Source of the DNA: Mangrovimonas cancribranchiae | GTDB lineage: Bacteria; Bacteroidota; Bacteroidia; Flavobacteriales; Flavobacteriaceae | Reading direction: 5' to 3' | Assembly (NCBI RefSeq): GCF_037126245.1 | Contig: NZ_CP136925.1 | Location: forward strand, 2,496,001 to 2,560,000 | Length of the DNA: 64,000 nucleotides | In this document: positions 1-64,000 of the stretch, one piece after another | Position numbering within the stretch: position 1 is the stretch's first letter | Layout: the number at the start of each line of letters is the position of its first letter | Program-made: the position numbers and the translations under genes | Notes under the pieces: generated by a model | What the model saw: the letters and a program-made list of their open reading frames with translations, nothing else | What the model was told of the DNA's origin: nothing | Database searches by the model: none

Positions 1-249
1 GCGCCCTTCTTGAAACCCTCTAAAAGGCATTCCTGTAGATTGCCCCCAAACAAAGACACTATTTGTCGCAAAATCGCCAAACAAACGGTTAAAAGCGTTT
101 TCTAAACCTCGTGCTGAGCCCAATAAGCCAATAAGCAGTAAAATTCCCCACCAAACGCCTACCATGGTTAAGACTGATCTTAACTTGTTTTTATTGAAGC
201 TATCAAAAACTTCTTGCCAGGTATCTCTATCTAATAAAAATCTTAACAT
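1..249 (-). CDS. ABC transporter permease (MacB-type), N-terminal part only
   Basis: The first 83 codons of a permease whose remainder lies beyond the left edge of the window. It starts with ATG and has a MacB/FtsX-type N-terminus: an amphipathic stretch, then one hydrophobic helix at about residues 23-45, then the start of a periplasmic domain. Its opening is clearly paralogous to the next permease (shared patterns: W-x-E-x-F-x-S-x-N-K-N, R-S, then F-G-x-x-A-x-N-S). It begins one base after the stop codon of that permease, so the three ABC genes form one operon. Such pairs of permeases with one ATPase usually form MacB/LolCDE-like exporters. The substrate cannot be inferred. Confidence 0.85.
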   Translation of the reverse strand, partial: MLRFLLDRDTWQEVFDSFNKNKLRSVLTMVGVWWGILLLIGLLGSARGLENAFNRLFGDFATNSVFVWGQSTGMPFRGFQEGR

Positions 250-250
250 G

Positions 251-1480
251 TTAATCGTTTCTTAAAGCTACAATAGGTTTTATTTGTGACGCTTTTTTTG
301 CTGGTAAATATCCAGCAATTGCACCTGCTACAATAAGCGTAATTGTGGCACCAACCACTAAACTATTGCTTACGCCTGGATCTTTTATAAAATACGTTTC
401 TAAACTTGGTGCAGCCAGTTCTAAAACACCAACTCCTAATAGCAGACCAACATATCCCGCTATGGCCGTAATTATTATAGATTCTAATAAAATAATTGAT
501 ATAATAGACCGTGGTGAAGCTCCTAAGGCTTTTCGAATACCAATTTCTTTAGTACGCTCTTTTACAATAAAAATCATGATATTACTTATCCCTACAATAC
601 CGGCTATAAGTGTACCAAAACCAATAACTAAAATAATTACGGTTAAACTACTAGTCATGATATCGACTTGCTTAGTGCCTTGAGCCATATTAAAAATACG
701 AATCGCACGTTGATCGTTTCTTGCCACAGAAAAACGCTGTTTTAATTTACTTTCAATGGTATTTCCAAAGGCTAATGCTTCATCTGAATTCATTTCAGGG
801 TTATATGTTAAATGCATTAAATCAACATAATCGTTATTACCATAAACAAACTGTGTGGTACTAATAGGCATGTAAATAACTCGTTCTTCACTATCGCCTT
901 CATCATCGGTAAAAACACCTGCTATTTTATATTGAATGCCGCCTATGTTAATATACTTCCCTATGGGATTTTCTCTTTTAAATAAATCGTCTTCTACAGT
1001 CTGACCAATGACAACAATTTTAGTTCTATTTGTAACATCGCTTTGGTTGATGTAGCGACCATCTTTTACTTTATTATTTTCGATGAACATATATTCGGGA
1101 TATACGCCTCGAACTTCGTAAGTATTTTTTTCGCCTTTGTAAGCAACGCTTGCTGTACGATTTACTTTAGAGGTTATATATTGAACATTGTCTCCGAATT
1201 CATCTAAAATGTAATCGCGATCTTCATTTTTAAATTGTATGAGTCTTCCTGACTGAAGACCTTTATAAGGCTTGGTTGTTTTTCCTGGAAAAATTATAAT
1301 GGAGTTATTGGCATCGGTACCAAAAGCTTCTTTAAAGGTGTTTTTTAGCCCATTTGCTATACCGAAAAGTATGGCAAATAACAATATAGCAAAGGCCACG
1401 GTAAAACCAGATAGCAAACTTCTGGTTCTATTTTTATTAATACTTTGAAATATTTCGCGCCAAAGATCTATATCAAACAT
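251..1480 (-). CDS. ABC transporter permease, MacB/FtsX family
   Basis: A 409-residue inner-membrane permease with the MacB layout: one N-terminal transmembrane helix (about 22-45), a large periplasmic MacB_PCD domain (about 50-260), and an FtsX domain with three helices at the C-terminus (about 282-400). A cytoplasmic loop with E-R-T-K-E-I-G-I-R-K-A-L-G-A sits where the ATPase couples, which is the typical FtsX coupling motif. The start codon overlaps the end of the ATPase gene by 8 bp, and the stop is one base from the second permease. The complex is expected to drive export of a lipid, peptide or lipoprotein by mechanotransmission; the substrate is unknown. Confidence 0.92.
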   Translation of the reverse strand: MFDIDLWREIFQSINKNRTRSLLSGFTVAFAILLFAILFGIANGLKNTFKEAFGTDANNSIIIFPGKTTKPYKGLQSGRLIQFKNEDRDYILDEFGDNVQYITSKVNRTASVAYKGEKNTYEVRGVYPEYMFIENNKVKDGRYINQSDVTNRTKIVVIGQTVEDDLFKRENPIGKYINIGGIQYKIAGVFTDDEGDSEERVIYMPISTTQFVYGNNDYVDLMHLTYNPEMNSDEALAFGNTIESKLKQRFSVARNDQRAIRIFNMAQGTKQVDIMTSSLTVIILVIGFGTLIAGIVGISNIMIFIVKERTKEIGIRKALGASPRSIISIILLESIIITAIAGYVGLLLGVGVLELAAPSLETYFIKDPGVSNSLVVGATITLIVAGAIAGYLPAKKASQIKPIVALRND

Positions 1481-2174
1481 ACTGCTCTGCTCTTACTTGA
1501 TCTACTTTAGTATCTTCCATAATAACACCATCTTTAAGTCGTACAATACGTTTACACATATTAGCAATATCCTCTTCATGGGTTACCATTAGTATGGTTT
1601 TACCTTCATCGTTTAAATGCTGAATAAAAGCCATAATTTCATACGATGTTTTGGTATCTAAGGCTCCTGTCGGCTCATCGGCTAAAAGGAGTTTAGGGTT
1701 TGCTGCCAAGGCTCTTGCTATAGCAACACGTTGTTTTTGCCCACCAGAAAGTTCGTTTGGTAAATGATGTGCCCATTCTTTTAAGCCTACTTTTTCTAAA
1801 TGAAATAAGGCTTTCTCTTGACGTTCTTTACGTTTTAAACCTTGATAGTATAGCGGCAAGGCTACATTTTCTAAAGCGTTTTTATAGTTTATAAGATTGA
1901 AAGATTGAAAAATAAACCCTAAAAACTTATTACGATAGATAGCGGCTTTTTTCTCGGTGAGGTTTTTAATAGGAACATCATCCAATACATATTCACCAGA
2001 ATCAGCTTCGTCTAGCATACCTATAATATTTAAAAGTGTAGATTTCCCAGAACCCGATGACCCCATAATAGCGACCATTTCGCCGTCAGTTACAGAAAGA
2101 TCTATGCCTTTTAAAACATGTAAACTAGAATCTCCTATTGGATAGGATTTATGAAGATTTTTAATTTGTAACAT
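1473..2174 (-). CDS. ABC transporter ATP-binding protein (MacB/LolD type)
   Basis: A 233-residue ATPase with all motifs intact: Walker A GSSGSGKS at residues 38-45, signature LSGGQKQR near 142-149, Walker B LLLADEPTGALD just after it, and the H-loop histidine in VTHEE. These place it in the LolD/MacB/FtsE group that partners with FtsX-type permeases, two of which follow in the same operon. It is the first gene of the operon. I did not find a consensus promoter in the 139 bp upstream, although transcription should begin there or in the preceding gene. Confidence 0.95.
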   Translation of the reverse strand: MLQIKNLHKSYPIGDSSLHVLKGIDLSVTDGEMVAIMGSSGSGKSTLLNIIGMLDEADSGEYVLDDVPIKNLTEKKAAIYRNKFLGFIFQSFNLINYKNALENVALPLYYQGLKRKERQEKALFHLEKVGLKEWAHHLPNELSGGQKQRVAIARALAANPKLLLADEPTGALDTKTSYEIMAFIQHLNDEGKTILMVTHEEDIANMCKRIVRLKDGVIMEDTKVDQVRAEQYV

Positions 2175-2313
2175 ATACTTTTTTGATTGGTATTGATGGT
2201 AAACCCATAAGTTAGACTTGAAATCAAGAAAAATGTTACAATAAAAGTAAATTTTATTTACAGACGCTCTTTTCTTACTGTGTTAAACTTTTTGTAAAAT
2301 AGGGTTTCACCTC

Positions 2314-3222
2314 TTATTTTTCGTACTGAATGCCAAGCTCAACTAATGGATTCATGTAATAGTACTTTACTTTCCCAAATGACTTCCACCGCATTTTACG
2401 GGTCATGTGTGTCCAAGGTTGCCCACGATAACTCGACCAGGTTAATGATTCATCATCGTAAGTCATTACCAAATTTGGTGTGGTTACGTACATACTTTTT
2501 TTAGGGTGATTAGGCTGTGGGTTAATCGCTTCTATACTTACACAAACTCCATATTTTAAAAATGGTACAAATTCATCTTTAAGAAGTATTTTGATACGTT
2601 GGTTTTTATTTTTAGGCTTTATTATAGTATCGAAGCTAGAAATAGGTTTTGCTGGACGTTTGCGAATCGTATCAAATTCATAAAATTTTACTCTAAAAAA
2701 AGTTGGATACATATCATAATCCTCAATCTTTTTCTTTTTAAGCTTAAAAGCCACCCAGGCTACTTTTCCTGAAACTAAAGACTCATTTTTAATGTACAAA
2801 CACCTTTCATAACCAAAAGGCACGGACGATTTAAATTTAACTTTTTTGCGTTTAACCCCTAATGTTTTTATTGCTGTATATTTTTTTCTTTTCGCGTTAA
2901 CTAAAACTTCATTTAAAGTTATTTCTTGAGGCAACAACTTTATAATTAAAGGCTGCTTTTTATGCACAAGTGTTATTAGCGGAATTTGTTTGTTTTTATA
3001 ACCTAGCGCCGACACAAATAAAGTATCGTTAGTGTGTTTATCTAGGTTGAATGTAAACTTCCCTAAACTATCGGTAGCAGTACCGTAATTAGAGTTTAAA
3101 ACACTTAAATTGGTATAGGGTAATAGAATATTGGAAAGACTATCGCGAATAGTCCCAGAAATGTTTTGTGATTGACTATAGGTTATTATAAAAAAGCAGA
3201 TAATACAAAACAACAATCGCAT
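2314..3222 (-). CDS. CarboxypepD_reg-like domain exported protein
   Basis: A 302-residue protein with a signal peptide (about residues 1-18, ending S-Q-S-Q) followed by a CarboxypepD_reg-like beta-sandwich (about 20-107: ISGTIRD..., then G-T-A-T-D-S-L-G-K-F, VSALGYK). This module is the plug-preceding fold of Bacteroidota outer-membrane transporters, but here no TonB-dependent barrel follows. The C-terminal 190 residues are basic and beta-rich with no motif I recognise. Its start codon overlaps the stop of the 72-residue gene by one base, so it is co-transcribed with the oxidase maturation cluster, though its role there is not evident. Confidence 0.75.
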   Translation of the reverse strand: MRLLFCIICFFIITYSQSQNISGTIRDSLSNILLPYTNLSVLNSNYGTATDSLGKFTFNLDKHTNDTLFVSALGYKNKQIPLITLVHKKQPLIIKLLPQEITLNEVLVNAKRKKYTAIKTLGVKRKKVKFKSSVPFGYERCLYIKNESLVSGKVAWVAFKLKKKKIEDYDMYPTFFRVKFYEFDTIRKRPAKPISSFDTIIKPKNKNQRIKILLKDEFVPFLKYGVCVSIEAINPQPNHPKKSMYVTTPNLVMTYDDESLTWSSYRGQPWTHMTRKMRWKSFGKVKYYYMNPLVELGIQYEK

Positions 3223-3440
3223 TAACGCTTCTTTTTATTGAAAGCTTTATAAATAGCGAACCCTATTCCGGCAACCAATATATAAGGTATTGCCATGAGG
3301 TAAATAATACCATCGTTAATACCTTTTGCGGCACTTTGCCCTTCTTCACTTTCTAATACAGCTCGACACATGGCACATTGCGCTTCTACTGGGATAGCCA
3401 ATAGTAGTAATAATAGTAAAAGTATCCACGCTTTTTTCAT
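3222..3440 (-). CDS. Small membrane protein with CxxC pair, oxidase cluster
   Basis: A 72-residue protein with a hydrophobic N-terminus that may be a signal peptide or first membrane helix (residues 5-20), a short segment with Cys-x-x-Cys in QCAMCRA directly after it, a second membrane helix (about 47-64) and a basic tail ending KKKR. The cysteine pair would lie on the periplasmic side. It lies 3 bp after the DUF420 gene and overlaps the next gene by one base. Its place beside SCO and DUF420 suggests a role in copper or thiol handling during cytochrome oxidase assembly; this is inference from context. Confidence 0.7.
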   Translation of the reverse strand: MKKAWILLLLLLLLAIPVEAQCAMCRAVLESEEGQSAAKGINDGIIYLMAIPYILVAGIGFAIYKAFNKKKR

Positions 3441-3443
3441 AAA

Positions 3444-3980
3444 CTAGTTGTAATACGGTGATATCATAATATAAACCATAACACCTGAAATTGCAACATA
3501 CAACCATAAAGGAAAAGTTATACGTGCTATTTTTTTATGCCTTTCAAAGTTTTTTGTAATAGCTCTTACATAGGTAATTAATACAAAAGGAATAATAATA
3601 ATTGAAAGTAAGATATGGGTTATTAAAATGATATAATAAGTATATTTTAAAACCCCTTCGCCACCATATTTTGTAGAGTCGCTAGTCATATGATATGCCA
3701 CATACATACCTAAAAAAGCTACTGAAAAAAAGATGGCTACTTTAATAAGTCGTTCATGCAGTAAAGGTTTTTTATTAATAATCGCCCAATAAGCCGAAAT
3801 TAATAAAATTGCAGTTATAGCGTTTATAGAGGCATAAATGGGTGGCAAAAACGTTAACGGTTCAACATTGGGCAACTTTATACCAAACAAGGCTGCAACA
3901 GCTAATGGAATTACAACAGACAATACAACAATCCATTTGTTATATTTTTTTTCAGCGTCAAGGTTTTCTACATTACTCAT
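3444..3980 (-). CDS. DUF420 family membrane protein
   Basis: A 178-residue protein with about five transmembrane helices and conserved histidines in the helices (YHMTSD, THILLSI, ERHKKIAR). It fits the DUF420 family, which is widely found beside SCO and heme-copper oxidase genes and is thought to help oxidase assembly; the molecular role is not established. The start codon overlaps the end of the SCO gene by 8 bp, a sign of translational coupling. Confidence 0.85.
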   Translation of the reverse strand: MSNVENLDAEKKYNKWIVVLSVVIPLAVAALFGIKLPNVEPLTFLPPIYASINAITAILLISAYWAIINKKPLLHERLIKVAIFFSVAFLGMYVAYHMTSDSTKYGGEGVLKYTYYIILITHILLSIIIIPFVLITYVRAITKNFERHKKIARITFPLWLYVAISGVMVYIMISPYYN

Positions 3981-4719
3981 TTAATAATTTTTTTATATCC
4001 TGTTTTAGCATGGTTATTTCTTCTTTTTGTCCATCATCATCAACTTGATCTTCAACACTTGTTACTCCTGAATAAAATATTTTAGGATTACCAAAGTTAT
4101 CCATTCTAGAACGGATGTAACCGTTTTTATCTATTAAAGCAAAATTTCCTGAATGTTCAAAACCTCCTGCTACTTCTGGGTTTTCACCTGCATAAATATT
4201 AAATCCTGTATTGGCTAATTCATAAATAGCTTCTTTATCTCCTGTCATTAAATGCCAATTAGGGTTTGTAATACCATATTGTTTGGCGTAATCGTTTAAC
4301 ACTTCTGGTGTATCGTGGGTTGGGTTTATTGAAAACGATGCTATACCAAAATTGGTATACGATGTAAACGCATTTTGTATGTGTACTAAGTTTCTATTCA
4401 TTTTAGGACATATTGTTGGGCATGTAGTGAAGAAAAACTCCACAACATATACTTTGCCTAAATAGTCGTTTTGCGTAATGGTATCGCCTTTATGGTTAAC
4501 AAAACTAAAAGCTGGTACTTTTTTTCGTTTGCCATTAATTTCTAAAAACGCTAAGGCACTTTCATCTGAAAAATTATTATCCTGCTCTTGAGTCATTCTA
4601 TCACTTCTAGTAATGTCGTTATTTTTAATTCTATCAACAATTTTAGGGATGAAAATGATACCGAAAACCAATATTATAAAAGCAATTCCTATGTAAGAAT
4701 AATTTTGTTTTTTGCTCAT
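3973..4719 (-). CDS. SCO1/SenC family copper chaperone
   Basis: A 248-residue membrane-anchored thioredoxin-fold protein. An N-terminal helix (about 8-27) anchors it with the domain in the periplasm. The copper site is complete: Cys100 and Cys104 in TTCPTICPKM and His189 in GFEHSGN. Proteins of this family deliver copper to the CuA centre of cytochrome oxidase subunit II or keep its cysteines reduced; the matching coxB lies at 28631-29692. It sits 4 bp after a degenerate SCO-like gene and overlaps the DUF420 gene. Confidence 0.95.
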   Translation of the reverse strand: MSKKQNYSYIGIAFIILVFGIIFIPKIVDRIKNNDITRSDRMTQEQDNNFSDESALAFLEINGKRKKVPAFSFVNHKGDTITQNDYLGKVYVVEFFFTTCPTICPKMNRNLVHIQNAFTSYTNFGIASFSINPTHDTPEVLNDYAKQYGITNPNWHLMTGDKEAIYELANTGFNIYAGENPEVAGGFEHSGNFALIDKNGYIRSRMDNFGNPKIFYSGVTSVEDQVDDDGQKEEITMLKQDIKKLLNE

Positions 4720-4723
4720 GTTT

Positions 4724-5422
4724 TTACTTTAAATCGTTAGCTCTTCGTGTTGTGGAATCGAAATTTCCTTTGCGTTTTTGCCTATATTCTGTAAACAAAA
4801 TACGTAAGTCTTCACTCATTTTATTTTTAAGTTCGGCAACTTCTATACAGTTGTATGATAATAACGGATAAACGTCTGCGTTTTTTGCAATCTCGCCATC
4901 GGTTCTATCGTCTAATCTTCCTCTTTGATTTTGTTCTTTATCTATTAAAAAAACCTGCTGTGAAGATAAATTCTCATCTAACCTTTTAGATGACCTTAAG
5001 CTACTGTACAATGTATTTATTTGTTGCTCGCTACCATAAACCAAATGCAAATATTCTAAGGGCTTATAACTCGCTATCTCTTTTTTAAGGTTTTCGCCTT
5101 GTTCTTCACTTCCTTTGGGTAATACAAATATAATTTGGAATGTTTTAAAGCCTTTAAATTTATCGTAAACCAATTCTTTAAGGTTAGACGCTTCAATAAG
5201 TTTTTCTTTTGGGTTACTACCTAAAAAGGCTAAAACCGTTAAATGATCTTTAATAAAAATTGGCTCCTTAGATACAAAGTTATTTATTTCTGAAATATTA
5301 GCTTTTACAACATCTAAAGCGTCATAATTATGCTTAGCAGGATATAGGAAAAGCAAAAACATGACTGGTAAAAAAAACAGTACACCTAGAACAATATACT
5401 TTTGAGAAGACTTTAGTTTCAT
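4724..5422 (-). CDS. SCO-like membrane-anchored protein lacking the copper site
   Basis: A 232-residue protein with one N-terminal membrane helix (about 8-28). No family is obvious, but several pieces follow the neighbouring SCO protein: a beta strand LTVLAFLGSN (61-70) where SCO has its FFFTTCPTIC strand, then an amphipathic helix, then a strand ending in LIDK-x4-R-x-R-x-D (159-171), matching LIDK-x4-R-x-R-x-D of the SCO neighbour, and a similar C-terminal helix. Both copper-binding cysteines are absent. I infer a degenerate SCO/thioredoxin-like paralogue. It is the first gene of the oxidase-maturation operon, just after a terminator. Confidence 0.6.
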   Translation of the reverse strand: MKLKSSQKYIVLGVLFFLPVMFLLFLYPAKHNYDALDVVKANISEINNFVSKEPIFIKDHLTVLAFLGSNPKEKLIEASNLKELVYDKFKGFKTFQIIFVLPKGSEEQGENLKKEIASYKPLEYLHLVYGSEQQINTLYSSLRSSKRLDENLSSQQVFLIDKEQNQRGRLDDRTDGEIAKNADVYPLLSYNCIEVAELKNKMSEDLRILFTEYRQKRKGNFDSTTRRANDLK

Positions 5423-5438
5423 AGGTACAAAAATAAAA

Positions 5439-5463
5439 AAAGGCGGTTTAAAAACCGCCTTTT
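5439..5463 (-). terminator. Rho-independent terminator after the cox III/IV operon
   Basis: The inverted repeat AAAGGCGGTTT / AAACCGCCTTT with a three-base loop is followed on the minus strand by a long T-rich run. It lies 19 bp after the cytochrome oxidase subunit IV stop codon and 17 bp before the next start codon, so it ends the ctaB-cox operon. Confidence 0.88.
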
Positions 5464-5481
5464 AATATCTATTTAACTTAA

Positions 5482-5862
5482 TTAAAAGTCTCTTGTGATA
5501 AATCCATTTTGGTAAACTCCTTGAATATATCCTCCTTCTTGAAGTAAAATAAAAACAAGGTAACATATTAAGAAAACTCCAGTCCAAACTACAGCTCTTC
5601 TTAGGCCTTTAGTTTCGTCTCTCATGTGCATGAAATCCCAAGTAATGTAATATGCTTTTACGATGGTTAAAATAATGAAAATCCAGTTTAAGATTTTCAT
5701 TCCTATAATTTTTCCTTCTAAAGCTTCTGGTTTGTATATCCCTAAAACAACCTCGATTGCTGTTACGATAGATAGTAATATTAAAACACCCCAAATTTTC
5801 TGGGTATTGCTTTTAAATTTAATTAAACCTCGTAATATTTCTAATTTATGTGCGTCTGCCAT
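5482..5862 (-). CDS. Cytochrome c oxidase subunit IV family protein
   Basis: A 126-residue protein with three transmembrane helices (about 22-42, 54-74 and 89-110), the arrangement of the prokaryotic oxidase subunit IV (COX4_pro/CyoD-like) family. These small subunits stabilise heme-copper oxidases and hold no cofactor. It comes last in the ctaB-cox III-cox III-cox IV operon and is followed by a strong terminator. The catalytic subunits I and II are encoded elsewhere in the window, behind alternative complex III. Confidence 0.85.
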   Translation of the reverse strand: MADAHKLEILRGLIKFKSNTQKIWGVLILLSIVTAIEVVLGIYKPEALEGKIIGMKILNWIFIILTIVKAYYITWDFMHMRDETKGLRRAVVWTGVFLICYLVFILLQEGGYIQGVYQNGFITRDF

Positions 5863-5891
5863 GATGTATGCTTTATTTTAAATCTGATAAA

Positions 5892-6875
5892 TTAAACTAA
5901 ATAGAAGAACGTAAATACAAATACCCAAACTAAATCTACAAAGTGCCAGTAAAGACCTACTTTCTCAACCATTTCGTAGTTTTTTCTTCTTTCGTAAGTT
6001 CCTAAAATAACATTAAAGAAAATAATGATATTAATTACAACACCCGAGAATACGTGAAATCCGTGGAATCCTGTAATAAAGAAAAAGAAATCTGCGAATA
6101 GAGGCGATCCATATTCATTTACATGAAGATTAGCACCTTCTACAACAGCTTTTCCATTAGCTTTTAATTGCTTAATAGATTCTTCTCTGGAAAGCACTGT
6201 TTTCTTTCCGTCTTCTGTTAATTGCTGTGTGCGAATTACAATATTCTCATTAGCTTCAAAACCACTCACCACTTCTTCTAGTGTAAAGGTTGGTAACGAC
6301 TCGTTATCTGTAAACCAGATACCGCTTTTACGCTGGTCTTCAACACGCGTTTTGTGTTCATTTACAATAGCAAAGTCTTTTAAAGCTACGCGATGACCTT
6401 CATTATCAACAAACTGTAAAATATTACCTCCTTTTGTTTGAATAGCTCCATAATCCCCTTTAATAAATGTTGCCCATTCCCACGCTTGAGAGCCAACGAA
6501 AATAATACCACCAATAATGGTAAGGAACATGTATATAGTTACTTTAGCTTTATTCATTTTATGTCCAGCATCTACAGCTAATACCATAGTTACCGAAGAC
6601 ATAATTAAAATAAAGGTCATGAATGCCACATAAATCATTGGCAATTCTTGCCCATGCAAAAACGGCACGTGAGTAAACACCTCGTCTGCAATTGGCCATG
6701 AGTCTATAAACTTAAATCTTGAAAATCCGTAGGCTGCTAAAAAAGCTGAAAACGTTAAGGCATCTGATAGGATAAAGAACCACATCATCATTTTACCATA
6801 ACTTGCTTTTAATGGTTGATTTCCACCACCCCAAGTTTTACCTTCTGTTCCAGTATTTACAACTGTCGTGTCCAT
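5892..6875 (-). CDS. Cytochrome c oxidase subunit III with soluble insertion
   Basis: A 327-residue subunit III (CoxC/CyoC family), an integral membrane part of the caa3-type oxidase. Family features are visible: the early helices (about 28-52, 78-103, 113-135), SQAWEWATFIKG, then FFFITGFHGFHVFSG and a final YWHFVDLVWVFVF. Unusually, the loop between helices after WEW and before FFFITGFHG (about residues 139-257) is about 120 residues long and hydrophilic, against a short loop in ordinary subunits III. A promoter-like sequence lies in the 138 bp upstream, so it may be expressed both from the operon and separately. Confidence 0.93.
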   Translation of the reverse strand: MDTTVVNTGTEGKTWGGGNQPLKASYGKMMMWFFILSDALTFSAFLAAYGFSRFKFIDSWPIADEVFTHVPFLHGQELPMIYVAFMTFILIMSSVTMVLAVDAGHKMNKAKVTIYMFLTIIGGIIFVGSQAWEWATFIKGDYGAIQTKGGNILQFVDNEGHRVALKDFAIVNEHKTRVEDQRKSGIWFTDNESLPTFTLEEVVSGFEANENIVIRTQQLTEDGKKTVLSREESIKQLKANGKAVVEGANLHVNEYGSPLFADFFFFITGFHGFHVFSGVVINIIIFFNVILGTYERRKNYEMVEKVGLYWHFVDLVWVFVFTFFYLV

Positions 6876-6902
6876 ATAATTGGTTTAGTTATTAAAGTTG
6901 CA

Positions 6903-6933
6903 CAAAAATAATCAATTTCTTCATCTAAAGAAA
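6903..6933 (-). promoter_or_regulatory. Candidate promoter for long cox III and cox IV
   Basis: On the minus strand this reads TTTC-N19-TATTTTTG. The -7 box matches the Bacteroidota consensus TAnnTTTG, the spacing is identical to that of the tRNA-Gln promoter in this window, and only the -33 box deviates (TTTC for TTTG). It sits 28 bp before the start codon in the only sizeable gap inside the cox operon. The rest of that gap (6876-7013) is AT-rich, with nothing else recognisable. Confidence 0.5.
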
Positions 6934-7013
6934 TATGATTTTTCTAATTTTTGATTTGAAATCCTTTATACTCCTTAAAAGTTCTTGATGTTAACTATAT
7001 TAAGCCCGTAAAA

Positions 7014-7595
7014 TCAACTTATATAATTCAAGAACAAAAACAGAAATAACCAAAGAAAATCAACAAAATGCCAGTAAGTTGTAGATAATTCTACCCCTAA
7101 TAAATTACTAGGCGAATACTTTTGTTTATAATGATTATAAATTACTACTAAAATTGATATTAGCCCAACAACAACGTGCAAGATGTGTACAAATGCTATA
7201 ATATACACAAAACTCATTGTTACATTACTAGTGGGACCAGTAAATGCATACCCTAAATCTATAATTTGTTTAAAGCCTATTAATTGACTCCAAATAAAAA
7301 CAATTCCTAAGAGAAGGGTTACCCATAATAACACTGTTGCTTGCGCGTTTTTATTATTCTTGATAGCACGTTTAGCTAACAAAAAGGTTATGCTACTTAT
7401 TACGATTAATATGGTGCTCGTTATAAAAGCTTGTGGTAAACTAAAATCGTTTAACCAATCTGGTCTAGAACTACTAACAATAACGGCACTTGTTAATCCT
7501 GCAAAAGACATGGTTAAAGAGATAATTCCAAACCATAACATCATTTTTTTGGCTCTGTTATTTTTTTCCTGGTCAGTTCCTTGTGTTAAATCCAT
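7014..7595 (-). CDS. Cytochrome c oxidase subunit III (short form)
   Basis: A 193-residue heme-copper oxidase subunit III with five transmembrane helices. It carries the family pattern near its end: HILHVVVGLISI and TYWHFVDFLWLFLFLFL. It is the second gene of the operon, overlapping the 3' end of ctaB by 10 bp, and is followed by a second, longer subunit III. Paired subunit III genes are common in Bacteroidota caa3 oxidase loci; one may correspond to the helices that other oxidases carry on a single longer polypeptide. Confidence 0.92.
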   Translation of the reverse strand: MDLTQGTDQEKNNRAKKMMLWFGIISLTMSFAGLTSAVIVSSSRPDWLNDFSLPQAFITSTILIVISSITFLLAKRAIKNNKNAQATVLLWVTLLLGIVFIWSQLIGFKQIIDLGYAFTGPTSNVTMSFVYIIAFVHILHVVVGLISILVVIYNHYKQKYSPSNLLGVELSTTYWHFVDFLWLFLFLFLNYIS

Positions 7596-8515
7596 AAATG
7601 TCTTAAAAATTTATCTGCAACATAAACAACTTGCAACAAGGTTATATACAAAACACTAGCTAACATTAGTTGTTTCGCTGCATGAGACGTCATATTCTTA
7701 AATAGCTTAAAGGCATAATAAATCATAACAAAACCTAACAATCCTACTACCACAGCTGCTATTGGCGACAAGTAAAGTTTGCCTGTAAAACCAAACACAG
7801 GAATTAAAGACATAATAACTGTCCAGATAGTATACATAATGGTTTGTACTGCGGTACCTCTATCTCGTTTTCCGGTTGGCATCATATAAAAGCCACCTTT
7901 TTTATAATCGTCGTACAAGAACCATCCAATAGCCCAAAAGTGTGGAAATTGCCAAAAAAACTGAATAGCAAATAAGGTTCCTGGTTCTATACCAAAATCG
8001 TTAGTAGCAGCTACCCAACCTAACATAAAAGGTATGGCTCCTGGAATAGCTCCTACAAAAACAGATAAAGGCGTTTTAGTTTTTAAAGGTGTATAAACAC
8101 TTGTATATAAAAAAATTGAAATCGCACCAAACATAGCTGTTTGTGGATTTATGGTATACAAAATACCTATTCCCAAAACAGTGAAAATAGCAGCTATTAA
8201 AAAGGCTGTATTTACCGACATTCTCCCCGCTGGAATAGGTCTGTTTTTAGTACGGTCCATTAAAGCATCTAAATCCTTTTCAATAATTTGATTAAAAGCA
8301 TTAGAAGCTCCTACCATAAAATACCCACCAAGAGCTAAGAAAATAAGTGTTTTTGCAGAGACAGTTTCGGCGCCAAGTAAGTATCCTGCAATTGAAGAAA
8401 ACACGACACTTAAAGACAACCCCATTTTGGTTATTTCTTTAAAGTCTGAAACGATACTATGTTGTTTTATTGAAGTTTCTATAACAGCCAAAGTTAATCT
8501 GTACTTAGTCGCCAA
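7586..8515 (-). CDS. ctaB: Protoheme IX farnesyltransferase (heme O synthase)
   Basis: About 309 residues. A UbiA-family membrane prenyltransferase that adds farnesyl to heme B to make heme O, the precursor of the heme A used by the neighbouring oxidase. The first Mg-diphosphate motif is N-x3-EKDLDALMDRTKNRP (N-x-x-x-D-x-x-x-D class), and the second conserved loop reads YDDYKKGGFYMMP; about nine membrane helices follow the pattern. No in-frame ATG precedes the catalytic core: the longest frame begins at TTG 8515, and another TTG at 8491 is further from the promoter and may be the real start. A strong promoter lies just upstream. Confidence 0.95.
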   Translation of the reverse strand: MATKYRLTLAVIETSIKQHSIVSDFKEITKMGLSLSVVFSSIAGYLLGAETVSAKTLIFLALGGYFMVGASNAFNQIIEKDLDALMDRTKNRPIPAGRMSVNTAFLIAAIFTVLGIGILYTINPQTAMFGAISIFLYTSVYTPLKTKTPLSVFVGAIPGAIPFMLGWVAATNDFGIEPGTLFAIQFFWQFPHFWAIGWFLYDDYKKGGFYMMPTGKRDRGTAVQTIMYTIWTVIMSLIPVFGFTGKLYLSPIAAVVVGLLGFVMIYYAFKLFKNMTSHAAKQLMLASVLYITLLQVVYVADKFLRHLWI

Positions 8516-8526
8516 AATAGCGACTG

Positions 8527-8557
8527 CAAAGATACTTTGAAAAGTTTATATTACAAA
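8527..8557 (-). promoter_or_regulatory. Promoter of the ctaB-cox operon
   Basis: On the minus strand this is TTTG, exactly 19 bp, then TATCTTTG, a full match to the Bacteroidota -33/-7 promoter. It overlaps the stop codon of the upstream remB-like gene. If transcription starts a few bases after the -7 box, the TTG at 8515 would have almost no leader, which favours the TTG at 8491 as the ctaB start. Confidence 0.7.
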
Positions 8558-10662
8558 TCGAAATACCAATTAAAAAGACTTGTTCTTAAACCAAGATTAA
8601 ACCAAACGGTGTTACTCTCGAAAGTTGTACTTGTTTGTGCATCAGGATTAAAATTTCTAAACGTTACATCGGCAAATAACTGTAGGTTTGATGACGGATT
8701 AACAACATACCCCGCTTGTAAATTTGCAAAAAGAGAGGTTGCTTTATTTCCTTGCCCTACTGTAATTCCGGTATCTGAAGGCCTGTCGTCATAACTTTGA
8801 AAAATATCGCCGCCATAACTATAATTATCGCTACCATCGTTAAAATCTAAACCTCGTTCGCCAAAAATAACTTTAGCATTAGCAAACCATCGTTTATAAT
8901 GGTAGCGCCCTATTAACACCACTTCGCTTAAATTTGCTCCCCATAAATGCGCCATAGATTGATTGGCATGCCCATAATTTAAAGCAATTGTGTTGTGCGA
9001 ATAGGTATACGGACGTATTCTATTATATTCGGCTTGCAGATATAGATTTTTAAGTTTGAAAGCATCGTAATATTTAACCCCTAATTGATAGCCGTATTTA
9101 TTTTTCCAACTCTTTTCCCCTCCAGTAACATCGCTTGTCGAAAATTCATCTAACACAAATTGACCATAAACATTTACCTTATCACTAATTTTATATTTAG
9201 CAGACATTCCTAAAATAGCGTTTCCAGCATCTTGCCCAGTTTCAAACTCGATAGCTCGGTAAAAGATAATAGGATTAATGTAATTAATATCGAACGAACG
9301 GTTTTCGGTTTTAGCCCAAATAACCGATTCGAAAAACCCTATATTAAGTCGCTTGGTTGCATTCCAACTTAAAAAATGAGTTGCCATATATTTACTTAAA
9401 TAGGCGCCATCATCATCTCTTACATCTGGTCTTACATCGCGCAACCACATCCATGTATTTGTGTATTTTATTTTCCAAAAATTAGTATTTAGCTTAAAGT
9501 ATGTTGATGGACTTGCAACATCACTTGTAAATAACGATCGATAACCATCGCCTATAAAGTTTTTACCATGTCCTAACTGCACGTTAAAAAACTTAGCTGG
9601 CGAATAAGACAAATAGGCTTCGGCCACAGGATAATCAAAACCACGATCTTTAAAGGCTTTGGCAATACCTCTTCCCGGGACAATTCCAGCTTCGTCTGCT
9701 GCTTTTATCAACGTTGCATATTGATTGTAGTATTGTGCAAAACGCCCTTGACTTTCGTAAACTGCCGTAAAAAAGTTAAACTTTTTCCCTAAACCTCCTT
9801 GTACATATATACCTCTTGTATTGTTATAGGTGGAACTAAAATCGGCTTCGGTATCTTTACCAACTTCAAAATCGAAAATAGGATCTACCGTAAACCAATA
9901 ATGTTTAGACTGGACTCTTACTAGATGTTCGTTCCATAATTTCCTTCCAAATAATGAAGATTTATCTTTAAGCAACGCCTCTTTTTCCGATTTAAAATCG
10001 TAATAATTAGCCACATCACTATACAATAATGGTTTAGATGCTGTGTGAGCATTTGTACCAACTAGGTTTACACTTTTATCAAATCTAGAGTAATAACTAT
10101 GTGTAAACGGAATATTTAACTCGCTTGTTAACTCTTTTTGCGTGTAAGGCACTAGTTTTAAACCTACACTATCGTACTCTGTTTTGGCGGCTTCTTCTAG
10201 AGCTGTTAACTCATTACTTTTTCCGTTTACGCTATCTACAGAAATACTCTTCGCAGATATGGTTTGGTCTTGTAATGGAATTTTAATCACAACCGAATAT
10301 TGCTTAAAAATAGGATTTCCATTATAAGTAGCGGGTTGTATTTTTGGTAATTTTGAAAATACGTTTTTAGTTTCTTCCTTTAACTCGTCGTAAATAGCAT
10401 CAACATAAATCACACGAAAAGCGCCTTCTTTATCAACTTCAAACAGAACGGCTACATTGCCTTTATAATCATCTTTTACAATATCTGGAACTTGAAATGT
10501 TTTAAAAATGTGACTAAAAATCTGGTTATCGAAACAGGTTTTAAAGTTTTCAACGGATTCATTTTCGCACTCTGGAAAGACTGGAGGTTTCTCATAAAAT
10601 TGGGATTGTGCTAATGAAGAAAAACCGCATAACATCAATAACAGAAGACCATATAATTTCAT
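8551..10662 (-). CDS. remB: RemB-like gliding protein with N-terminal TonB-like module
   Basis: A 703-residue exported protein: signal peptide (about 1-19), a TonB C-terminal-like domain (about 26-130, starting PPVFPECEN and ending VVIKIPL), a linker, then about 500 residues of alternating beta strands ending in ...FNWYFDL with a terminal aromatic, as in outer-membrane beta-barrels. Gene order sprA-gcvH-vanZ-tonB-remB matches what I recall of Flavobacterium johnsoniae, where RemB is involved in gliding; I base the name on that and on size and topology, not on a database search. Residues Cys32 and Cys43 match a cysteine pair in both neighbouring TonB proteins. It has its own T-tract/TATCTTTC promoter-like region upstream. 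Confidence 0.7.
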   Translation of the reverse strand: MKLYGLLLLMLCGFSSLAQSQFYEKPPVFPECENESVENFKTCFDNQIFSHIFKTFQVPDIVKDDYKGNVAVLFEVDKEGAFRVIYVDAIYDELKEETKNVFSKLPKIQPATYNGNPIFKQYSVVIKIPLQDQTISAKSISVDSVNGKSNELTALEEAAKTEYDSVGLKLVPYTQKELTSELNIPFTHSYYSRFDKSVNLVGTNAHTASKPLLYSDVANYYDFKSEKEALLKDKSSLFGRKLWNEHLVRVQSKHYWFTVDPIFDFEVGKDTEADFSSTYNNTRGIYVQGGLGKKFNFFTAVYESQGRFAQYYNQYATLIKAADEAGIVPGRGIAKAFKDRGFDYPVAEAYLSYSPAKFFNVQLGHGKNFIGDGYRSLFTSDVASPSTYFKLNTNFWKIKYTNTWMWLRDVRPDVRDDDGAYLSKYMATHFLSWNATKRLNIGFFESVIWAKTENRSFDINYINPIIFYRAIEFETGQDAGNAILGMSAKYKISDKVNVYGQFVLDEFSTSDVTGGEKSWKNKYGYQLGVKYYDAFKLKNLYLQAEYNRIRPYTYSHNTIALNYGHANQSMAHLWGANLSEVVLIGRYHYKRWFANAKVIFGERGLDFNDGSDNYSYGGDIFQSYDDRPSDTGITVGQGNKATSLFANLQAGYVVNPSSNLQLFADVTFRNFNPDAQTSTTFESNTVWFNLGLRTSLFNWYFDL

Positions 10663-10718
10663 ATGAAAAAGATAGATTTATTCGACTTGAAAGATACTAT
10701 TTTTTTAATAATGACTAC

Positions 10719-10748
10719 AAAAAAAAGCCACCGCATCGCAACAGTGAC
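10719..10748 (-). terminator. Terminator after second tonB gene
   Basis: On the minus strand GTCACTG and CGGTGGC pair (with G-T wobbles) across an 8-base loop, followed by eight T residues. It lies 25 bp beyond the stop codon of the TonB-like gene. The end of the T tract supplies a TTTG that, 21 bp on, is followed by TATCTTTC, so it may double as the -33 box for the remB-like gene. Confidence 0.75.
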
Positions 10749-10772
10749 TTTTAAAAATTAAAAAATATCATA

Positions 10773-11525
10773 TTAGTTTTGAACCTGAAACATAATGGGC
10801 AAACCATAAACAACATCTACTGCTTTTTTATCTTGCTTTCCTGGTTGCATATTAGGTAGTTTACCAATAACACGTTTTGCCTCATTGTCTAGCTGTTTAT
10901 AAGGTGATCGCGCTTTAATATCGGTTACCTCGCCATTTTTATCTACTTTAAACATTACATTAATACGTTGCAACCCACTTAACCCTAAATCTGAAGCGAT
11001 ATCGGTATCGAATTTTCTTTTAATATGTTTTGAGATTTTTTCTGACATGCATTTAATGCGCGCTTTATTAGAAGTTTCATCTTCGCAACCAGGAAAAACA
11101 GGTACTTGCTCAACAGCCATAATACTTACTGGAGGTAAATCGTCCGGTTTTTTCTCTACTACAATACTTCCTGGATCGGCAACAGGCTCGTTAGTTACTG
11201 GCTCTGTTACAATATCTGGTGTTACTTCACCTTCATCGTCATCATCAGAAATTTTGGGGTCTTTAAAAACTGTTGGTTTTTTCTTCTTTTCCTTAACCTC
11301 TTCTTGATATATTTTTACCTGCTTGTCGAATACATAAATATCGTCTTCTTCTAAGTTTGTTAATACTTGTGGCGCATAGTCTTTAGATTCAAACTTCATT
11401 TCTAATAACCCATAGGTTATCAGCAAACAGATAATTAACCCAACTTGAAAGTACAAGGTTGAGTTTTTTTGAATAGATAGTCCTTCTTTCTTTAAACTTC
11501 TTTGGTTTTTCTTTGGTGTTCTCAT
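10773..11525 (-). CDS. TonB-like energy transducer (paralogue 2)
   Basis: A 250-residue protein with a basic cytoplasmic tail, one membrane helix (about 24-42), a charged periplasmic linker rich in Asp, Glu, Lys and Pro (about 60-135), and a TonB C-terminal domain (about 141-250: VPVFPGCED ... QRINVMFKVDKNGEV ... GLPIMFQV). Such proteins couple the inner-membrane proton-motive force to outer-membrane receptors. It differs from paralogue 1 in having a weaker Pro-rich linker. Cys147 and Cys159 match Cys137 and Cys149 of paralogue 1. No exbB or exbD genes are in the window. It is bracketed by terminators, so it seems to be its own transcription unit. Confidence 0.88.
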   Translation of the reverse strand: MRTPKKNQRSLKKEGLSIQKNSTLYFQVGLIICLLITYGLLEMKFESKDYAPQVLTNLEEDDIYVFDKQVKIYQEEVKEKKKKPTVFKDPKISDDDDEGEVTPDIVTEPVTNEPVADPGSIVVEKKPDDLPPVSIMAVEQVPVFPGCEDETSNKARIKCMSEKISKHIKRKFDTDIASDLGLSGLQRINVMFKVDKNGEVTDIKARSPYKQLDNEAKRVIGKLPNMQPGKQDKKAVDVVYGLPIMFQVQN

Positions 11526-11583
11526 AATAATGATGTTTAAATGTTAATATTTTCATAATTCACAATAAACGTACCAAACAAAA

Positions 11584-11615
11584 AATCCCGACACTTTTAA
11601 AAAAGTATCGGGATT
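11584..11615 (-). terminator. Terminator after first tonB gene
   Basis: A near-perfect inverted repeat AATCCCGATACTTTT / AAAAGTGTCGGGATT with one mismatch, followed on the minus strand by six T residues. It ends the transcript of the TonB gene at 11640-12362, 24 bp after the stop codon. Confidence 0.88.
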
Positions 11616-11639
11616 AAAATATTTTAAAAACTATTTCTT

Positions 11640-12362
11640 TTAGTCTTGTACTTGGAATAAAATTGGCAGTGAGTAAGGTACTGTTACAGCTTTACCACGT
11701 TGCATTCCTGGTTTCATTTTTGGTAAAGATTTCACAACACTTTCCGCTTCTTGTTTTAATTTCGGGTGTGGTGCTCTTGCTCTTACGCCAACAATGTTAC
11801 CTGTTTTATCAATTTTAAACATTACAATAATACGTTGTCTTCCTGAAAGGCCTAAGTCACTTGCTAAATCTGTATCAAACTTTCTTACAACAAACTTTTG
11901 TATTCTTTCGGACATACATTTTTTCTTAGCGTTGTTTCCTTTCTCGTTTTCACATCCCGGGAAAACTGGTACATTTTCAATTACAGCAAAAGGAACTTCT
12001 ACATCTTCTTCTACTTCTTCTACTTCAATTTCTTCAACCTCAACAATTTCTTCTTCTTGACTTGTTTCGGTAGACTCGATAACAGTTTCTTCCACTTCTT
12101 CCTCATCTTCAACAACTTCAATTACTTCTGGCGCTGCTGGTGGCGGTGGCGGTGGCGGTGGTGTCTGGATCTGTTCTGTAATTGGAATTTCTTCTTCCAA
12201 TTCTTCTTCCATATCCAATTTACCAATATCTATTACTTCTTTATCGTAGGTTTTGTAGTTAATCGCATAGTTTGTTAAGAATAACATTAATGCTAAACCT
12301 ACGGCAAAATAAAGGGAACTGTTACGTCCTACGTTTGCTTTCGAATTTTTCTTAGGTTCCAT
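11640..12362 (-). CDS. TonB-like energy transducer (paralogue 1)
   Basis: A 240-residue TonB-type protein: membrane helix at about 16-33, a run of eight prolines at 68-75 followed by a long Glu/Val-rich acidic linker (about 80-125) and a TonB C-terminal domain (131-240: VPVFPGCEN ... RKFDTDLASDLGLSG ... SLPILFQV). The Pro-rich and acidic segments are typical periplasm-spanning linkers. Its C-terminal domain is closely related to paralogue 2 and recognisably to the start of the RemB-like protein. It lies downstream of gcvH-vanZ with 67 bp between, and ends in a strong terminator. Confidence 0.9.
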   Translation of the reverse strand: MEPKKNSKANVGRNSSLYFAVGLALMLFLTNYAINYKTYDKEVIDIGKLDMEEELEEEIPITEQIQTPPPPPPPPAAPEVIEVVEDEEEVEETVIESTETSQEEEIVEVEEIEVEEVEEDVEVPFAVIENVPVFPGCENEKGNNAKKKCMSERIQKFVVRKFDTDLASDLGLSGRQRIIVMFKIDKTGNIVGVRARAPHPKLKQEAESVVKSLPKMKPGMQRGKAVTVPYSLPILFQVQD

Positions 12363-12429
12363 AATTGTTGTTTTTCCTGATTGCTAAAATAACCATTTAT
12401 TTGGTAAAAAAGCAAGTGATTATATTTTT

Positions 12430-12801
12430 TTAACGTTGCCCAATTTTTGACTTTGATAGTACAAAAACTGTAAATAAAACACCTAAAGTGTTTGATAAAA
12501 TATCCCAAAAGTCGAAACTTCTAGTACTTGTAAGTGTCATTTGTAATACCTCAATTATTATACCAAAAATTATTGAGAATAGTAATGACGACCTGATAGC
12601 TTTTTGTTTTAACATTTTAAGGTGAAAGATAAAGGCTCTCATCCATAAAAAAGTTAGCAAGGCGTAAGCTAAAAAATGAAATATTTTATCGCTAAATGAT
12701 GGTGCAATATCTGACACCTTATTAAAGTCTATACTTATTAAGCAAGCCAAAGTCAATACTACGGTATAGGCAATTGCAATAAGTAGACTGTGCTTAGCCA
12801 C
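12430..12801 (-). CDS. VanZ family membrane protein
   Basis: A 123-residue protein with four transmembrane helices and the family pattern DKIFHFLAYALL in the second segment, IEVLQ in the third, and R-S-F-D-F-W-D-I-L-S-N-T-L-G near the end. VanZ-like proteins are small membrane proteins of unknown biochemical role, named after a teicoplanin-resistance accessory; a resistance role here is not implied. The start codon is GTG and overlaps the gcvH stop by 8 bp, so it is translationally coupled to gcvH. Confidence 0.88.
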   Translation of the reverse strand: MAKHSLLIAIAYTVVLTLACLISIDFNKVSDIAPSFSDKIFHFLAYALLTFLWMRAFIFHLKMLKQKAIRSSLLFSIIFGIIIEVLQMTLTSTRSFDFWDILSNTLGVLFTVFVLSKSKIGQR

Positions 12802-13174
12802 CTATAATATCTTTGTACTGGTCTACTGTAAGTAAATCGCTTACTTGAGCATCGTCAGAGATTTTTAGTTTAATCATCCAACCGTCGCCGTAAGGGTCTG
12901 TATTTACTTTTTCTGGTTCATCTTCAAGGTTTTCGTTAAACTCGATGATTTCTCCAGATAATGGTAAATAAAGGTCTGATACTGTTTTAACAGCTTCTAC
13001 TGTACCAAAAACTTCTTCAGCATCTAAAGTTTCATCTACGGTTTCTACCTCTACGTAAACAATATCTCCTAATTCGCTTTGTGCAAAATCGGTAATACCA
13101 ATGGTAGCAACATCGCCTTCTATTTTAACCCATTCGTGATCTTTTGTGTATTTTAAGTCTGCTGGAATATTCAT
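12794..13174 (-). CDS. gcvH: Glycine cleavage system H protein
   Basis: A 126-residue lipoyl-carrier protein, full length for GcvH. Lys63 in VFGTVEAVKTVSDLY is the lipoylation site; the hammerhead fold pattern (HEWVKIEGD, GITDFAQSELGDIVYVE, PYGDGWMIKLK) is complete. It shuttles the methylamine intermediate between the P, T and L proteins of glycine cleavage; those genes are not in this window. Sitting after sprA is a conserved flavobacterial arrangement to my knowledge rather than a functional link. It has a consensus promoter of its own. Confidence 0.97.
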   Translation of the reverse strand: MNIPADLKYTKDHEWVKIEGDVATIGITDFAQSELGDIVYVEVETVDETLDAEEVFGTVEAVKTVSDLYLPLSGEIIEFNENLEDEPEKVNTDPYGDGWMIKLKISDDAQVSDLLTVDQYKDIIGG

Positions 13175-13200
13175 TTTGATATAATTATTTTATGTTTTGG

Positions 13201-13231
13201 CAAATGTATTTATTCAATTTATAATTTCAAA
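13201..13231 (-). promoter_or_regulatory. Promoter of gcvH-vanZ
   Basis: On the minus strand this reads TTTG, 19 bp, TACATTTG, a full match to the Bacteroidota promoter. It fills the 67-bp gap between the sprA stop codon and gcvH, and puts the start site about 20 bp upstream of the gcvH ATG. Confidence 0.7.
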
Positions 13232-13241
13232 CAAGTTAGGG

Positions 13242-16200
13242 CTAATTCCCAAAATTATATCGTAATGTAATTCCTGCTCGTATACTTGTTTGTGGAAAAG
13301 CTGTTGAAATAGCATATTCTGAAAACGCATAATCAAAATAGAAAATACCTGTTAAGTTTTTACTAAACGAATAATCTGCTGTGAATTTAGCCGACCACAT
13401 GGTTTGCCCGGAGGTAACTTGATTATTATCTAAATCTAGATACCTTATAATGGTTTTGTTATCTCTTAATGAGATATCGGCTTTCATGTTTAAATCGCTA
13501 ACAATCATTCTTCTTGGCCCTGCTAGTTTTGATTTTATGCGAACATCTTTAACCCTATACCCTAATCCTAGAATGTATTCCATACCTTGAATTTCGGTCA
13601 TTAAATTGTTGTCAAAACTTAGCGACAACATTCTGTCTTTCTTTAACTCGGCTAGTATTTTTATGGAGTTTTTCATTTCCATATCAATTCGTACTAACGG
13701 ACTAAACATTTCGGTTAAACTAATATTACTATAAAGGGTTTTATTTCTAAAGTTTCCACCTTGATCTAGTTCTTCTGGGTTTTGATCGTTATAGTTTAAG
13801 TTTGTTCTAAATTGATTTATTGTGTAGTTGGAACGATAGCCGTGTGTTAATGAGAAGCGTTTAAAACGTTCTTTAAACCATTTCATCTTCATTAACCCTG
13901 TGTACTTAATATCCCAGTTAGGAATTGGCATATCTCTAAAAGCTCCTAAACTTATTTTCCCGGCATCTTTTCCTGTGTATGCTGATAGAAAAGAGGGTAA
14001 TAAAACCGATTGATTATTCTTACCAAAACCAACAGGATATCCTTCGGCGTCTCTTGGGAAGCTTGAACTACCATAGTGTTTTTCTGCTAATCTATTGGCG
14101 ATTTCAATTCTGTTATTTCTAAACGTTTCAAAAGCTTCAGATTCGTTTTCATCGCTTTTACCAAATGCCGTTGCAATTAACATTGTAGAAATATTAAAGT
14201 TTCCAAAGGTATTTGGGGTAAGCGATTGGTACTCTAAATCGCCGTTAATATTATCTACACGATAATTTTCGGTATAATTCTCGGCCATTATTCGATTTCC
14301 TACTAAATCGATTTTTAAATCATCAAACGGTTCTAAATTCGCTGAAAAATCTAGTTGTTTATTACGGTTAATGGTGTATTGCTCATTAAATTCTGGATAC
14401 ATCGTTAACCAACCGTTTCTTGCTGCTAATTGCCTTATATCTCTCTGGCTACCAAAAGTAAATCCTACTGTAGGTTTTAATGTTCCTATAAATCCAGGTG
14501 TTCTTAAATACCCTGGTAAATAGGTTCCGTTTGTTTGCGCATAATTTACTTGTACACGTTTTAAACTTGTAAGAAGTCCTATACCAAAGTTTAACAGTCC
14601 TTGACCTCCTTTTTTAGATTTAACCTCATCTTCTTTCTGGCCATCAACCTTTGCTGGTGGTGCGCCGCCAGGTCGCCTTCTTATGGTATTCCTACTAGAC
14701 GTACGTTTCTTTTTTAGGCCTATATAATTATAGAACCTATTCATATTTAAAGAGGTGTTTATATTATGTTGATTGGCGTTAGAAATGGAGTTTCCTAAGT
14801 TATAGGATTGCCCATTTAAATCAATATCTCCTAATAAATCGGAACCTTTTTGCCACTGGAATTCTCCGCTATAAGAATATGTGGCATCAATAAAACTAAA
14901 GGTTGGTATTTTATTTATTGGTATATCGTAATTTATACCTAATTGTTGGTATTGCCTGTTAGGGTCTCCAAAATCGAAAAAGCCATCCCAAACATCTAAT
15001 GATGGGTCTTGCTCGCCATTAATAATATCATTTTTAAAATAGTTTCTAACAATATTATTATTTGATGCTGTAAAATTAACTTGAAGCGACTTGGTAAGAT
15101 TATAATTTATGGTGTATTGATAATCGAAAGTATAGTTTCTTCTATAAAATTCTTCTAAACCTATATTACCACCAGTTAAATCGACATCTCTAAATTTTTG
15201 TTTATTAAAGCTTCTATTAATATCTGTATTCACCGTAAAGCTTGAAGGCAACGGATTAATATTAAAGTCTTTTAAGATTTTCCAATATTCGCCATTAAAC
15301 AAGGAATCGTTTTTCTTGAATGGTTCTATAGAAACAGGCTCGAAATTATACGCATAATTAACGCCAGCTCTTACGGTTTGGTCTATGGAGTTTTCTATTT
15401 CAAAATCGCGATGTTTCACCTTGTTATAAGAATAATTAAAAGTTAGGTTTTCAACATCGTAAAAATGTGGTTTAGAGTCGCCTGTTTTTATTTTTCTAAC
15501 CCCAATAAAATTAATACTTCGGCGTTTGGTATAATTTTCTGATTGTTCTCGAATTCTATCTTTTTCGGTATCGGTATCGGCTGCATCTATACGCGATTCT
15601 AACGTTAAATCTTTATAAAACTGATCGTATTTTGGCGTGATAAGCTCCTCTCCTTGGCCATAATTAAATGGTATTTGTAAGCCCCATTTTTTAGGAAATA
15701 ATTGCCCAACATTCACATTAGTAACCACGTCGTATTGCACAACATCTTCTCGGCTTCTTTCGTTTGGACCTTGCTCTAGAGAGCCAAATCCGGTTGTACT
15801 TTTTCTACCTGTGGCGCTTACGTTGGCAAAATCTGCAATATTTGAATCTAGACTTACCACAGCAGCCCAACCACCTTCGTTATCCATATCGGATAAACGG
15901 AGCTCATTAAACCATAATTTGGCACATTTATCTGTTGTTGATCGGTTTTTAACACCTACCATTAATGTTCTAATATCGCCAAAGTTCGGATTTCCTTTTA
16001 TTCCTATTCTATGAAATCCATTTCTATTTGATGATGCTGGTAAATCGGCATATTCGGCTACTGGATTACTACTTAATGAGCCGCCATTAACATCATAAAA
16101 TATAGGATCGGGATTACTTAAAGCTCCATTACTTATGGCTTCTGATTTAATGTCTTGCAGTAAAGATAATGCCAAATTTATTTCGTTTTCTTCTGGCCAT

Positions 16201-19200
16201 AGTGCTTCTCTTGTGGTGCCTATACTTACCTTTAAAGGTACTTCTATTTGGTAATAGTTTTGGGTTAAATCGTTACCCATACGTATAAAACCTACTAAGT
16301 CATCATCGTTTAAGCCAGAAAGCTCACCTTCTTCGGCATGCATAAACATCCTTAGTTTTTTATATTGACGCATGTCTACGTTTATGTTTTTGAATACCGC
16401 TCTTGCATCGTGCGATTCTAAATCACAAACATTAACCACTAAAGATTGTTCGTTTTGACGTACTACTGTGTTGTTATTAAATAATTCTTCTGGATCGACT
16501 CCTGGAGGCGATTGGTAACTTCCTTCATTTTCTATGGTACTTACAACACCAACACTAAACTCGGTAGTATCATCGTCAGGATCGCCTTCATCTTCATCTA
16601 GTGTTTGGGTGTATCGTCTCCAATCGCTACGTACTAAATCTAAAGTACCAAAACGGAATACTGTGGTTTCAGAGAATTCTTTTAAAAACATTCTCACAAA
16701 ACGAATAGATCTTAAATCACTTATACCTCCTATAGCTTCTGTATATTCTGAAACAGGTATTCTAAATTGAATCCATCTTGGTGTTGCTGTTTGCCCATTA
16801 GGTAAATTTCTTATTTGCCCTTCCTTAATATCGGCAATTAATGGGTTGTTGGTGTTTAATGTAGCTGGAGTTAACTCTACTTCATATTGATAGTAACTAT
16901 CTATGGTATTCATGGTATTATCCCTATTTACATCTTCAACATCAGGCTGGGTTGTATTACCTCGGTTAGTATCTGAAAAAGTATCAGGTGAATTTCCATC
17001 TACCCCATTATATTGTTTATAGCGTTCAAAGATATCTCCACTAGTGTTTAAGAAATACGTATAATTATCTCTTGCGGGGTCATTTAAACCGGCATAATCT
17101 GTGAAAATTTGTTGCTCTTCATTATCACTATACCCATCGTATCCAACATCTTGATTTGTTCGTTCCTGTCCTGTAGTATCGAAAGCATAAATTAAAGACT
17201 GGTTTTGAGGATAAACCGTTTCCCATGATGGCGATGTTGGTAATACACCTATCACATTACCATCTTGAGGCAAACCATTTTCGTATAATTTCCTCCCGTC
17301 TTTTACAATATCTTCTGAAATGTTTCCTAAGTTAAAAACTAGTTTCCCTCCTGTGTTTGCTTGGTTTTCCTGAAAAGGATCTTGTAACCAAAACTCAATA
17401 TATTCTACATTGGCTTGTTCAAAATCGGTAGATGTTAAGGCTCTCGTAATTCCTGCCCAACTATCTTCTGGAGCTGTTAATGTATTATTTGGTATATCAA
17501 CATTGGTTGTTTGAAAGTTATACGGCCCACGTTCTTCGGGATAATAAACTAAATCCAAAGTATTAATTACCGCACTTTGCCCTTGTGCTATATCTTGTTG
17601 TGGGAATAATTCTTCGCTAAATACACGACTTGTAAATAGGTTTGAAATATCGTCATCTGATATATCGTCGGGCTTTCTATTTCCATAAAAAATAGGATCG
17701 ATATTATACCAGTTTAACAACGCTCTATTATACCCTTGTTCAATGCCATTGGCATCGTCGTTATTATTATTAATACCTTTTGGTCTACTTGATAAAAACC
17801 AAGATTGTGGCGACTTTAAATCGATGGCATTTTGCGAGCCTTCAAAATCATCAACATAAGATGTTGCTTCGCCATTAAAATCGGTTCCTTTTGGCGCACC
17901 CGGTAATAAATAAGCAAATTCTCCTCTTACTGAAAGATTTGATGGTGCATCGGTATCTATATTTGGCAATTTATTTACCATTCTAGTTAAAAATGGCACT
18001 TCGGTTGAATAGTTCCCATTTAAACCAAAGATGTGATTATTTATGGGCTCTTGACTATAATTTGCCTTTTGTGTAATAGGTCTTTCGTTTAAGTTTAACC
18101 AAGTAGCGCCTAACACAAAGTTTTCATTAAACTTATGCTCTACATTAATTCCTGTAAAACGCTTGGTTTGCTGACCGAAAACTGCATTATTTTCTGTAGA
18201 AACCTGTATTGGTGTGTTGGATGCTTTTAGGGCTTCATCTAAAATTTGAACTGTTCCTAACTGATAATTCACCGTGTAATCTACACCTTCTACTAACTTT
18301 CGACCTCCTGCAGTAACCGTTACAGAACCTCTTGGAACATTGAACGCCCCGATAGGAATACCATCGCCGCCAGAGGATTTATAACGTCCTTTTAATAAGA
18401 ATTTATTTTTTTCGGCTTCTTCTAATGCTGCTGTTTTGGTTTCCTTATAAAGGATATCGTAAACATATTTGGTTTGATTATCGTTATAAGAAGCATCGTT
18501 GTTATAATCTTCACTTGCAGAAATGGACAGTTTATCAAATAAATACTCTCCAAAAGGCTCTACTGTTGTAAAAATAATTTTTCCGTTTTGCGGTAAAACT
18601 GTTAATCCAGGAACAAAATCGAAGAACCCATCACCATTAGCCTGCGGGTCGTTATTAAAGTTTAAGCGATCTAAGTGAAACAGCTTTAACAACGTTGTTT
18701 CTTGTATTGCATTCCCATTAAAGGTAGGGAAAGGCGTGCCATCAACGGGTGTTATAAAGTTTAATGGTGATGCTTCGTTATAAAAGACATTCAGCTTAAA
18801 ATCATCTTGACTTAGTTGATATGCGCCTGTATCGTAAATGTTTTTCATCATTAAATCCCAAATAGGCTGATCGACATTGGTTATAGGACTTTTAAGCATT
18901 TTTAGCACCAAACTATTATTGGTTACCATAGTAACAGCAGAGGTATCATCAACTGTGGTAGCATCTACACCATCGTTAGCAAATTCTCCTACTTGGTAAA
19001 CTTGCCCACCAACAGTATATTGATAGGCTACGGCTAAAATCTCGTCGTTGGTTAATCTTTGATTTAAAGAGATATATCCTAATTGTGGGTTTAAAGTATA
19101 CTCTTGACCTTCTCGTAACTTTCTTGCATTTTCTAATTTACCATAGTCGGAACCTTCATTAACTACCGATGACAACGCACCAAACCCTTGCTGTGCTGTA

Positions 19201-20429
19201 GCTATATCGCGAATGGCATCGGTTAATACTGAACCTGTACCAATGGCAGTAGGATCATAATCATTGTTTCCGTTATCTGGAAAAGCGTTTGGTCCAGCAT
19301 TGATAAATCCTCCTGGAATAGATTGTAGATATAAATTATTGGCATTTGGATCTGGGTTAGACTCCCCTAAATCCTGTAAGGCTACAATATTTCTAACATT
19401 TTCAGTAGAATTATTTCTATTGGTTATCCAAACTTCAATTCTTGTAATTTGAATATTGTTATTAATGTAGGGATAGTTTTCTAAGGCTCTATCGTAATTA
19501 TCTCTAAAATAATGGCCTAAGAAAAAGTGACGATTTTCATCGTAATCTCTAGCATAAAACTCAAAATCTTCTACAGTTCCACCGCCTTGAGCGACTACGG
19601 TTCTAGTATCTGATCTTTGCTCAGAAAACACTCCTGTAATGGTTGTTTTTCCAAATTGCAGTTGTGTTTTAACCCCAAATAAACTTTGCGCTCCTGAAAT
19701 AAGTGAACTATTAAGCGGCATGTTTACGTTACCGACTTCTATTTTTTGAATGATATCATCTTCTGTTGGGGTGTATTCTAATTTAATTAAGTTTTGAAAA
19801 TCGAAAGTAGACTCGGTATCGTAATTTGCTGTTACTTGTAGCCTTGTTCCTACTTTACCCAAAAGACTTAAACTAATTCTTTGATCAAAATCAAACGAAA
19901 AATTCCTTCTATTTCTAGGTGAAAATGTAGGGTTATCTTGTTTGGCAAATAATACGCCTAAATCTATTTCAACAGAACCTTGAGGCACCACATTAATGGT
20001 ATTACCCCCAAAAATGGTTTCGAAAAAACCTGATCTTACATAAAATTCTGGTAATAAGTTTTTTTGTTCTTCTTCAGCGCCTTCTTTTTTACCATCGTAA
20101 GCATCAATTTTTTGTTTGTAATATTCTTTAAGGCTTTCTTTTAATATAAAATCTTGATACTCTTCTGGTGTAAGGATAATGGGGTAATTAATATTAAAAT
20201 CACCCACCGATTCGGTATAAATATATCTATCTGTTAAAGGGTCGTAAGTATATTTAGACTCTATACTATTGGGGTTTGGCATGGTCATTTCCCCTAATGA
20301 ATACCCTGTTTTTGTACTATCTTGTGCTGTTGGGTTTTGTTGCGCTATGGCAAATAAACTGCAAAAGAAAGCCAAACTAAATACAATATGCCGCCTTACT
20401 GATTGATTAGTATAGTTAGTTGTCCTCAA
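13242..20429 (-). CDS. sprA: SprA, T9SS outer-membrane translocon / cell-surface protein
   Basis: A 2395-residue protein, the giant size of SprA/Sov. A signal peptide (about residues 14-29, ending FAIAQQ) is followed by thousands of bases coding alternating beta strands; SprA forms a very large outer-membrane barrel through which type IX secretion substrates leave the cell, and is required for gliding in Flavobacterium. Characteristic stretches include repeated aromatic barrel strands, a Gly/Asn/Asp-rich central part, and a C-terminal barrel strand ending ITLRYNFGN. No ATG is available at the front: the frame starts at TTG 20429, 5 bp after the ruvA stop, suggesting coupling with ruvA. The other T9SS genes are not in this window. 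Confidence 0.93.
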   Translation of the reverse strand: MRTTNYTNQSVRRHIVFSLAFFCSLFAIAQQNPTAQDSTKTGYSLGEMTMPNPNSIESKYTYDPLTDRYIYTESVGDFNINYPIILTPEEYQDFILKESLKEYYKQKIDAYDGKKEGAEEEQKNLLPEFYVRSGFFETIFGGNTINVVPQGSVEIDLGVLFAKQDNPTFSPRNRRNFSFDFDQRISLSLLGKVGTRLQVTANYDTESTFDFQNLIKLEYTPTEDDIIQKIEVGNVNMPLNSSLISGAQSLFGVKTQLQFGKTTITGVFSEQRSDTRTVVAQGGGTVEDFEFYARDYDENRHFFLGHYFRDNYDRALENYPYINNNIQITRIEVWITNRNNSTENVRNIVALQDLGESNPDPNANNLYLQSIPGGFINAGPNAFPDNGNNDYDPTAIGTGSVLTDAIRDIATAQQGFGALSSVVNEGSDYGKLENARKLREGQEYTLNPQLGYISLNQRLTNDEILAVAYQYTVGGQVYQVGEFANDGVDATTVDDTSAVTMVTNNSLVLKMLKSPITNVDQPIWDLMMKNIYDTGAYQLSQDDFKLNVFYNEASPLNFITPVDGTPFPTFNGNAIQETTLLKLFHLDRLNFNNDPQANGDGFFDFVPGLTVLPQNGKIIFTTVEPFGEYLFDKLSISASEDYNNDASYNDNQTKYVYDILYKETKTAALEEAEKNKFLLKGRYKSSGGDGIPIGAFNVPRGSVTVTAGGRKLVEGVDYTVNYQLGTVQILDEALKASNTPIQVSTENNAVFGQQTKRFTGINVEHKFNENFVLGATWLNLNERPITQKANYSQEPINNHIFGLNGNYSTEVPFLTRMVNKLPNIDTDAPSNLSVRGEFAYLLPGAPKGTDFNGEATSYVDDFEGSQNAIDLKSPQSWFLSSRPKGINNNNDDANGIEQGYNRALLNWYNIDPIFYGNRKPDDISDDDISNLFTSRVFSEELFPQQDIAQGQSAVINTLDLVYYPEERGPYNFQTTNVDIPNNTLTAPEDSWAGITRALTSTDFEQANVEYIEFWLQDPFQENQANTGGKLVFNLGNISEDIVKDGRKLYENGLPQDGNVIGVLPTSPSWETVYPQNQSLIYAFDTTGQERTNQDVGYDGYSDNEEQQIFTDYAGLNDPARDNYTYFLNTSGDIFERYKQYNGVDGNSPDTFSDTNRGNTTQPDVEDVNRDNTMNTIDSYYQYEVELTPATLNTNNPLIADIKEGQIRNLPNGQTATPRWIQFRIPVSEYTEAIGGISDLRSIRFVRMFLKEFSETTVFRFGTLDLVRSDWRRYTQTLDEDEGDPDDDTTEFSVGVVSTIENEGSYQSPPGVDPEELFNNNTVVRQNEQSLVVNVCDLESHDARAVFKNINVDMRQYKKLRMFMHAEEGELSGLNDDDLVGFIRMGNDLTQNYYQIEVPLKVSIGTTREALWPEENEINLALSLLQDIKSEAISNGALSNPDPIFYDVNGGSLSSNPVAEYADLPASSNRNGFHRIGIKGNPNFGDIRTLMVGVKNRSTTDKCAKLWFNELRLSDMDNEGGWAAVVSLDSNIADFANVSATGRKSTTGFGSLEQGPNERSREDVVQYDVVTNVNVGQLFPKKWGLQIPFNYGQGEELITPKYDQFYKDLTLESRIDAADTDTEKDRIREQSENYTKRRSINFIGVRKIKTGDSKPHFYDVENLTFNYSYNKVKHRDFEIENSIDQTVRAGVNYAYNFEPVSIEPFKKNDSLFNGEYWKILKDFNINPLPSSFTVNTDINRSFNKQKFRDVDLTGGNIGLEEFYRRNYTFDYQYTINYNLTKSLQVNFTASNNNIVRNYFKNDIINGEQDPSLDVWDGFFDFGDPNRQYQQLGINYDIPINKIPTFSFIDATYSYSGEFQWQKGSDLLGDIDLNGQSYNLGNSISNANQHNINTSLNMNRFYNYIGLKKKRTSSRNTIRRRPGGAPPAKVDGQKEDEVKSKKGGQGLLNFGIGLLTSLKRVQVNYAQTNGTYLPGYLRTPGFIGTLKPTVGFTFGSQRDIRQLAARNGWLTMYPEFNEQYTINRNKQLDFSANLEPFDDLKIDLVGNRIMAENYTENYRVDNINGDLEYQSLTPNTFGNFNISTMLIATAFGKSDENESEAFETFRNNRIEIANRLAEKHYGSSSFPRDAEGYPVGFGKNNQSVLLPSFLSAYTGKDAGKISLGAFRDMPIPNWDIKYTGLMKMKWFKERFKRFSLTHGYRSNYTINQFRTNLNYNDQNPEELDQGGNFRNKTLYSNISLTEMFSPLVRIDMEMKNSIKILAELKKDRMLSLSFDNNLMTEIQGMEYILGLGYRVKDVRIKSKLAGPRRMIVSDLNMKADISLRDNKTIIRYLDLDNNQVTSGQTMWSAKFTADYSFSKNLTGIFYFDYAFSEYAISTAFPQTSIRAGITLRYNFGN

Positions 20430-20434
20430 ATCTT

Positions 20435-21016
20435 TTATAAGTTTTTTAAAGCCTCTTTTATCAAGAATTCAACGTCTGCTTCTGGCATACTTTTTAATAT
20501 TTTATCTAGCATACGATTAGCTTGTTTTTTGTTGAACCCAAGAACTTCTAAAGCAGATAACGCTTCATCTTTGTTTGTATTGCTTTTTTGAGGTGAAAGT
20601 TCGTCAATATCATAAACTTTCAAAATTTTATCTTTCAAGTCCAAAATAACTCGTTGAGCGGTTTTAGCACCAATACCTTTTATAGATTGAATTAAAGCAA
20701 CATCCTCTTGAGCAATCCCTTCTCTAACCTGTTTTGGTGTTAAAGAAGACAACATGGTTCTTGCTGTGCTGGTTCCTACACCACTAACCGAAATTAATAA
20801 TCTAAACACTTCACGCTCTGCTAAAGTAGTAAAACCAAATAGGGTATGCGAGTCTTCCTTAACTTGAAGGTGTGTATAAAGCTTTATATGCTCCTTATCA
20901 GGAATCTGAGAAAATGTATTTAAAGAAATATTTAGTAAATAGCCAACGCCATTACAATCTACAACAATATCTGTTGGATTCTTTTCAACAAGTCTTCCTT
21001 GTATATGTGTAATCAT
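20435..21016 (-). CDS. ruvA: Holliday junction DNA helicase subunit RuvA
   Basis: 193 residues, normal RuvA length. Domain I (OB fold, about 1-63) begins MITHIQGRLVEK and contains DCNGVGYLLNIS; domain II carries two helix-hairpin-helix motifs (LLISVSGVG and LIQSIKGIGAKTAQRVILDLKDK); domain III (about 145-193) is the flexible RuvB-binding part. RuvA binds four-way junctions and loads RuvB, whose gene is at 25710-26732. It precedes sprA with a 5-bp gap, and a TACATTTG box lies upstream. Confidence 0.97.
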   Translation of the reverse strand: MITHIQGRLVEKNPTDIVVDCNGVGYLLNISLNTFSQIPDKEHIKLYTHLQVKEDSHTLFGFTTLAEREVFRLLISVSGVGTSTARTMLSSLTPKQVREGIAQEDVALIQSIKGIGAKTAQRVILDLKDKILKVYDIDELSPQKSNTNKDEALSALEVLGFNKKQANRMLDKILKSMPEADVEFLIKEALKNL

Positions 21017-21037
21017 TAATTAATCCTTAAAACCTCT

Positions 21038-21045
21038 CAAATGTA
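21038..21045 (-). promoter_or_regulatory. Candidate -7 box for ruvA-sprA
   Basis: TACATTTG on the minus strand, 21 bp before the ruvA start codon. The expected -33 box 19 bp further up reads CTTT, a partial match. It would drive ruvA and, through the 5-bp gap, sprA. Confidence 0.45.
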
Positions 21046-21096
21046 ATAAAATTATTCACATTATAAAGCAGTTATCCCTGTAATGACACTTTTGCT

Positions 21097-23382
21097 TTAT
21101 TGTTCTCTTTTCTCTTTTTGTTGCGCATCGACCACAGCTATAGCAGTCATATTTACAATTTCGTCAACACTAGCGTCAAGTTGTAAGATATGAACAGGTT
21201 TTCTCATGCCCATCATTATTGGACCAATAGAATCGGCTTTGTTAAGTTCTTTTAAAAGCTTATACGTTATATTGGCCGCTTCAAGGTTAGGAAAAACTAA
21301 TGTATTCACCTTTCTTCCTGCAAGCTTGGAAAACGGAAATATATCTTGAAGCATTTCACTATTTAAAGCAAAATCTGTTTGCAGTTCGCCATCAACAATC
21401 ATATCTGGATAAAAACGATGTAAATAAGAAACAGCTTCTCTTACTTTTGAAGCTCGATCGTTATGAGATGATCCAAAATTTGAATAAGATGTCATAGCAA
21501 TTACAGGCTCCATACCAAACATTTTCACTACAGTCGAAGTCATTTGTGCAATTGTTGCTAAATCCTTTGCTGTTGGGTCTATATTAATTGAGGTATCGCT
21601 TAAAAACATTGGGCCACGCTGTGTCATCATAATATTTGTGGTTGCTACTCTCGAAGCACCTTTTGCCTTTCCTATAAGTTCTAGCATTGGTTTTACTACA
21701 GATGGATAGCTGCGTGAATATCCAGATATCAAAGCATCGGCATCACCTTCATTTACCATCATGGCAGCAAAATAATTACGCTCACGCATTTTCTTTTGAG
21801 CAGAGTAAAGTGTTACACCACGGCGTTTTCTATGTTTCCAATAGGCTTCGGCATATCTATTTTTTCGTTCTATTTCTTCGTCTGATTTAGGATCAATAAT
21901 TGGCAAATCTACATCAAACTCTATCTCTTCCATTAAGGTTTTGATGGCCTCTTTTCTTCCTAATAAAATAGGATAAGCTATTCCTTCATCATAAGCAATT
22001 TGTGCGGCTTTTAAAACATCTAAATGATCGGCTTCTGCAAAAACAACACGCTTAGGGTTCATTTTAGCTCTATTAATTAAAAGCCTAACCATTTTATTAT
22101 CTGACCCTAGTCTTTCTAACAATTGATTTTCATAGCGTTCCCAATCCTCAATAGGCTCTTTAGCAACACCACTATCCATGGCTGCTTTTGCTACTGCTGG
22201 CGGAACTTCGGCAATTAATCTCGGGTCAAAAGGTTTAGGAATAATATAATCGCGACCAAACATTAACTTGGTTTCTCCATAAGCAATATTTACTTGCTCA
22301 GGTACTGGCTCTTTAGCTAATCTAGCCAAAGCTTTTACTGCAGCCATTTTCATTTCTTCATTAATTTTGGTGGCACGAACATCTAATGCACCACGGAAAA
22401 TAAACGGAAATCCTAATACGTTATTTACTTGATTAGGGTGATCGCTACGGCCAGTTGCCATAATAATATCTTCTCTAGTTTTTACTGCCAAATCGTAAGC
22501 GATTTCTGGATCTGGATTGGCCATTGCAAAAACGATAGGATTTTCTGCCATAGTAATTAACATCTCTGGAGAAACTATATCTGAAGTAGATAATCCTATA
22601 AATACATCGGCATCTTTCATGGCTTCGTCTAAGGTATTTAAATCCTTATCTGTAGCAAATTCAGCTTTTTGAGATGTTAGATTTTCTCTATCCGATCTTA
22701 TAACACCCTTGCTGTCAAGCATAACCATATTTTCTCTTCTTGCACCACAAGATTGGTACAATCGTGAGCAAGAAATAGCAGCAGCACCAGCACCACTAAT
22801 TACAATATTAACATCTTCTATATTTTTTTCGGCAAGTTCTAAAGCGTTTAATAAGGCTGCCGCAGAAATAATAGCTGTCCCGTGTTGATCGTCATGCATT
22901 ACAGGAATATCAAGCTCTTCTTTTAGGCGCTTTTCTATCTCAAAAGCCTCAGGAGCTTTTATATCTTCAAGATTAATACCTCCAAAAGTTGGCGCTATAT
23001 TTTTAACGGTTTGAATAAACTCTTCAATATTTTCGGTATCGACTTCTATATCAAACACATCTATATCGGCAAAAATTTTAAAAAGCAACCCTTTTCCTTC
23101 CATAACAGGTTTGGAAGCTTCAGGACCAATATTACCAAGACCTAAAACTGCTGTTCCGTTAGATATGACAGCTACTAAATTTCCTTTAGTAGTGTATTTG
23201 TATGCATTGTTTTTATCTTTTTCTATTTCCAAACAAGGTTCTGCAACGCCTGGAGAATAGGCTAATGCTAAGTCTCTTTGAGTAGCATATTTTTTTGTTG
23301 GAACAACTTTAATTTTACCTGGCGTTGGCTTAGCATGATAAACTAACGCTTCTCTTCGTTTTCTTGGGTTACTCATAAACAT
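21097..23382 (-). CDS. maeB: NADP-dependent malic enzyme, MaeB type
   Basis: A 761-residue two-domain enzyme that oxidatively decarboxylates malate to pyruvate, making NADPH. The N-terminal malic-enzyme half (about 1-430) shows [21 protein letters not shown], a GAGAAA nucleotide-binding loop and [10 protein letters not shown]. The C-terminal half (about 435-755) is a phosphotransacetylase-like domain that is regulatory in MaeB proteins. Start could be ATG 23382 or, two codons in, ATG 23376 ([11 protein letters not shown]), which fits family N-termini better. A TACATTTG box lies 17 bp upstream. Confidence 0.96.
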
Positions 23383-23398
23383 TTTTAAATATGTTATA

Positions 23399-23406
23399 CA
23401 AATGTA
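23399..23406 (-). promoter_or_regulatory. Candidate -7 box for maeB
   Basis: TACATTTG on the minus strand, a complete Bacteroidota -7 element 17 bp upstream of the first ATG of maeB. No TTTG lies at the usual distance, so activity may be weak or need an activator. Confidence 0.45.
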
Positions 23407-23427
23407 GTAATCCTACAGAATTAAACT

Positions 23428-24351
23428 CTAATCTTTCAAGAAATCAATGTTACGAGTTAACCCTGTGAATTTAGTCCGCTTTACCGCTGACTTTTTAAAC
23501 ACCTTTCTAAAAGTATCTTCGGTAATTTCTTCCCAGTCTTTTTTAGACATTTTTAATAAGTCGGGATGCGGATTAAATAGTGGTTGGTTATGTGGTTTTG
23601 AAAACCGGTTCCATGGGCATACATCTTGACACACATCGCAACCAAACATCCAATCGTCCATCTTATTTTTAAATTCTAATGGTATATTGTCTTTCAATTC
23701 TATAGTTAAATAAGAAATACATTTGCTACCATCTACTACGTAAGGCTCAACAATAGCCTGAGTTGGACAAGCATCAATACAGGCTGTACATGTTCCACAA
23801 TGATCGGTAGTTGGAGTGTCGTAATCGAGTTCTAAATCGATAATAAGTTCTGCAATAAAATAAAAGGATCCGACTTGTTGCGTAAGTAAATTGCTATGTT
23901 TTCCTATCCAACCCAAACCAGATTTTGCTGCCCAAGCTTTATCTAAAACTGGCGCCGAGTCGACAAAAGCACGACCTTCTACTTCACCTATTTCATGTTG
24001 AATAAATTGTAATAGTGATTTGAGTTTATCTTTTATTACAAAGTGGTAATCGGTACCGTAAGCGTATTTTGACAACTTGTAACTTTCTGAGTTTTGGGTT
24101 TCCGAAGGAAAATAATTCAGCAATAAGGAAACCACACTTTTAGAGCCTTCCACTAGTTTTGTTGGGTCTAAACGTTTATCGAAATGGTTTTCCATATAAC
24201 GCATTTCACCATTCATATTAGCATTTAACCAGTTTTCTAATCGTGGGGCTTCTGTTTCTAAAAACTCAGCTTTACTTATGCCACAAGACAAAAAACCAAG
24301 GCGTTTGGCTTCAGTTTTTATAAGTTGTGTATGGTGTTGTTTATTTGGCAT
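23428..24351 (-). CDS. queG: Epoxyqueuosine reductase
   Basis: A 307-residue iron-sulfur and cobalamin enzyme that makes the last step of queuosine synthesis, reducing epoxyqueuosine in tRNA. The N-terminal DUF1730 domain (about 50-130) is followed by two 4Fe-4S motifs: [16 protein letters not shown] and [14 protein letters not shown], plus a lone CISYLTIEL typical of QueG. This form lacks the C-terminal HEAT repeats of some homologues. It sits 21 bp after the P450 gene and appears to be the last gene of ruvB-P450-queG. Confidence 0.95.
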
Positions 24352-24372
24352 ATGTTAAAGATAACATTACGT

Positions 24373-25710
24373 TTATCGCTTTTGAAATCTTACAATAGCA
24401 TTTTTAGGTTTTAAAGTAATTAACGGGTTAATTTCTATAGAATCCTTTACAGGATAAATTTTATATCTAAGTAAAAGTTCTGAGACAGCTATTGCCATTT
24501 CGTACATAGCAAAGTTATTTCCTATGCATTTTCGTGGTCCAGCACCAAATGGAAAATAATGTGATGTATAGTTTTTAGCATGCTCAGGCAAAAACCTATT
24601 AGGGTTAAACGTTTTAGGGTTTTTCCATAAGTTTTTATGTCTGTGGATTTCGTAAATAGAAAACAATAAACTGCTTCCTTTTTTAAATAGAAAGCCATTA
24701 AATTCATCATCTTGTATATTCACACGATCTATAAAATATGCTGGCGGATATAACCGTAAAGACTCCTCTATAACTTGTTTAGCTATCTGAGATTGTGTGA
24801 TTGCTGTCATTAGATTGGCATGATATTTTTCTAATATAGTTTGATATTCTATATAGATTTTATCTTGCCATTCGGGATGCTGAGCTAATAACTGTACTGT
24901 AAAACTTAATGTATTTGCTGTTGTTTCGTGGCCAGCAACAAAAAGTACCAAAATTTCATCAATTAATTGGTTGTTATCCATACTTGAGCCGTCTTCATAA
25001 CGTGCATTTAAAAGCATATCCAACAAATCATTATATTGAGTTTTAGACTGTGTTCGTCTATTAATGATATTTTGAAGAATATCACGAGATTCCTTGGTAC
25101 GCGACAAATGCTTTTTTATAATCCCAAAAGACTCAAAATACCATTTTAAATAAGGCTGACGCAACTCTTTTACCAACATGTTTTGATTTTCCTCGGTCAC
25201 TTCTTGAAGGATTTTAATCTCAGCATCGGTAGCGGCATTACTAAACAACGACTTTACAACCACTTTAAAAGCTAAATCGCTAAAAAAAGGGAGTACATCC
25301 ATATCAATATCTGTTTGGATACTATGTAGCTCTTCAATAATGGTTTTTTTTATGGTAGCAATTAAGTTTTCGAGATGTTTTTTATGAAATGCTGGTTGAA
25401 TGAGTTTGCGTTGCTTTCGCCAATGTTTGCCTTCAGAAGTCAACAATCCTTTTCCTAAATATTTAGCAAGGTCCTTTGTTTGGATAGGTGACTTTGTATA
25501 ATTTTTCCAATTCTTTTGAAGCACATATTCTGCTAAAGCGGCATCACGGGAAAAAATAGCATAGTTACCAAAACCAATATTAAGCTTAAACGTATTGCCG
25601 TAGCGTTCAAAATTTTTATGATGGAATGGCAGTGGATTATTAAGAATATTAATGGCGTGTCTTAAAAACGTAAATGTAGACACCTCGGGTATTTCTTTTT
25701 GATTATCCAT
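24373..25710 (-). CDS. Cytochrome P450
   Basis: A 445-residue soluble P450. The heme-binding loop FPFGAGPRKCIGNN gives the axial ligand Cys395; the I-helix oxygen-activation motif VAGHETTANT and the ExxR motif in EESLRLYPP are complete, so it should be catalytic. Overall pattern is closest to the CYP102-like/fatty-acid hydroxylase clan, but substrate cannot be read from sequence. No ferredoxin or reductase is adjacent. The ATG overlaps the ruvB stop (TAATG), so it is translated from the ruvB transcript, and queG follows. Confidence 0.93.
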   Translation of the reverse strand: MDNQKEIPEVSTFTFLRHAINILNNPLPFHHKNFERYGNTFKLNIGFGNYAIFSRDAALAEYVLQKNWKNYTKSPIQTKDLAKYLGKGLLTSEGKHWRKQRKLIQPAFHKKHLENLIATIKKTIIEELHSIQTDIDMDVLPFFSDLAFKVVVKSLFSNAATDAEIKILQEVTEENQNMLVKELRQPYLKWYFESFGIIKKHLSRTKESRDILQNIINRRTQSKTQYNDLLDMLLNARYEDGSSMDNNQLIDEILVLFVAGHETTANTLSFTVQLLAQHPEWQDKIYIEYQTILEKYHANLMTAITQSQIAKQVIEESLRLYPPAYFIDRVNIQDDEFNGFLFKKGSSLLFSIYEIHRHKNLWKNPKTFNPNRFLPEHAKNYTSHYFPFGAGPRKCIGNNFAMYEMAIAVSELLLRYKIYPVKDSIEINPLITLKPKNAIVRFQKR

Positions 25711-26732
25711 TAAAACAATCCGCCTTGCGTTCCTCCTTTGGTACGTCCAAGATGTTTATAGGCTTGTTCGGTTACTTCTCGACCACGAGGTGTACGCATA
25801 ATAAATCCTTGTTGAATAAGAAAAGGCTCGTAAACTTCTTCTATCGTTTCGGCACTTTCACTAACCGCTGTTGCTAAAGTTGTAATACCTACGGGACCGC
25901 CTTTAAATTTATCGATAATAGTAGACAGAATTTTATTATCCATTTCATCTAAACCATGCGCATCTACATTTAAAGCTTCAAGAGCAAATTTGGCTATTTT
26001 AATATCAATTTTGCCATTGCCTTTTATTTGGGCAAAATCGCGCACACGGCGTAATAATGCATTAGCTATTCTTGGGGTTCCTCGACTTCTTCCTGCTATT
26101 TCTACTGCGGCTTCCATAGAGATAGGCACATTTAAAATTGAAGCACTACGTTGGACTATGGTTGTTAATAATTCGGTATTATAATATTGTAATCGGCTAC
26201 TTATTCCAAAACGCGCTCGCATAGGAGATGTTAGTAAACCTGAACGTGTTGTGGCTCCAACTAATGTAAATGGATTAAGATTGATTTGAACCGTTCGCGC
26301 ATTTGGTCCCGTTTCAATCATGATATCAATTTTATAATCTTCCATGGCCGAGTATAAATACTCTTCTACAATAGGACTTAAACGATGAATTTCGTCAATA
26401 AATAATACATCGCGCTCATCTAGATTGGTGAGCAAGCCAGCCAAATCACCTGGTTTATCCAATACAGGTCCTGAGGTGACTTTAATACCAACACTCAACT
26501 CATTAGATAAAATATGCGCCAAAGTTGTTTTACCTAATCCTGGAGGCCCATGAAACAAGGTATGATCTAAGGCTTCGTCTCTTAAGTTGGCTGCTTTTAC
26601 AAAAACCTGTAAGTTTTCTAATACTTGATCTTGTCCTGTAAAGTCATCAAAAGACAATGGACGCAATTTTTTCTCTACATCTAACTCTTCAGGTGAGAAA
26701 TTATCATTTGTTGGATCTAGGTTTTCGTTCAT
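25710..26732 (-). CDS. ruvB: Holliday junction branch migration helicase RuvB
   Basis: A 340-residue AAA+ motor that with RuvA drives branch migration. It has Walker [10 protein letters not shown], Walker [10 protein letters not shown], sensor I region LVGATTRSG, the arginine finger region SPMRARFG, and a winged-helix C-terminus (about 260-335, ending near [12 protein letters not shown]). Length is typical. The only space upstream of it is the cox terminator, and a TATCTTTG box lies only 5 bp from the start codon. The downstream genes P450 and queG are coupled to it. Confidence 0.97.
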
Positions 26733-26748
26733 AAAAACAAAGATAAAG

Positions 26749-26779
26749 AAAAAGCCTTTCCAAAACGGAAAGGCTTTTT
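26749..26779 (-). terminator. Terminator of the ACIII-cox operon
   Basis: The inverted repeat GCCTTTCC / GGAAAGGC with flanking A and T runs sits 35 bp after the coxA stop codon. The minus-strand transcript ends in a T-rich run. It closes the operon that starts with actA. It is only 16 bp from the ruvB start codon, with a TATCTTTG sequence in between. Confidence 0.88.
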
Positions 26780-26813
26780 AATATCTTTTGATATTCTCTT
26801 TTTAGAGAGACGT

Positions 26814-28604
26814 CTAGTGTTGTAATTCTTCTTCACCCTCTTTCATTGGGGTATTTTGCGGCACGAAATCTAAATCGTGTCCTGGCTTACTATAATCGTA
26901 TGCCCAACGGTGTACGTGAGGAATTTGACCTGGCCAGTTTCCGTGAATATGTTCTACTGGTGTTGTCCATTCTAATGTGTTAGACTTCCAAGGGTTTTGC
27001 TCGGCTTTCTTACCAAAGAATATACTCGTAAAGAAATTATATAAGAATACTAACTGGAATGCACCACCTACTAAGGCAAATATTGTTATAACAACGTTTA
27101 CATTAGCTAAATCGTCGAATAGTGGAAAATTAGAGTTTGTATAATAACGTCTTGGTAACCCTGCCATTCCTATAAAGTGCATTGGGAAGAATACTCCATA
27201 CGCGCAAATTGCTGTTATCCAAAAGTGTAAATAGCCTAATTTTTTATTCATCATTCTACCAAACATTTTTGGGAACCAATGATAGATTCCTGCAAACATT
27301 CCATACAATGCAGAGATTCCCATTACTAAGTGGAAGTGAGCTACTACAAAATAGGTATCGTGTACGTTAATATCTAAAGCACTGTCTCCTAAAATAATTC
27401 CTGTTAAACCACCTGTAATAAATGTTGATACTAAACCAATAGAGAACAACATGGCTGGATTCATTTGTAAGTTACCCTTCCACAGTGTTGTAATATAGTT
27501 GAATGCTTTAACAGCTGATGGGATAGCAATTAATAGGGTTGTAAAGGTAAATACAGACCCTAAAAATGGATTCATACCAGATACGAACATGTGGTGTCCC
27601 CATACAATTGTTGATAGGAAAGCAATTGCTAAAATTGAAGCTACCATGGCTCTATACCCAAAGATGGGTTTACGTGAGTTGGTTGCTATAATTTCGGAGG
27701 TAATTCCTAATGCTGGTAATAATACAATATATACCTCTGGGTGACCTAGGAACCAAAATAAGTGTTCGAATAATACTGGAGAACCACCTTGGTAATGTAA
27801 TACTTCACCTTGAATAAAAATGTCTGATAAGAAGAAGGATGTTCCAAAACTTCTATCCATAATAAGTAATAATGCCGCTGATAATAATACAGGGAAAGAT
27901 ACTACACCTATTATAGCTGTTACAAAGAATGCCCAAATAGTTAATGGTAAACGCGTCATAGACATTCCCTTCGTTCTTAGGTTAATTACAGTTACTATGT
28001 AATTTAAAGATCCTAATAGAGAAGATGCAATAAAGATTGCCATAGAGACTAACCATAATGTCATTCCCATACCAGATCCTGGTTGTGCCATTGGTAAAGC
28101 ACTTAACGGTGGGTAAATAGTCCATCCTGCTGCAGCTGGTCCAGCTTCAACAAATAAAGATAATACCATGATTACACTTGATAAAAAGAATAACCAATAT
28201 GATACCATGTTTAAGAAACCAGATGCCATATCTCGTGCACCAATTTGTAATGGTATTAATAAGTTACTAAATGTACCACTCAATCCTGCAGTAAGTACAA
28301 AGAATACCATTATAGTACCGTGAATGGTAACAAGTGCTAAATAAATATCAGCATCCATAACACCATCTGGTGCCCATTTACCTAATAATGCTTCAAAAAT
28401 AACATTAGGTTGTTCTGGCCATGCAATTTGCATACGGAACATTAAAGACATCACAACGCCAATAATTCCCATAATAGTACCTGTAATCAAGTACTGTTTG
28501 GCAATCATTTTGTGGTCTTGACTGAATATATATTTAGTTATAAACGTTTCTTTATGATGATGCCCGTGGTCGTCGTGTGCGTGAGTATCTGCGTGTGCTG
28601 ACAT
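26814..28604 (-). CDS. coxA: Cytochrome c oxidase subunit I
   Basis: A 596-residue catalytic subunit of an aa3/caa3-type heme-copper oxidase, which reduces oxygen to water and pumps protons. Ligand motifs are present: the heme a histidine in TIHGTIMVFF, the CuB His with crosslinked Tyr in GHPEVY, the CuB pair in WGHHMF, and the heme histidines in AHFHLVMG. Twelve membrane helices are evident. The first 20 residues are His- and Asp-rich (AHDDHGHHHKE). It is the last gene of the act-cox operon, 26 bp after coxB. Confidence 0.97.
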   Translation of the reverse strand: MSAHADTHAHDDHGHHHKETFITKYIFSQDHKMIAKQYLITGTIMGIIGVVMSLMFRMQIAWPEQPNVIFEALLGKWAPDGVMDADIYLALVTIHGTIMVFFVLTAGLSGTFSNLLIPLQIGARDMASGFLNMVSYWLFFLSSVIMVLSLFVEAGPAAAGWTIYPPLSALPMAQPGSGMGMTLWLVSMAIFIASSLLGSLNYIVTVINLRTKGMSMTRLPLTIWAFFVTAIIGVVSFPVLLSAALLLIMDRSFGTSFFLSDIFIQGEVLHYQGGSPVLFEHLFWFLGHPEVYIVLLPALGITSEIIATNSRKPIFGYRAMVASILAIAFLSTIVWGHHMFVSGMNPFLGSVFTFTTLLIAIPSAVKAFNYITTLWKGNLQMNPAMLFSIGLVSTFITGGLTGIILGDSALDINVHDTYFVVAHFHLVMGISALYGMFAGIYHWFPKMFGRMMNKKLGYLHFWITAICAYGVFFPMHFIGMAGLPRRYYTNSNFPLFDDLANVNVVITIFALVGGAFQLVFLYNFFTSIFFGKKAEQNPWKSNTLEWTTPVEHIHGNWPGQIPHVHRWAYDYSKPGHDLDFVPQNTPMKEGEEELQH

Positions 28605-28630
28605 AATCTTGTTTCGTTTTAAGTCTTTGT

Positions 28631-29692
28631 TTAGTTAATTAAAGAGTTTTTAAAGGTCTTTTGTTCTTTGATCCAAGCGTCATATTCTTCTTGAGTCTCA
28701 ACAATAATTTTCATTTGCATGTTATAATGAGACTTACCACAAATTTTGTTACATAACAATAGGTAATCAAACTCATATCTTAAATCTTGACCTTTAGCTT
28801 CTATCTCTGCTTTATTCTCTACACGAATTTTATTGATATTAGCTACTTTTTCTATGATATCAGGATTTTGTCTCATTTCTGCTGTTGTAACAGATGGCGT
28901 AAACCCAAATTGGGTTATCATACCAGGAACACAGTTCATTTGTGCTCTAAAGTGTGGCATATAAGCAGAGTGCAGTACATCTTGAGATCGCATTTTAAAT
29001 AATACTGGCTTACCAACTGGTAAATGTAACTCGGTAGTTATAATATCGTCTTGTGCATTTGGATCTGACTCATCAACACCTAAAATGTTAGCTCTATCAA
29101 TATCTATTAATCTTACGTTAGCTTTACCTAATACATTGTCTTGTCCAGCATAACGAGCTTTCCAGTTAAATTGCTGTGCATAAAGTTCAATTACTAATGG
29201 ATCTTCATCTTCACTAACATTCATAATGCTAGACCAAGTGAATAATCCGTAGATAATTAAACCTGCTAATGTTATTACAGGAATAATAGTCCAAATAGCT
29301 TCTAGAGTATTATTATCTGCATAGAACAAGGCTTTTTTACCTTTCTCTCCTTTGTATTTAAAGGCGAAATAATGTAATAAGAATTGCGTTACTGTTTGAA
29401 CGATAAAAATAAGAATTAAAGAAATGATCATTAATGTATCAATTTGCGATCCATGCTCGGATGCTGAATTTGATAATAATGGTAAATCTCCCCATTCATA
29501 TATGGAAACTATAGTTATGGCATAAATGAAGACAAGGAATGCCATCATTAAATACCCATTAAGTTTGTTATCTTTATCTGTTGCAATTTGTCCGTTATCT
29601 GCACCAACACTAGCCAAATCGAATATTTTGACCATTTGCCAGATTGCAACAGCTACAAAAAATACTATTAAAATTGTTAATAAAGCAGTCAT
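28631..29692 (-). CDS. coxB: Cytochrome c oxidase subunit II
   Basis: A 353-residue subunit with two transmembrane helices in the second third of its N-terminal region, plus an extra N-terminal helix, and a periplasmic cupredoxin domain. The binuclear CuA site is complete: the early His in VLHSAYMPHFRAQ, then C-N-K-I-C-G-K-S-H-x2-M near the end (Cys-x3-Cys-x3-His-x2-Met). It accepts electrons from ACIII-linked cytochromes. There is no fused cytochrome c domain in this subunit; the small ActE and ActA cytochromes probably serve that role. Confidence 0.95.
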   Translation of the reverse strand: MTALLTILIVFFVAVAIWQMVKIFDLASVGADNGQIATDKDNKLNGYLMMAFLVFIYAITIVSIYEWGDLPLLSNSASEHGSQIDTLMIISLILIFIVQTVTQFLLHYFAFKYKGEKGKKALFYADNNTLEAIWTIIPVITLAGLIIYGLFTWSSIMNVSEDEDPLVIELYAQQFNWKARYAGQDNVLGKANVRLIDIDRANILGVDESDPNAQDDIITTELHLPVGKPVLFKMRSQDVLHSAYMPHFRAQMNCVPGMITQFGFTPSVTTAEMRQNPDIIEKVANINKIRVENKAEIEAKGQDLRYEFDYLLLCNKICGKSHYNMQMKIIVETQEEYDAWIKEQKTFKNSLIN

Positions 29693-29721
29693 CGTTATTT
29701 CTCTTCTTTACTTATTAAATA

Positions 29722-31083
29722 TTAGTAATGGAAGTTTTCACTTTCCTTAATAAATGGGTTTCTTTTTGCTAATAGTGGTGCTTTAGATATTGCTGTAAAT
29801 ACAACTAGCATAAATAGTCCAGCAAATAAGCAAATAGCTCCAATTTCTGGCACACCAATAAACCATCTGTCTCCTACTGTTGCTGGCATAATCATATTGA
29901 ATACATCTAAATAATGTCCAAATAAAATTACAATACCTGCCATTACTATAAACCATGGTATTCTCTTGTAATCACTATTCATTAAAACAAGTAGTGGGAA
30001 AATAAAGTTCATAGCTAGCATGCCAAAGAATGGTAACTTGTAATCATTAATTCTTGTAATAAAATAGGTTACCTCTTCTGGTATATTTGAATACCATATT
30101 AACATAAATTGTGAGAACCATAAGTAAGTCCAAAAGATACTAATGGCAAACATAAATTTAGCTAAATCATGTAAATGACTATCATTTACAAACTCTAATA
30201 ATCCTTTTGATTTTAAGTACATAGTTATTAAGGCAATAACCGTAATACCGCTTACAAACATGCTTGCAAATACATACCATCCAAATAATGTACTAAACCA
30301 GTGTGGATCTACACTCATAATCCAGTCCCAAGACATCATAGATTCTGAATAGATATAGAATACTAAGAATGCCGCTGCGATTCTGAAAGATTTTTTAAAG
30401 TTTTTGTCGTCTTCAGCATTATCTTGTGCTAAAGAGAATTTTCTTGCAAAGTGACGGTATAAACTCCATCCTGCAATAAAAATAAGTCCTCTTACTGCAA
30501 ACATTGTTAAGTTTAACCAACCTGCTTTACCTTGAATAAGTTTATCATGCGCTACAACATCGGGATCCATCCAAATAAAGATATTGTAATGTCCTATTGT
30601 TCCAGATGCAATAGCAATAGCTAATACAATTAATCCGCCAGGTAATACATATGCTGTAATACCTTCCATAATTCTAAATAGTACTGGAGACCAACCTGCT
30701 TGCGATGCTCTTTGAATAGCATAAAATGCTAACACGCCTAAAGCAATCATAAAGAAAAAGAACGCACCTACATAAAGCGCTGACCAAGGGCGGTTAGATA
30801 TTTGGTGTTGGACATGCTCTACATGTTCTTTATGAGCATCTGCATGGTGTGCTTCATCTGTATTTGAAGCTTCTTTGGCATGTGAATCGTGCGCTGTTTC
30901 TGTAGTGGCATGAACTGTATCTTCAGCATGACCACCTCCATGATGTGAGGCTTCTTCAGCCAACATAGTTTCAACTTCTTCAAAAGATTTGTGAGAAGTC
31001 ATAAAACCATAACCAACACCTAATAAACCTATAATAACTAAGGCTATGGAAAATGTCTTTAATTTATTTGAGAATGTGTACAT
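29722..31083 (-). CDS. actF: Alternative complex III subunit ActF (quinone-binding membrane subunit)
   Basis: A 453-residue integral membrane protein with about ten helices, the size and pattern of ActF, the second quinone-site-like subunit of the quinol:cytochrome c oxidoreductase (alternative complex III). Typical stretches include PWSALYVGAFFFFM and ESMMSWDWIMSVDPHWFSTLFGW. The stretch from about residue 47 to 95, after the first helix, is unusually His-rich and exposed. It lies between actE and coxB in one operon. Confidence 0.9.
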   Translation of the reverse strand: MYTFSNKLKTFSIALVIIGLLGVGYGFMTSHKSFEEVETMLAEEASHHGGGHAEDTVHATTETAHDSHAKEASNTDEAHHADAHKEHVEHVQHQISNRPWSALYVGAFFFFMIALGVLAFYAIQRASQAGWSPVLFRIMEGITAYVLPGGLIVLAIAIASGTIGHYNIFIWMDPDVVAHDKLIQGKAGWLNLTMFAVRGLIFIAGWSLYRHFARKFSLAQDNAEDDKNFKKSFRIAAAFLVFYIYSESMMSWDWIMSVDPHWFSTLFGWYVFASMFVSGITVIALITMYLKSKGLLEFVNDSHLHDLAKFMFAISIFWTYLWFSQFMLIWYSNIPEEVTYFITRINDYKLPFFGMLAMNFIFPLLVLMNSDYKRIPWFIVMAGIVILFGHYLDVFNMIMPATVGDRWFIGVPEIGAICLFAGLFMLVVFTAISKAPLLAKRNPFIKESENFHY

Positions 31084-31110
31084 ATCTATATAAATAAACT
31101 TTATTCTATC

Positions 31111-31689
31111 TTACTTTTCTAATTTAGCTTTAAGTTCCATAACATAAGCTATAACTTGCCAACGCTCTTCTTCATTAATCTGGTTTGCATAAGACCCCAT
31201 GGCGTTTTTACCGTAATAAATGGTATGATAAACACTACCAGCTGTTATGGCTCTACCAGCATCGTCATAACTAGGAATACCTAATATTTTTTCGCGCTTT
31301 ACTAAGTTTCCTTGACCGTCACCTTTGTTACCATGGCAAATACCACAATAAATATCGTATAACTCTTTTCCTTTAGCTAAATCTACTTGTGTAGAATCTA
31401 ATGGCGAGTTTAATGAGTCTTTAGCTAGCTGATACCCTTCTACAGTATTTTCTATATCAAAAGGTTTAAACCCTCTAGGTATAGTTCCTTCTGCGGGAAG
31501 TTGTCCTTCTTTTCCATTACGGAAAGCTGCAGATTCTGAATAGGTTTCGTACCCAACAGATTCGTACATATTTGGCATGAATTGATAGTTTGGTCTAGTA
31601 TCTTTTTTACAAGCTACTACCACTACCATAAGAAATGCTAGAAGTGATATTTTAATTAAGCCTTTCATCTGTAACTTTATATTTTTCAT
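31111..31689 (-). CDS. actE: Alternative complex III subunit ActE (monoheme cytochrome c)
   Basis: A 192-residue lipoprotein cytochrome. The signal ends in a lipobox VVVAC (Cys27 from the first ATG); an ATG seven codons in (31668) gives a more ordinary signal peptide. One heme-c site is visible, YCGICHG (about residues 114-118), and a methionine ligand is expected in the KNAMGSYANQ stretch. ActE passes electrons within or out of ACIII, on the periplasmic side. It follows actD by 47 bp. Confidence 0.9.
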   Translation of the reverse strand: MKNIKLQMKGLIKISLLAFLMVVVVACKKDTRPNYQFMPNMYESVGYETYSESAAFRNGKEGQLPAEGTIPRGFKPFDIENTVEGYQLAKDSLNSPLDSTQVDLAKGKELYDIYCGICHGNKGDGQGNLVKREKILGIPSYDDAGRAITAGSVYHTIYYGKNAMGSYANQINEEERWQVIAYVMELKAKLEK

Positions 31690-31736
31690 TTTTTATTAAA
31701 TGTTTGCAGCACTATATTCTAGGACTACTTAACAGT

Positions 31737-32270
31737 TTAATGTGCGTCTTTATCAACTATATTAATTTCTACGGCACCTGTTTCTTTAAGTAACGTTTCA
31801 AGTTCTTGTTCGTTACCATGAACTGGAATTTCCATCAAGAAATGATCATCTGTTGTTCTTGGATCTGGGTTTTCAGCATTTTTAAATGGCCACATTCTAC
31901 TACGTAGGTAAAATGTAATTACCATTAAGTGGGCTGCAAAAAATACGGTCAACTCAAACATAATTGGTACAAAAGCCGGCATGTTCTCGATATAACTAAA
32001 ACTTGGTTTACCACCAATGTTTTGTGGCCAATCCTCAATCATGATGAAGTTCATCATTGTGATGGCTACAGCTAATCCTAAACATCCGTATAAAAAAGAA
32101 GCTATTGCTATACGTGTTGGTTCTAGTCCCATAGCTTTATCTAGCCCATGGACTGGAAAAGGGGTATAAACTTCTTCTATATGATGCTTTTCTGCTTTTA
32201 CTTTTTTAACAGCAGACATTAACACATCGTCGTCTGTATAAATCGCGTGAATTACTTTAGATGCTTCCAT
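31737..32270 (-). CDS. actD: Alternative complex III subunit ActD (DUF3341)
   Basis: A 177-residue protein with two transmembrane helices (about 57-80 and 100-120) separated by a loop. The N-terminal region with IYTDDDVLMSAV and PFPVHGLDKAMGLEPTRI is the DUF3341 signature; ActD is a structural subunit of alternative complex III without cofactors. It follows actC by 9 bp, in the order seen in other ACIII operons. Confidence 0.9.
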   Translation of the reverse strand: MEASKVIHAIYTDDDVLMSAVKKVKAEKHHIEEVYTPFPVHGLDKAMGLEPTRIAIASFLYGCLGLAVAITMMNFIMIEDWPQNIGGKPSFSYIENMPAFVPIMFELTVFFAAHLMVITFYLRSRMWPFKNAENPDPRTTDDHFLMEIPVHGNEQELETLLKETGAVEINIVDKDAH

Positions 32271-32279
32271 TGTCTACGT

Positions 32280-34004
32280 TTATTTTATAAGATTTTTTGC
32301 TTGACCAGACCAATCATCACGCTCTGCTCTTCCTGGGAAAGAACCAGTGATTTCATCTAATAAGTCGTATTCTTTTTTTGTCATTTTGCTAACCTGTAAG
32401 AATGTGTAAATACCTATGCTATTTAAAGCTTCTTCCATTTTCGGTCCTACACCATTTATCTTTTTAAGGTCGTCTGCTGTTTCTGTATTAGGATCGAAAG
32501 TTCCTATACTAGCTAAAAGGCTATCTACTTTAGCAGAGTTATCTACTTTAGGAGCTTCAGTATTAACAACTGGTTGCTTTCCTGAGGTTCTTTCATCAGA
32601 ACCAGTTCCTACTAAACTTTCTCCTGCTTCTCTAATTCTTTTGTAACGTTCTCCTGAAGATTTCAAGATTGTTTTAACCTCAGCTTGCGCAATTACTGGG
32701 AATGTTCTTGAGTATAATAGGAATAACACAAAGAAGAATCCTATTGTTCCTATAAAAATTCCTATATCTACAAATGTTGGTGAGAACATAGTCCATGATG
32801 ATGGTAAATAATCGCGGTGTAATGATGTTACAATAATTACAAAACGCTCAAACCACATACCTATGTTTACTACAATAGAGATAAAGAACGAGAACATAAT
32901 ACTTGTTCTTAATTTCTTGAACCACATAAACTGTGGTGAAAACACGTTACAAGTCATCATTGCCCAATATGCCCACCAGTAAGGTCCTGTTGCTCTGTTT
33001 AAGAATGCATATTGTTCATACTCTACTCCAGAGTACCAAGCAATAAATAACTCAGTAATATAAGCCACACCTACTATTGAACCTGTAATCATGATTACAA
33101 TGTTCATTAGTTCGATGTGTTGTACTGTAATATAATCTTCAAGGTTACATACTTTCCTCATGATGATAAGTAATGTATTTACCATAGCGAATCCTGAGAA
33201 AATCGCCCCTGCCACGAAATATGGCGGAAATATTGTAGTATGCCAACCTGGAATAACAGATGTTGCGAAGTCAAAAGATACAATAGTATGTACAGAAAGT
33301 ACAAGTGGTGTAGCTAAACCTGCTAATACTAATGACACTTCTTCAAAACGTTGCCAATCTTTAGCACGACCTGTCCATCCAAAACTTAATAAAGAATATA
33401 TTTTCTTTTGAAATGGTTTTACAGCACGATCACGAATCATAGCAAAATCAGGTAATAATCCTGTCCACCAGAATACTAATGATACCGATAAATATGTTGA
33501 AATCGCGAATACGTCCCATAATAATGGCGAGTTAAAGTTAACCCATAACGATCCAAATTGGTTTGGAATTGGTAACACCCAATACCCTAACCATGGACGG
33601 CCCATGTGAATTACAGGGAATAAACCGGCTTGAACTACAGAAAAGATAGTCATCGCCTCTGCCGAACGGTTAATTGCCATTCTCCATTTTTGACGGAATA
33701 GAAGTAATACTGCAGAAATAAGTGTTCCTGCGTGACCAATACCTACCCACCAAACGAAGTTGGTAATATCCCAGGCCCAACCTACGGTTTTATTTAAACC
33801 CCAAGTTCCTATACCTGTAGATATGGTATAAATAATACATCCAATTCCCCAAAGAAAAGCTACCAGTGAAATTCCAAAAACTATCCACCACTGCTTATTC
33901 GCTTTACCTTCTATAGGTTTTGCCACATCCACAGTAACGTCGTGGTAGGACTTTTCACCTGTAACTAAAGGTCTTCTAATAGGTGCTTCGTAATGAGACG
34001 CCAT
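32280..34004 (-). CDS. actC: Alternative complex III subunit ActC with C-terminal HhH domain
   Basis: A 574-residue NrfD/PsrC-family membrane protein; about ten helices form the quinol-binding core of ACIII. Recognisable segments are VGIGHAGTLISAVLLLFRQKWR and NFVWWVGIGH. After the membrane part (ends about residue 435) comes a hydrophilic linker and a compact domain (about 511-574) starting LKKINGVGPKMEEALNSIG, which is a helix-hairpin-helix motif, and ending DWSGQAKNLI. That extra domain is not needed for quinol oxidation and is an oddity discussed separately. Confidence 0.94.
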   Translation of the reverse strand: MASHYEAPIRRPLVTGEKSYHDVTVDVAKPIEGKANKQWWIVFGISLVAFLWGIGCIIYTISTGIGTWGLNKTVGWAWDITNFVWWVGIGHAGTLISAVLLLFRQKWRMAINRSAEAMTIFSVVQAGLFPVIHMGRPWLGYWVLPIPNQFGSLWVNFNSPLLWDVFAISTYLSVSLVFWWTGLLPDFAMIRDRAVKPFQKKIYSLLSFGWTGRAKDWQRFEEVSLVLAGLATPLVLSVHTIVSFDFATSVIPGWHTTIFPPYFVAGAIFSGFAMVNTLLIIMRKVCNLEDYITVQHIELMNIVIMITGSIVGVAYITELFIAWYSGVEYEQYAFLNRATGPYWWAYWAMMTCNVFSPQFMWFKKLRTSIMFSFFISIVVNIGMWFERFVIIVTSLHRDYLPSSWTMFSPTFVDIGIFIGTIGFFFVLFLLYSRTFPVIAQAEVKTILKSSGERYKRIREAGESLVGTGSDERTSGKQPVVNTEAPKVDNSAKVDSLLASIGTFDPNTETADDLKKINGVGPKMEEALNSIGIYTFLQVSKMTKKEYDLLDEITGSFPGRAERDDWSGQAKNLIK

Positions 34005-34042
34005 AATCTGTTTATAATTGTTTCTTAATTAATTCTTTATTG

Positions 34043-37000
34043 TTAAGCTTCTGTTGTATTTCTCACTTTAGTTTGATACATCACGTTTGGTTTTGTTCCA
34101 ACGTGTTCTAATAAGTGATACATACGGTCTCCTGCTTTAAGATGTGCTACTTCACTATCTTTATCATTGATATCTCCAAAGGTCATTGCACCACTACTAC
34201 ATGCAGCAGAACAAGCTGTTTGGAATTCACCATCTTTAATCTGTCTTCCGTCACGTTTAGCATCTAAAATAGTTTTCTGTGTCATTTGAATACACATAGA
34301 ACATTTTTCCATTACTCCACGAGAACGCACTACTACATCTGGATTTAATACCATACGTCCTAGATCATCATTCATATGGTAATCAAACTCATCATTTTCA
34401 GAGTATAAGAACCAGTTAAAACGACGTACTTTATAAGGACAGTTATTGGCACAGTAACGCGTACCTACACAACGGTTGTAAGCCATATGGTTTTGACCTT
34501 GGCGACCGTGTGATGTTGCTGCCACTGGACAAACTGTCTCACATGGTGCGTGGTTACAATGCTGGCACATTACAGGTTGGAAAGCGACTTGTGGGTTTTC
34601 TGATGGGTGTTCCATCTCACCAAACTCGCTTAACGAACTTCCTAGTCCAGAAATATTGTCTTTTTTCTCGTTATCCCCTTCAAAAGATCCTTCTGAAGAA
34701 TAATATCTATCAATACGTAACCAGTGCATATCACGGCTACGACGTACTTCTTCTTTACCTACTACAGGAACATTATTTTCTGCATGACATGCTATAACAC
34801 ATGCACCACATCCAGTACAAGCATTTAAATCGATAGATAAGTTGAAATGATGTCCTATTGAACGATCAAATTCATCCCACATATCAACATCTGGAGATGT
34901 TACTGGTGTTTCTTGGTGATCTAAAGACACAACAGGAATAGCATTCCAGTGTTCTTTATCTTTAGTGTTAAAGATTTCAAGCGTTGTTTCTTTTACAATA
35001 TCACCACGTCCCATTAATGTATTGTGCAACTGTACACATGCAAATTCATGCATTCCAGAAGCAGCTGTAATACTAACGTTTTGTATATCGTTAAAACCTT
35101 GGTAAAGCCTAAAAGCATTTACACCGGTTTTCATTTCATCTTTTAAACCTGCTGTTCTACCATAACCAAATGATAAACCTACAGAACCTTTTGCTTGGCC
35201 TGGTTGTATTAAAACAGGTACATTCTTTAAGGTTGTTCCATTAACGGTTACATCGGCATAACTACCATCTAAGGCACCCGTTGCAACATGTTCGTTTTTC
35301 AAGCCTAACTTTTCGGCATCAACTTTAGATACTGTTAAGTAGTTATCCCAGGATACTCTTGATATTGGATCTGGAAACTCTTGTAACCAAGGGTTGTTGG
35401 CTTGTTGTCCATCTCCCATTCCTGTCTTACTATATAATGTAAGCTCAAGTTCTGAAGCTGATTTTACAGACGAAGCTAAAGCTCTTGCGGCATTTCCAGA
35501 AGGCGTTTCAACTTCATTATTTTCAGCTAAACCTTCTAATGCATCTATATTGTCAATCTCGTGAACTGACTCTGAAACGAATTGCCCATCATGTAACGCC
35601 TGGTTAAACGAGGCTCCATCTAATATATCTTCAGTCCAGATTTCTTTAATATAATCGTTATAGGCAACACTATTAGCTGTCCAAATTAATAAAGCTTCCT
35701 GAAACTGTCTCGTGTCGAATAAAGGACGAATGGTTGGTTGCATTAATGCATAATGTCCATTTTTAATTTCAACATCTCCCCAAGATTCTAAATAGTGAGG
35801 CACTGCTGCCGCGTATTCTGTTAAAGACGAGGTTTCATCTACTTTCATTGAGAAAGTAATAGATAATTCAGTCTTCTTTAAACCTTCAGCAAAATCAGCA
35901 GCATTTGGTAATGTATATACTGGGTTAACACCAGCCATAATAATAGCAGCAACGTTACCAGATTTCATATCGGCTACTAAGTTTGCAACCTCTTTAGCAT
36001 TACCTTGTCTTGTCTTTATTGGTGTAGCAGCGTTAAAAACTTGGCTACTTAAATATTCGTTTATTTCTAAGGCTACTGTTTGTGCATTCACATCTTGTAT
36101 ACCTGTAACAACAACAGCTTTAGCACCAGATTTCTTAAGTTGAGTGGCAGCTTTACGAACAGCTTCATCAATAGTTTTTGGTAAGTCACCTGAAACTGAA
36201 CCTCCAACAACATAACTATATAATTTAGCTAAAGCTAGTTTTTGTTGACTTGGTGTTAATGGCACACGCTTATCTGCATTTGCTCCAGTTAACGACATAT
36301 TAGATTCGAACTGGATGTGTCTAGACATTTTTCCTTTTGCAGGAACACGTCCTTTAGCGTATCCAGAATCAAATCCGCCACCTTGCCAGTCTCCTAAAAA
36401 GTCGGCACCAACAGAAACGATTGTTTCTGCTTTAGAGAAATCGTAATCTGCTAAAGCACGCTTACCATATTTAGCCTGGAAAGCATCTAAAGCAGTCGAT
36501 TCTGAAACAGCATCGTATACCACGTGCTGAACATTTCCATACTCTTCTTTAAAGTCTGCGATTAAGTTACGTGTAGAAGGGCTCGCAAAAGTTTGTGTTA
36601 ATAAAACAATCTTCTTGTTAGCCGCTTTTAACTCATTTAATTTTTTTGTCGTATCAGCATCAAACGTGTTCCATGAAATAGCAGAATCCCCTTTCATAGG
36701 ACCTTGAAGCCTTAAACTATCGTACAATCCTAAAACCGATGCATTTACTCTAGCATTGGCACTTCCATGAGTTGATGCTAAGCTATTGTTTTCAATTTTA
36801 ATTGGACGACCTTCTCTAGTTTTAACCAAAACACTAGCAAAATCAAAACCATTGGCAATGGTAGTTGCATAATAGTTTGCCACTCCAGGAACTATTTCCT
36901 CTGGCTGCACTACGTAAGGTATCGATTTTACCACAGGACCTTCGCAAGCAGCTAACGATGCAGCAGCTGTACTAAATCCAACATATTTTAAGAAGTCACG

Positions 37001-37156
37001 ACGTGTTGTTTTTGAACTTTCTAACGAATCTTTATCACCTAAAAACTCATCAGTTGGTATTTCTTCAACAAACTCGTTGTGTTTTAGCGTCTCAACAACA
37101 GAGCTATTATCGTTAAGCTCTTCAACACTTTTCCAGTATTTCTTGTTTGATGACAT
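34043..37156 (-). CDS. actB: Alternative complex III subunit ActB (iron-sulfur, molybdopterin-like fold)
   Basis: A 1037-residue fusion of a molybdopterin-oxidoreductase-like domain (about 60-750) and an iron-sulfur domain (about 760-1030). It starts with an extended region and a twin-arginine signal TTRRDFLKYVG with AAC at its end (a Tat-lipobox combination). Four 4Fe-4S cysteine clusters are visible: CTGCGACVIAC, CQHCNHAPCETVCP, CVGTRYCANNCP and CSMC with the CSAAC pair further on. In ACIII this subunit carries the iron-sulfur wire, and the molybdopterin site is empty. Same order and size as in Bacteroidota homologues. Confidence 0.95.
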   Translation of the reverse strand: MSSNKKYWKSVEELNDNSSVVETLKHNEFVEEIPTDEFLGDKDSLESSKTTRRDFLKYVGFSTAAASLAACEGPVVKSIPYVVQPEEIVPGVANYYATTIANGFDFASVLVKTREGRPIKIENNSLASTHGSANARVNASVLGLYDSLRLQGPMKGDSAISWNTFDADTTKKLNELKAANKKIVLLTQTFASPSTRNLIADFKEEYGNVQHVVYDAVSESTALDAFQAKYGKRALADYDFSKAETIVSVGADFLGDWQGGGFDSGYAKGRVPAKGKMSRHIQFESNMSLTGANADKRVPLTPSQQKLALAKLYSYVVGGSVSGDLPKTIDEAVRKAATQLKKSGAKAVVVTGIQDVNAQTVALEINEYLSSQVFNAATPIKTRQGNAKEVANLVADMKSGNVAAIIMAGVNPVYTLPNAADFAEGLKKTELSITFSMKVDETSSLTEYAAAVPHYLESWGDVEIKNGHYALMQPTIRPLFDTRQFQEALLIWTANSVAYNDYIKEIWTEDILDGASFNQALHDGQFVSESVHEIDNIDALEGLAENNEVETPSGNAARALASSVKSASELELTLYSKTGMGDGQQANNPWLQEFPDPISRVSWDNYLTVSKVDAEKLGLKNEHVATGALDGSYADVTVNGTTLKNVPVLIQPGQAKGSVGLSFGYGRTAGLKDEMKTGVNAFRLYQGFNDIQNVSITAASGMHEFACVQLHNTLMGRGDIVKETTLEIFNTKDKEHWNAIPVVSLDHQETPVTSPDVDMWDEFDRSIGHHFNLSIDLNACTGCGACVIACHAENNVPVVGKEEVRRSRDMHWLRIDRYYSSEGSFEGDNEKKDNISGLGSSLSEFGEMEHPSENPQVAFQPVMCQHCNHAPCETVCPVAATSHGRQGQNHMAYNRCVGTRYCANNCPYKVRRFNWFLYSENDEFDYHMNDDLGRMVLNPDVVVRSRGVMEKCSMCIQMTQKTILDAKRDGRQIKDGEFQTACSAACSSGAMTFGDINDKDSEVAHLKAGDRMYHLLEHVGTKPNVMYQTKVRNTTEA

Positions 37157-37189
37157 ATATAATAGAATTAACTCTTTTATTAATTTAAT

Positions 37190-38527
37190 TTAGTAATGGC
37201 ATTTACCGCATTCCAATCCACCCATTTGAGCAGCCGTTAGCTTTTCTACACCATATTTTTTAGATAGCTCGGCATGAATTTTCTCATAATAAGCGTTATC
37301 TTTTACTTTGACCTCTGTCTCTCTGTGACAGTTAATACACCAACCCATAGTTAATGGTGCATGTTGATACATAATTTCCATCTCCTCTACAGGGCCGTGA
37401 CAAGTTTGACATTCAATTCCTGCAACCGTTACGTGCTGTGAGTGATTGAAATAAGCAAAATCTGGAAGGTTATGAATTCTCACCCATTTTACTGGTGTTG
37501 TTTCACCTGTATACTTTTGCTCAGCATCATCCCAACCTGCCGCTGCGTATAACTTTTTAATCTCACCATCGTAAAACTCTTTACTATACTCTGCTGTTGT
37601 TTCTCCTTTGTATTCGTATACTGATTTATGACAGTTCATACACACATTTAATGATGGGATACCTGATGTTTTACTCACTCTAGCAGAAGAGTGACAGTAC
37701 TTACAATCTATACCATTATCTCCAGCATGAATTTTATGTGAAAAATGAATTGGCTGCACTGGCTGATAACCTTGATCTACACCTACCTGCATTAAGTAAC
37801 CGTAAACAAAGTAACCACTAGCTAATAATAAGAAGATACATGCAACTAAAACCAAGAACTGGTTTTGCACAAACGCTTTCCATAACGGTAATCCTTTTTG
37901 ATCTTCAGGAATCTCTACTCCTTTAGCTTCAGCAAACCTGTTAAGTGTTTTTCTCACAAGAATTAATGCCACTGCCAACAAAGCAAACAACAATGCTAAA
38001 GCACCAAGAACTAATTTATTTGACGTTCCTGATTGCGCTGCTTGGCCACCTCCTGCAGAAGCCGCTTCTGTTGCAGGATCGGCTTTAGGAGCTTCTTGAG
38101 CTGTATAAGCTAAGATATCTGAAATATCTTGATCTGATAATTGCGGAAAAGCCGTCATAGCTGTTCCGTTATACTCATCAAAAATTTTGTTCGCGTAATC
38201 ATCTCCAGACTTCACAACAGCAGCACTGTTACGAATCCATGCACTTAACCACTCTCTATCTAAACCATGATCATCAGACAACCTTTGCTCTACATGGCGT
38301 AAAGCAGGACCAGTCATTTTACGATCTAAATTATGACATGAAGCACAATTAGTATTAAACAATGTTTTCCCTTTTGCAGGGTCTCCTTCTTGTGCAAAAA
38401 GTGAGGTTGAAAGTGTTAGTAATAAAATAAAACTCAATTGGAGAATATTCTTACCTAACGTACGGCGAGTCACCTGTTCCATATTATTGGTTGAATTAAC
38501 TTCTAAACTTTGGTATGATTTTTTCAT
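37190..38527 (-). CDS. actA: Alternative complex III subunit ActA fused to a monoheme cytochrome c
   Basis: 445 residues with six CxxCH heme sites: CASCHN near residue 60 in a cytochrome c domain, then CKYCH, CMNCH, CQTCH, CINCH and CGKCH in the C-terminal pentaheme domain. Two membrane helices (about 170-195 and 222-247) separate the parts. ActA of other ACIII complexes is a pentaheme cytochrome; here a monoheme domain is joined to its front. The first ATG gives an unusually long N-terminus; an ATG about 16 codons in is also possible, before the signal ILQLSFILLLTLSTSLFAQ. First gene of the act-cox operon, with a promoter-like sequence upstream. Confidence 0.93.
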   Translation of the reverse strand: MKKSYQSLEVNSTNNMEQVTRRTLGKNILQLSFILLLTLSTSLFAQEGDPAKGKTLFNTNCASCHNLDRKMTGPALRHVEQRLSDDHGLDREWLSAWIRNSAAVVKSGDDYANKIFDEYNGTAMTAFPQLSDQDISDILAYTAQEAPKADPATEAASAGGGQAAQSGTSNKLVLGALALLFALLAVALILVRKTLNRFAEAKGVEIPEDQKGLPLWKAFVQNQFLVLVACIFLLLASGYFVYGYLMQVGVDQGYQPVQPIHFSHKIHAGDNGIDCKYCHSSARVSKTSGIPSLNVCMNCHKSVYEYKGETTAEYSKEFYDGEIKKLYAAAGWDDAEQKYTGETTPVKWVRIHNLPDFAYFNHSQHVTVAGIECQTCHGPVEEMEIMYQHAPLTMGWCINCHRETEVKVKDNAYYEKIHAELSKKYGVEKLTAAQMGGLECGKCHY

Positions 38528-38572
38528 CTAAAAATAAAAAAACACAGTTATAAAATCTCTCGCAAAAGTAAC

Positions 38573-38603
38573 ACTTAAAGTCGATTTTAGAAATGTTAGA
38601 GAA
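38573..38603 (-). promoter_or_regulatory. Candidate promoter of the act-cox operon
   Basis: On the minus strand TTTC-N19-TACTTTTG; the -7 box fits TAnnTTTG and only the last base of the -33 box differs. It lies about 46 bp upstream of the actA start codon in the 166-bp divergent region shared with the SPOR gene. Confidence 0.5.
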
Positions 38604-38640
38604 GCGTTAATTACTAATTTAGAGAAATTCTAAATAATAA

Positions 38641-38673
38641 TTTGATAAAAATAGAGTTTTAACCCTACATTTG
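38641..38673 (+). promoter_or_regulatory. Candidate promoter of the SPOR protein gene
   Basis: TTTG, 21 bp, TACATTTG on the plus strand, 20 bp before the start codon at 38694. Spacing is 2 bp longer than the most exact promoters in the window. Confidence 0.55.
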
Positions 38674-38693
38674 CATTAAATACTTAACTAAAG

Positions 38694-39086
38694 ATGAAAG
38701 TTTTACAAAAAAAATCTAATTTAATTCTTTTTGGCGCATTGGTTTTATCATCAACTATTTATGCACAAAACGGACAGCTATCTATACAACAAGACAAAAA
38801 AATAGATGAGTTAATTGCATTAAAAAAGGAGATAAACACTTCTGAAAACGCCTTAGACCGATATAAGATTCAAATTTTTTCTGGTGGTCGTAAAAGTGCC
38901 GAAAAAGCCAATTCGACTTTTAAAGAAAAGCTCCCTAATTGGGCTTCTAGAATGGAATACGAAACCCCTAATTATAAGATTTGGGTTGGTAGTTTTAGAA
39001 CACGACTAGAAGCTGATAAAGCACTTATAAAAATACAAAAAGAGTTTCCAACAGCATTTATTTTTAAACCTAAAGTTAAAGAATAA
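38694..39086 (+). CDS. SPOR domain-containing exported protein
   Basis: A 130-residue protein with a signal peptide (about 1-24, ending YAQ) and a C-terminal SPOR-like domain (about 54-125): YKIQIFSGGRKSAEKANSTF, NYKIWVGSFRTRLEADKALIKIQKEFPTAFI. SPOR domains bind denuded peptidoglycan strands, so a periplasmic role in the cell wall or its divisions is likely. It is monocistronic, divergent from actA, and ends at a bidirectional terminator. Confidence 0.85.
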   Translation: MKVLQKKSNLILFGALVLSSTIYAQNGQLSIQQDKKIDELIALKKEINTSENALDRYKIQIFSGGRKSAEKANSTFKEKLPNWASRMEYETPNYKIWVGSFRTRLEADKALIKIQKEFPTAFIFKPKVKE

Positions 39087-39114
39087 AAAAAGCGGCAAAT
39101 AAGCCGCTTTTTTT
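39087..39114. terminator. Bidirectional terminator
   Basis: Stem AAAAAGCGGC / GCCGCTTTTT with loop AAATAA and T-runs on both strands. It serves the SPOR gene (plus) and the T9SS-sorted protein gene (minus), whose stop lies at its edge. Confidence 0.85.
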
Positions 39115-39802
39115 ATTGAACAATGATTTTTTTAATTATTCTATTTTTAGTTTTCGTATTAATCTCCATGAGATATACACCAGCTTTAACTCCAGATAGA
39201 CTTATATTTTCAAATTTATTAACCTGCTGTTTCACTATTTTTCCTTGCAAATTAAATAATGTAACGTTAGAAATAGCATGATTAGGACTAGTTACAGAAA
39301 CCATATCCTTTGCTGGAACTGGATAAACCTTAATACTTGATAAAATATTTGAGCCAATATTTAAGGTTTCATCTTGCACATCGCCTATTAAAGTTGAATT
39401 TAATTCTGTTAAGGCTCCACCACAATTCCCTAATGTTACAACTGTATTTTCAATCCAAGTTCCTAACTGCAAGCTCGGTGGATTAGGTGTTGAAGCTTCG
39501 GTATTGTAATAAATTAAAAAAGGACTTGAAAAATTACCGTTACCATCATCTGCAATAAATTCCCAGCGATTGTTTGTTTCACTCCATGATATTTCAAATT
39601 CACAAATCCCAATACCATGACAAGGTTGGTTTCCATCTACAGGCGTAGTTACAAAAATGTTTCTTCCTGTGGCATCTGATCCTGTATTTACGAAAGTGAA
39701 ATCTTGATCGTTAAATAAATAATGACAACCATTAAAGGTTATTTGCCCATAACTAAACGAACAAAATAGCATCATAACAATATATATATAGTGTTTTGTC
39801 AT
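39113..39802 (-). CDS. Exported protein with T9SS type A sorting domain
   Basis: A 229-residue protein with a signal peptide (about 1-19), a beta-rich unknown central domain, and a C-terminal T9SS sorting domain (about 158-229): VYPVPAKDMVSV, NVTLFNLQGKIV, and the end ISLSGVKAGVYLMEINTKTKNRIIKKIIVQ-like with basic tail (quoted in parts). Such proteins are secreted through SprA and anchored at the cell surface or released. Function of the central domain is unknown; it contains several cysteines (C-x-Y-L-F, GHGIGICEF). It lies 8 bp after the tail-collar gene, so the two are likely co-expressed. Confidence 0.8.
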   Translation of the reverse strand: MTKHYIYIVMMLFCSFSYGQITFNGCHYLFNDQDFTFVNTGSDATGRNIFVTTPVDGNQPCHGIGICEFEISWSETNNRWEFIADDGNGNFSSPFLIYYNTEASTPNPPSLQLGTWIENTVVTLGNCGGALTELNSTLIGDVQDETLNIGSNILSSIKVYPVPAKDMVSVTSPNHAISNVTLFNLQGKIVKQQVNKFENISLSGVKAGVYLMEINTKTKNRIIKKIIVQ

Positions 39803-39810
39803 GACTCCTA

Positions 39811-40395
39811 TTAATTTCTAGATGGAAAATAGCCTTGAACACATATAACATAACGTAGACCCACATAAGGTTGCTTGTTATTTACTGGCTGGTTATTACC
39901 TGTACTGCCAATCATGTTAGAATTCATAGTTGTAGCAGTTCCTCCATTTGCATACTCTTTGTCTAATAGTTTAGTGCCAGCAGGAAAGTTTCCTGTGGGC
40001 GTTGCACTATTCCCGTCATCAACCACAGCATTTACAGTATGATTATGTGATGGCATTTGTGAAACGGTTAATGTATTTGTTTCACTACCACCGGTGTCAC
40101 CTAATTGCACCGTAGTTAATCCAGGTCCAGAACCTATGCCAACTGGCACACGACCTCTTAAATCTGGTAAAGCAAAAGTTGTTATGCCATCACCACCATA
40201 AATTGTTCCTATAAGTGAAAATAATGCGCTGTGCTGTGCAATTGATAAAAGACGACCATCACATTCCATCCAACCGCGTTGTTCAAAGTTAATAGCTGTT
40301 AATTTAATGTCGCCTAGATAAGCCTCTTGAGCTTGTGTTGCTGTGCTAAAAGAGATAGTCATTAATAGCACAATAAGTGTCATTGTTTTTTTCAT
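39811..40395 (-). CDS. Exported phage-tail-collar domain protein
   Basis: A 194-residue protein with a signal peptide (about 1-22, ending TQAQ) followed by a phage tail collar domain: YLGDIKLTAINFEQRGWMECDG (in the usual position), ...LFSLIGTIYGGDGITTFALPDLRGRVPVG, and the SQMPSHNHTV motif. Members of this family (also called microcystin-dependent or tail-fibre-like proteins) are found in bacterial genomes outside phages. The exported form, and pairing with a T9SS-sorted protein, point to a cell-surface role; none is established. No other phage genes are near. Confidence 0.82.
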   Translation of the reverse strand: MKKTMTLIVLLMTISFSTATQAQEAYLGDIKLTAINFEQRGWMECDGRLLSIAQHSALFSLIGTIYGGDGITTFALPDLRGRVPVGIGSGPGLTTVQLGDTGGSETNTLTVSQMPSHNHTVNAVVDDGNSATPTGNFPAGTKLLDKEYANGGTATTMNSNMIGSTGNNQPVNNKQPYVGLRYVICVQGYFPSRN

Positions 40396-40452
40396 AATTA
40401 AAGTAATTTGTTAATAGCTAGCCAAAGAACGTGAAAAGAGACTGAAAAACAC

Positions 40453-40480
40453 AAAAAAAAGCGACCAAAATGGTCGCTTT
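40453..40480 (-). terminator. Terminator of rimP-nusA-infB
   Basis: Stem AAGCGACCA / TGGTCGCTT with a three-base loop, followed on the minus strand by eight T residues. It lies 23 bp after the infB stop. Confidence 0.85.
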
Positions 40481-40503
40481 CAAATATTTACACAAAGTAA
40501 CTG

Positions 40504-43293
40504 TTATTTTAATTTCTTCTTAACCTCTACTTCTTGGAAGGCTTCAATTACATCGCCTTCTTTAATATCGTTATAGTTTTTAACTTGCATACCGCAATCG
40601 TAACCTTTAGAGACTTCTTTAACATCGTCTTTAAAGCGTTTTAACGAGGCTAATTCTCCAGTATAAATAACTACACCATCTCTAATAAGACGAATTCCAG
40701 AGTTTCTGTAAATCTTACCATTGGTTACCATACATCCTGCAATAGTTCCAATTTTAGAGATTTTGAAGGTTTCTCGTATTTCAGCTGTACCAGTAATTTC
40801 TTCTTTAAGTTCTGGCGACAACATACCTTCCATAGCATCTTTAAGATCGTTAATCGCATCGTAGATAATAGAGTATGTACGGATATCGATTTCTTCTTTG
40901 TCGGCTATTTGTCGTGCATTACCCATTGGCCTCACATTAAACCCTATAATAATAGCGTCTGATGCTGATGCTAATAACACATCACTTTCGGTAATGGCTC
41001 CAACACCTTTATGAATAATATTGACTTGAATTTCTTCGGTTGATAGTTTTTGGAACGAATCGGTTAAGGCTTCAACAGATCCATCAACATCACCTTTAAG
41101 AATAATATTTAATTCTTGGAAATCACCTAAAGCAATACGACGACCAATTTCGTCTAATGTAATATGACGTTGTGTACGTACAGATTGCTCACGTTGTAAT
41201 TGGGTACGTTTTGCAGCAATTTGTTTAGCTTCACGCTCGTCTTCAAACACATTAAATTTATCTCCCGCTTGCGGTGCTCCATCTAATCCAAGAAGTGATA
41301 CTGGTGTTGATGGTCCAGCTACTTCAATATCATTTCCTCTTTCGTCATGCATTGCTTTAACTTTACCACTATGCTTACCTGCTAAGACATAATCACCTAT
41401 TTTAAGTGTTCCTGCTTGCACTAGCACCGTCGCAACGTAACCTCTACCTTTATCCAAAAAGGCTTCGACAATTGTTCCTACTGCTGGTTTATCTGGATTT
41501 GCTTTAAGTTCTAACAGTTCGGCTTCCAACAAGACTTTTTCAAGTAATTCGTTAACGCCTTCTCCTGTTTTAGCTGATATATCTTGCGATTGTACTTTAC
41601 CTCCCCAATCTTCAACTAATAAGTTCATATTAGCTAAGCCTTCTTTAATTTTATCTGGGTTGGCGGTTGGTTTGTCAATCTTGTTAATTGCGAAAACAAT
41701 TGGTACGCCAGCTGCTTGTGCGTGTGAAATAGCTTCTTTGGTTTGCGGCATAATATCATCATCTGCAGCAACAACAATAATGGCAATATCTGTTACTTGT
41801 GCACCACGAGCACGCATAGCTGTAAAGGCCTCGTGACCTGGTGTATCTAAAAAGGCTATTTTTTGGCCATCTTCAAGAGTTACACCATAAGCACCAATGT
41901 GCTGTGTAATACCTCCCGATTCGCCAGCAATTACGTTTTCTTCACGTACGTAATCTAATAACGATGTTTTACCGTGATCTACGTGACCCATAACAGTTAC
42001 TATTGGTGCACGAGATTGTAAATCTTCTGGCTTATCTTCAACCTCTTCTATAGATTCTTCAATATCTGATGTTACAAATTCTACTTCGTAACCAAACTCT
42101 TCTGCTACAATAGTTAAGGTTTCGGCATCTAGACGTTGGTTCATGGTTACCATCATACCTAACGACATACATGCTGAGATAATTTGAGTTACCGAAACAT
42201 CCATCATGGTAGCAACCTCACTAGCTGTAACAAATTCGGTTACTTTTAGTGTTTTACTATCGGCTTGTTCTGCCTGAAGCTCTTTTTCGGTTTGCTCTCT
42301 ATGTTGCTCTCTTTTCTCTCTTCTGTATTTAGCACCTTTTCCTTTACTAGACTTTCCTTGAAGCTTTTCTAGTGTTTCACGTATTTGCTTTTGTACTTCT
42401 TCCTCTGTAGGCTCTTCTTTTACTTGACGTTTTTTGCCTTTATTCTTAGATCTAAACCTTTCGTTTTTATTATTAGATTGAGGTGAAGATTTACTTATTC
42501 TACGACGTTTTCTTCTTCCTCCTGAGGATTTATCGTCGTCTTTTTTATTCTTATTATCTTTTTTCTTTTTAGGCTTATTGAATTGAGAAAGATCTATTTT
42601 TTCTCCAGCTATTTTTGGCCCTGAAAGTTTTTTGTATTGTGTTTCTACAACCTCTTTCTTGGGCTCTGTAGTCTCTTTTTTTGCTGGAGCTTGTTTTACC
42701 TCTTTTTTAGGTTCCTTCTTTTTCTTGTCTTCCTTTTTAGGTTTTCCCTCAGCCTTTTTAGGTTTAGGTTTTTCTGCTGGAGCTGGCTTTTCCTCTTTCT
42801 TCTTAGGCTTTGTTGCTTCTTCTTTGGGTTGTTCTACTTTCTTTTCAACCGCTTTCTTTTCTTCTTCTTTTTTAGCAACTGGCTCTTCGGCTTTTTCTTC
42901 TGGTTTTTCGTCCTTCTTTTTATTGTCAAGGTCGATTTTACCTACTTGCTTAGGTCCAGAAAGTTTGGCTTTAGCTCTTACAACGTCCTCTTCTTTTTTG
43001 GAAGCTTCTTCTTTTGCGCTTTTTTCTTTTTCTTTTTGCTCTATTTCACGCTCACGCTCTTCCCTTAGGGCTTCTTTTTCTTTCTGCTTAGCCTCGCTAA
43101 CTTCTTTTGATGCTACTTTTTTATCGGCATCGGTTTGAAATTCATCTGAAAGTATTTGATAAACTTCATTTGAAATTTTTGTAGTTGGGCGCTTCTCTAT
43201 TTCGACACCTTTTGAATCTAAATATTCAACGGCACGATCTAAAGATATGTTTAACTCGCGTAAAACTTTATTTAACCTAATTGTTCCAGCCAT
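40504..43293 (-). CDS. infB: Translation initiation factor IF-2
   Basis: 929 residues. IF2_N module at 1-55, then a very charged linker (about 60-335) of Lys/Glu/Pro repeats, a second IF2_N module (about 345-405), and the GTPase core with GHVDHGKT (about 434-441), DTPGHE, NKID and SAKTGEG, followed by EF-Tu-like, IF2 and C-terminal fMet-tRNA-binding domains. It brings initiator tRNA to the ribosome. The long charged linker is common in Bacteroidota. It closes the rimP-nusA-infB operon and is followed by a terminator. Confidence 0.97.
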
Positions 43294-43323
43294 AAATTGC
43301 TTTAAAAATAACCTAATTAAATT

Positions 43324-44556
43324 CTATTCTTCAAATTCTTCTTTAAGAATTCTTCTTACTTCTTCTATTGTTTCTTCTTCTAAATCTGTTCTTTTGACTA
43401 AATCTCCCACTTCTAGTTCTAGTACACTTTTTGCTGTATCTAGACCTACGCGTTTTAATTCATCAATAATCCATCCTTCTATTTCATCTGAGAATTCAGA
43501 TAACTCGACATCTTCTTCTGCTCCTTCTCTAAAGACGTCTATTTCGTAGCCTGTTAATTGACCTGCTAGACGAATATTGTGTCCACCACGACCAATAGCT
43601 TTGCTTACTTCTTCTGGTTTTAGCATAGCTTCGGCACGTTTGTTTTCTTCATCTATTTTTATAGATGTTACACGTGCTGGGCTAAGCGCTCTTGTAATAA
43701 ACAACTGTAAATTGTTTGTATAGTTTATTACGTCTATATTTTCGTTACCTAATTCTCTTACTATACCATGAATACGAGAACCTTTCATTCCTACACAAGC
43801 ACCTACTGGGTCTATTCTGTCATCGTATGAATCTACCGCTACTTTGGCTTTTTCACCCGGAATTCTTACGACTTTTTTAATGGTTATTAACCCATCAAAA
43901 ACTTCTGGAATTTCCTGTTCAAATAATTTTTCCAAGAAAATAGGCGATGTTCTTGACATGATAATAGAAGGCTTGTTTCCTTTAAGGTCTACTGTTTCTA
44001 TTATTCCTCTTACGTTATCGCCTTTTCTAAAGAAATCTGAAGGGATTTGTCTATCTTTTGGCAAGATAATTTCGTTTCCTTCGTCGTCTAAAAGAATAAC
44101 TGCTCGGTGACGTATGTGATGTACTTCTGCAGTGTATATTTCTCCTATTAATTCTTTAAATTGCTTATATATATTAGTATTGTCGTGTTCGTGAATTTTA
44201 GATATTAAGTTTTGTCTTAATGCTAATATTGCACGGCGCCCAAGATCTACTAATTTTACTTCTTCAGATACATCTTCTCCAACTTCAAAATCTGGCTCAA
44301 TCTTACGAGCTTCTGTTAAAGAAATTTCTTGATTTGAATTTTCTACTTCGCCATCGGCAACTACAATTCTATTTCTCCAAATTTCTAAATCTCCTTTATC
44401 GGGGTTTATAATGATATCAAAATTATCGTCATCTCCAAATTTTCTCTTTAAGGCTGCTCTAAAAACTTCTTCTAAAATAGCCATTAACGTCACACGATCT
44501 ATTAACTTATCGTCCTTGAACTCTGAAAACGAATCAATTAACGCAAGATTTTCCAT
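43324..44556 (-). CDS. nusA: Transcription termination/antitermination protein NusA
   Basis: A 410-residue NusA with an N-terminal RNA-polymerase-binding domain (about 1-125), S1 domain (about 130-200, GEIYTAEVHHIRHRAVIL), and two KH domains (about 230-345: IVRELGNENIDVINYTN and AIGRGGHNIRLAGQLTG). The acidic C-terminal repeats of gamma-proteobacterial NusA are replaced by a shorter acidic tail. NusA modulates pausing and termination, including of its own operon in E. coli. Starts 9 bp after rimP. Confidence 0.97.
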   Translation of the reverse strand: MENLALIDSFSEFKDDKLIDRVTLMAILEEVFRAALKRKFGDDDNFDIIINPDKGDLEIWRNRIVVADGEVENSNQEISLTEARKIEPDFEVGEDVSEEVKLVDLGRRAILALRQNLISKIHEHDNTNIYKQFKELIGEIYTAEVHHIRHRAVILLDDEGNEIILPKDRQIPSDFFRKGDNVRGIIETVDLKGNKPSIIMSRTSPIFLEKLFEQEIPEVFDGLITIKKVVRIPGEKAKVAVDSYDDRIDPVGACVGMKGSRIHGIVRELGNENIDVINYTNNLQLFITRALSPARVTSIKIDEENKRAEAMLKPEEVSKAIGRGGHNIRLAGQLTGYEIDVFREGAEEDVELSEFSDEIEGWIIDELKRVGLDTAKSVLELEVGDLVKRTDLEEETIEEVRRILKEEFEE

Positions 44557-44565
44557 ATCAACAAA

Positions 44566-45027
44566 TTAAAATTTAATCATAACTTTAGCTTCTACTATAT
44601 TTTCGTAGGCTATATTAGCCTCTTTTTTTACGGTATGTTTTCCTTTACCTACAGGTTTAGGTTCTCTGGCTTTCCATGTTAATGTAATACCTTCGCTTGT
44701 TGCGTTGGCAAGATTACCTTCGTAGGTATCATCGTTAGTTTTTACTTCTAACGATCTTCCTAAATTCTTTTTATACTGCCTTTGATTTACCAGTGGCGAT
44801 GTTGCTCCTGCCGAAGTTACTTGTAAAGAAAAGTCTTGTTCTTCTCTATCTAAATTATGCTCTACTGCGCGACTTATAAAAATACAATCTTCAACAGTAA
44901 CGCCATCATCTCCATCTATCACTACTTTTATAGAATAATCTTCACCAATTGTAAAGTCTATTAAAAATAGATTATCTCTTTCCTGCAGGGCTTTTTCAAG
45001 TAATTTTTCTACGGTGTCTTTAAACAT
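44566..45027 (-). CDS. rimP: Ribosome maturation factor RimP
   Basis: A 153-residue RimP with the N-terminal alpha/beta domain (up to about 80: VVIDGDDGVTVEDCIFISRAVEHNLDRE) and the C-terminal SH3-like domain. It assists late assembly of the 30S subunit. It is the first gene of the conserved rimP-nusA-infB operon and is preceded by a promoter and a terminator-like hairpin. Confidence 0.95.
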   Translation of the reverse strand: MFKDTVEKLLEKALQERDNLFLIDFTIGEDYSIKVVIDGDDGVTVEDCIFISRAVEHNLDREEQDFSLQVTSAGATSPLVNQRQYKKNLGRSLEVKTNDDTYEGNLANATSEGITLTWKAREPKPVGKGKHTVKKEANIAYENIVEAKVMIKF

Positions 45028-45042
45028 TTTTTAGTATAAAAA

Positions 45043-45063
45043 GAGGGGACTTCCCGTCCCCTC
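45043..45063 (-). promoter_or_regulatory. Terminator-like hairpin in the rimP-nusA-infB leader
   Basis: A perfect 8-bp stem GAGGGGAC / GTCCCCTC with a five-base loop, followed on the minus strand by CTTTTTATA, 15 bp before the rimP ATG. It lies downstream of the likely promoter at 45091-45121 and upstream of the coding start, so it is inside the leader transcript and not between genes. This is the layout expected of a transcription attenuator. Confidence 0.6.
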
Positions 45064-45090
45064 ATGTAATTCTTTGTCCTAACAACGGTG

Positions 45091-45121
45091 CAAATATACA
45101 ACAAAATTATTGATTTTCACA
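45091..45121 (-). promoter_or_regulatory. Promoter of rimP-nusA-infB
   Basis: TATATTTG on the minus strand, a full -7 box, with TTGTG at the -33 distance. Transcription from it would run about 55 nt through the leader hairpin into rimP. Confidence 0.55.
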
Positions 45122-45202
45122 ATGATTAGAAAGTCATTTTTTATTCTTAAATTTATTGTAATCAACTAAAAAGCTAATTCAAAACTCCTAAAAACATCGC
45201 TT

Positions 45203-46027
45203 ATGAAAAAATTACTCGTTCCCACCGACTTTTCTAAAGAGGCCGAAAACGCACTAAAAGTTGCTGCACAACTAGCCAAAAAACATCATTGTGAAATATA
45301 CTTATTACACTTGATAGAATTACCACTTCAACAAATAGACATGATAAACAACCATAGTGAGTTTCCTGAAGCTATGTTTTTTATGAAACTTGCTAAACAA
45401 AAATTTGAAGAAGTATTAGATAGCGATTACCTAAAAGGTATTACCATACATGACTTTGTTGAATTTGGTGAGAATTTTGCTAACCTATCGGATATAGGAA
45501 AAGAAAAAGGCGCCGATTTAATTGTTATGGGGTCTCATGGTGCTAGTGGTTTAAAAGAAATGTTTATTGGTTCTAATGCCGAAAAAGTAGTGAGAACATC
45601 TGAAATACCTGTTCTTGTGATAAAAAATGAACATGACAATTTCGATATTAAAGATTTTGTATTTGCTTCCGATTTTAAAAACGACAACAAAGAAACTTAT
45701 AAACAAGCCTCTGAATTAGCACAAGCGTTTAATGCTAAAATTCATTTATTAATGGTTAACACTATTAGCCAGTTTTCTACCACCACAAAAGCAAACAACA
45801 GAATTAAAACTTTTATTAAAGACTACCCTTTCGACAATTACACTGTAAATATATATAATGACACAAGTGTTGAAAACGGCATTTTAAACTTCTCTAAAGA
45901 CATAGATGCCGATTTAATAGGTATTAGCACACATGGTAGACAAGGTATAGCACACTTTTTTAATGGTAGCATTAGCGAAGACTTAGTAAACCATGCCAAA
46001 AAGCCCGTTATTACTTTTAAAATTTAA
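45203..46027 (+). CDS. Universal stress protein, two-domain
   Basis: A 274-residue protein with two tandem Usp domains (about 1-144 and 148-274). Both carry the ATP-binding pattern G-x2-G-x9-G-S: domain 1 has MGSHGASGLKEMFIGSN, domain 2 THGRQGIAHFFNGSI. Cytoplasmic stress proteins of this type respond to starvation and redox changes. It is monocistronic, divergent from rimP, and ends in a bidirectional terminator shared with tRNA-Gln. Confidence 0.93.
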   Translation: MKKLLVPTDFSKEAENALKVAAQLAKKHHCEIYLLHLIELPLQQIDMINNHSEFPEAMFFMKLAKQKFEEVLDSDYLKGITIHDFVEFGENFANLSDIGKEKGADLIVMGSHGASGLKEMFIGSNAEKVVRTSEIPVLVIKNEHDNFDIKDFVFASDFKNDNKETYKQASELAQAFNAKIHLLMVNTISQFSTTTKANNRIKTFIKDYPFDNYTVNIYNDTSVENGILNFSKDIDADLIGISTHGRQGIAHFFNGSISEDLVNHAKKPVITFKI

Positions 46028-46050
46028 GCAATCTGTTCAAACCACAAACA

Positions 46051-46080
46051 AAAAAGCCTCCGGATTTTCCGGAGGCTTTT
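46051..46080. terminator. Bidirectional terminator between USP and tRNA-Gln
   Basis: Stem AAAAGCCTCCGGA / TCCGGAGGCTTTT with a short T loop and T-tails on both strands. It ends the universal stress protein transcript (plus) and the tRNA-Gln transcript (minus). Confidence 0.88.
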
Positions 46081-46081
46081 G

Positions 46082-46154
46082 TTGGCCTACTAGGGCTCGA
46101 ACCTAGACTCTTCTGGACCAAAACCAGACGTGTTGCCAGTTACACCATAGGCCA
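46082..46154 (-). tRNA. tRNA-Gln (anticodon UUG)
   Basis: A full cloverleaf is readable on the minus strand: acceptor stem TGGCCTA / TAGGCCA, an anticodon stem TCTGG / CCAGA around loop TTTTGGT giving UUG, and a T arm with GGTTCGAGCC. The encoded 3' end lacks CCA. Its promoter is an exact TTTG-N19-TAAATTTG, and a bidirectional terminator follows at 46051-46080. Confidence 0.95.
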
Positions 46155-46171
46155 TTCTTGTTTTGAGGTGG

Positions 46172-46202
46172 CAAATTTACAACAAACTTTTTTATGAGCA
46201 AA
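46172..46202 (-). promoter_or_regulatory. Promoter of tRNA-Gln
   Basis: On the minus strand TTTG, exactly 19 bp, TAAATTTG, ending 17 bp before the tRNA 5' end. Because the downstream RNA is certain, this is the best support for the promoter form in this genome. Confidence 0.75.
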
Positions 46203-46306
46203 TATTTTTTAAATAAAATATACAACTAATACTTAACGTTTCCTTAAATATAGTTTTCGTTACATAATTATTGTTAAATTCGCTGCATCTATCAAACAAA
46301 GAGAAT

Positions 46307-49300
46307 ATGACAGACCTTAGCTTTAAAAAATGGAATACCCTATTGGGTTGGTTTTCCTTTTTAATTGCCTTAATAACATATAGCCTAACTGTTGAACCTA
46401 CGGTAAGTTACTGGGATGCTGGTGAGTACATTTTAACTTCTTCAAAATTACAAGTTGGACACCCACCTGGCGCACCACTATTTCAAATGTTTGGAGCCTT
46501 TTTCTCCATTTTTGCTTTTGGCGATCCTACTAAAATTGGGTTAGTTATGAATATGATGAGTGCTGTAGCCAGTGCTTTTACTATTCTATTTATGTTTTGG
46601 ACGATTTCACTGCTGCTTAAGAAAATAATCACGTTTAACAATGGTGAATTTTCACAAGGCAAAAAAACAGCAGTTTTAGGAAGTGCCCTAGTAGGTAGTT
46701 TAGCGTTTACATTTACCGATTCGTTTTGGTTTAACGCTGTAGAGACCGAAGTATATGCTATGGCCACTTTAATCATGTCTGCTTTATTCTATTTAGGGCT
46801 TCGCTGGGAACAAGACATGGACAAACCTAGAGGTAATAAATGGCTTATATTAATTGCCTTTTTAATTGGATTATCATTTGGCGTGCACTTTATGGGGCTG
46901 TTAACCATTCCTGCCATAGGGTTAATATATTACTTTAAAAACTACAAAACCATCACCATTAAAAACTTCATTATAGCCAATGTTGTTTCTGTGGCTATAT
47001 TACTTTTTATCTTTAAGCTTTTAGCCCCTAATATTCTTAGGTTTTTTAGTAGTATGGAATTGTTTTTTGTAAACTCCGTTGGATTACCTTTTAATTCAGG
47101 AACCATCATTGCGGGACTTATACTAATCGCCTTTGTTTACTTTGGTTTAAAATATACTAGAGAAAAACAATACAAACACCTCAACACAGCGCTATTATGT
47201 GTAACTTTTGTAGTCATTGGGTTTTCTACATGGTTAATGCTACCTATTCGTGCCAATGCCGATGTTGTTATTAATGAAAATGACCCCTCTGATGCTAGAG
47301 AATTATTAGCCTATTATAACCTCGAGCAATACCCAAAAACCTACTTGTTTTACGGACCACAATTCACCGATCAGTTTTCAGGTTTAGATGACGATCAACC
47401 TTATATAGACGACAAACCAAATTATGAAAAAGACTATAAAAAAGGAGAATATGTTATTATAAACGATTGGAAAAACGCTAAGCAAAATTACAATTCAGAT
47501 CACGCCTCTATTCTACCAAGAATGTGGAGTACCGAGCATGCCGAAAACTATATGCTTTTTACAGGCTATTTAGATTTTAAGCTTAAACCAGAATACCAAA
47601 TGGAGAACGAGCTCCGTAATGCTGTTTTTGGTTTTAAAAACGATGTTGCTCAAGGCTTAGTCGATTATGAAGATTACACCAGTTTTTTAAGACAGTTTAG
47701 TCAATATATCGATATTGAAAAGCCCTCTTTAGGAAGCAACGTCGCTTATCTTTTAGAGTACCAATTAGGCTATATGTACTGGCGTTATTTTATGTGGAAT
47801 TTTGTTGGAAGACAAGACGACATACAAGGTAAGTACGACAATCATGGAAACTGGTTAAGTGGCATTAAATTTATAGACGAATGGCACTTAGGACTTTCTC
47901 AAGACAATCTACCAAGCGATGTAGAAAACAACAAAGGACGAAACACCTATTATTTCTTACCATTTATTCTTGGATTATTAGGTTTCTTTTTCCTTTTTAA
48001 CAAAGACAAAAAACTATTCTGGGTTATGCTTGTCTTTTTCCTATTTACAGGTTTAGCCATACAAGTATATACCAATGTACGCCCATTCGAACCTAGAGAG
48101 CGAGACTATTCAGTTGTTGGCTCTTTTTATGTTTTTGCTTTATGGATTGGTTTTGGCGTGTACGCTTTATACGATATGTTAAAAAAACATGTCAAAACTA
48201 AAATGCTCGCACCAGCGATAACTTTAGTATGCCTTATCTTAGTTCCTGGAATTTTAGCTGCTAATAATTGGGATGACCATGACCGTTCTGGAAAATACAC
48301 AGCAAGATCTATGGCAAAAAAATACCTAGACTCTTGTGCAGAAAACGGCATCCTATTTACTATAGGAGATAATGATACATTTGCGCTTTGGTACGCCCAA
48401 GAAATTGAAGGCTACAGAACCGATGTTCGTGTGGTTAACACAAGCTTATTTCAAACCGATTGGTATATCAATCAAATGAAACGCAAAGCATACGAGAGCG
48501 ACCCTATTCCGTCTCAATTAACACACGATCAATATCGTTATGGCACTAGAGATTACATTATGAAACGCTTAATGTCTAGAGACACAATGGATATTAAAGA
48601 CTTCTTAAACTTTGTCTCTAGCGAGAACCCTAGAACAAAATTTAAATATGTCTTACAGCAGCAAGGTGAAGACCCAAGTTTTTACCCATCACAATTAACA
48701 AACTCAAATTATTTCCCTGTAGAAAACATTAGTATTCCTGTAAATAAAGACAATGCTATTAAGAGTGGTATTGTTAAAGAAAAGGATGCAAACAATATTG
48801 TAGACAGTCTTTATATTACAATCACAGGAAGTGCTCTTTATAAAAACAGACTGTTAATGCTTGACGTTGTTGCCAATAATAATTGGGAAAGACCCATTTA
48901 CTTTACTGGCGGCGCCTTTGCTGATGATGATTACATTTGGATGAAAGACTACCTACAACTAGATGGTATGTGTTACAAATTAGTCCCCATAAAAACACCA
49001 GTAGATCGTGCTAATCCATTTGATATGGGACGTGTTGACAGTGATTTAATGTACAACAAAGTTGTTAATTGGGATTGGGGCAATAGTGGAAGCGACGATA
49101 TTTACCACGACCCAGAAACCCGTAAAAACGCCATAACCTATCGCGGTAATTTAGCAAGGCTAGTTGAACAACTTATTAATGAAGACAAACTTGATAAAGC
49201 CGAAGAAGTAGCCGACATTGCTATGGAAAATATGCCCGTTGAGCATTTTAACTACTATACATTATTAGAACCATACATTGGCGCTTATTACGAAGTAGAC

Positions 49301-49624
49301 AACAAAGAAAAAGCCAGACAGCTATTTAAACAAGTTGCCGAAAAGTATCAAGAAAACTTGACCTATTACGGAAACTTAAAAATTGAAAATCAATACAATT
49401 TAATTGAAGATATTTTAACTGACATTGAACGTTATAAAGGCGTCCTAGATGTGGTTGATGAATACGATGAAGAATTCTCACAAGCAGAAAATAAACTATT
49501 TTCAGATTACCTTAACCTGTTCAGTCATTTTTATGAAGATGAAGGAGTTGAAACCCCAAAACAGGATATTGATATAGATGACGCTTTAGAAGCCGACAGT
49601 TTATTAATTGACTTAAATGAATAA
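46307..49624 (+). CDS. DUF2723 membrane protein, candidate O-mannosyltransferase
   Basis: A 1105-residue protein from the ATG at 46307 (an upstream in-frame ATG at 46271 is less likely, as the sequence between does not look like coding). The first half has about twelve transmembrane helices, with an acidic W-D-A-G-E motif at residues 36-40 in the first periplasmic loop, as expected for GT-C-fold glycosyltransferases; Asp37 and Glu40 are candidate catalytic residues. The second half is a soluble domain with TPR-like helices. DUF2723 shares family with eukaryotic TMEM260 O-mannosyltransferases, so a role in O-glycosylation of exported proteins is plausible (inference). A NodB deacetylase follows 5 bp downstream. 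Confidence 0.8.
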   Translation: MTDLSFKKWNTLLGWFSFLIALITYSLTVEPTVSYWDAGEYILTSSKLQVGHPPGAPLFQMFGAFFSIFAFGDPTKIGLVMNMMSAVASAFTILFMFWTISLLLKKIITFNNGEFSQGKKTAVLGSALVGSLAFTFTDSFWFNAVETEVYAMATLIMSALFYLGLRWEQDMDKPRGNKWLILIAFLIGLSFGVHFMGLLTIPAIGLIYYFKNYKTITIKNFIIANVVSVAILLFIFKLLAPNILRFFSSMELFFVNSVGLPFNSGTIIAGLILIAFVYFGLKYTREKQYKHLNTALLCVTFVVIGFSTWLMLPIRANADVVINENDPSDARELLAYYNLEQYPKTYLFYGPQFTDQFSGLDDDQPYIDDKPNYEKDYKKGEYVIINDWKNAKQNYNSDHASILPRMWSTEHAENYMLFTGYLDFKLKPEYQMENELRNAVFGFKNDVAQGLVDYEDYTSFLRQFSQYIDIEKPSLGSNVAYLLEYQLGYMYWRYFMWNFVGRQDDIQGKYDNHGNWLSGIKFIDEWHLGLSQDNLPSDVENNKGRNTYYFLPFILGLLGFFFLFNKDKKLFWVMLVFFLFTGLAIQVYTNVRPFEPRERDYSVVGSFYVFALWIGFGVYALYDMLKKHVKTKMLAPAITLVCLILVPGILAANNWDDHDRSGKYTARSMAKKYLDSCAENGILFTIGDNDTFALWYAQEIEGYRTDVRVVNTSLFQTDWYINQMKRKAYESDPIPSQLTHDQYRYGTRDYIMKRLMSRDTMDIKDFLNFVSSENPRTKFKYVLQQQGEDPSFYPSQLTNSNYFPVENISIPVNKDNAIKSGIVKEKDANNIVDSLYITITGSALYKNRLLMLDVVANNNWERPIYFTGGAFADDDYIWMKDYLQLDGMCYKLVPIKTPVDRANPFDMGRVDSDLMYNKVVNWDWGNSGSDDIYHDPETRKNAITYRGNLARLVEQLINEDKLDKAEEVADIAMENMPVEHFNYYTLLEPYIGAYYEVDNKEKARQLFKQVAEKYQENLTYYGNLKIENQYNLIEDILTDIERYKGVLDVVDEYDEEFSQAENKLFSDYLNLFSHFYEDEGVETPKQDIDIDDALEADSLLIDLNE

Positions 49625-49629
49625 TCCTA

Positions 49630-50247
49630 ATGGCTAGAGTTCCTGCTAAACTTCCAGCCATAGTTAAATATGTGTTTCCAAATTATGTTTGGAACATAAA
49701 CACTAGTAAAAAGTACATTTACTTAACATTTGACGATGGTCCAACACCTAAAATCACACCTTGGGTGTTAGATCAGCTTCAAACATATAATGCGAAAGCC
49801 ACGTTTTTTTGCATAGGAAATAATGTAGAAAAACATCCTGAAATCTTCAACCAAATACTTAATCAAGGGCATACCGTTGGCAACCATACTTATAATCATT
49901 TAAAAGGTTGGAAAACGACCCCTGATTATTATTTACAAAATGTTATAAAAGCGTCTAAAGTTATTCCTTCAAAACTTTTTAGACCACCTTATGGGCAGAT
50001 TACTAGAAAACAAGCCAATTTAATTATAGAAAAAGGGTATGAAATTATTATGTGGAGTGTTATTTCTATTGATTGGGATAAATCCCTCAAGGAAGAAGCC
50101 TGTTTAAATAACGTTGTAAAAAACACAAAGGAAGGCAGCATCATTGTTTTTCATGATAGCATTAAAGCTGCTAAAAACATGCAATATACACTTCCTAAAG
50201 TTTTGGAGTACTATTCAAAAAAAGGATACCAGTTTAAATCGCTATAA
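49630..50247 (+). CDS. NodB-type polysaccharide deacetylase
   Basis: A 205-residue protein with the five NodB motifs intact: TFDDGPTP (motif 1, with the catalytic and metal Asp), HTVGNHTYNH (motif 2, the metal histidines), FRPPYG (motif 3), WSVISIDWD (motif 4) and VFHDS (motif 5). It should remove acetyl groups from N-acetylated sugars. No signal peptide or obvious anchor, so it is likely cytoplasmic or exported by another route. It is coupled to the DUF2723 gene and converges with the thioredoxin-like gene. Confidence 0.9.
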   Translation: MARVPAKLPAIVKYVFPNYVWNINTSKKYIYLTFDDGPTPKITPWVLDQLQTYNAKATFFCIGNNVEKHPEIFNQILNQGHTVGNHTYNHLKGWKTTPDYYLQNVIKASKVIPSKLFRPPYGQITRKQANLIIEKGYEIIMWSVISIDWDKSLKEEACLNNVVKNTKEGSIIVFHDSIKAAKNMQYTLPKVLEYYSKKGYQFKSL

Positions 50248-50250
50248 TAG

Positions 50251-50547
50251 CTAAACGTACTGTTGAATCACTTGTATAAGCGTATTCGCATCTTGTTCGC
50301 CACTATGACGCCATTTCATTTCGCCATTTTTATAAATAATTAACGTAGGCAATCCTTTTACACGAAGTGCTTCGGCTAGTTCTTTGTTTTTATCAACGTC
50401 TATTTTAATTACTTTAGCCTTATCGCCTAAAGCTGCAGCCACGTCTCTTAAAATAGCATGCATGACTGTAGATTGCTCGTTCCATTCGGTAAAAAAATCA
50501 AGCAGAACAGGAACATCTACATCTATAAGTTCCCCAAATTTAGACAT
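50251..50547 (-). CDS. Thioredoxin-fold protein without the active-site cysteines
   Basis: A 98-residue thioredoxin-like protein with the whole fold (VLLDFFTEW strand, long helix, VIKIDVDKNKELAEALRVKGLPTLIIYKNG) but the WCGPC site is replaced by W22-N-E-Q-S26; there are no cysteines at all. The cis-proline (Pro67 in GLPTLI) remains. It cannot act as a disulfide reductase; redox-inactive members of this fold often serve as chaperones or binding partners. It stands alone and is preceded by a structured inverted-repeat region. Confidence 0.9.
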   Translation of the reverse strand: MSKFGELIDVDVPVLLDFFTEWNEQSTVMHAILRDVAAALGDKAKVIKIDVDKNKELAEALRVKGLPTLIIYKNGEMKWRHSGEQDANTLIQVIQQYV

Positions 50548-50573
50548 ACATTTTAAAATTTAACATTAAATGC

Positions 50574-50629
50574 GTTACTACTAACCTACATGGTCTTATA
50601 ATTTTACTATAAGGGGCAACTGTAGTAAC
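50574..50629. repeat. Nested inverted repeat upstream of the thioredoxin-like gene
   Basis: An outer perfect 8-bp inverted repeat GTTACTAC (50574-50581) and GTAGTAAC (50622-50629) encloses an inner 6-bp hairpin CTTATA / TATAAG (50595-50613). It lies 27 bp upstream of the thioredoxin-like start codon (minus strand), in a 143-bp gap with no other feature. It could be an RNA structure in the leader or an operator. Confidence 0.5.
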
Positions 50630-50690
50630 CTCATAACGTATTTATTATAAATATAAGTATTTTCTTATTAAAAAGACAGGTACACTTAAA

Positions 50691-51926
50691 TTATGTGGTT
50701 TTTGAGTTTTTTTTCAACTCGATTACTGTTATTTCAGGCCAAATCCCTACTCTACCAGGAAAAGCATGATAACCAAACCCTCTATTAACATTAATAAAGC
50801 GCCCAAACTCTTCGTAAAGACCAGCCCATTGCTTGTAAACATATTTTGAAGGGCTCCATTTTATTAATCCAGGAATTTCAATACCCATTTGAAGTCCGTG
50901 TGTATGGCCACTTAAAGTTAAATGATAATGAAAGTTGTCTTGCTTAACTTGATTTTCCCAATGCGAAGGATCGTGAGACATTAAAATTTTAAAATCGGAT
51001 TTGTCTATTCCTGCTTTGGCTTTATTTAAATCGCCTGCCTGATTAAACCCTTTTCCCCAATTTTCAACACCTATCAAAGCAATCTTTTCGCCGTCTTTTT
51101 CAATGTAACGATTTTCATTCATTAATAAATCAAATCCTATTTTAGGATGCAACTCCTGAATTTTTCTAAAATTGGCTGCTTTATCATCTTCTGTATCCCA
51201 TTCTACATAATCACCATAATCATGATTACCAAGTATGGAATATTTACCTTTAGGTGCTTTTAGAGCTTTAAACATAGTCACCCAATTGTCCATCTCGGAA
51301 GCAACATTGTTTACAATATCTCCGGTAAATAAAATAACATCAGATTGTTGCTCGTTTATTAAATCTACACCATACTGTATTTTTTTGGCATTGGTAAAAC
51401 TCCCTGAGTGGATATCGGAAATTTGTGTTATAGTAAACCCATCAAAAGCATCAGGTAAATCATCAAAAGCTAATTGATATTTTAGCACCTTATAATTGTA
51501 TCTTCCTTGTACTATTCCATATAAAAAAGACGCAAATGGTATGGTTGCTAATCCTAATGCTATTTTTGAAATAAATGCACGCCTACCTTGAATAGGTTGT
51601 GTTTGTCCAGGAGTAAACCAACTCACTAATTTAACGCCAAAACGCCAGATATCTTCAGAAAACATCCCTAGAATTAAAATGGCTTTGGGTATTAAAATGG
51701 TTAGCATAAACCCTACAGCATATTGAAATTGTAACGTTTGCCCAACACTTCTAGAGGTTGAAAAAATAACATAAAGTAAATTGGCATACACTAAAGCAGA
51801 CACCCCTAACCAAACGCCTTTAATTAAACGACTTCTGGTTATGGTTTTTAGTGCTTGAAAAGCATAAGCTTCAGCTATAAATATAATTACAGCCAAAATA
51901 ATTAGCCGTATTACCCAACGTGACAT
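50691..51926 (-). CDS. Membrane-anchored metallophosphoesterase
   Basis: A 411-residue calcineurin-like phosphoesterase with four to five N-terminal helices (about 1-135) and a catalytic domain (about 155-400): ISDIHSG, GDIVNN, GNHDYG and the HTHG histidine motif, giving the two-metal site. Members of this family with such anchors include UDP-2,3-diacylglucosamine-type and other phosphodiesterases; the substrate is unclear. A TATCTTTG box lies 16 bp upstream. Confidence 0.9.
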   Translation of the reverse strand: MSRWVIRLIILAVIIFIAEAYAFQALKTITRSRLIKGVWLGVSALVYANLLYVIFSTSRSVGQTLQFQYAVGFMLTILIPKAILILGMFSEDIWRFGVKLVSWFTPGQTQPIQGRRAFISKIALGLATIPFASFLYGIVQGRYNYKVLKYQLAFDDLPDAFDGFTITQISDIHSGSFTNAKKIQYGVDLINEQQSDVILFTGDIVNNVASEMDNWVTMFKALKAPKGKYSILGNHDYGDYVEWDTEDDKAANFRKIQELHPKIGFDLLMNENRYIEKDGEKIALIGVENWGKGFNQAGDLNKAKAGIDKSDFKILMSHDPSHWENQVKQDNFHYHLTLSGHTHGLQMGIEIPGLIKWSPSKYVYKQWAGLYEEFGRFINVNRGFGYHAFPGRVGIWPEITVIELKKNSKTT

Positions 51927-51941
51927 ATTGCAATTTTACAT

Positions 51942-51949
51942 CAAAGATA
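51942..51949 (-). promoter_or_regulatory. Candidate -7 box for the metallophosphoesterase gene
   Basis: TATCTTTG on the minus strand, a full -7 element 16 bp before the start codon. The -33 position does not match TTTG. Confidence 0.4.
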
Positions 51950-51986
51950 ATTGAATTTTAGCTCATTAAGGTTCTACACCATTACC

Positions 51987-52017
51987 TTTAACGATACCTT
52001 AAGAATTAGTATCTTTC
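51987..52017 (+). promoter_or_regulatory. Candidate promoter of the GH92 gene
   Basis: TTTA-N19-TATCTTTC, one mismatch in each box against TTTG-N19-TAnnTTTG, ending 22 bp before the GH92 start codon. In the divergent region shared with the metallophosphoesterase gene. Confidence 0.4.
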
Positions 52018-52038
52018 ACGAGCAACAACATAATTAAC

Positions 52039-54960
52039 ATGAACCAATCTTATTTTACGCTATTTTTAGCCTTTTTGCTCCTCAATTGCTCATCAAAACC
52101 CAAGGAACTTGCCGCAAAAAAAGACGCCCCTTTAATTTCTTATGTCAATCCATTTATTGGAACTGGTGGTCATGGGCATACTTATCCTGGAGCTACATTG
52201 CCTTTTGGCATGATGCAACTTAGTCCAGATACTAGATTAGATGGTTGGGATGGTTGTTCTGGTTATCACTATTCCGATAGTTATATCTATGGATTTTCGC
52301 ATACACATTTAAGTGGTACCGGTGTTTCAGATTATGGCGATATTTTATTAATGCCTACTAATAAAGCAACCTTTAATAATGGAGCCAATGATAAACAAGG
52401 TTATCGCGCTCATTTTAGCCATAATAACGAAATAGCTGAACCTGGTTTTTATAGTGTATTATTAGATTCTACCAATATTAATGTAGAGTTAACCGTATCC
52501 AAACGAAGCGGGATTCATAAATATGAATTTCCTAATCCCGATAATCAATATGTAATTTTAGATTTAGAACATCGTGATATGTTGCTATCGCATAACATAA
52601 CACAAAAAGACTATAAAACTATTCAAGGACACAGACATAGCAAAGCCTGGGCAACAAACCAACGCTTGTTTTATTACATGACGTTTTCCGAAGCCATAGA
52701 CACTATCATTTATAACACTACTAATAACCCTACAAAGGCTGCTATTCGTTTTAATAACCCTGAAAACAATCCTCTATATACTAAAATAGCTATCTCGGCA
52801 GTAGATACTATTGGAGCTCAAAAAAACCTTGAAGAAGAACTTGACACCAAAACGTTTTCAGAAATAAAAGCTGAAGCGCAAAACACTTGGGAACAACAAT
52901 TAGAAAAAATTATTATTGAAAGTAATAATAACGATAATAAAACCAATTTTTACACCTCGCTTTACCACACCATGATTGCCCCTAATTTATATCAAGATGT
53001 TGATGGGCGTTATCGCGGTATGGATTTAGATATTCATAAAACCAAAGATTTCGAATATTACACTGTGTTTTCGTTATGGGACACGTATCGCGCAACACAT
53101 CCTTTATATACAATAATAGAGCAAGATCGCACCAATAATTTTATTAATACGTTTTTAGCTAAATACGATGAAGGCGGTATTATGCCTATTTGGGATTTAA
53201 GTGCAAATTATACAGGGTGCATGATTGGTTACCACGCCGTTCCTGTTATTGCCGATGCCTACCTAAAGGGTATTAAAAACTATAATACAGAAACGGCATT
53301 TAACGCTATGAAACATAGTGCAACTCGTGATAAATTGGGACTAAAATCGTATAAAGAATCGGGTTTTATTCCTGTAGAAGAAGAAAGCGAGTCAGTTTCA
53401 AAAACATTGGAATATGCTTATGACGATTGGACCATTGCTCAAATGGCCAAAGCTATGGGTAAACCTAAAGATTATAAAACTTACATCCAACGTGCTCAAA
53501 ACTACAAGAATGTATTCGACCCAGAAACGCAATTTATGCGTGGTAGATTTAGAAATACCTGGTTTTCGCCTTTCGATCCTTATGAAGTAAATTTTAATTA
53601 CACTGAAGCCAACTCGTGGCAATACAGCTATTATGTCCCTCAAGATATTTCTGGTTTTACAACACTGTTGGGTGGTAAACATCAACTAGAAACCAATCTA
53701 GATAAACTTTTTACAGCTGAAGATAAAACGTCTGGCAGACATCAAGTAGATATTACGGGGCTAATTGGGCAATATGCTCACGGCAACGAGCCAAGTCATC
53801 ACATGGCATATTTATATAATTTTGTTAACAAGCCTTATAAAACACAAGAAAAAGTACATCAAATACTAACCGAACTTTATACAAATGCGCCAGATGGTAT
53901 TTCTGGTAATGAAGATTGCGGACAAATGAGTGCTTGGTATGTATTTTCTTCTTTAGGATTCTACCCAGTAACACCAGCTAGTAATACATATATTATAGGA
54001 ACTCCATTGTTTGATAAAGCAACCATAACCTTGGAGAACAAAAAGCAGTTTACTGTTCTGGCCAAAAACCTCTCAAAAGAAAATAAGTATATTCAATCTG
54101 CAACTTTAAACGGGAAATCTTTAAATAAAACCTATATTAACCATTCAGATATTATAAATGGGGGGCTATTAATTTTTGAAATGAGCAATCAACCATCGTC
54201 TTGGGGTACACAACAAGGCGAAGAGCCCGTCACCAAAATAGACGAGCATTTTATAACTCCCGCACCATTTATTGCAAAAGGTGACATCGCTTTTAAAGAC
54301 AACACAGAAGTCACCTTAAAAAATGTAGATAACGAAACAACTATTTTTTACAAATTAAACAATTCGGATTATTCAGAATATACTTCTCCATTCACAATTT
54401 CAAAAGCAACAACGCTTTCTGTATATGCTGAAAAAAATAATATTAAAAGTTCTGTAATAGTTGCTAAATTCAACAAAATAAACACAAACCTATCTATTAC
54501 GCTAGAGAGCCAATATGCTAACCAATATAATGGTGGCGGCAATAATGCTTTAATTGATGGCGTTCTTGGCACAACCGATTTTAGAACAGGGACTTGGCAG
54601 GGCTATCACAACACAGATTTAATTGCTGTTGTTGACTTAGGAAAGGTAAAATCTATCAACACAATTAGCATTAACTTTTTACAAGATCAAAAGTCGTGGA
54701 TTTTCTTCCCAACTGAAGTTGAATGTTGGGTTTCAGACAATCTTAACAGATTTTACAAAAGTCTTCCTAAACAATCGTTTAACAACAAAAAACAAGCAAC
54801 AACTAACCAGATAAAACCTGCTACATTTAACATGAATGGCTATAAAGCACGTTATATAAAAATTAAAGCAAAAACATTGGGCGAACTACCAACATGGCAT
54901 TTAGGCCACAAACACGACGGCAGAAGTTGGTTATTTGCAGATGAAATTACTATAAAATAA
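52039..54960 (+). CDS. GH92 alpha-mannosidase lipoprotein with F5/8 domain
   Basis: A 973-residue glycoside hydrolase of family GH92 (calcium-dependent exo-alpha-mannosidases acting on N-glycans and similar). A lipobox LLLNC (Cys17) anchors it to a membrane. The GH92 core spans about 33-740; typical pieces are FIGTGGHGHTYPGATLPFGM, HGNEPSHHMAYLYN and ISGNEDCGQMSAWYVFSSLGFYPV. Then follow a chitobiase-C-terminal-like beta-sandwich (about 740-805) and an F5/8 type C-like galactose-binding domain (about 815-970) likely for carbohydrate binding. It is coupled to a glycosylasparaginase gene 5 bp downstream. No SusC/SusD genes are in the window. Confidence 0.95.
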   Translation: MNQSYFTLFLAFLLLNCSSKPKELAAKKDAPLISYVNPFIGTGGHGHTYPGATLPFGMMQLSPDTRLDGWDGCSGYHYSDSYIYGFSHTHLSGTGVSDYGDILLMPTNKATFNNGANDKQGYRAHFSHNNEIAEPGFYSVLLDSTNINVELTVSKRSGIHKYEFPNPDNQYVILDLEHRDMLLSHNITQKDYKTIQGHRHSKAWATNQRLFYYMTFSEAIDTIIYNTTNNPTKAAIRFNNPENNPLYTKIAISAVDTIGAQKNLEEELDTKTFSEIKAEAQNTWEQQLEKIIIESNNNDNKTNFYTSLYHTMIAPNLYQDVDGRYRGMDLDIHKTKDFEYYTVFSLWDTYRATHPLYTIIEQDRTNNFINTFLAKYDEGGIMPIWDLSANYTGCMIGYHAVPVIADAYLKGIKNYNTETAFNAMKHSATRDKLGLKSYKESGFIPVEEESESVSKTLEYAYDDWTIAQMAKAMGKPKDYKTYIQRAQNYKNVFDPETQFMRGRFRNTWFSPFDPYEVNFNYTEANSWQYSYYVPQDISGFTTLLGGKHQLETNLDKLFTAEDKTSGRHQVDITGLIGQYAHGNEPSHHMAYLYNFVNKPYKTQEKVHQILTELYTNAPDGISGNEDCGQMSAWYVFSSLGFYPVTPASNTYIIGTPLFDKATITLENKKQFTVLAKNLSKENKYIQSATLNGKSLNKTYINHSDIINGGLLIFEMSNQPSSWGTQQGEEPVTKIDEHFITPAPFIAKGDIAFKDNTEVTLKNVDNETTIFYKLNNSDYSEYTSPFTISKATTLSVYAEKNNIKSSVIVAKFNKINTNLSITLESQYANQYNGGGNNALIDGVLGTTDFRTGTWQGYHNTDLIAVVDLGKVKSINTISINFLQDQKSWIFFPTEVECWVSDNLNRFYKSLPKQSFNNKKQATTNQIKPATFNMNGYKARYIKIKAKTLGELPTWHLGHKHDGRSWLFADEITIK

Positions 54961-54965
54961 ATCAC

Positions 54966-55970
54966 ATGAAACGTAGAAAATTTATAAAAAACGCCTCGCT
55001 TACAGGTATTGGCTTAAGTGTTGGCACTTCGGTCTTAGCTTGTAACGAAAATACATCAAAAACAAAACCTGTAGCTACTGCTAACACAACAATATCTTTA
55101 CCATTAGTTATTGCTACTTGGAATGTTCCTAACGCTACTGCAAAAGCCTGGAAAATACTAGAAAACGGAGGCTCCGCTCTAGATGCTGTTGAGCAAGGTT
55201 GTATGGTAGAAGAAGCCGACATTAACAATACCTCGGTTGGCAAAGGAGGTTTACCTGACCGCGATGGCCACGTTACTCTTGATGCTTGCATAATGAACAA
55301 ACATGGCGACTGTGGCTCTGTAGTATTTCTTGAAAACATAACACATGCTGTTTCGGTAGCGAGACAAGTTATGGAGAAAACACCTCATGTTATGCTTGCT
55401 GGTAAAGGTGCGGAACAATTTGCTTACGAACAAGGCTTTAAAAAAGAAAACCTTTTAACCGAAGCTTCTAAAAAAGCTTGGGGGAGCTGGAAAGTTAAAA
55501 GCGAATACAAACCCATTATTAATATAGAAAACCATGATACCATAGGCATTCTAGCTATTGATAAAAATGGTGATATTTCTGGGGCGTGTACTACTAGCGG
55601 ACTAGCTTATAAAATGCATGGTCGCGTAGGAGATTCGCCTATAATAGGCTCTGGTTTATATGTTGATAATGAAGTTGGTGCTTGCGTTGCAACTGGATTA
55701 GGCGAAGAGGTAGTAAAAACAGTAGGAAGTTTTTTAGTCGTAGAATTAATGCGCCAAGGTAAATCGCCTCAAGAAGCTTGCAAAGAAGCTATACAACGCA
55801 TTGTAACCAAACCTAACAGTAATTATAAAGATTTTCAAGTGGGATATATTGCCATTAATAAACAAGGTGAAACAGGTAGTTACTCTATTCATCAATGGTT
55901 TAGTATGACAAAATATCAAAACAATAAAAATGAAAATATACAATCTGATTTTTACTTAAAGAACAAGTAA
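54966..55970 (+). CDS. N4-(beta-N-acetylglucosaminyl)-L-asparaginase
   Basis: A 334-residue glycosylasparaginase of the Ntn-hydrolase fold, cleaving the bond between GlcNAc and asparagine after glycan removal. The nucleophile that appears after autocleavage is Thr192 in NHDTIGILAID; GRVGDSPIIGSGLYVDN and the GLGEE region contribute the substrate site. The N-terminus has a twin-arginine-like start (MKRRKFIKNAS) and a lipobox (SVLAC, Cys26), so the enzyme is probably an exported lipoprotein by the Tat path. It follows the GH92 gene by 5 bp, and the two fit a common glycan-degrading function. Confidence 0.93.
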   Translation: MKRRKFIKNASLTGIGLSVGTSVLACNENTSKTKPVATANTTISLPLVIATWNVPNATAKAWKILENGGSALDAVEQGCMVEEADINNTSVGKGGLPDRDGHVTLDACIMNKHGDCGSVVFLENITHAVSVARQVMEKTPHVMLAGKGAEQFAYEQGFKKENLLTEASKKAWGSWKVKSEYKPIINIENHDTIGILAIDKNGDISGACTTSGLAYKMHGRVGDSPIIGSGLYVDNEVGACVATGLGEEVVKTVGSFLVVELMRQGKSPQEACKEAIQRIVTKPNSNYKDFQVGYIAINKQGETGSYSIHQWFSMTKYQNNKNENIQSDFYLKNK

Positions 55971-55973
55971 TCG

Positions 55974-56011
55974 TTTTACCGAAAAACCTGCATTTTACCG
56001 ATAAACCTATA
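55974..56011 (+). repeat. Two tandem 19-bp repeats
   Basis: Units at 55974-55992 and 55993-56011 are identical at 16 of 19 positions; each begins TTTTACCGA and contains AAACCT. Two sites at a spacing of nearly two helical turns resemble tandem half-sites for a dimeric activator. They lie just after the glycosylasparaginase stop and 188 bp before the small exported protein gene. The remaining gap to 56199 is AT-rich with no match to the TTTG-N19-TAnnTTTG promoter. Confidence 0.75.
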
Positions 56012-56199
56012 CTAATCAACTTAAAAATAAACTTCAATTAACTGAAAATTAGCTTCTTGCGTTTAAAATGCATTTCATCGATGTTTTTTGATTTCATTTT
56101 CAGATTATCAAGAATTTCTACGTTATAACTATTTTTTTTAGCGGTTACATCTTTCCCCTGTTTCTTTGTTTCAGAAATTAGAATTAAAAGCTAAATAAA

Positions 56200-56442
56200 A
56201 TGAAATTGTTAGTTGCTATATTAGGATTTATGTTTATCTCTACAACTGTTTTAGGTCAAGAACATATGCTTACTAAAACGGCTGCACAGCAAACGCCTAA
56301 CAATATTGTTACTACAGTAAAAACTAAAGCTTCTAAAAAAGTAAGTAGTAATAAAACAACACGCATTCTTTTAGAATCTAATTTTGACAAAGCAGCACTT
56401 TTATTTAGAGGAAAAAAATCTAAGAGAGTTAAACTTTGCTAG
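56200..56442 (+). CDS. Small exported basic protein, unknown
   Basis: An 80-residue protein with a clear signal peptide (about 1-19, LVAILGFMFISTTVLGQ) and a short, Lys- and Thr-rich mature part (about 60 residues) ending in a lone cysteine. There is no family I recognise. Because its promoter region holds two tandem repeats and no consensus promoter, it may be activated by a two-component system. Its stop codon is 4 bp from the aldehyde dehydrogenase stop codon on the opposite strand. Confidence 0.65.
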   Translation: MKLLVAILGFMFISTTVLGQEHMLTKTAAQQTPNNIVTTVKTKASKKVSSNKTTRILLESNFDKAALLFRGKKSKRVKLC

Positions 56443-56446
56443 TCAA

Positions 56447-57847
56447 TTAAAACCATTTAATGGTCCAATCCACTAATTTTTGCTTCAGTTTTGTGTAGGG
56501 CGGAAATAAAAACTCTGTAGCGCCTTTTGTATGTTGCTTTAACACAGCTCTTCTATTAGAGAATGCTTCAAAGCCATAAAACCCATGACTTTTTCCAATA
56601 CCACTATTATTACTACCGCCAAAAGGCAAATGGTGATTACTGTATTGTAACACATTATTATTTATAGCTGTTGTTCCTGCTCTAGTGTTTTTTATAACAT
56701 AATTAATATGAGATTTACTCTTGCTATAAATATACAATGCTAATGGTTTTTCTTTTGAATTGATATAGGCAATAGCCGCTTCTAAATTACCATAAGTTTT
56801 AATAGGTAAGATTGGCCCAAAAATTTCCTCTTGCAATAAACTAGCCTCTTCTGGAAGATTAGAAATTACAGTCGGTTCAATAAAGTTTTCTGTTTTGTTT
56901 GATACGCCTCCAATTTCTATACTTGCATTACATTGCCTAGCATTCTCAATATGATTTACCAATCTATCAAAGTGTTTATCATTCACTACACGACTATAAT
57001 CACTTGATTGCTCTATTTCTTCAGTATAAAACTCGTTTAGATGCTTCTTAAAGGCTGAAATGAAGTCGGATTTAACGGTTTCATCTATCAAAATATAATC
57101 CGGCGAGACACAAATTTGTCCGTTGTTTAAAAATTTACCCCAAGCAATTTTACGTGCAGCCTGATTAATATTAGCTGTTTTATCTACAATGGTTGGCGAT
57201 TTTCCACCAAGCTCTAAAGTTACCGATGATAAATGTGTTGCAGCAGCTTTCATCACTATTTTACCCACCGCTGGCGAACCTGTAAAAAATATATGATTAA
57301 ACGGCAATTGCAATAATGCTTTGGAAGTTTCTACAGCTCCTTCAACTAGCGCCACCTCATCTTCTGTAAAAATAGCTTTTACTATTTCTGCCATGACTTT
57401 AGAACTGTTAGGCGTCATTTCCGAGGGTTTTAAAATCACCGTATTTCCCGCAGCTATGGCACTCACCAAAGGCCCAAATGTAAGATTAAACGGAAAGTTC
57501 CATGGCGAAATAATCAAACAAACGCCTTTAGGCTCGTATGTCACCCAAGAAGAAGACCCCAACAATGCCATAGGCGTTTCTACTTTTTGGCGTTTCATCC
57601 AAGATTTTAAATTGGCTGACACATATTTTATTTCACTAACAACAGGATAAATTTCGGTAAGATCTACTTCTAACTCAGGCTTCTTAAAGTCGTTGTAAAG
57701 CGCCTCTCTTATCTTCTGTTTGTAAGTAACTTCAACAGCATATCGCAAAGATTTAAGCTTTTTTAAACGCTCTTTATACGTTGTATTACCAACCTTAAAC
57801 TGATTGTTTTTCTGACGATTAAATAATTCTAAATACAGATTTTCCAA
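56447..57847 (-). CDS. Aldehyde dehydrogenase (class 3-like)
   Basis: A 466-residue enzyme oxidising aldehydes to acids with NAD(P)+. Catalytic Cys246 in NNGQICVSPD and Glu212 in LELGGKSPT are present, with the cofactor motif FTGSPAVGK. The C-terminus is hydrophobic/aromatic (LFPPYTKLKQKLVDWTIKWF-like ends), as in class 3 dehydrogenases and the YwdH group. No ATG is available near the start; the frame begins at TTG 57847. It lies divergent to polA and converges with the small exported protein gene. Confidence 0.9.
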   Translation of the reverse strand: MENLYLELFNRQKNNQFKVGNTTYKERLKKLKSLRYAVEVTYKQKIREALYNDFKKPELEVDLTEIYPVVSEIKYVSANLKSWMKRQKVETPMALLGSSSWVTYEPKGVCLIISPWNFPFNLTFGPLVSAIAAGNTVILKPSEMTPNSSKVMAEIVKAIFTEDEVALVEGAVETSKALLQLPFNHIFFTGSPAVGKIVMKAAATHLSSVTLELGGKSPTIVDKTANINQAARKIAWGKFLNNGQICVSPDYILIDETVKSDFISAFKKHLNEFYTEEIEQSSDYSRVVNDKHFDRLVNHIENARQCNASIEIGGVSNKTENFIEPTVISNLPEEASLLQEEIFGPILPIKTYGNLEAAIAYINSKEKPLALYIYSKSKSHINYVIKNTRAGTTAINNNVLQYSNHHLPFGGSNNSGIGKSHGFYGFEAFSNRRAVLKQHTKGATEFLFPPYTKLKQKLVDWTIKWF

Positions 57848-57950
57848 AACTAGAGTGAATTTACATCTGTGTAAAATACAAATTGCAAATCAAATTATTT
57901 ATAATCTTTCATAGTTTTCGTAGTTTTACGTTTCTTTCAAAACACAATAC

Positions 57951-60794
57951 ATGTCAGAACAAAAACGTTTATTTCTAGTCGATGCTTACGCCTTAATTTT
58001 TCGTGGGTACTATGCTTTTATAAAAAACCCAAGAATTAACAGTAAAGGTGTCGATACATCGGCCATTATGGGCTTTATGAATTCGCTTTTAGATGTTATT
58101 AAACGTGAACGCCCCGATCATTTAGCCGTTTGTTTTGACAAAGGTGGCAGCGCCGATCGTGTAGAAATGTTTGAAGCTTATAAGGCAAACAGAGACGAAA
58201 CACCAGAAGCCATAAAAGTTGCTGTGCCTTACATTCAGGATATTTTAAAAGCCATGCATATTCCTATTATGGTAAAAGAAGGATTTGAAGCTGACGATGT
58301 TATAGGAACCCTCTCTAAACAAGCCGAAAAACAAGGCTACCAAACCTTTATGGTAACACCAGATAAAGATTTTGCGCAGTTGGTTTCTGATAATATTTTT
58401 ATGTACCGTCCAAAATCGTTTGGTGGCGGCTACGAAACTTGGGGCATTCCAGAAGTGCAGAAAAAATTTGAAGTAGAACGCCCAGAACAAGTTATTGATT
58501 TTTTAGGCATGATGGGCGATTCCAGCGACAATATTCCTGGGCTACCTGGCGTTGGCGAAAAAACAGCTAAAAAATTCTTAAAAGCTTATGGCAGCATGGA
58601 AGGCCTTTTCGAGAATATTCATGAGCTAAAAGGTAAAATGAAAGAAAAGGTTGAAGCCAACCAAGAATTAGGCTTGCTATCAAAAAAACTAGCTACCATT
58701 ATGCTAGATGTTCCTGTGGAATTTGATGAAACTGATTTTGAAATGTCTGAACCCGATATTGAAGGCGTAACAAACATTTTTCAAGATTTAGAATTTAGAC
58801 GACTTACCGAAAACTTTATAAAAACCTTTGCTCCAGGTCAAGAAACACCAGCTCCTTCAAAAGATAAAAAAACTGAAACAAAATCAAAACCTAAAACAAA
58901 TACAACTGCAGGTGCTGGGCAATTCTCATTATTTGGTAATGATGGCGAAGCACCATCGGAAACTAAAACCGAATACACCAGAAAAGTTGCTAAAACCACT
59001 TCGCACTTTTACCAAAGTATCAACACGCCATTGGCAAAACGATTGTTTATAGAAAAACTCATGCAACAAAAATCGGTTTGTTTTGATACTGAAACTACAG
59101 GCTTAAATCCGTTACAAGCCGAATTAGTCGGTATTGCCTTTTCTTGGGAAGCAGGCAAAGGATTTTATTTACCGTTTCCTGAAGATAAAACCGAAGCACA
59201 AGATTTAATTGAAGAGCTTCGCCCATTTTTTGAAAACGATACTATCGAAAAAATAGGTCAGAACTTAAAGTACGACATCAAAGTTTTAGCCAAATACAAC
59301 ATCAACGTAAAAGGTAAATTGTTCGATACCATGTTGGCTCACTATCTTATCAATCCCGATATGCGCCATAATATGGATGTGCTTTCGGAAACCTACCTTA
59401 ACTACACGCCTATTTCCATTGAAACGCTTATTGGTAAAAAAGGAAAAAACCAATTATCCATGCGCGATGTGACTTTAGATAAGCAAACCGAATATGCCGT
59501 AGAAGATGCCGATATTACACTTCAGTTAAAAGAACATTTTCAAAATGAATTAGGCCAAGCCAACACCCAAACCTTATTCGATGAAATTGAAGTTCCTTTA
59601 CTACGGGTTTTAGCCGATATGGAATTGGAAGGCATTAATTTAGACACCACGTTTTTAAACACACTCTCCGAAACCTTAAATAAGGACATTAAAGATTTAG
59701 AAACAAAAATCTATAAAGACGCTGGCGAAGAGTTTAACATTGCGTCTCCAAAACAATTAGGAGAGATTTTATTTGGCAAACTTAAACTGGTTGATAAACC
59801 TAAAAAAACAAAATCTGGTCAATACTCTACCGCCGAAGATGTTTTAAGTTATTTAGCCAAGGATCATGCTATCATTCAACATGTTTTAGATTACCGCGGT
59901 CTTACCAAATTAAAAAGCACTTATGTTGATGCCTTGCCAGAGCAAGTTGACCCATCAACCAAACGTGTTCATACAGACTATATGCAAACTGTTGCAGCTA
60001 CAGGGCGTTTAAGTAGTAATAACCCTAACTTACAAAACATTCCTATACGTACCGAACGCGGACGACAAGTTAGAAAAGCCTTTATTCCGCGTAGCAAAGA
60101 CTATACATTACTCGCTGCCGATTACAGTCAAATCGAGCTCCGTATTATTGCTGCCTTAAGCGAAGAGGAAACCATGATTGAAGCCTTTAAAAACGGTGAG
60201 GATATTCACGCATCGACTGCAGCAAAAGTATTTAATGTTCCTATTTCCGAAGTAACTCGTGAACAACGTAGTAATGCTAAAACCGTCAACTTTGGAATTA
60301 TCTATGGCGTATCGGCTTTTGGGCTTAGCAATCAAACTAGCTTAAACCGTACCGAAGCCAAAGAATTAATAGACACCTATTACGCGACCTATCCTAAATT
60401 AAAACGTTACATAGGAAAACAAGTAGATTTTGCTCGCGACCACGGTTATGTACAAACTGTTTTGGGAAGACGCCGTTATTTAAAAGATATTAACTCTAGA
60501 AATGCTGTTGTTCGTGGTGCCGCAGAACGTAATGCCGTTAATGCGCCTATTCAAGGCAGTGCTGCCGATATTATTAAATTGGCTATGATTTCCATTCATC
60601 AAAAACTAAAAACCAGTAATTACAAAACAAAAATGCTGTTACAAGTACATGATGAATTGGTATTTGATGTTTACAAACCCGAATTAGAAACCGTTTCAAA
60701 ACTTATAAAAACCGAAATGGAGAATGCTTATAAACTTGTTGTTCCTTTAGATGTTGATTTAGACACAGGAAACAATTGGCTAGAAGCCCATTAA
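57951..60794 (+). CDS. polA: DNA polymerase I
   Basis: A 947-residue Pol I with three domains: 5' nuclease (about 1-290, FLVDAYALIFRGYYAF and DADD-type acidic motifs), a 3'-5' exonuclease domain (about 355-540) with an intact DxE site CFDTETTGL, and the polymerase domain (about 550-947) with motif A DYSQIELR, the O-helix region RSNAKTVNFGIIYG and motif C QVHDELVFD. Proofreading should therefore be active. Function is gap repair and Okazaki fragment processing. It converges with the lipase gene, with a 15-bp gap. Confidence 0.97.
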   Translation: MSEQKRLFLVDAYALIFRGYYAFIKNPRINSKGVDTSAIMGFMNSLLDVIKRERPDHLAVCFDKGGSADRVEMFEAYKANRDETPEAIKVAVPYIQDILKAMHIPIMVKEGFEADDVIGTLSKQAEKQGYQTFMVTPDKDFAQLVSDNIFMYRPKSFGGGYETWGIPEVQKKFEVERPEQVIDFLGMMGDSSDNIPGLPGVGEKTAKKFLKAYGSMEGLFENIHELKGKMKEKVEANQELGLLSKKLATIMLDVPVEFDETDFEMSEPDIEGVTNIFQDLEFRRLTENFIKTFAPGQETPAPSKDKKTETKSKPKTNTTAGAGQFSLFGNDGEAPSETKTEYTRKVAKTTSHFYQSINTPLAKRLFIEKLMQQKSVCFDTETTGLNPLQAELVGIAFSWEAGKGFYLPFPEDKTEAQDLIEELRPFFENDTIEKIGQNLKYDIKVLAKYNINVKGKLFDTMLAHYLINPDMRHNMDVLSETYLNYTPISIETLIGKKGKNQLSMRDVTLDKQTEYAVEDADITLQLKEHFQNELGQANTQTLFDEIEVPLLRVLADMELEGINLDTTFLNTLSETLNKDIKDLETKIYKDAGEEFNIASPKQLGEILFGKLKLVDKPKKTKSGQYSTAEDVLSYLAKDHAIIQHVLDYRGLTKLKSTYVDALPEQVDPSTKRVHTDYMQTVAATGRLSSNNPNLQNIPIRTERGRQVRKAFIPRSKDYTLLAADYSQIELRIIAALSEEETMIEAFKNGEDIHASTAAKVFNVPISEVTREQRSNAKTVNFGIIYGVSAFGLSNQTSLNRTEAKELIDTYYATYPKLKRYIGKQVDFARDHGYVQTVLGRRRYLKDINSRNAVVRGAAERNAVNAPIQGSAADIIKLAMISIHQKLKTSNYKTKMLLQVHDELVFDVYKPELETVSKLIKTEMENAYKLVVPLDVDLDTGNNWLEAH

Positions 60795-60809
60795 CCCTAT
60801 TCACACAAT

Positions 60810-61979
60810 TTACAAATCTGTTAATAGGTATTTGTTTTCAAGTTTATTATAAGCTGGTGTATCCCATTTTTTAAGCACGTGAACATAATACCCGTATGGC
60901 TTGTGTTGAAAGAATGATTTTTCTTTATAATAGTATTTGCCATCAACTTCAGTAAATTTTTCACGGTTTTCAACAGTCATATTAGAAACATCTACTTCTA
61001 CCTTAGGAAATTCAAACGAATCGATTTCCATAATTACACCTGTTGGGTAATAGTTAATATCATCAATAAATTCGGGCATATCAACTTGGCCAAACCTAAA
61101 ATTAACAAACTTATTAATTAATGAGTTTGAGTTTTTTATGTGGCTTTTTAAACCGCCCTCAAAAAGCTTAACAAACATATTCTTCCCGAAGTCTTTAGCA
61201 TCAAAATCAGCTTCGCCAAACACCCAAGATGCGATGGTGTTTTTATTAAGTAATTTATCGTTTTCATTATAGTTAATAGGTAATTCTGGAATAGGGTCTT
61301 CAGGATTTATAATTGAAAAGCTTGTTTGTGAGTCGCTAAATTGCTGGTTATAATCTGTTGCGAACTCTTTATTACCACACATAGGAGCAGCAAAAGCATA
61401 AGTTTTAAAATTATTTTTTTGGTTAAATGTGCCTTCAGGCAAATGTTCTAAATAAGCTCGCATTAATGTAGCTAAAGCACCACCTTGACTATGTCCAGTT
61501 ATTATAATATCTGAAATGCCTTTTTCATTCAATGTCTTTACTTGCGCTATAATATCCTTAGAAAGCATAACAACCGTTAGTGCATAACCAGAATGTACTG
61601 CTGCACTATCGGCTTGCGTAAACGTATAATTATAACCTTTTTCTTTAATAGTCATTTCTCCTTTGGCAGGTATCATGGCAGCATAACAATTTTCTACCCA
61701 ACTTACCATCTTATCTGTAGAGCCTCGAAAACTTATAACACCATATTTACCATTATCAAATACACGAAATTTATTATCCATAGACATAATTCCAGAATCA
61801 TAATTAAGTGTAAAGGTTTTGGGCAGAATAGCGTCGTGCGAGTTAAATTGTTTATCAAAATTGAATGTATTACAAAGCGCTATACTGGCAATAACTTCAT
61901 TCGTTTGAAAGCCCGTTTTACTCTGTGAGAAACAAAACGTCGTCGTTAACATGATAATAATGACTTGGATGTTTTTCAT
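60810..61979 (-). CDS. Exported lipase (class 3 lipase fold)
   Basis: A 389-residue alpha/beta-hydrolase. A signal peptide (about 1-19, ending CFSQS) precedes the mature enzyme. Ser164 lies in the nucleophile elbow GHSQGG; an oxyanion-type segment VISFRGS and the Asp/His partners (likely D in PEDPIPELP, His in KSHIKNS) fit a fungal/class 3 lipase fold. Substrates are probably triacylglycerols or phospholipids, but not shown. It stands alone on the minus strand. Confidence 0.85.
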   Translation of the reverse strand: MKNIQVIIIMLTTTFCFSQSKTGFQTNEVIASIALCNTFNFDKQFNSHDAILPKTFTLNYDSGIMSMDNKFRVFDNGKYGVISFRGSTDKMVSWVENCYAAMIPAKGEMTIKEKGYNYTFTQADSAAVHSGYALTVVMLSKDIIAQVKTLNEKGISDIIITGHSQGGALATLMRAYLEHLPEGTFNQKNNFKTYAFAAPMCGNKEFATDYNQQFSDSQTSFSIINPEDPIPELPINYNENDKLLNKNTIASWVFGEADFDAKDFGKNMFVKLFEGGLKSHIKNSNSLINKFVNFRFGQVDMPEFIDDINYYPTGVIMEIDSFEFPKVEVDVSNMTVENREKFTEVDGKYYYKEKSFFQHKPYGYYVHVLKKWDTPAYNKLENKYLLTDL

Positions 61980-62107
61980 AATAACATATTTATTATTTAA
62001 TCTGTATAGATTTTAAAATACAAAAACGATTCCAAAGTAGAAATTAGTCTAATTTAGATTATTTTTTTACTATAAAACCCTATACCACTTAAAAATAACG
62101 CAGAGTA

Positions 62108-62138
62108 TTTGGTAATCAAATAGATTATCGTAAATTTG
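62108..62138 (+). promoter_or_regulatory. Promoter of rplM-rpsI-rpsB
   Basis: TTTG, exactly 19 bp, TAAATTTG on the plus strand. The start of the transcript would lie about 45 bp before the rplM GTG. A short inverted repeat CTCTT / AAGAG with a four-base loop (62142-62155) lies just after it. Confidence 0.7.
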
Positions 62139-62186
62139 CAAACTCTTTTTTAAGAGAGGAATGTTTAATAATTAAATTTAAAAAGT

Positions 62187-62642
62187 GTGGACACATTAAG
62201 CTACAAAACCGTTTCGGCAAACAAAACCACTGTAAATAAAGAGTGGGTTTTAGTTGATGCTGAAGGGCAGACTTTAGGTCGCTTAGCTTCAAAAGTTGCA
62301 AAACTTTTAAGAGGTAAGCACAAACCTAACTTTACACCACACGTTGATTGTGGCGATAACGTAATTGTTATCAATGCTGAAAAAATCAACTTAACTGGAA
62401 ACAAATGGGACGAGAAAACTTACATCCGTCACACAGGTTATCCAGGTGGGCAAAGAAGTTTAACTGCCAACGAACTATTCTCTAAAGATCCAGCGAGATT
62501 AGTCGAAAAATCAGTAAAAGGCATGTTACCTAAAAACAAATTAGGAGCAAACCTTTTTAGAAATTTAAACGTTTATGTAGGTGCTGAGCACGATCACGAC
62601 GCTCAAAAGCCTAAAACAATTAACTTAAACGAATTTAACTAA
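62187..62642 (+). CDS. rplM: 50S ribosomal protein L13
   Basis: A 151-residue L13 with the family core ([29 protein letters not shown], quoted in parts) and the C-terminal SVKGMLPKN and [13 protein letters not shown] stretches. It is an early-assembly protein of the 50S subunit. The start codon is GTG (62187), which encodes the only start in the right place before the conserved part. Its TAA overlaps the rpsI ATG (TAATG), so the two are coupled. Confidence 0.97.
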
Positions 62643-63028
62643 TGGAAGTAATTCACAAAATTGGTCGTAGAAAAACGGCTGTTGCTCGTGTATATGTTGC
62701 TCCTGGAAAAGGAAACATCACAGTAAACAAAAAAGAATTAAATACTTACTTCCCAACTGCAACATTACAGTACAAAGTAAATCAACCGTTAGCAATGACT
62801 GACAACCAAGATAACTTTGACGTATCTGTAAATGTAATTGGTGGTGGTATTACAGGTCAAGCTGAAGCTGTTCGTTTAGCTTTATCTCGCGCAATGTGCG
62901 AATTAAACGAAGAAAACAGAAGCATTTTAAAGCCTGAAGGTTTATTAACAAGAGACCCAAGAATGGTAGAGCGTAAGAAATTCGGTCAGAAGAAAGCGCG
63001 TAAGAAATTCCAGTTCTCTAAACGTTAA
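62642..63028 (+). CDS. rpsI: 30S ribosomal protein S9
   Basis: A 128-residue S9: GRRKTAVARVYVAPGKGNITVN at the start and the basic C-terminus ending KKFQFSKR, whose last residues reach the P site. Residue count and pattern are typical. Coupled to rplM by a 1-base overlap, and followed by a 139-bp structured leader before rpsB. Confidence 0.97.
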   Translation: MEVIHKIGRRKTAVARVYVAPGKGNITVNKKELNTYFPTATLQYKVNQPLAMTDNQDNFDVSVNVIGGGITGQAEAVRLALSRAMCELNEENRSILKPEGLLTRDPRMVERKKFGQKKARKKFQFSKR

Positions 63029-63046
63029 TATTTTAAACAAAATTTT

Positions 63047-63131
63047 AATCCGTTATTGTTGTCCATGGCCTATTAGGCTAGGATTTAGTTTAGCATCTAA
63101 ATGTTTAAGGCCGTTACAAACGCCACTTAAA
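63047..63131 (+). promoter_or_regulatory. Candidate structured rpsB leader RNA
   Basis: The gap between rpsI and rpsB (139 bp) holds two stem-loops: AATCC (63047-63051) and GGATT (63081-63085) enclosing a small GCC/GGC hairpin, and a better one at 63104-63131 with stem TTTAAGG..CGTT / AACG..CC..TTAAA around the loop ACA. The second stem has a one-base and a two-base bulge, like ribosomal-protein-binding leaders. It may let S2 repress its own translation. The assignment as a feedback leader is inference. Confidence 0.45.
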
Positions 63132-63167
63132 TATTGCTAATTCAACAGAACGTAAACTATTACAAAA

Positions 63168-63932
63168 ATGGCAAAAGCAGAAGTAAAAGAGTTATTAGAA
63201 GCTGGTGTACACTTTGGTCACCTAACTCGAAAATGGGATCCAAACATGGCTCCTTATGTATATATGGAGCGTAATGGCATCCATATTATCAACCTCTACA
63301 AAACAGCAGCTAAGATAGAAGAAGCTAGCGCAGCATTAAGCAAAATCGCAGCTTCAGGACGCAAAATCTTATTCGTTGCTACAAAAAAACAAGCAAAAGA
63401 TATTGTTGCCGATAAAGCAGGTAACATTAACATGCCTTACATCACAGAAAGATGGCCAGGTGGTATGTTAACAAACTTTGTAACCATTAGAAAAGCAGTT
63501 AAGAAAATGGCTGCCATCGATAGAATGAAAAAAGATGGCACCTTCAACTCTCTTTCTAAAAAGGAGCGTTTACAAGTAGATCGTCAACGTGCTAAATTAG
63601 AAAAGAACCTTGGTTCTATTAGCGACATGACGCGTTTACCAGGCGCACTGTTTGTAGTGGATATTAAACGTGAACACATTGCAATTAAAGAAGCACAAAA
63701 ATTAAACATTCCAATTTTTGCTATGGTAGATACCAACTCTGACCCACGTCAAGTTGATTATGTTATCCCAGCAAATGACGATGCTTCTAAATCTATTGAG
63801 AAAATATTATCGCATGTAACCGATGCAGTTGCTAACGGTCTTCAAGAGCGTAAAGCTGAAAAAGAAGCCGCTAAAGCTGCTCCTAAAAAAGCCGCACCTA
63901 AGAAAAAAGCTGCTGCTGAAGAGGAAGAATAA
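63168..63932 (+). CDS. rpsB: 30S ribosomal protein S2
   Basis: A 254-residue S2: GVHFGHLTRKWDPNMAPYVYMERNGIHIINLYKT (in parts), GILFVATKKQAKDIV-like, YITERWPGGMLTNF and IPIFAMVDTNSDPR motifs. The C-terminal tail is rich in Lys and Ala (APKKAAPKKKA) ending in acidic residues, typical for this family in Bacteroidota. Its partner gene tsf would be expected beyond the right edge; the last 68 bases of the window hold nothing recognisable. Confidence 0.97.
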   Translation: MAKAEVKELLEAGVHFGHLTRKWDPNMAPYVYMERNGIHIINLYKTAAKIEEASAALSKIAASGRKILFVATKKQAKDIVADKAGNINMPYITERWPGGMLTNFVTIRKAVKKMAAIDRMKKDGTFNSLSKKERLQVDRQRAKLEKNLGSISDMTRLPGALFVVDIKREHIAIKEAQKLNIPIFAMVDTNSDPRQVDYVIPANDDASKSIEKILSHVTDAVANGLQERKAEKEAAKAAPKKAAPKKKAAAEEEE

Positions 63933-64000
63933 ACTAAACATAATATTTACTTAACACATTAAAAGTCGTTCAGTTTGTTTCTTAACAGAGTAAATTAAAC

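Follow-up and report, generated by a model that had tools for sequence, protein, structure and literature searches.

The RemB-like protein of Mangrovimonas cancribranchiae carries an N-terminal module homologous to the C-terminal domain of TonB, and within the family Flavobacteriaceae RemB is strictly co-inherited with the exosortase XrtF. The architecture is real and well conserved, and it is an unusual arrangement of a known domain; in the limited literature searched, no putative outer-membrane barrel bearing a TonB C-terminal module was found. The co-inheritance is the stronger lead, for it makes RemB a candidate partner of XrtF, which is needed for biofilm formation and surface colonisation (PMC10936215). 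The results suggest that surface attachment is a better place to look for the role of RemB than T9SS or gliding proper.

The window is the whole stretch of DNA analysed, 64,000 nt of contig NZ_CP136925.1 (positions 2,496,001 to 2,560,000, forward strand), and feature coordinates are positions in it.

Layout and identity of the RemB-like protein

The gene (8551..10662, minus strand) encodes 703 aa. A signal peptide is followed directly by the TonB_C-like module (residues 24-133; 10264..10593, minus strand), recognised by BLASTP, profile-profile comparison and Pfam, then by a variable linker (about residues 134-178) and a conserved region of 525 residues. This last region (residues 178-703; 8554..10131, minus strand) is the sole part present in the RemBs of other families, and it ends in an aromatic residue, NWYFD[FL], as outer-membrane barrels do. 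By its signal peptide and aromatic C-terminus, the protein is a putative outer-membrane beta-barrel, and the module would be exposed to the periplasm, provided that the barrel is oriented in the usual way.

For the barrel part, neither Pfam nor the solved structures contain a match. For the whole protein, no Pfam match besides TonB_C is obtained at E ≤ 1, hence no plug or receptor domain such as TonB-dependent transporters have. RemB is ruled out as T9SS cargo, because the C-terminal T9SS sorting domain gave no NCBIfam match at E ≤ 1 in the window's RemB. The inner-membrane anchor and proline-rich arm of TonB energy transducers are absent from the sequence, and therefore the RemB module is itself unable to transmit force from the inner membrane. 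No RemB was found on plasmids.

In Flavobacterium johnsoniae, sprA is Fjoh_1653 and remB is Fjoh_1657 (PMC4572689). The locus in the window matches the position of remB, four genes from sprA (13242..20429, minus strand; T9SS translocon) and between sprA/gcvH and cyoE (7586..8515, minus strand), both of which belong to the conserved gene order; in the window two tonB genes occupy the place of deoC. The link of the window's RemB, and of the genus g54 (Flavobacterium-like), to Fjoh_1657 is one of gene order only.

Homology of the module with TonB C-termini

Homology links the N-terminal 110 residues of RemB with the C-terminal domain of each neighbouring TonB protein, namely TonB1 (240 aa, 11640..12362, minus strand; module at residues 127-240) and TonB2 (250 aa, 10773..11525, minus strand; module at residues 137-250). 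By BLASTP, RemB residues 24-132 match TonB1 with E = 2e-14 (32% identity over 113 residues) and residues 24-114 match TonB2 with E = 9e-12 (36% over 95), while the two TonBs are 60% identical to each other over 113. Profile-profile comparison (hhalign) of 65 RemB modules with 56 TonB C-termini gives a probability of 99.2% and an E-value of 3.5e-19 over 109 columns. The pairwise and profile-profile comparisons together reject a chance resemblance. The first-pass annotation, which had placed one shared module in these three genes, with the same positions and strand, is thus borne out, and the RemB N-terminus, which might have come from an unrelated family, proves to be of the TonB_C type.

The Pfam profile TonB_C (PF03544) scores the window's RemB at 15-19 bits, under the cut-off of 24.6, and TonB1 and TonB2 above it (35.6 and 35.5 bits). 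It matches 53 of the 65 RemB modules at E < 0.01, with a best value of 1.8e-7. Relatives among solved structures are none or weak for the RemB module and the TonB domain: the TonB profile reaches TonB (5lw8, 6sly) and HasB (2m2k) at E of about 0.13.

Each module contains two cysteines, at residues 32/43 in RemB (10534..10569, minus strand), 137/149 in TonB1 and 147/159 in TonB2, the very positions noted earlier. Both are invariant in all 65 RemB and all 56 TonB modules. Among 405 distinct modules, both are present in 400, neither in 4 and just one in 1, a count biased toward Cys-bearing modules, since the profile was built from these. The pair is thus retained or lost jointly in 404 of 405 modules and behaves like a disulfide, which agrees with the earlier suggestion of such a bond. 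All carriers of the module share this trait, and it does not single out a pairing between RemB and TonB.

History of the module

In an order-wide search, every full-length RemB of the Flavobacteriaceae (family f1) matches from position 1-10, whereas the RemBs of seven other families (f2, f4, f7, f8, f11, f13 and f14) match only from about position 155-230. The module-less frames of other families have about 530-590 aa, apart from one of 847 aa in f11. In f11 genomes such as G046 a second, shorter RemB paralogue of about 460-490 aa is also seen (G046:C2:1164649-1165833), which matches only the C-terminal half of the barrel.

In the tree of the barrel part (43 sequences with the module and 25 without), one change explains the presence of the module (branch support SH-aLRT 100), and the module-less family f2 is sister to the module clade. 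A single gain, at the base of the Flavobacteriaceae, placed the module between the signal peptide and the barrel. Taken jointly, the homology to TonB_C and this single gain are virtually certain.

A survey of 199 genomes (198 genera) turned up a single family member with a module-less RemB, G369. In the tree this RemB lies below every RemB that bears the module (support 85/86); the gain may therefore fall just after the split of G369, which possibly preserves the earlier state. No relative of sprA, tonB or cyoE is seen within the 19.5 kb that surround this remB (G369:C12, L285 9386-11011).

In a tree of 124 modules, the RemB modules form one clade (SH-aLRT 96) outside a clade of TonB1, TonB2 and BlaR1-type modules (98); the tree is based on 112 columns and its deep forks are weak. 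An origin of the RemB module as a recent copy of the adjacent tonB domain is rejected by this tree and by the deoC gene that stands between in early branches. In pairs from genus g54, dN/dS is 0.04-0.12 for the module and 0.02-0.05 for the barrel; judged by these values, the g54 module is under purifying selection. In most pairs, the rate of evolution is higher for the module than for the barrel.

Gene order around remB

The conserved order is sprA-gcvH-vanZ-tonB-(deoC)-remB-cyoE. The outgroup G043 has sprA, gcvH, vanZ, tonB, deoC, sugar genes, a module-less remB and cyoE, and the early family branches G035 and G066 have one or more tonB genes, deoC, one more gene and then remB with the module. 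G100 and G225 show tonB-tonB-deoC-remB. In 26 genomes, including that of the window, deoC is gone and tonB abuts remB, and tonB directly adjoins remB in most of a separate set of 80 loci. By parsimony, the three consecutive module genes are mostly secondary, produced by the loss of deoC and of the sugar genes that once stood between tonB and remB. Where a family member lacks remB, tonB usually adjoins cyoE or is separated from it by a single gene. For G182 and G210, the module was cut off in the ORF pick of the gene-order comparison and is present by the order-wide search.

Of the 20 RemB-bearing genomes of genus g54, 18 lack a tonB next to remB, and they still have the module. When 12 RemB-bearing g54 genomes were searched with the TonB profile, a full-length relative of TonB size was found only in G100 and G225. 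For the other ten, RemB is the best match in six, and the rest have partial matches or a larger protein above RemB. Pairing with these tonB paralogues is therefore not what keeps the module, although it may still interact with some ordinary TonB.

The gaps between the three genes contain terminator-like hairpins, one of 14 pairs with a T-rich tail between tonB1 and tonB2 (11584..11615, minus strand) and one of 12 pairs with a T tail between tonB2 and remB (10723..10752, minus strand), suggesting that tonB1, tonB2 and remB may be separate transcription units. They come from a consensus scan that found 4 hairpins in the region against 2.9 expected.

Co-inheritance of RemB and XrtF

XrtF was identified with TIGR04128 in the survey of 199 genomes, and genomes at least 90% complete with at most 5% contamination were considered good. 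RemB and XrtF are both present in 117 genomes, both absent in 77 and discordant in five, all five being 75-88% complete. The association has a Fisher p of 9e-49, uncorrected for kinship. Among the 165 good Flavobacteriaceae genomes, 110 have RemB and 110 have XrtF, with no mismatch, although the two genes are not neighbours in this family. Some family genomes (e.g. G022:C1:748675, G385:C10:31456) show a second, distant XrtF-like exosortase of about 53-73 bits, below the family cut-off.

On a species tree of 69 family genomes, built on SprA, GcvH, CyoE, COX3 and CtaE, 51 genomes have both genes, 18 have neither and none is discordant. The pattern corresponds to six independent joint losses (sign test, p = 0.031). 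Controls reveal no wider loss of surface machinery: the Wza-type export protein (PF02563) is found in 51 of 52 genomes, GldJ in all 52, those without RemB included, and SprA in all 18 RemB-less Flavobacteriaceae genomes tested. The last result also rejects RemB as a core component of T9SS.

Outside the family the link is loose: f5 has XrtF without RemB, and f8 and f11 have RemB without XrtF. Module-less remB sits among genes for nucleotide sugars, glycosyltransferases and acetyltransferases, and in 14 genomes of f7 it directly adjoins xrtF.

In F. johnsoniae, deletion of xrtF or of Fjoh_1449 abolishes biofilm-type structures and lowers colonisation, whereas among nine mutants tested colony spreading is lost in that of sprA only, and thus not in the xrtF deletion (PMC10936215). 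The substrates of the exosortase are unknown (PMC10936215).

Possible roles of the module

The overall reading that we favour, by a modest measure, is that RemB is an XrtF-linked surface or adhesion barrel in which the TonB-like module serves as a motor-less docking domain in the periplasm. The TonB_C-type module is the product of the single insertion, early in the Flavobacteriaceae, described above. The barrel would belong to a surface polysaccharide or adhesion pathway dependent on XrtF, a membership to which co-inheritance and gene neighbourhood point, and an XrtF-linked function of RemB is by itself rather likely. The disulfide-braced fold of the module may offer an edge strand in the periplasm, through which the barrel would recruit, or be held to, a periplasmic or inner-membrane partner of the same pathway. 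This docking by strand pairing is put forward tentatively, as a conjecture more apt to fail than to hold. Several points weigh against the docking-barrel reading: co-inheritance does not show direct interaction, it breaks outside the family (f5, f8, f11), the six joint losses give a p of only 0.031, and no relation of the barrel to Wzi or a solved structure is detectable.

The first-pass annotation had proposed another purpose for the module, in which it would pair with, swap strands with or compete with the C-termini of the adjacent TonB1 and TonB2, so that RemB is coupled to their motor in the service of T9SS or gliding. TonB C-terminal domains can dimerise in isolation, the module is homologous to both neighbours, and tonB lies directly beside remB in the 26 genomes and most of the 80 loci mentioned above. 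However, the adjacency fails in the 18 g54 genomes, in G100, G225, G035 and G066 deoC (in the latter two a further gene as well) separates tonB from the module-bearing remB, and the module persists, with the low dN/dS already given, in ten of 12 RemB-bearing g54 genomes that have no full-length relative of TonB size. Moreover, the module does not derive from the neighbouring tonB domains, and hairpins lie between the genes. As to T9SS or gliding, genomes without RemB retain SprA and GldJ, and it is with XrtF that RemB is co-inherited. This coupling now appears very improbable.

Alternatively, the module may bind peptidoglycan and tether the barrel to the wall, which would help the surface structure borne by the barrel to withstand shear. 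Binding of peptidoglycan has been reported for the C-terminal domain of E. coli TonB. The tether would suit the XrtF-dependent trait, which is surface attachment (PMC10936215), but no peptidoglycan-binding signature and no Pfam family besides TonB_C was found in the module, and we regard this role as unlikely. The module may also be a private accessory of the barrel that serves RemB in gating, assembly or self-association and has no partner from outside. Its vertical inheritance in almost every intact RemB of the family, irrespective of the neighbours, would allow this. Against this, the RemBs of other families exist without the module, it evolves faster than the barrel in most pairs, and its connection through a variable linker is not that of an integral plug; such a role seems quite unlikely. 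In a bolder reading, RemB and XrtF might be parts of one unrecognised surface pathway, in which a product processed by XrtF is exported through the RemB barrel or displayed on it, and the module attaches the barrel either to a partner in the periplasm or to a Ton-type motor distinct from the neighbouring TonBs. We consider this scheme speculative, and the odds to be against it.

Comparison with known systems

The protein and RemB of F. johnsoniae (Fjoh_1657) occupy the same locus; in Flavobacterium-like genomes it lies at four genes from sprA and precedes cyoE. One paper lists Fjoh_1657 as adhesin-like and T9SS-secreted (PMC4572689); the window's protein, in contrast, lacks a C-terminal T9SS signal and resembles an outer-membrane barrel.

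Module-less RemB resembles the barrels of polysaccharide pathways (Wzi, AlgE, EpsX) in its place in polysaccharide loci. It differs from the Wzi family, the one of the three covered by sequence comparison, in having no sequence relation to it: hhalign gives a probability of 2.2% for the RemB barrel, and the Wzi capsule-assembly profile (PF14052) has no match in the window's genome. A Wzi-like barrel was rejected accordingly.

TonB-dependent transporters with STN or CarboxypepD-like N-terminal domains likewise combine a barrel with a periplasmic N-terminal extension. In RemB, however, the extension is TonB_C itself, and plug and receptor domains are absent by Pfam.

The same module occurs outside TonB in proteins that are not barrels, namely BlaR1-like M56 proteins with 1-3 modules, lipoproteins of 158 aa and solo proteins of 124-143 aa; its reuse is thus not unique to RemB. 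A conserved set consists of BlaI, the BlaR1-like M56 protein, a TPR protein and the 158-aa lipoprotein with a divergent module (G000:C1:209000-216000, L149, the set on which Pfam was run; also L142, L145-L147 and L153-L155). The solo proteins are secreted and made of a signal peptide and one TonB_C module (L144 6766-7563, L141 7414-7845); one lies beside thymidylate synthase in L144, and two stand in tandem in G010. In G039 (L138 7431-9154), adjoining proteins of 278 and 288 aa have two tandem modules each.

The closest likeness in the domain itself is to the TonB C-terminal domain (PF03544) in its PVFPxCE two-cysteine subtype of Flavobacteriia, with which the RemB module shares the profile, the cysteine pair and the LP..P ending. 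The difference lies in its setting, since in RemB the domain is N-terminal, behind a signal peptide, and free of the transmembrane anchor and proline-rich arm.
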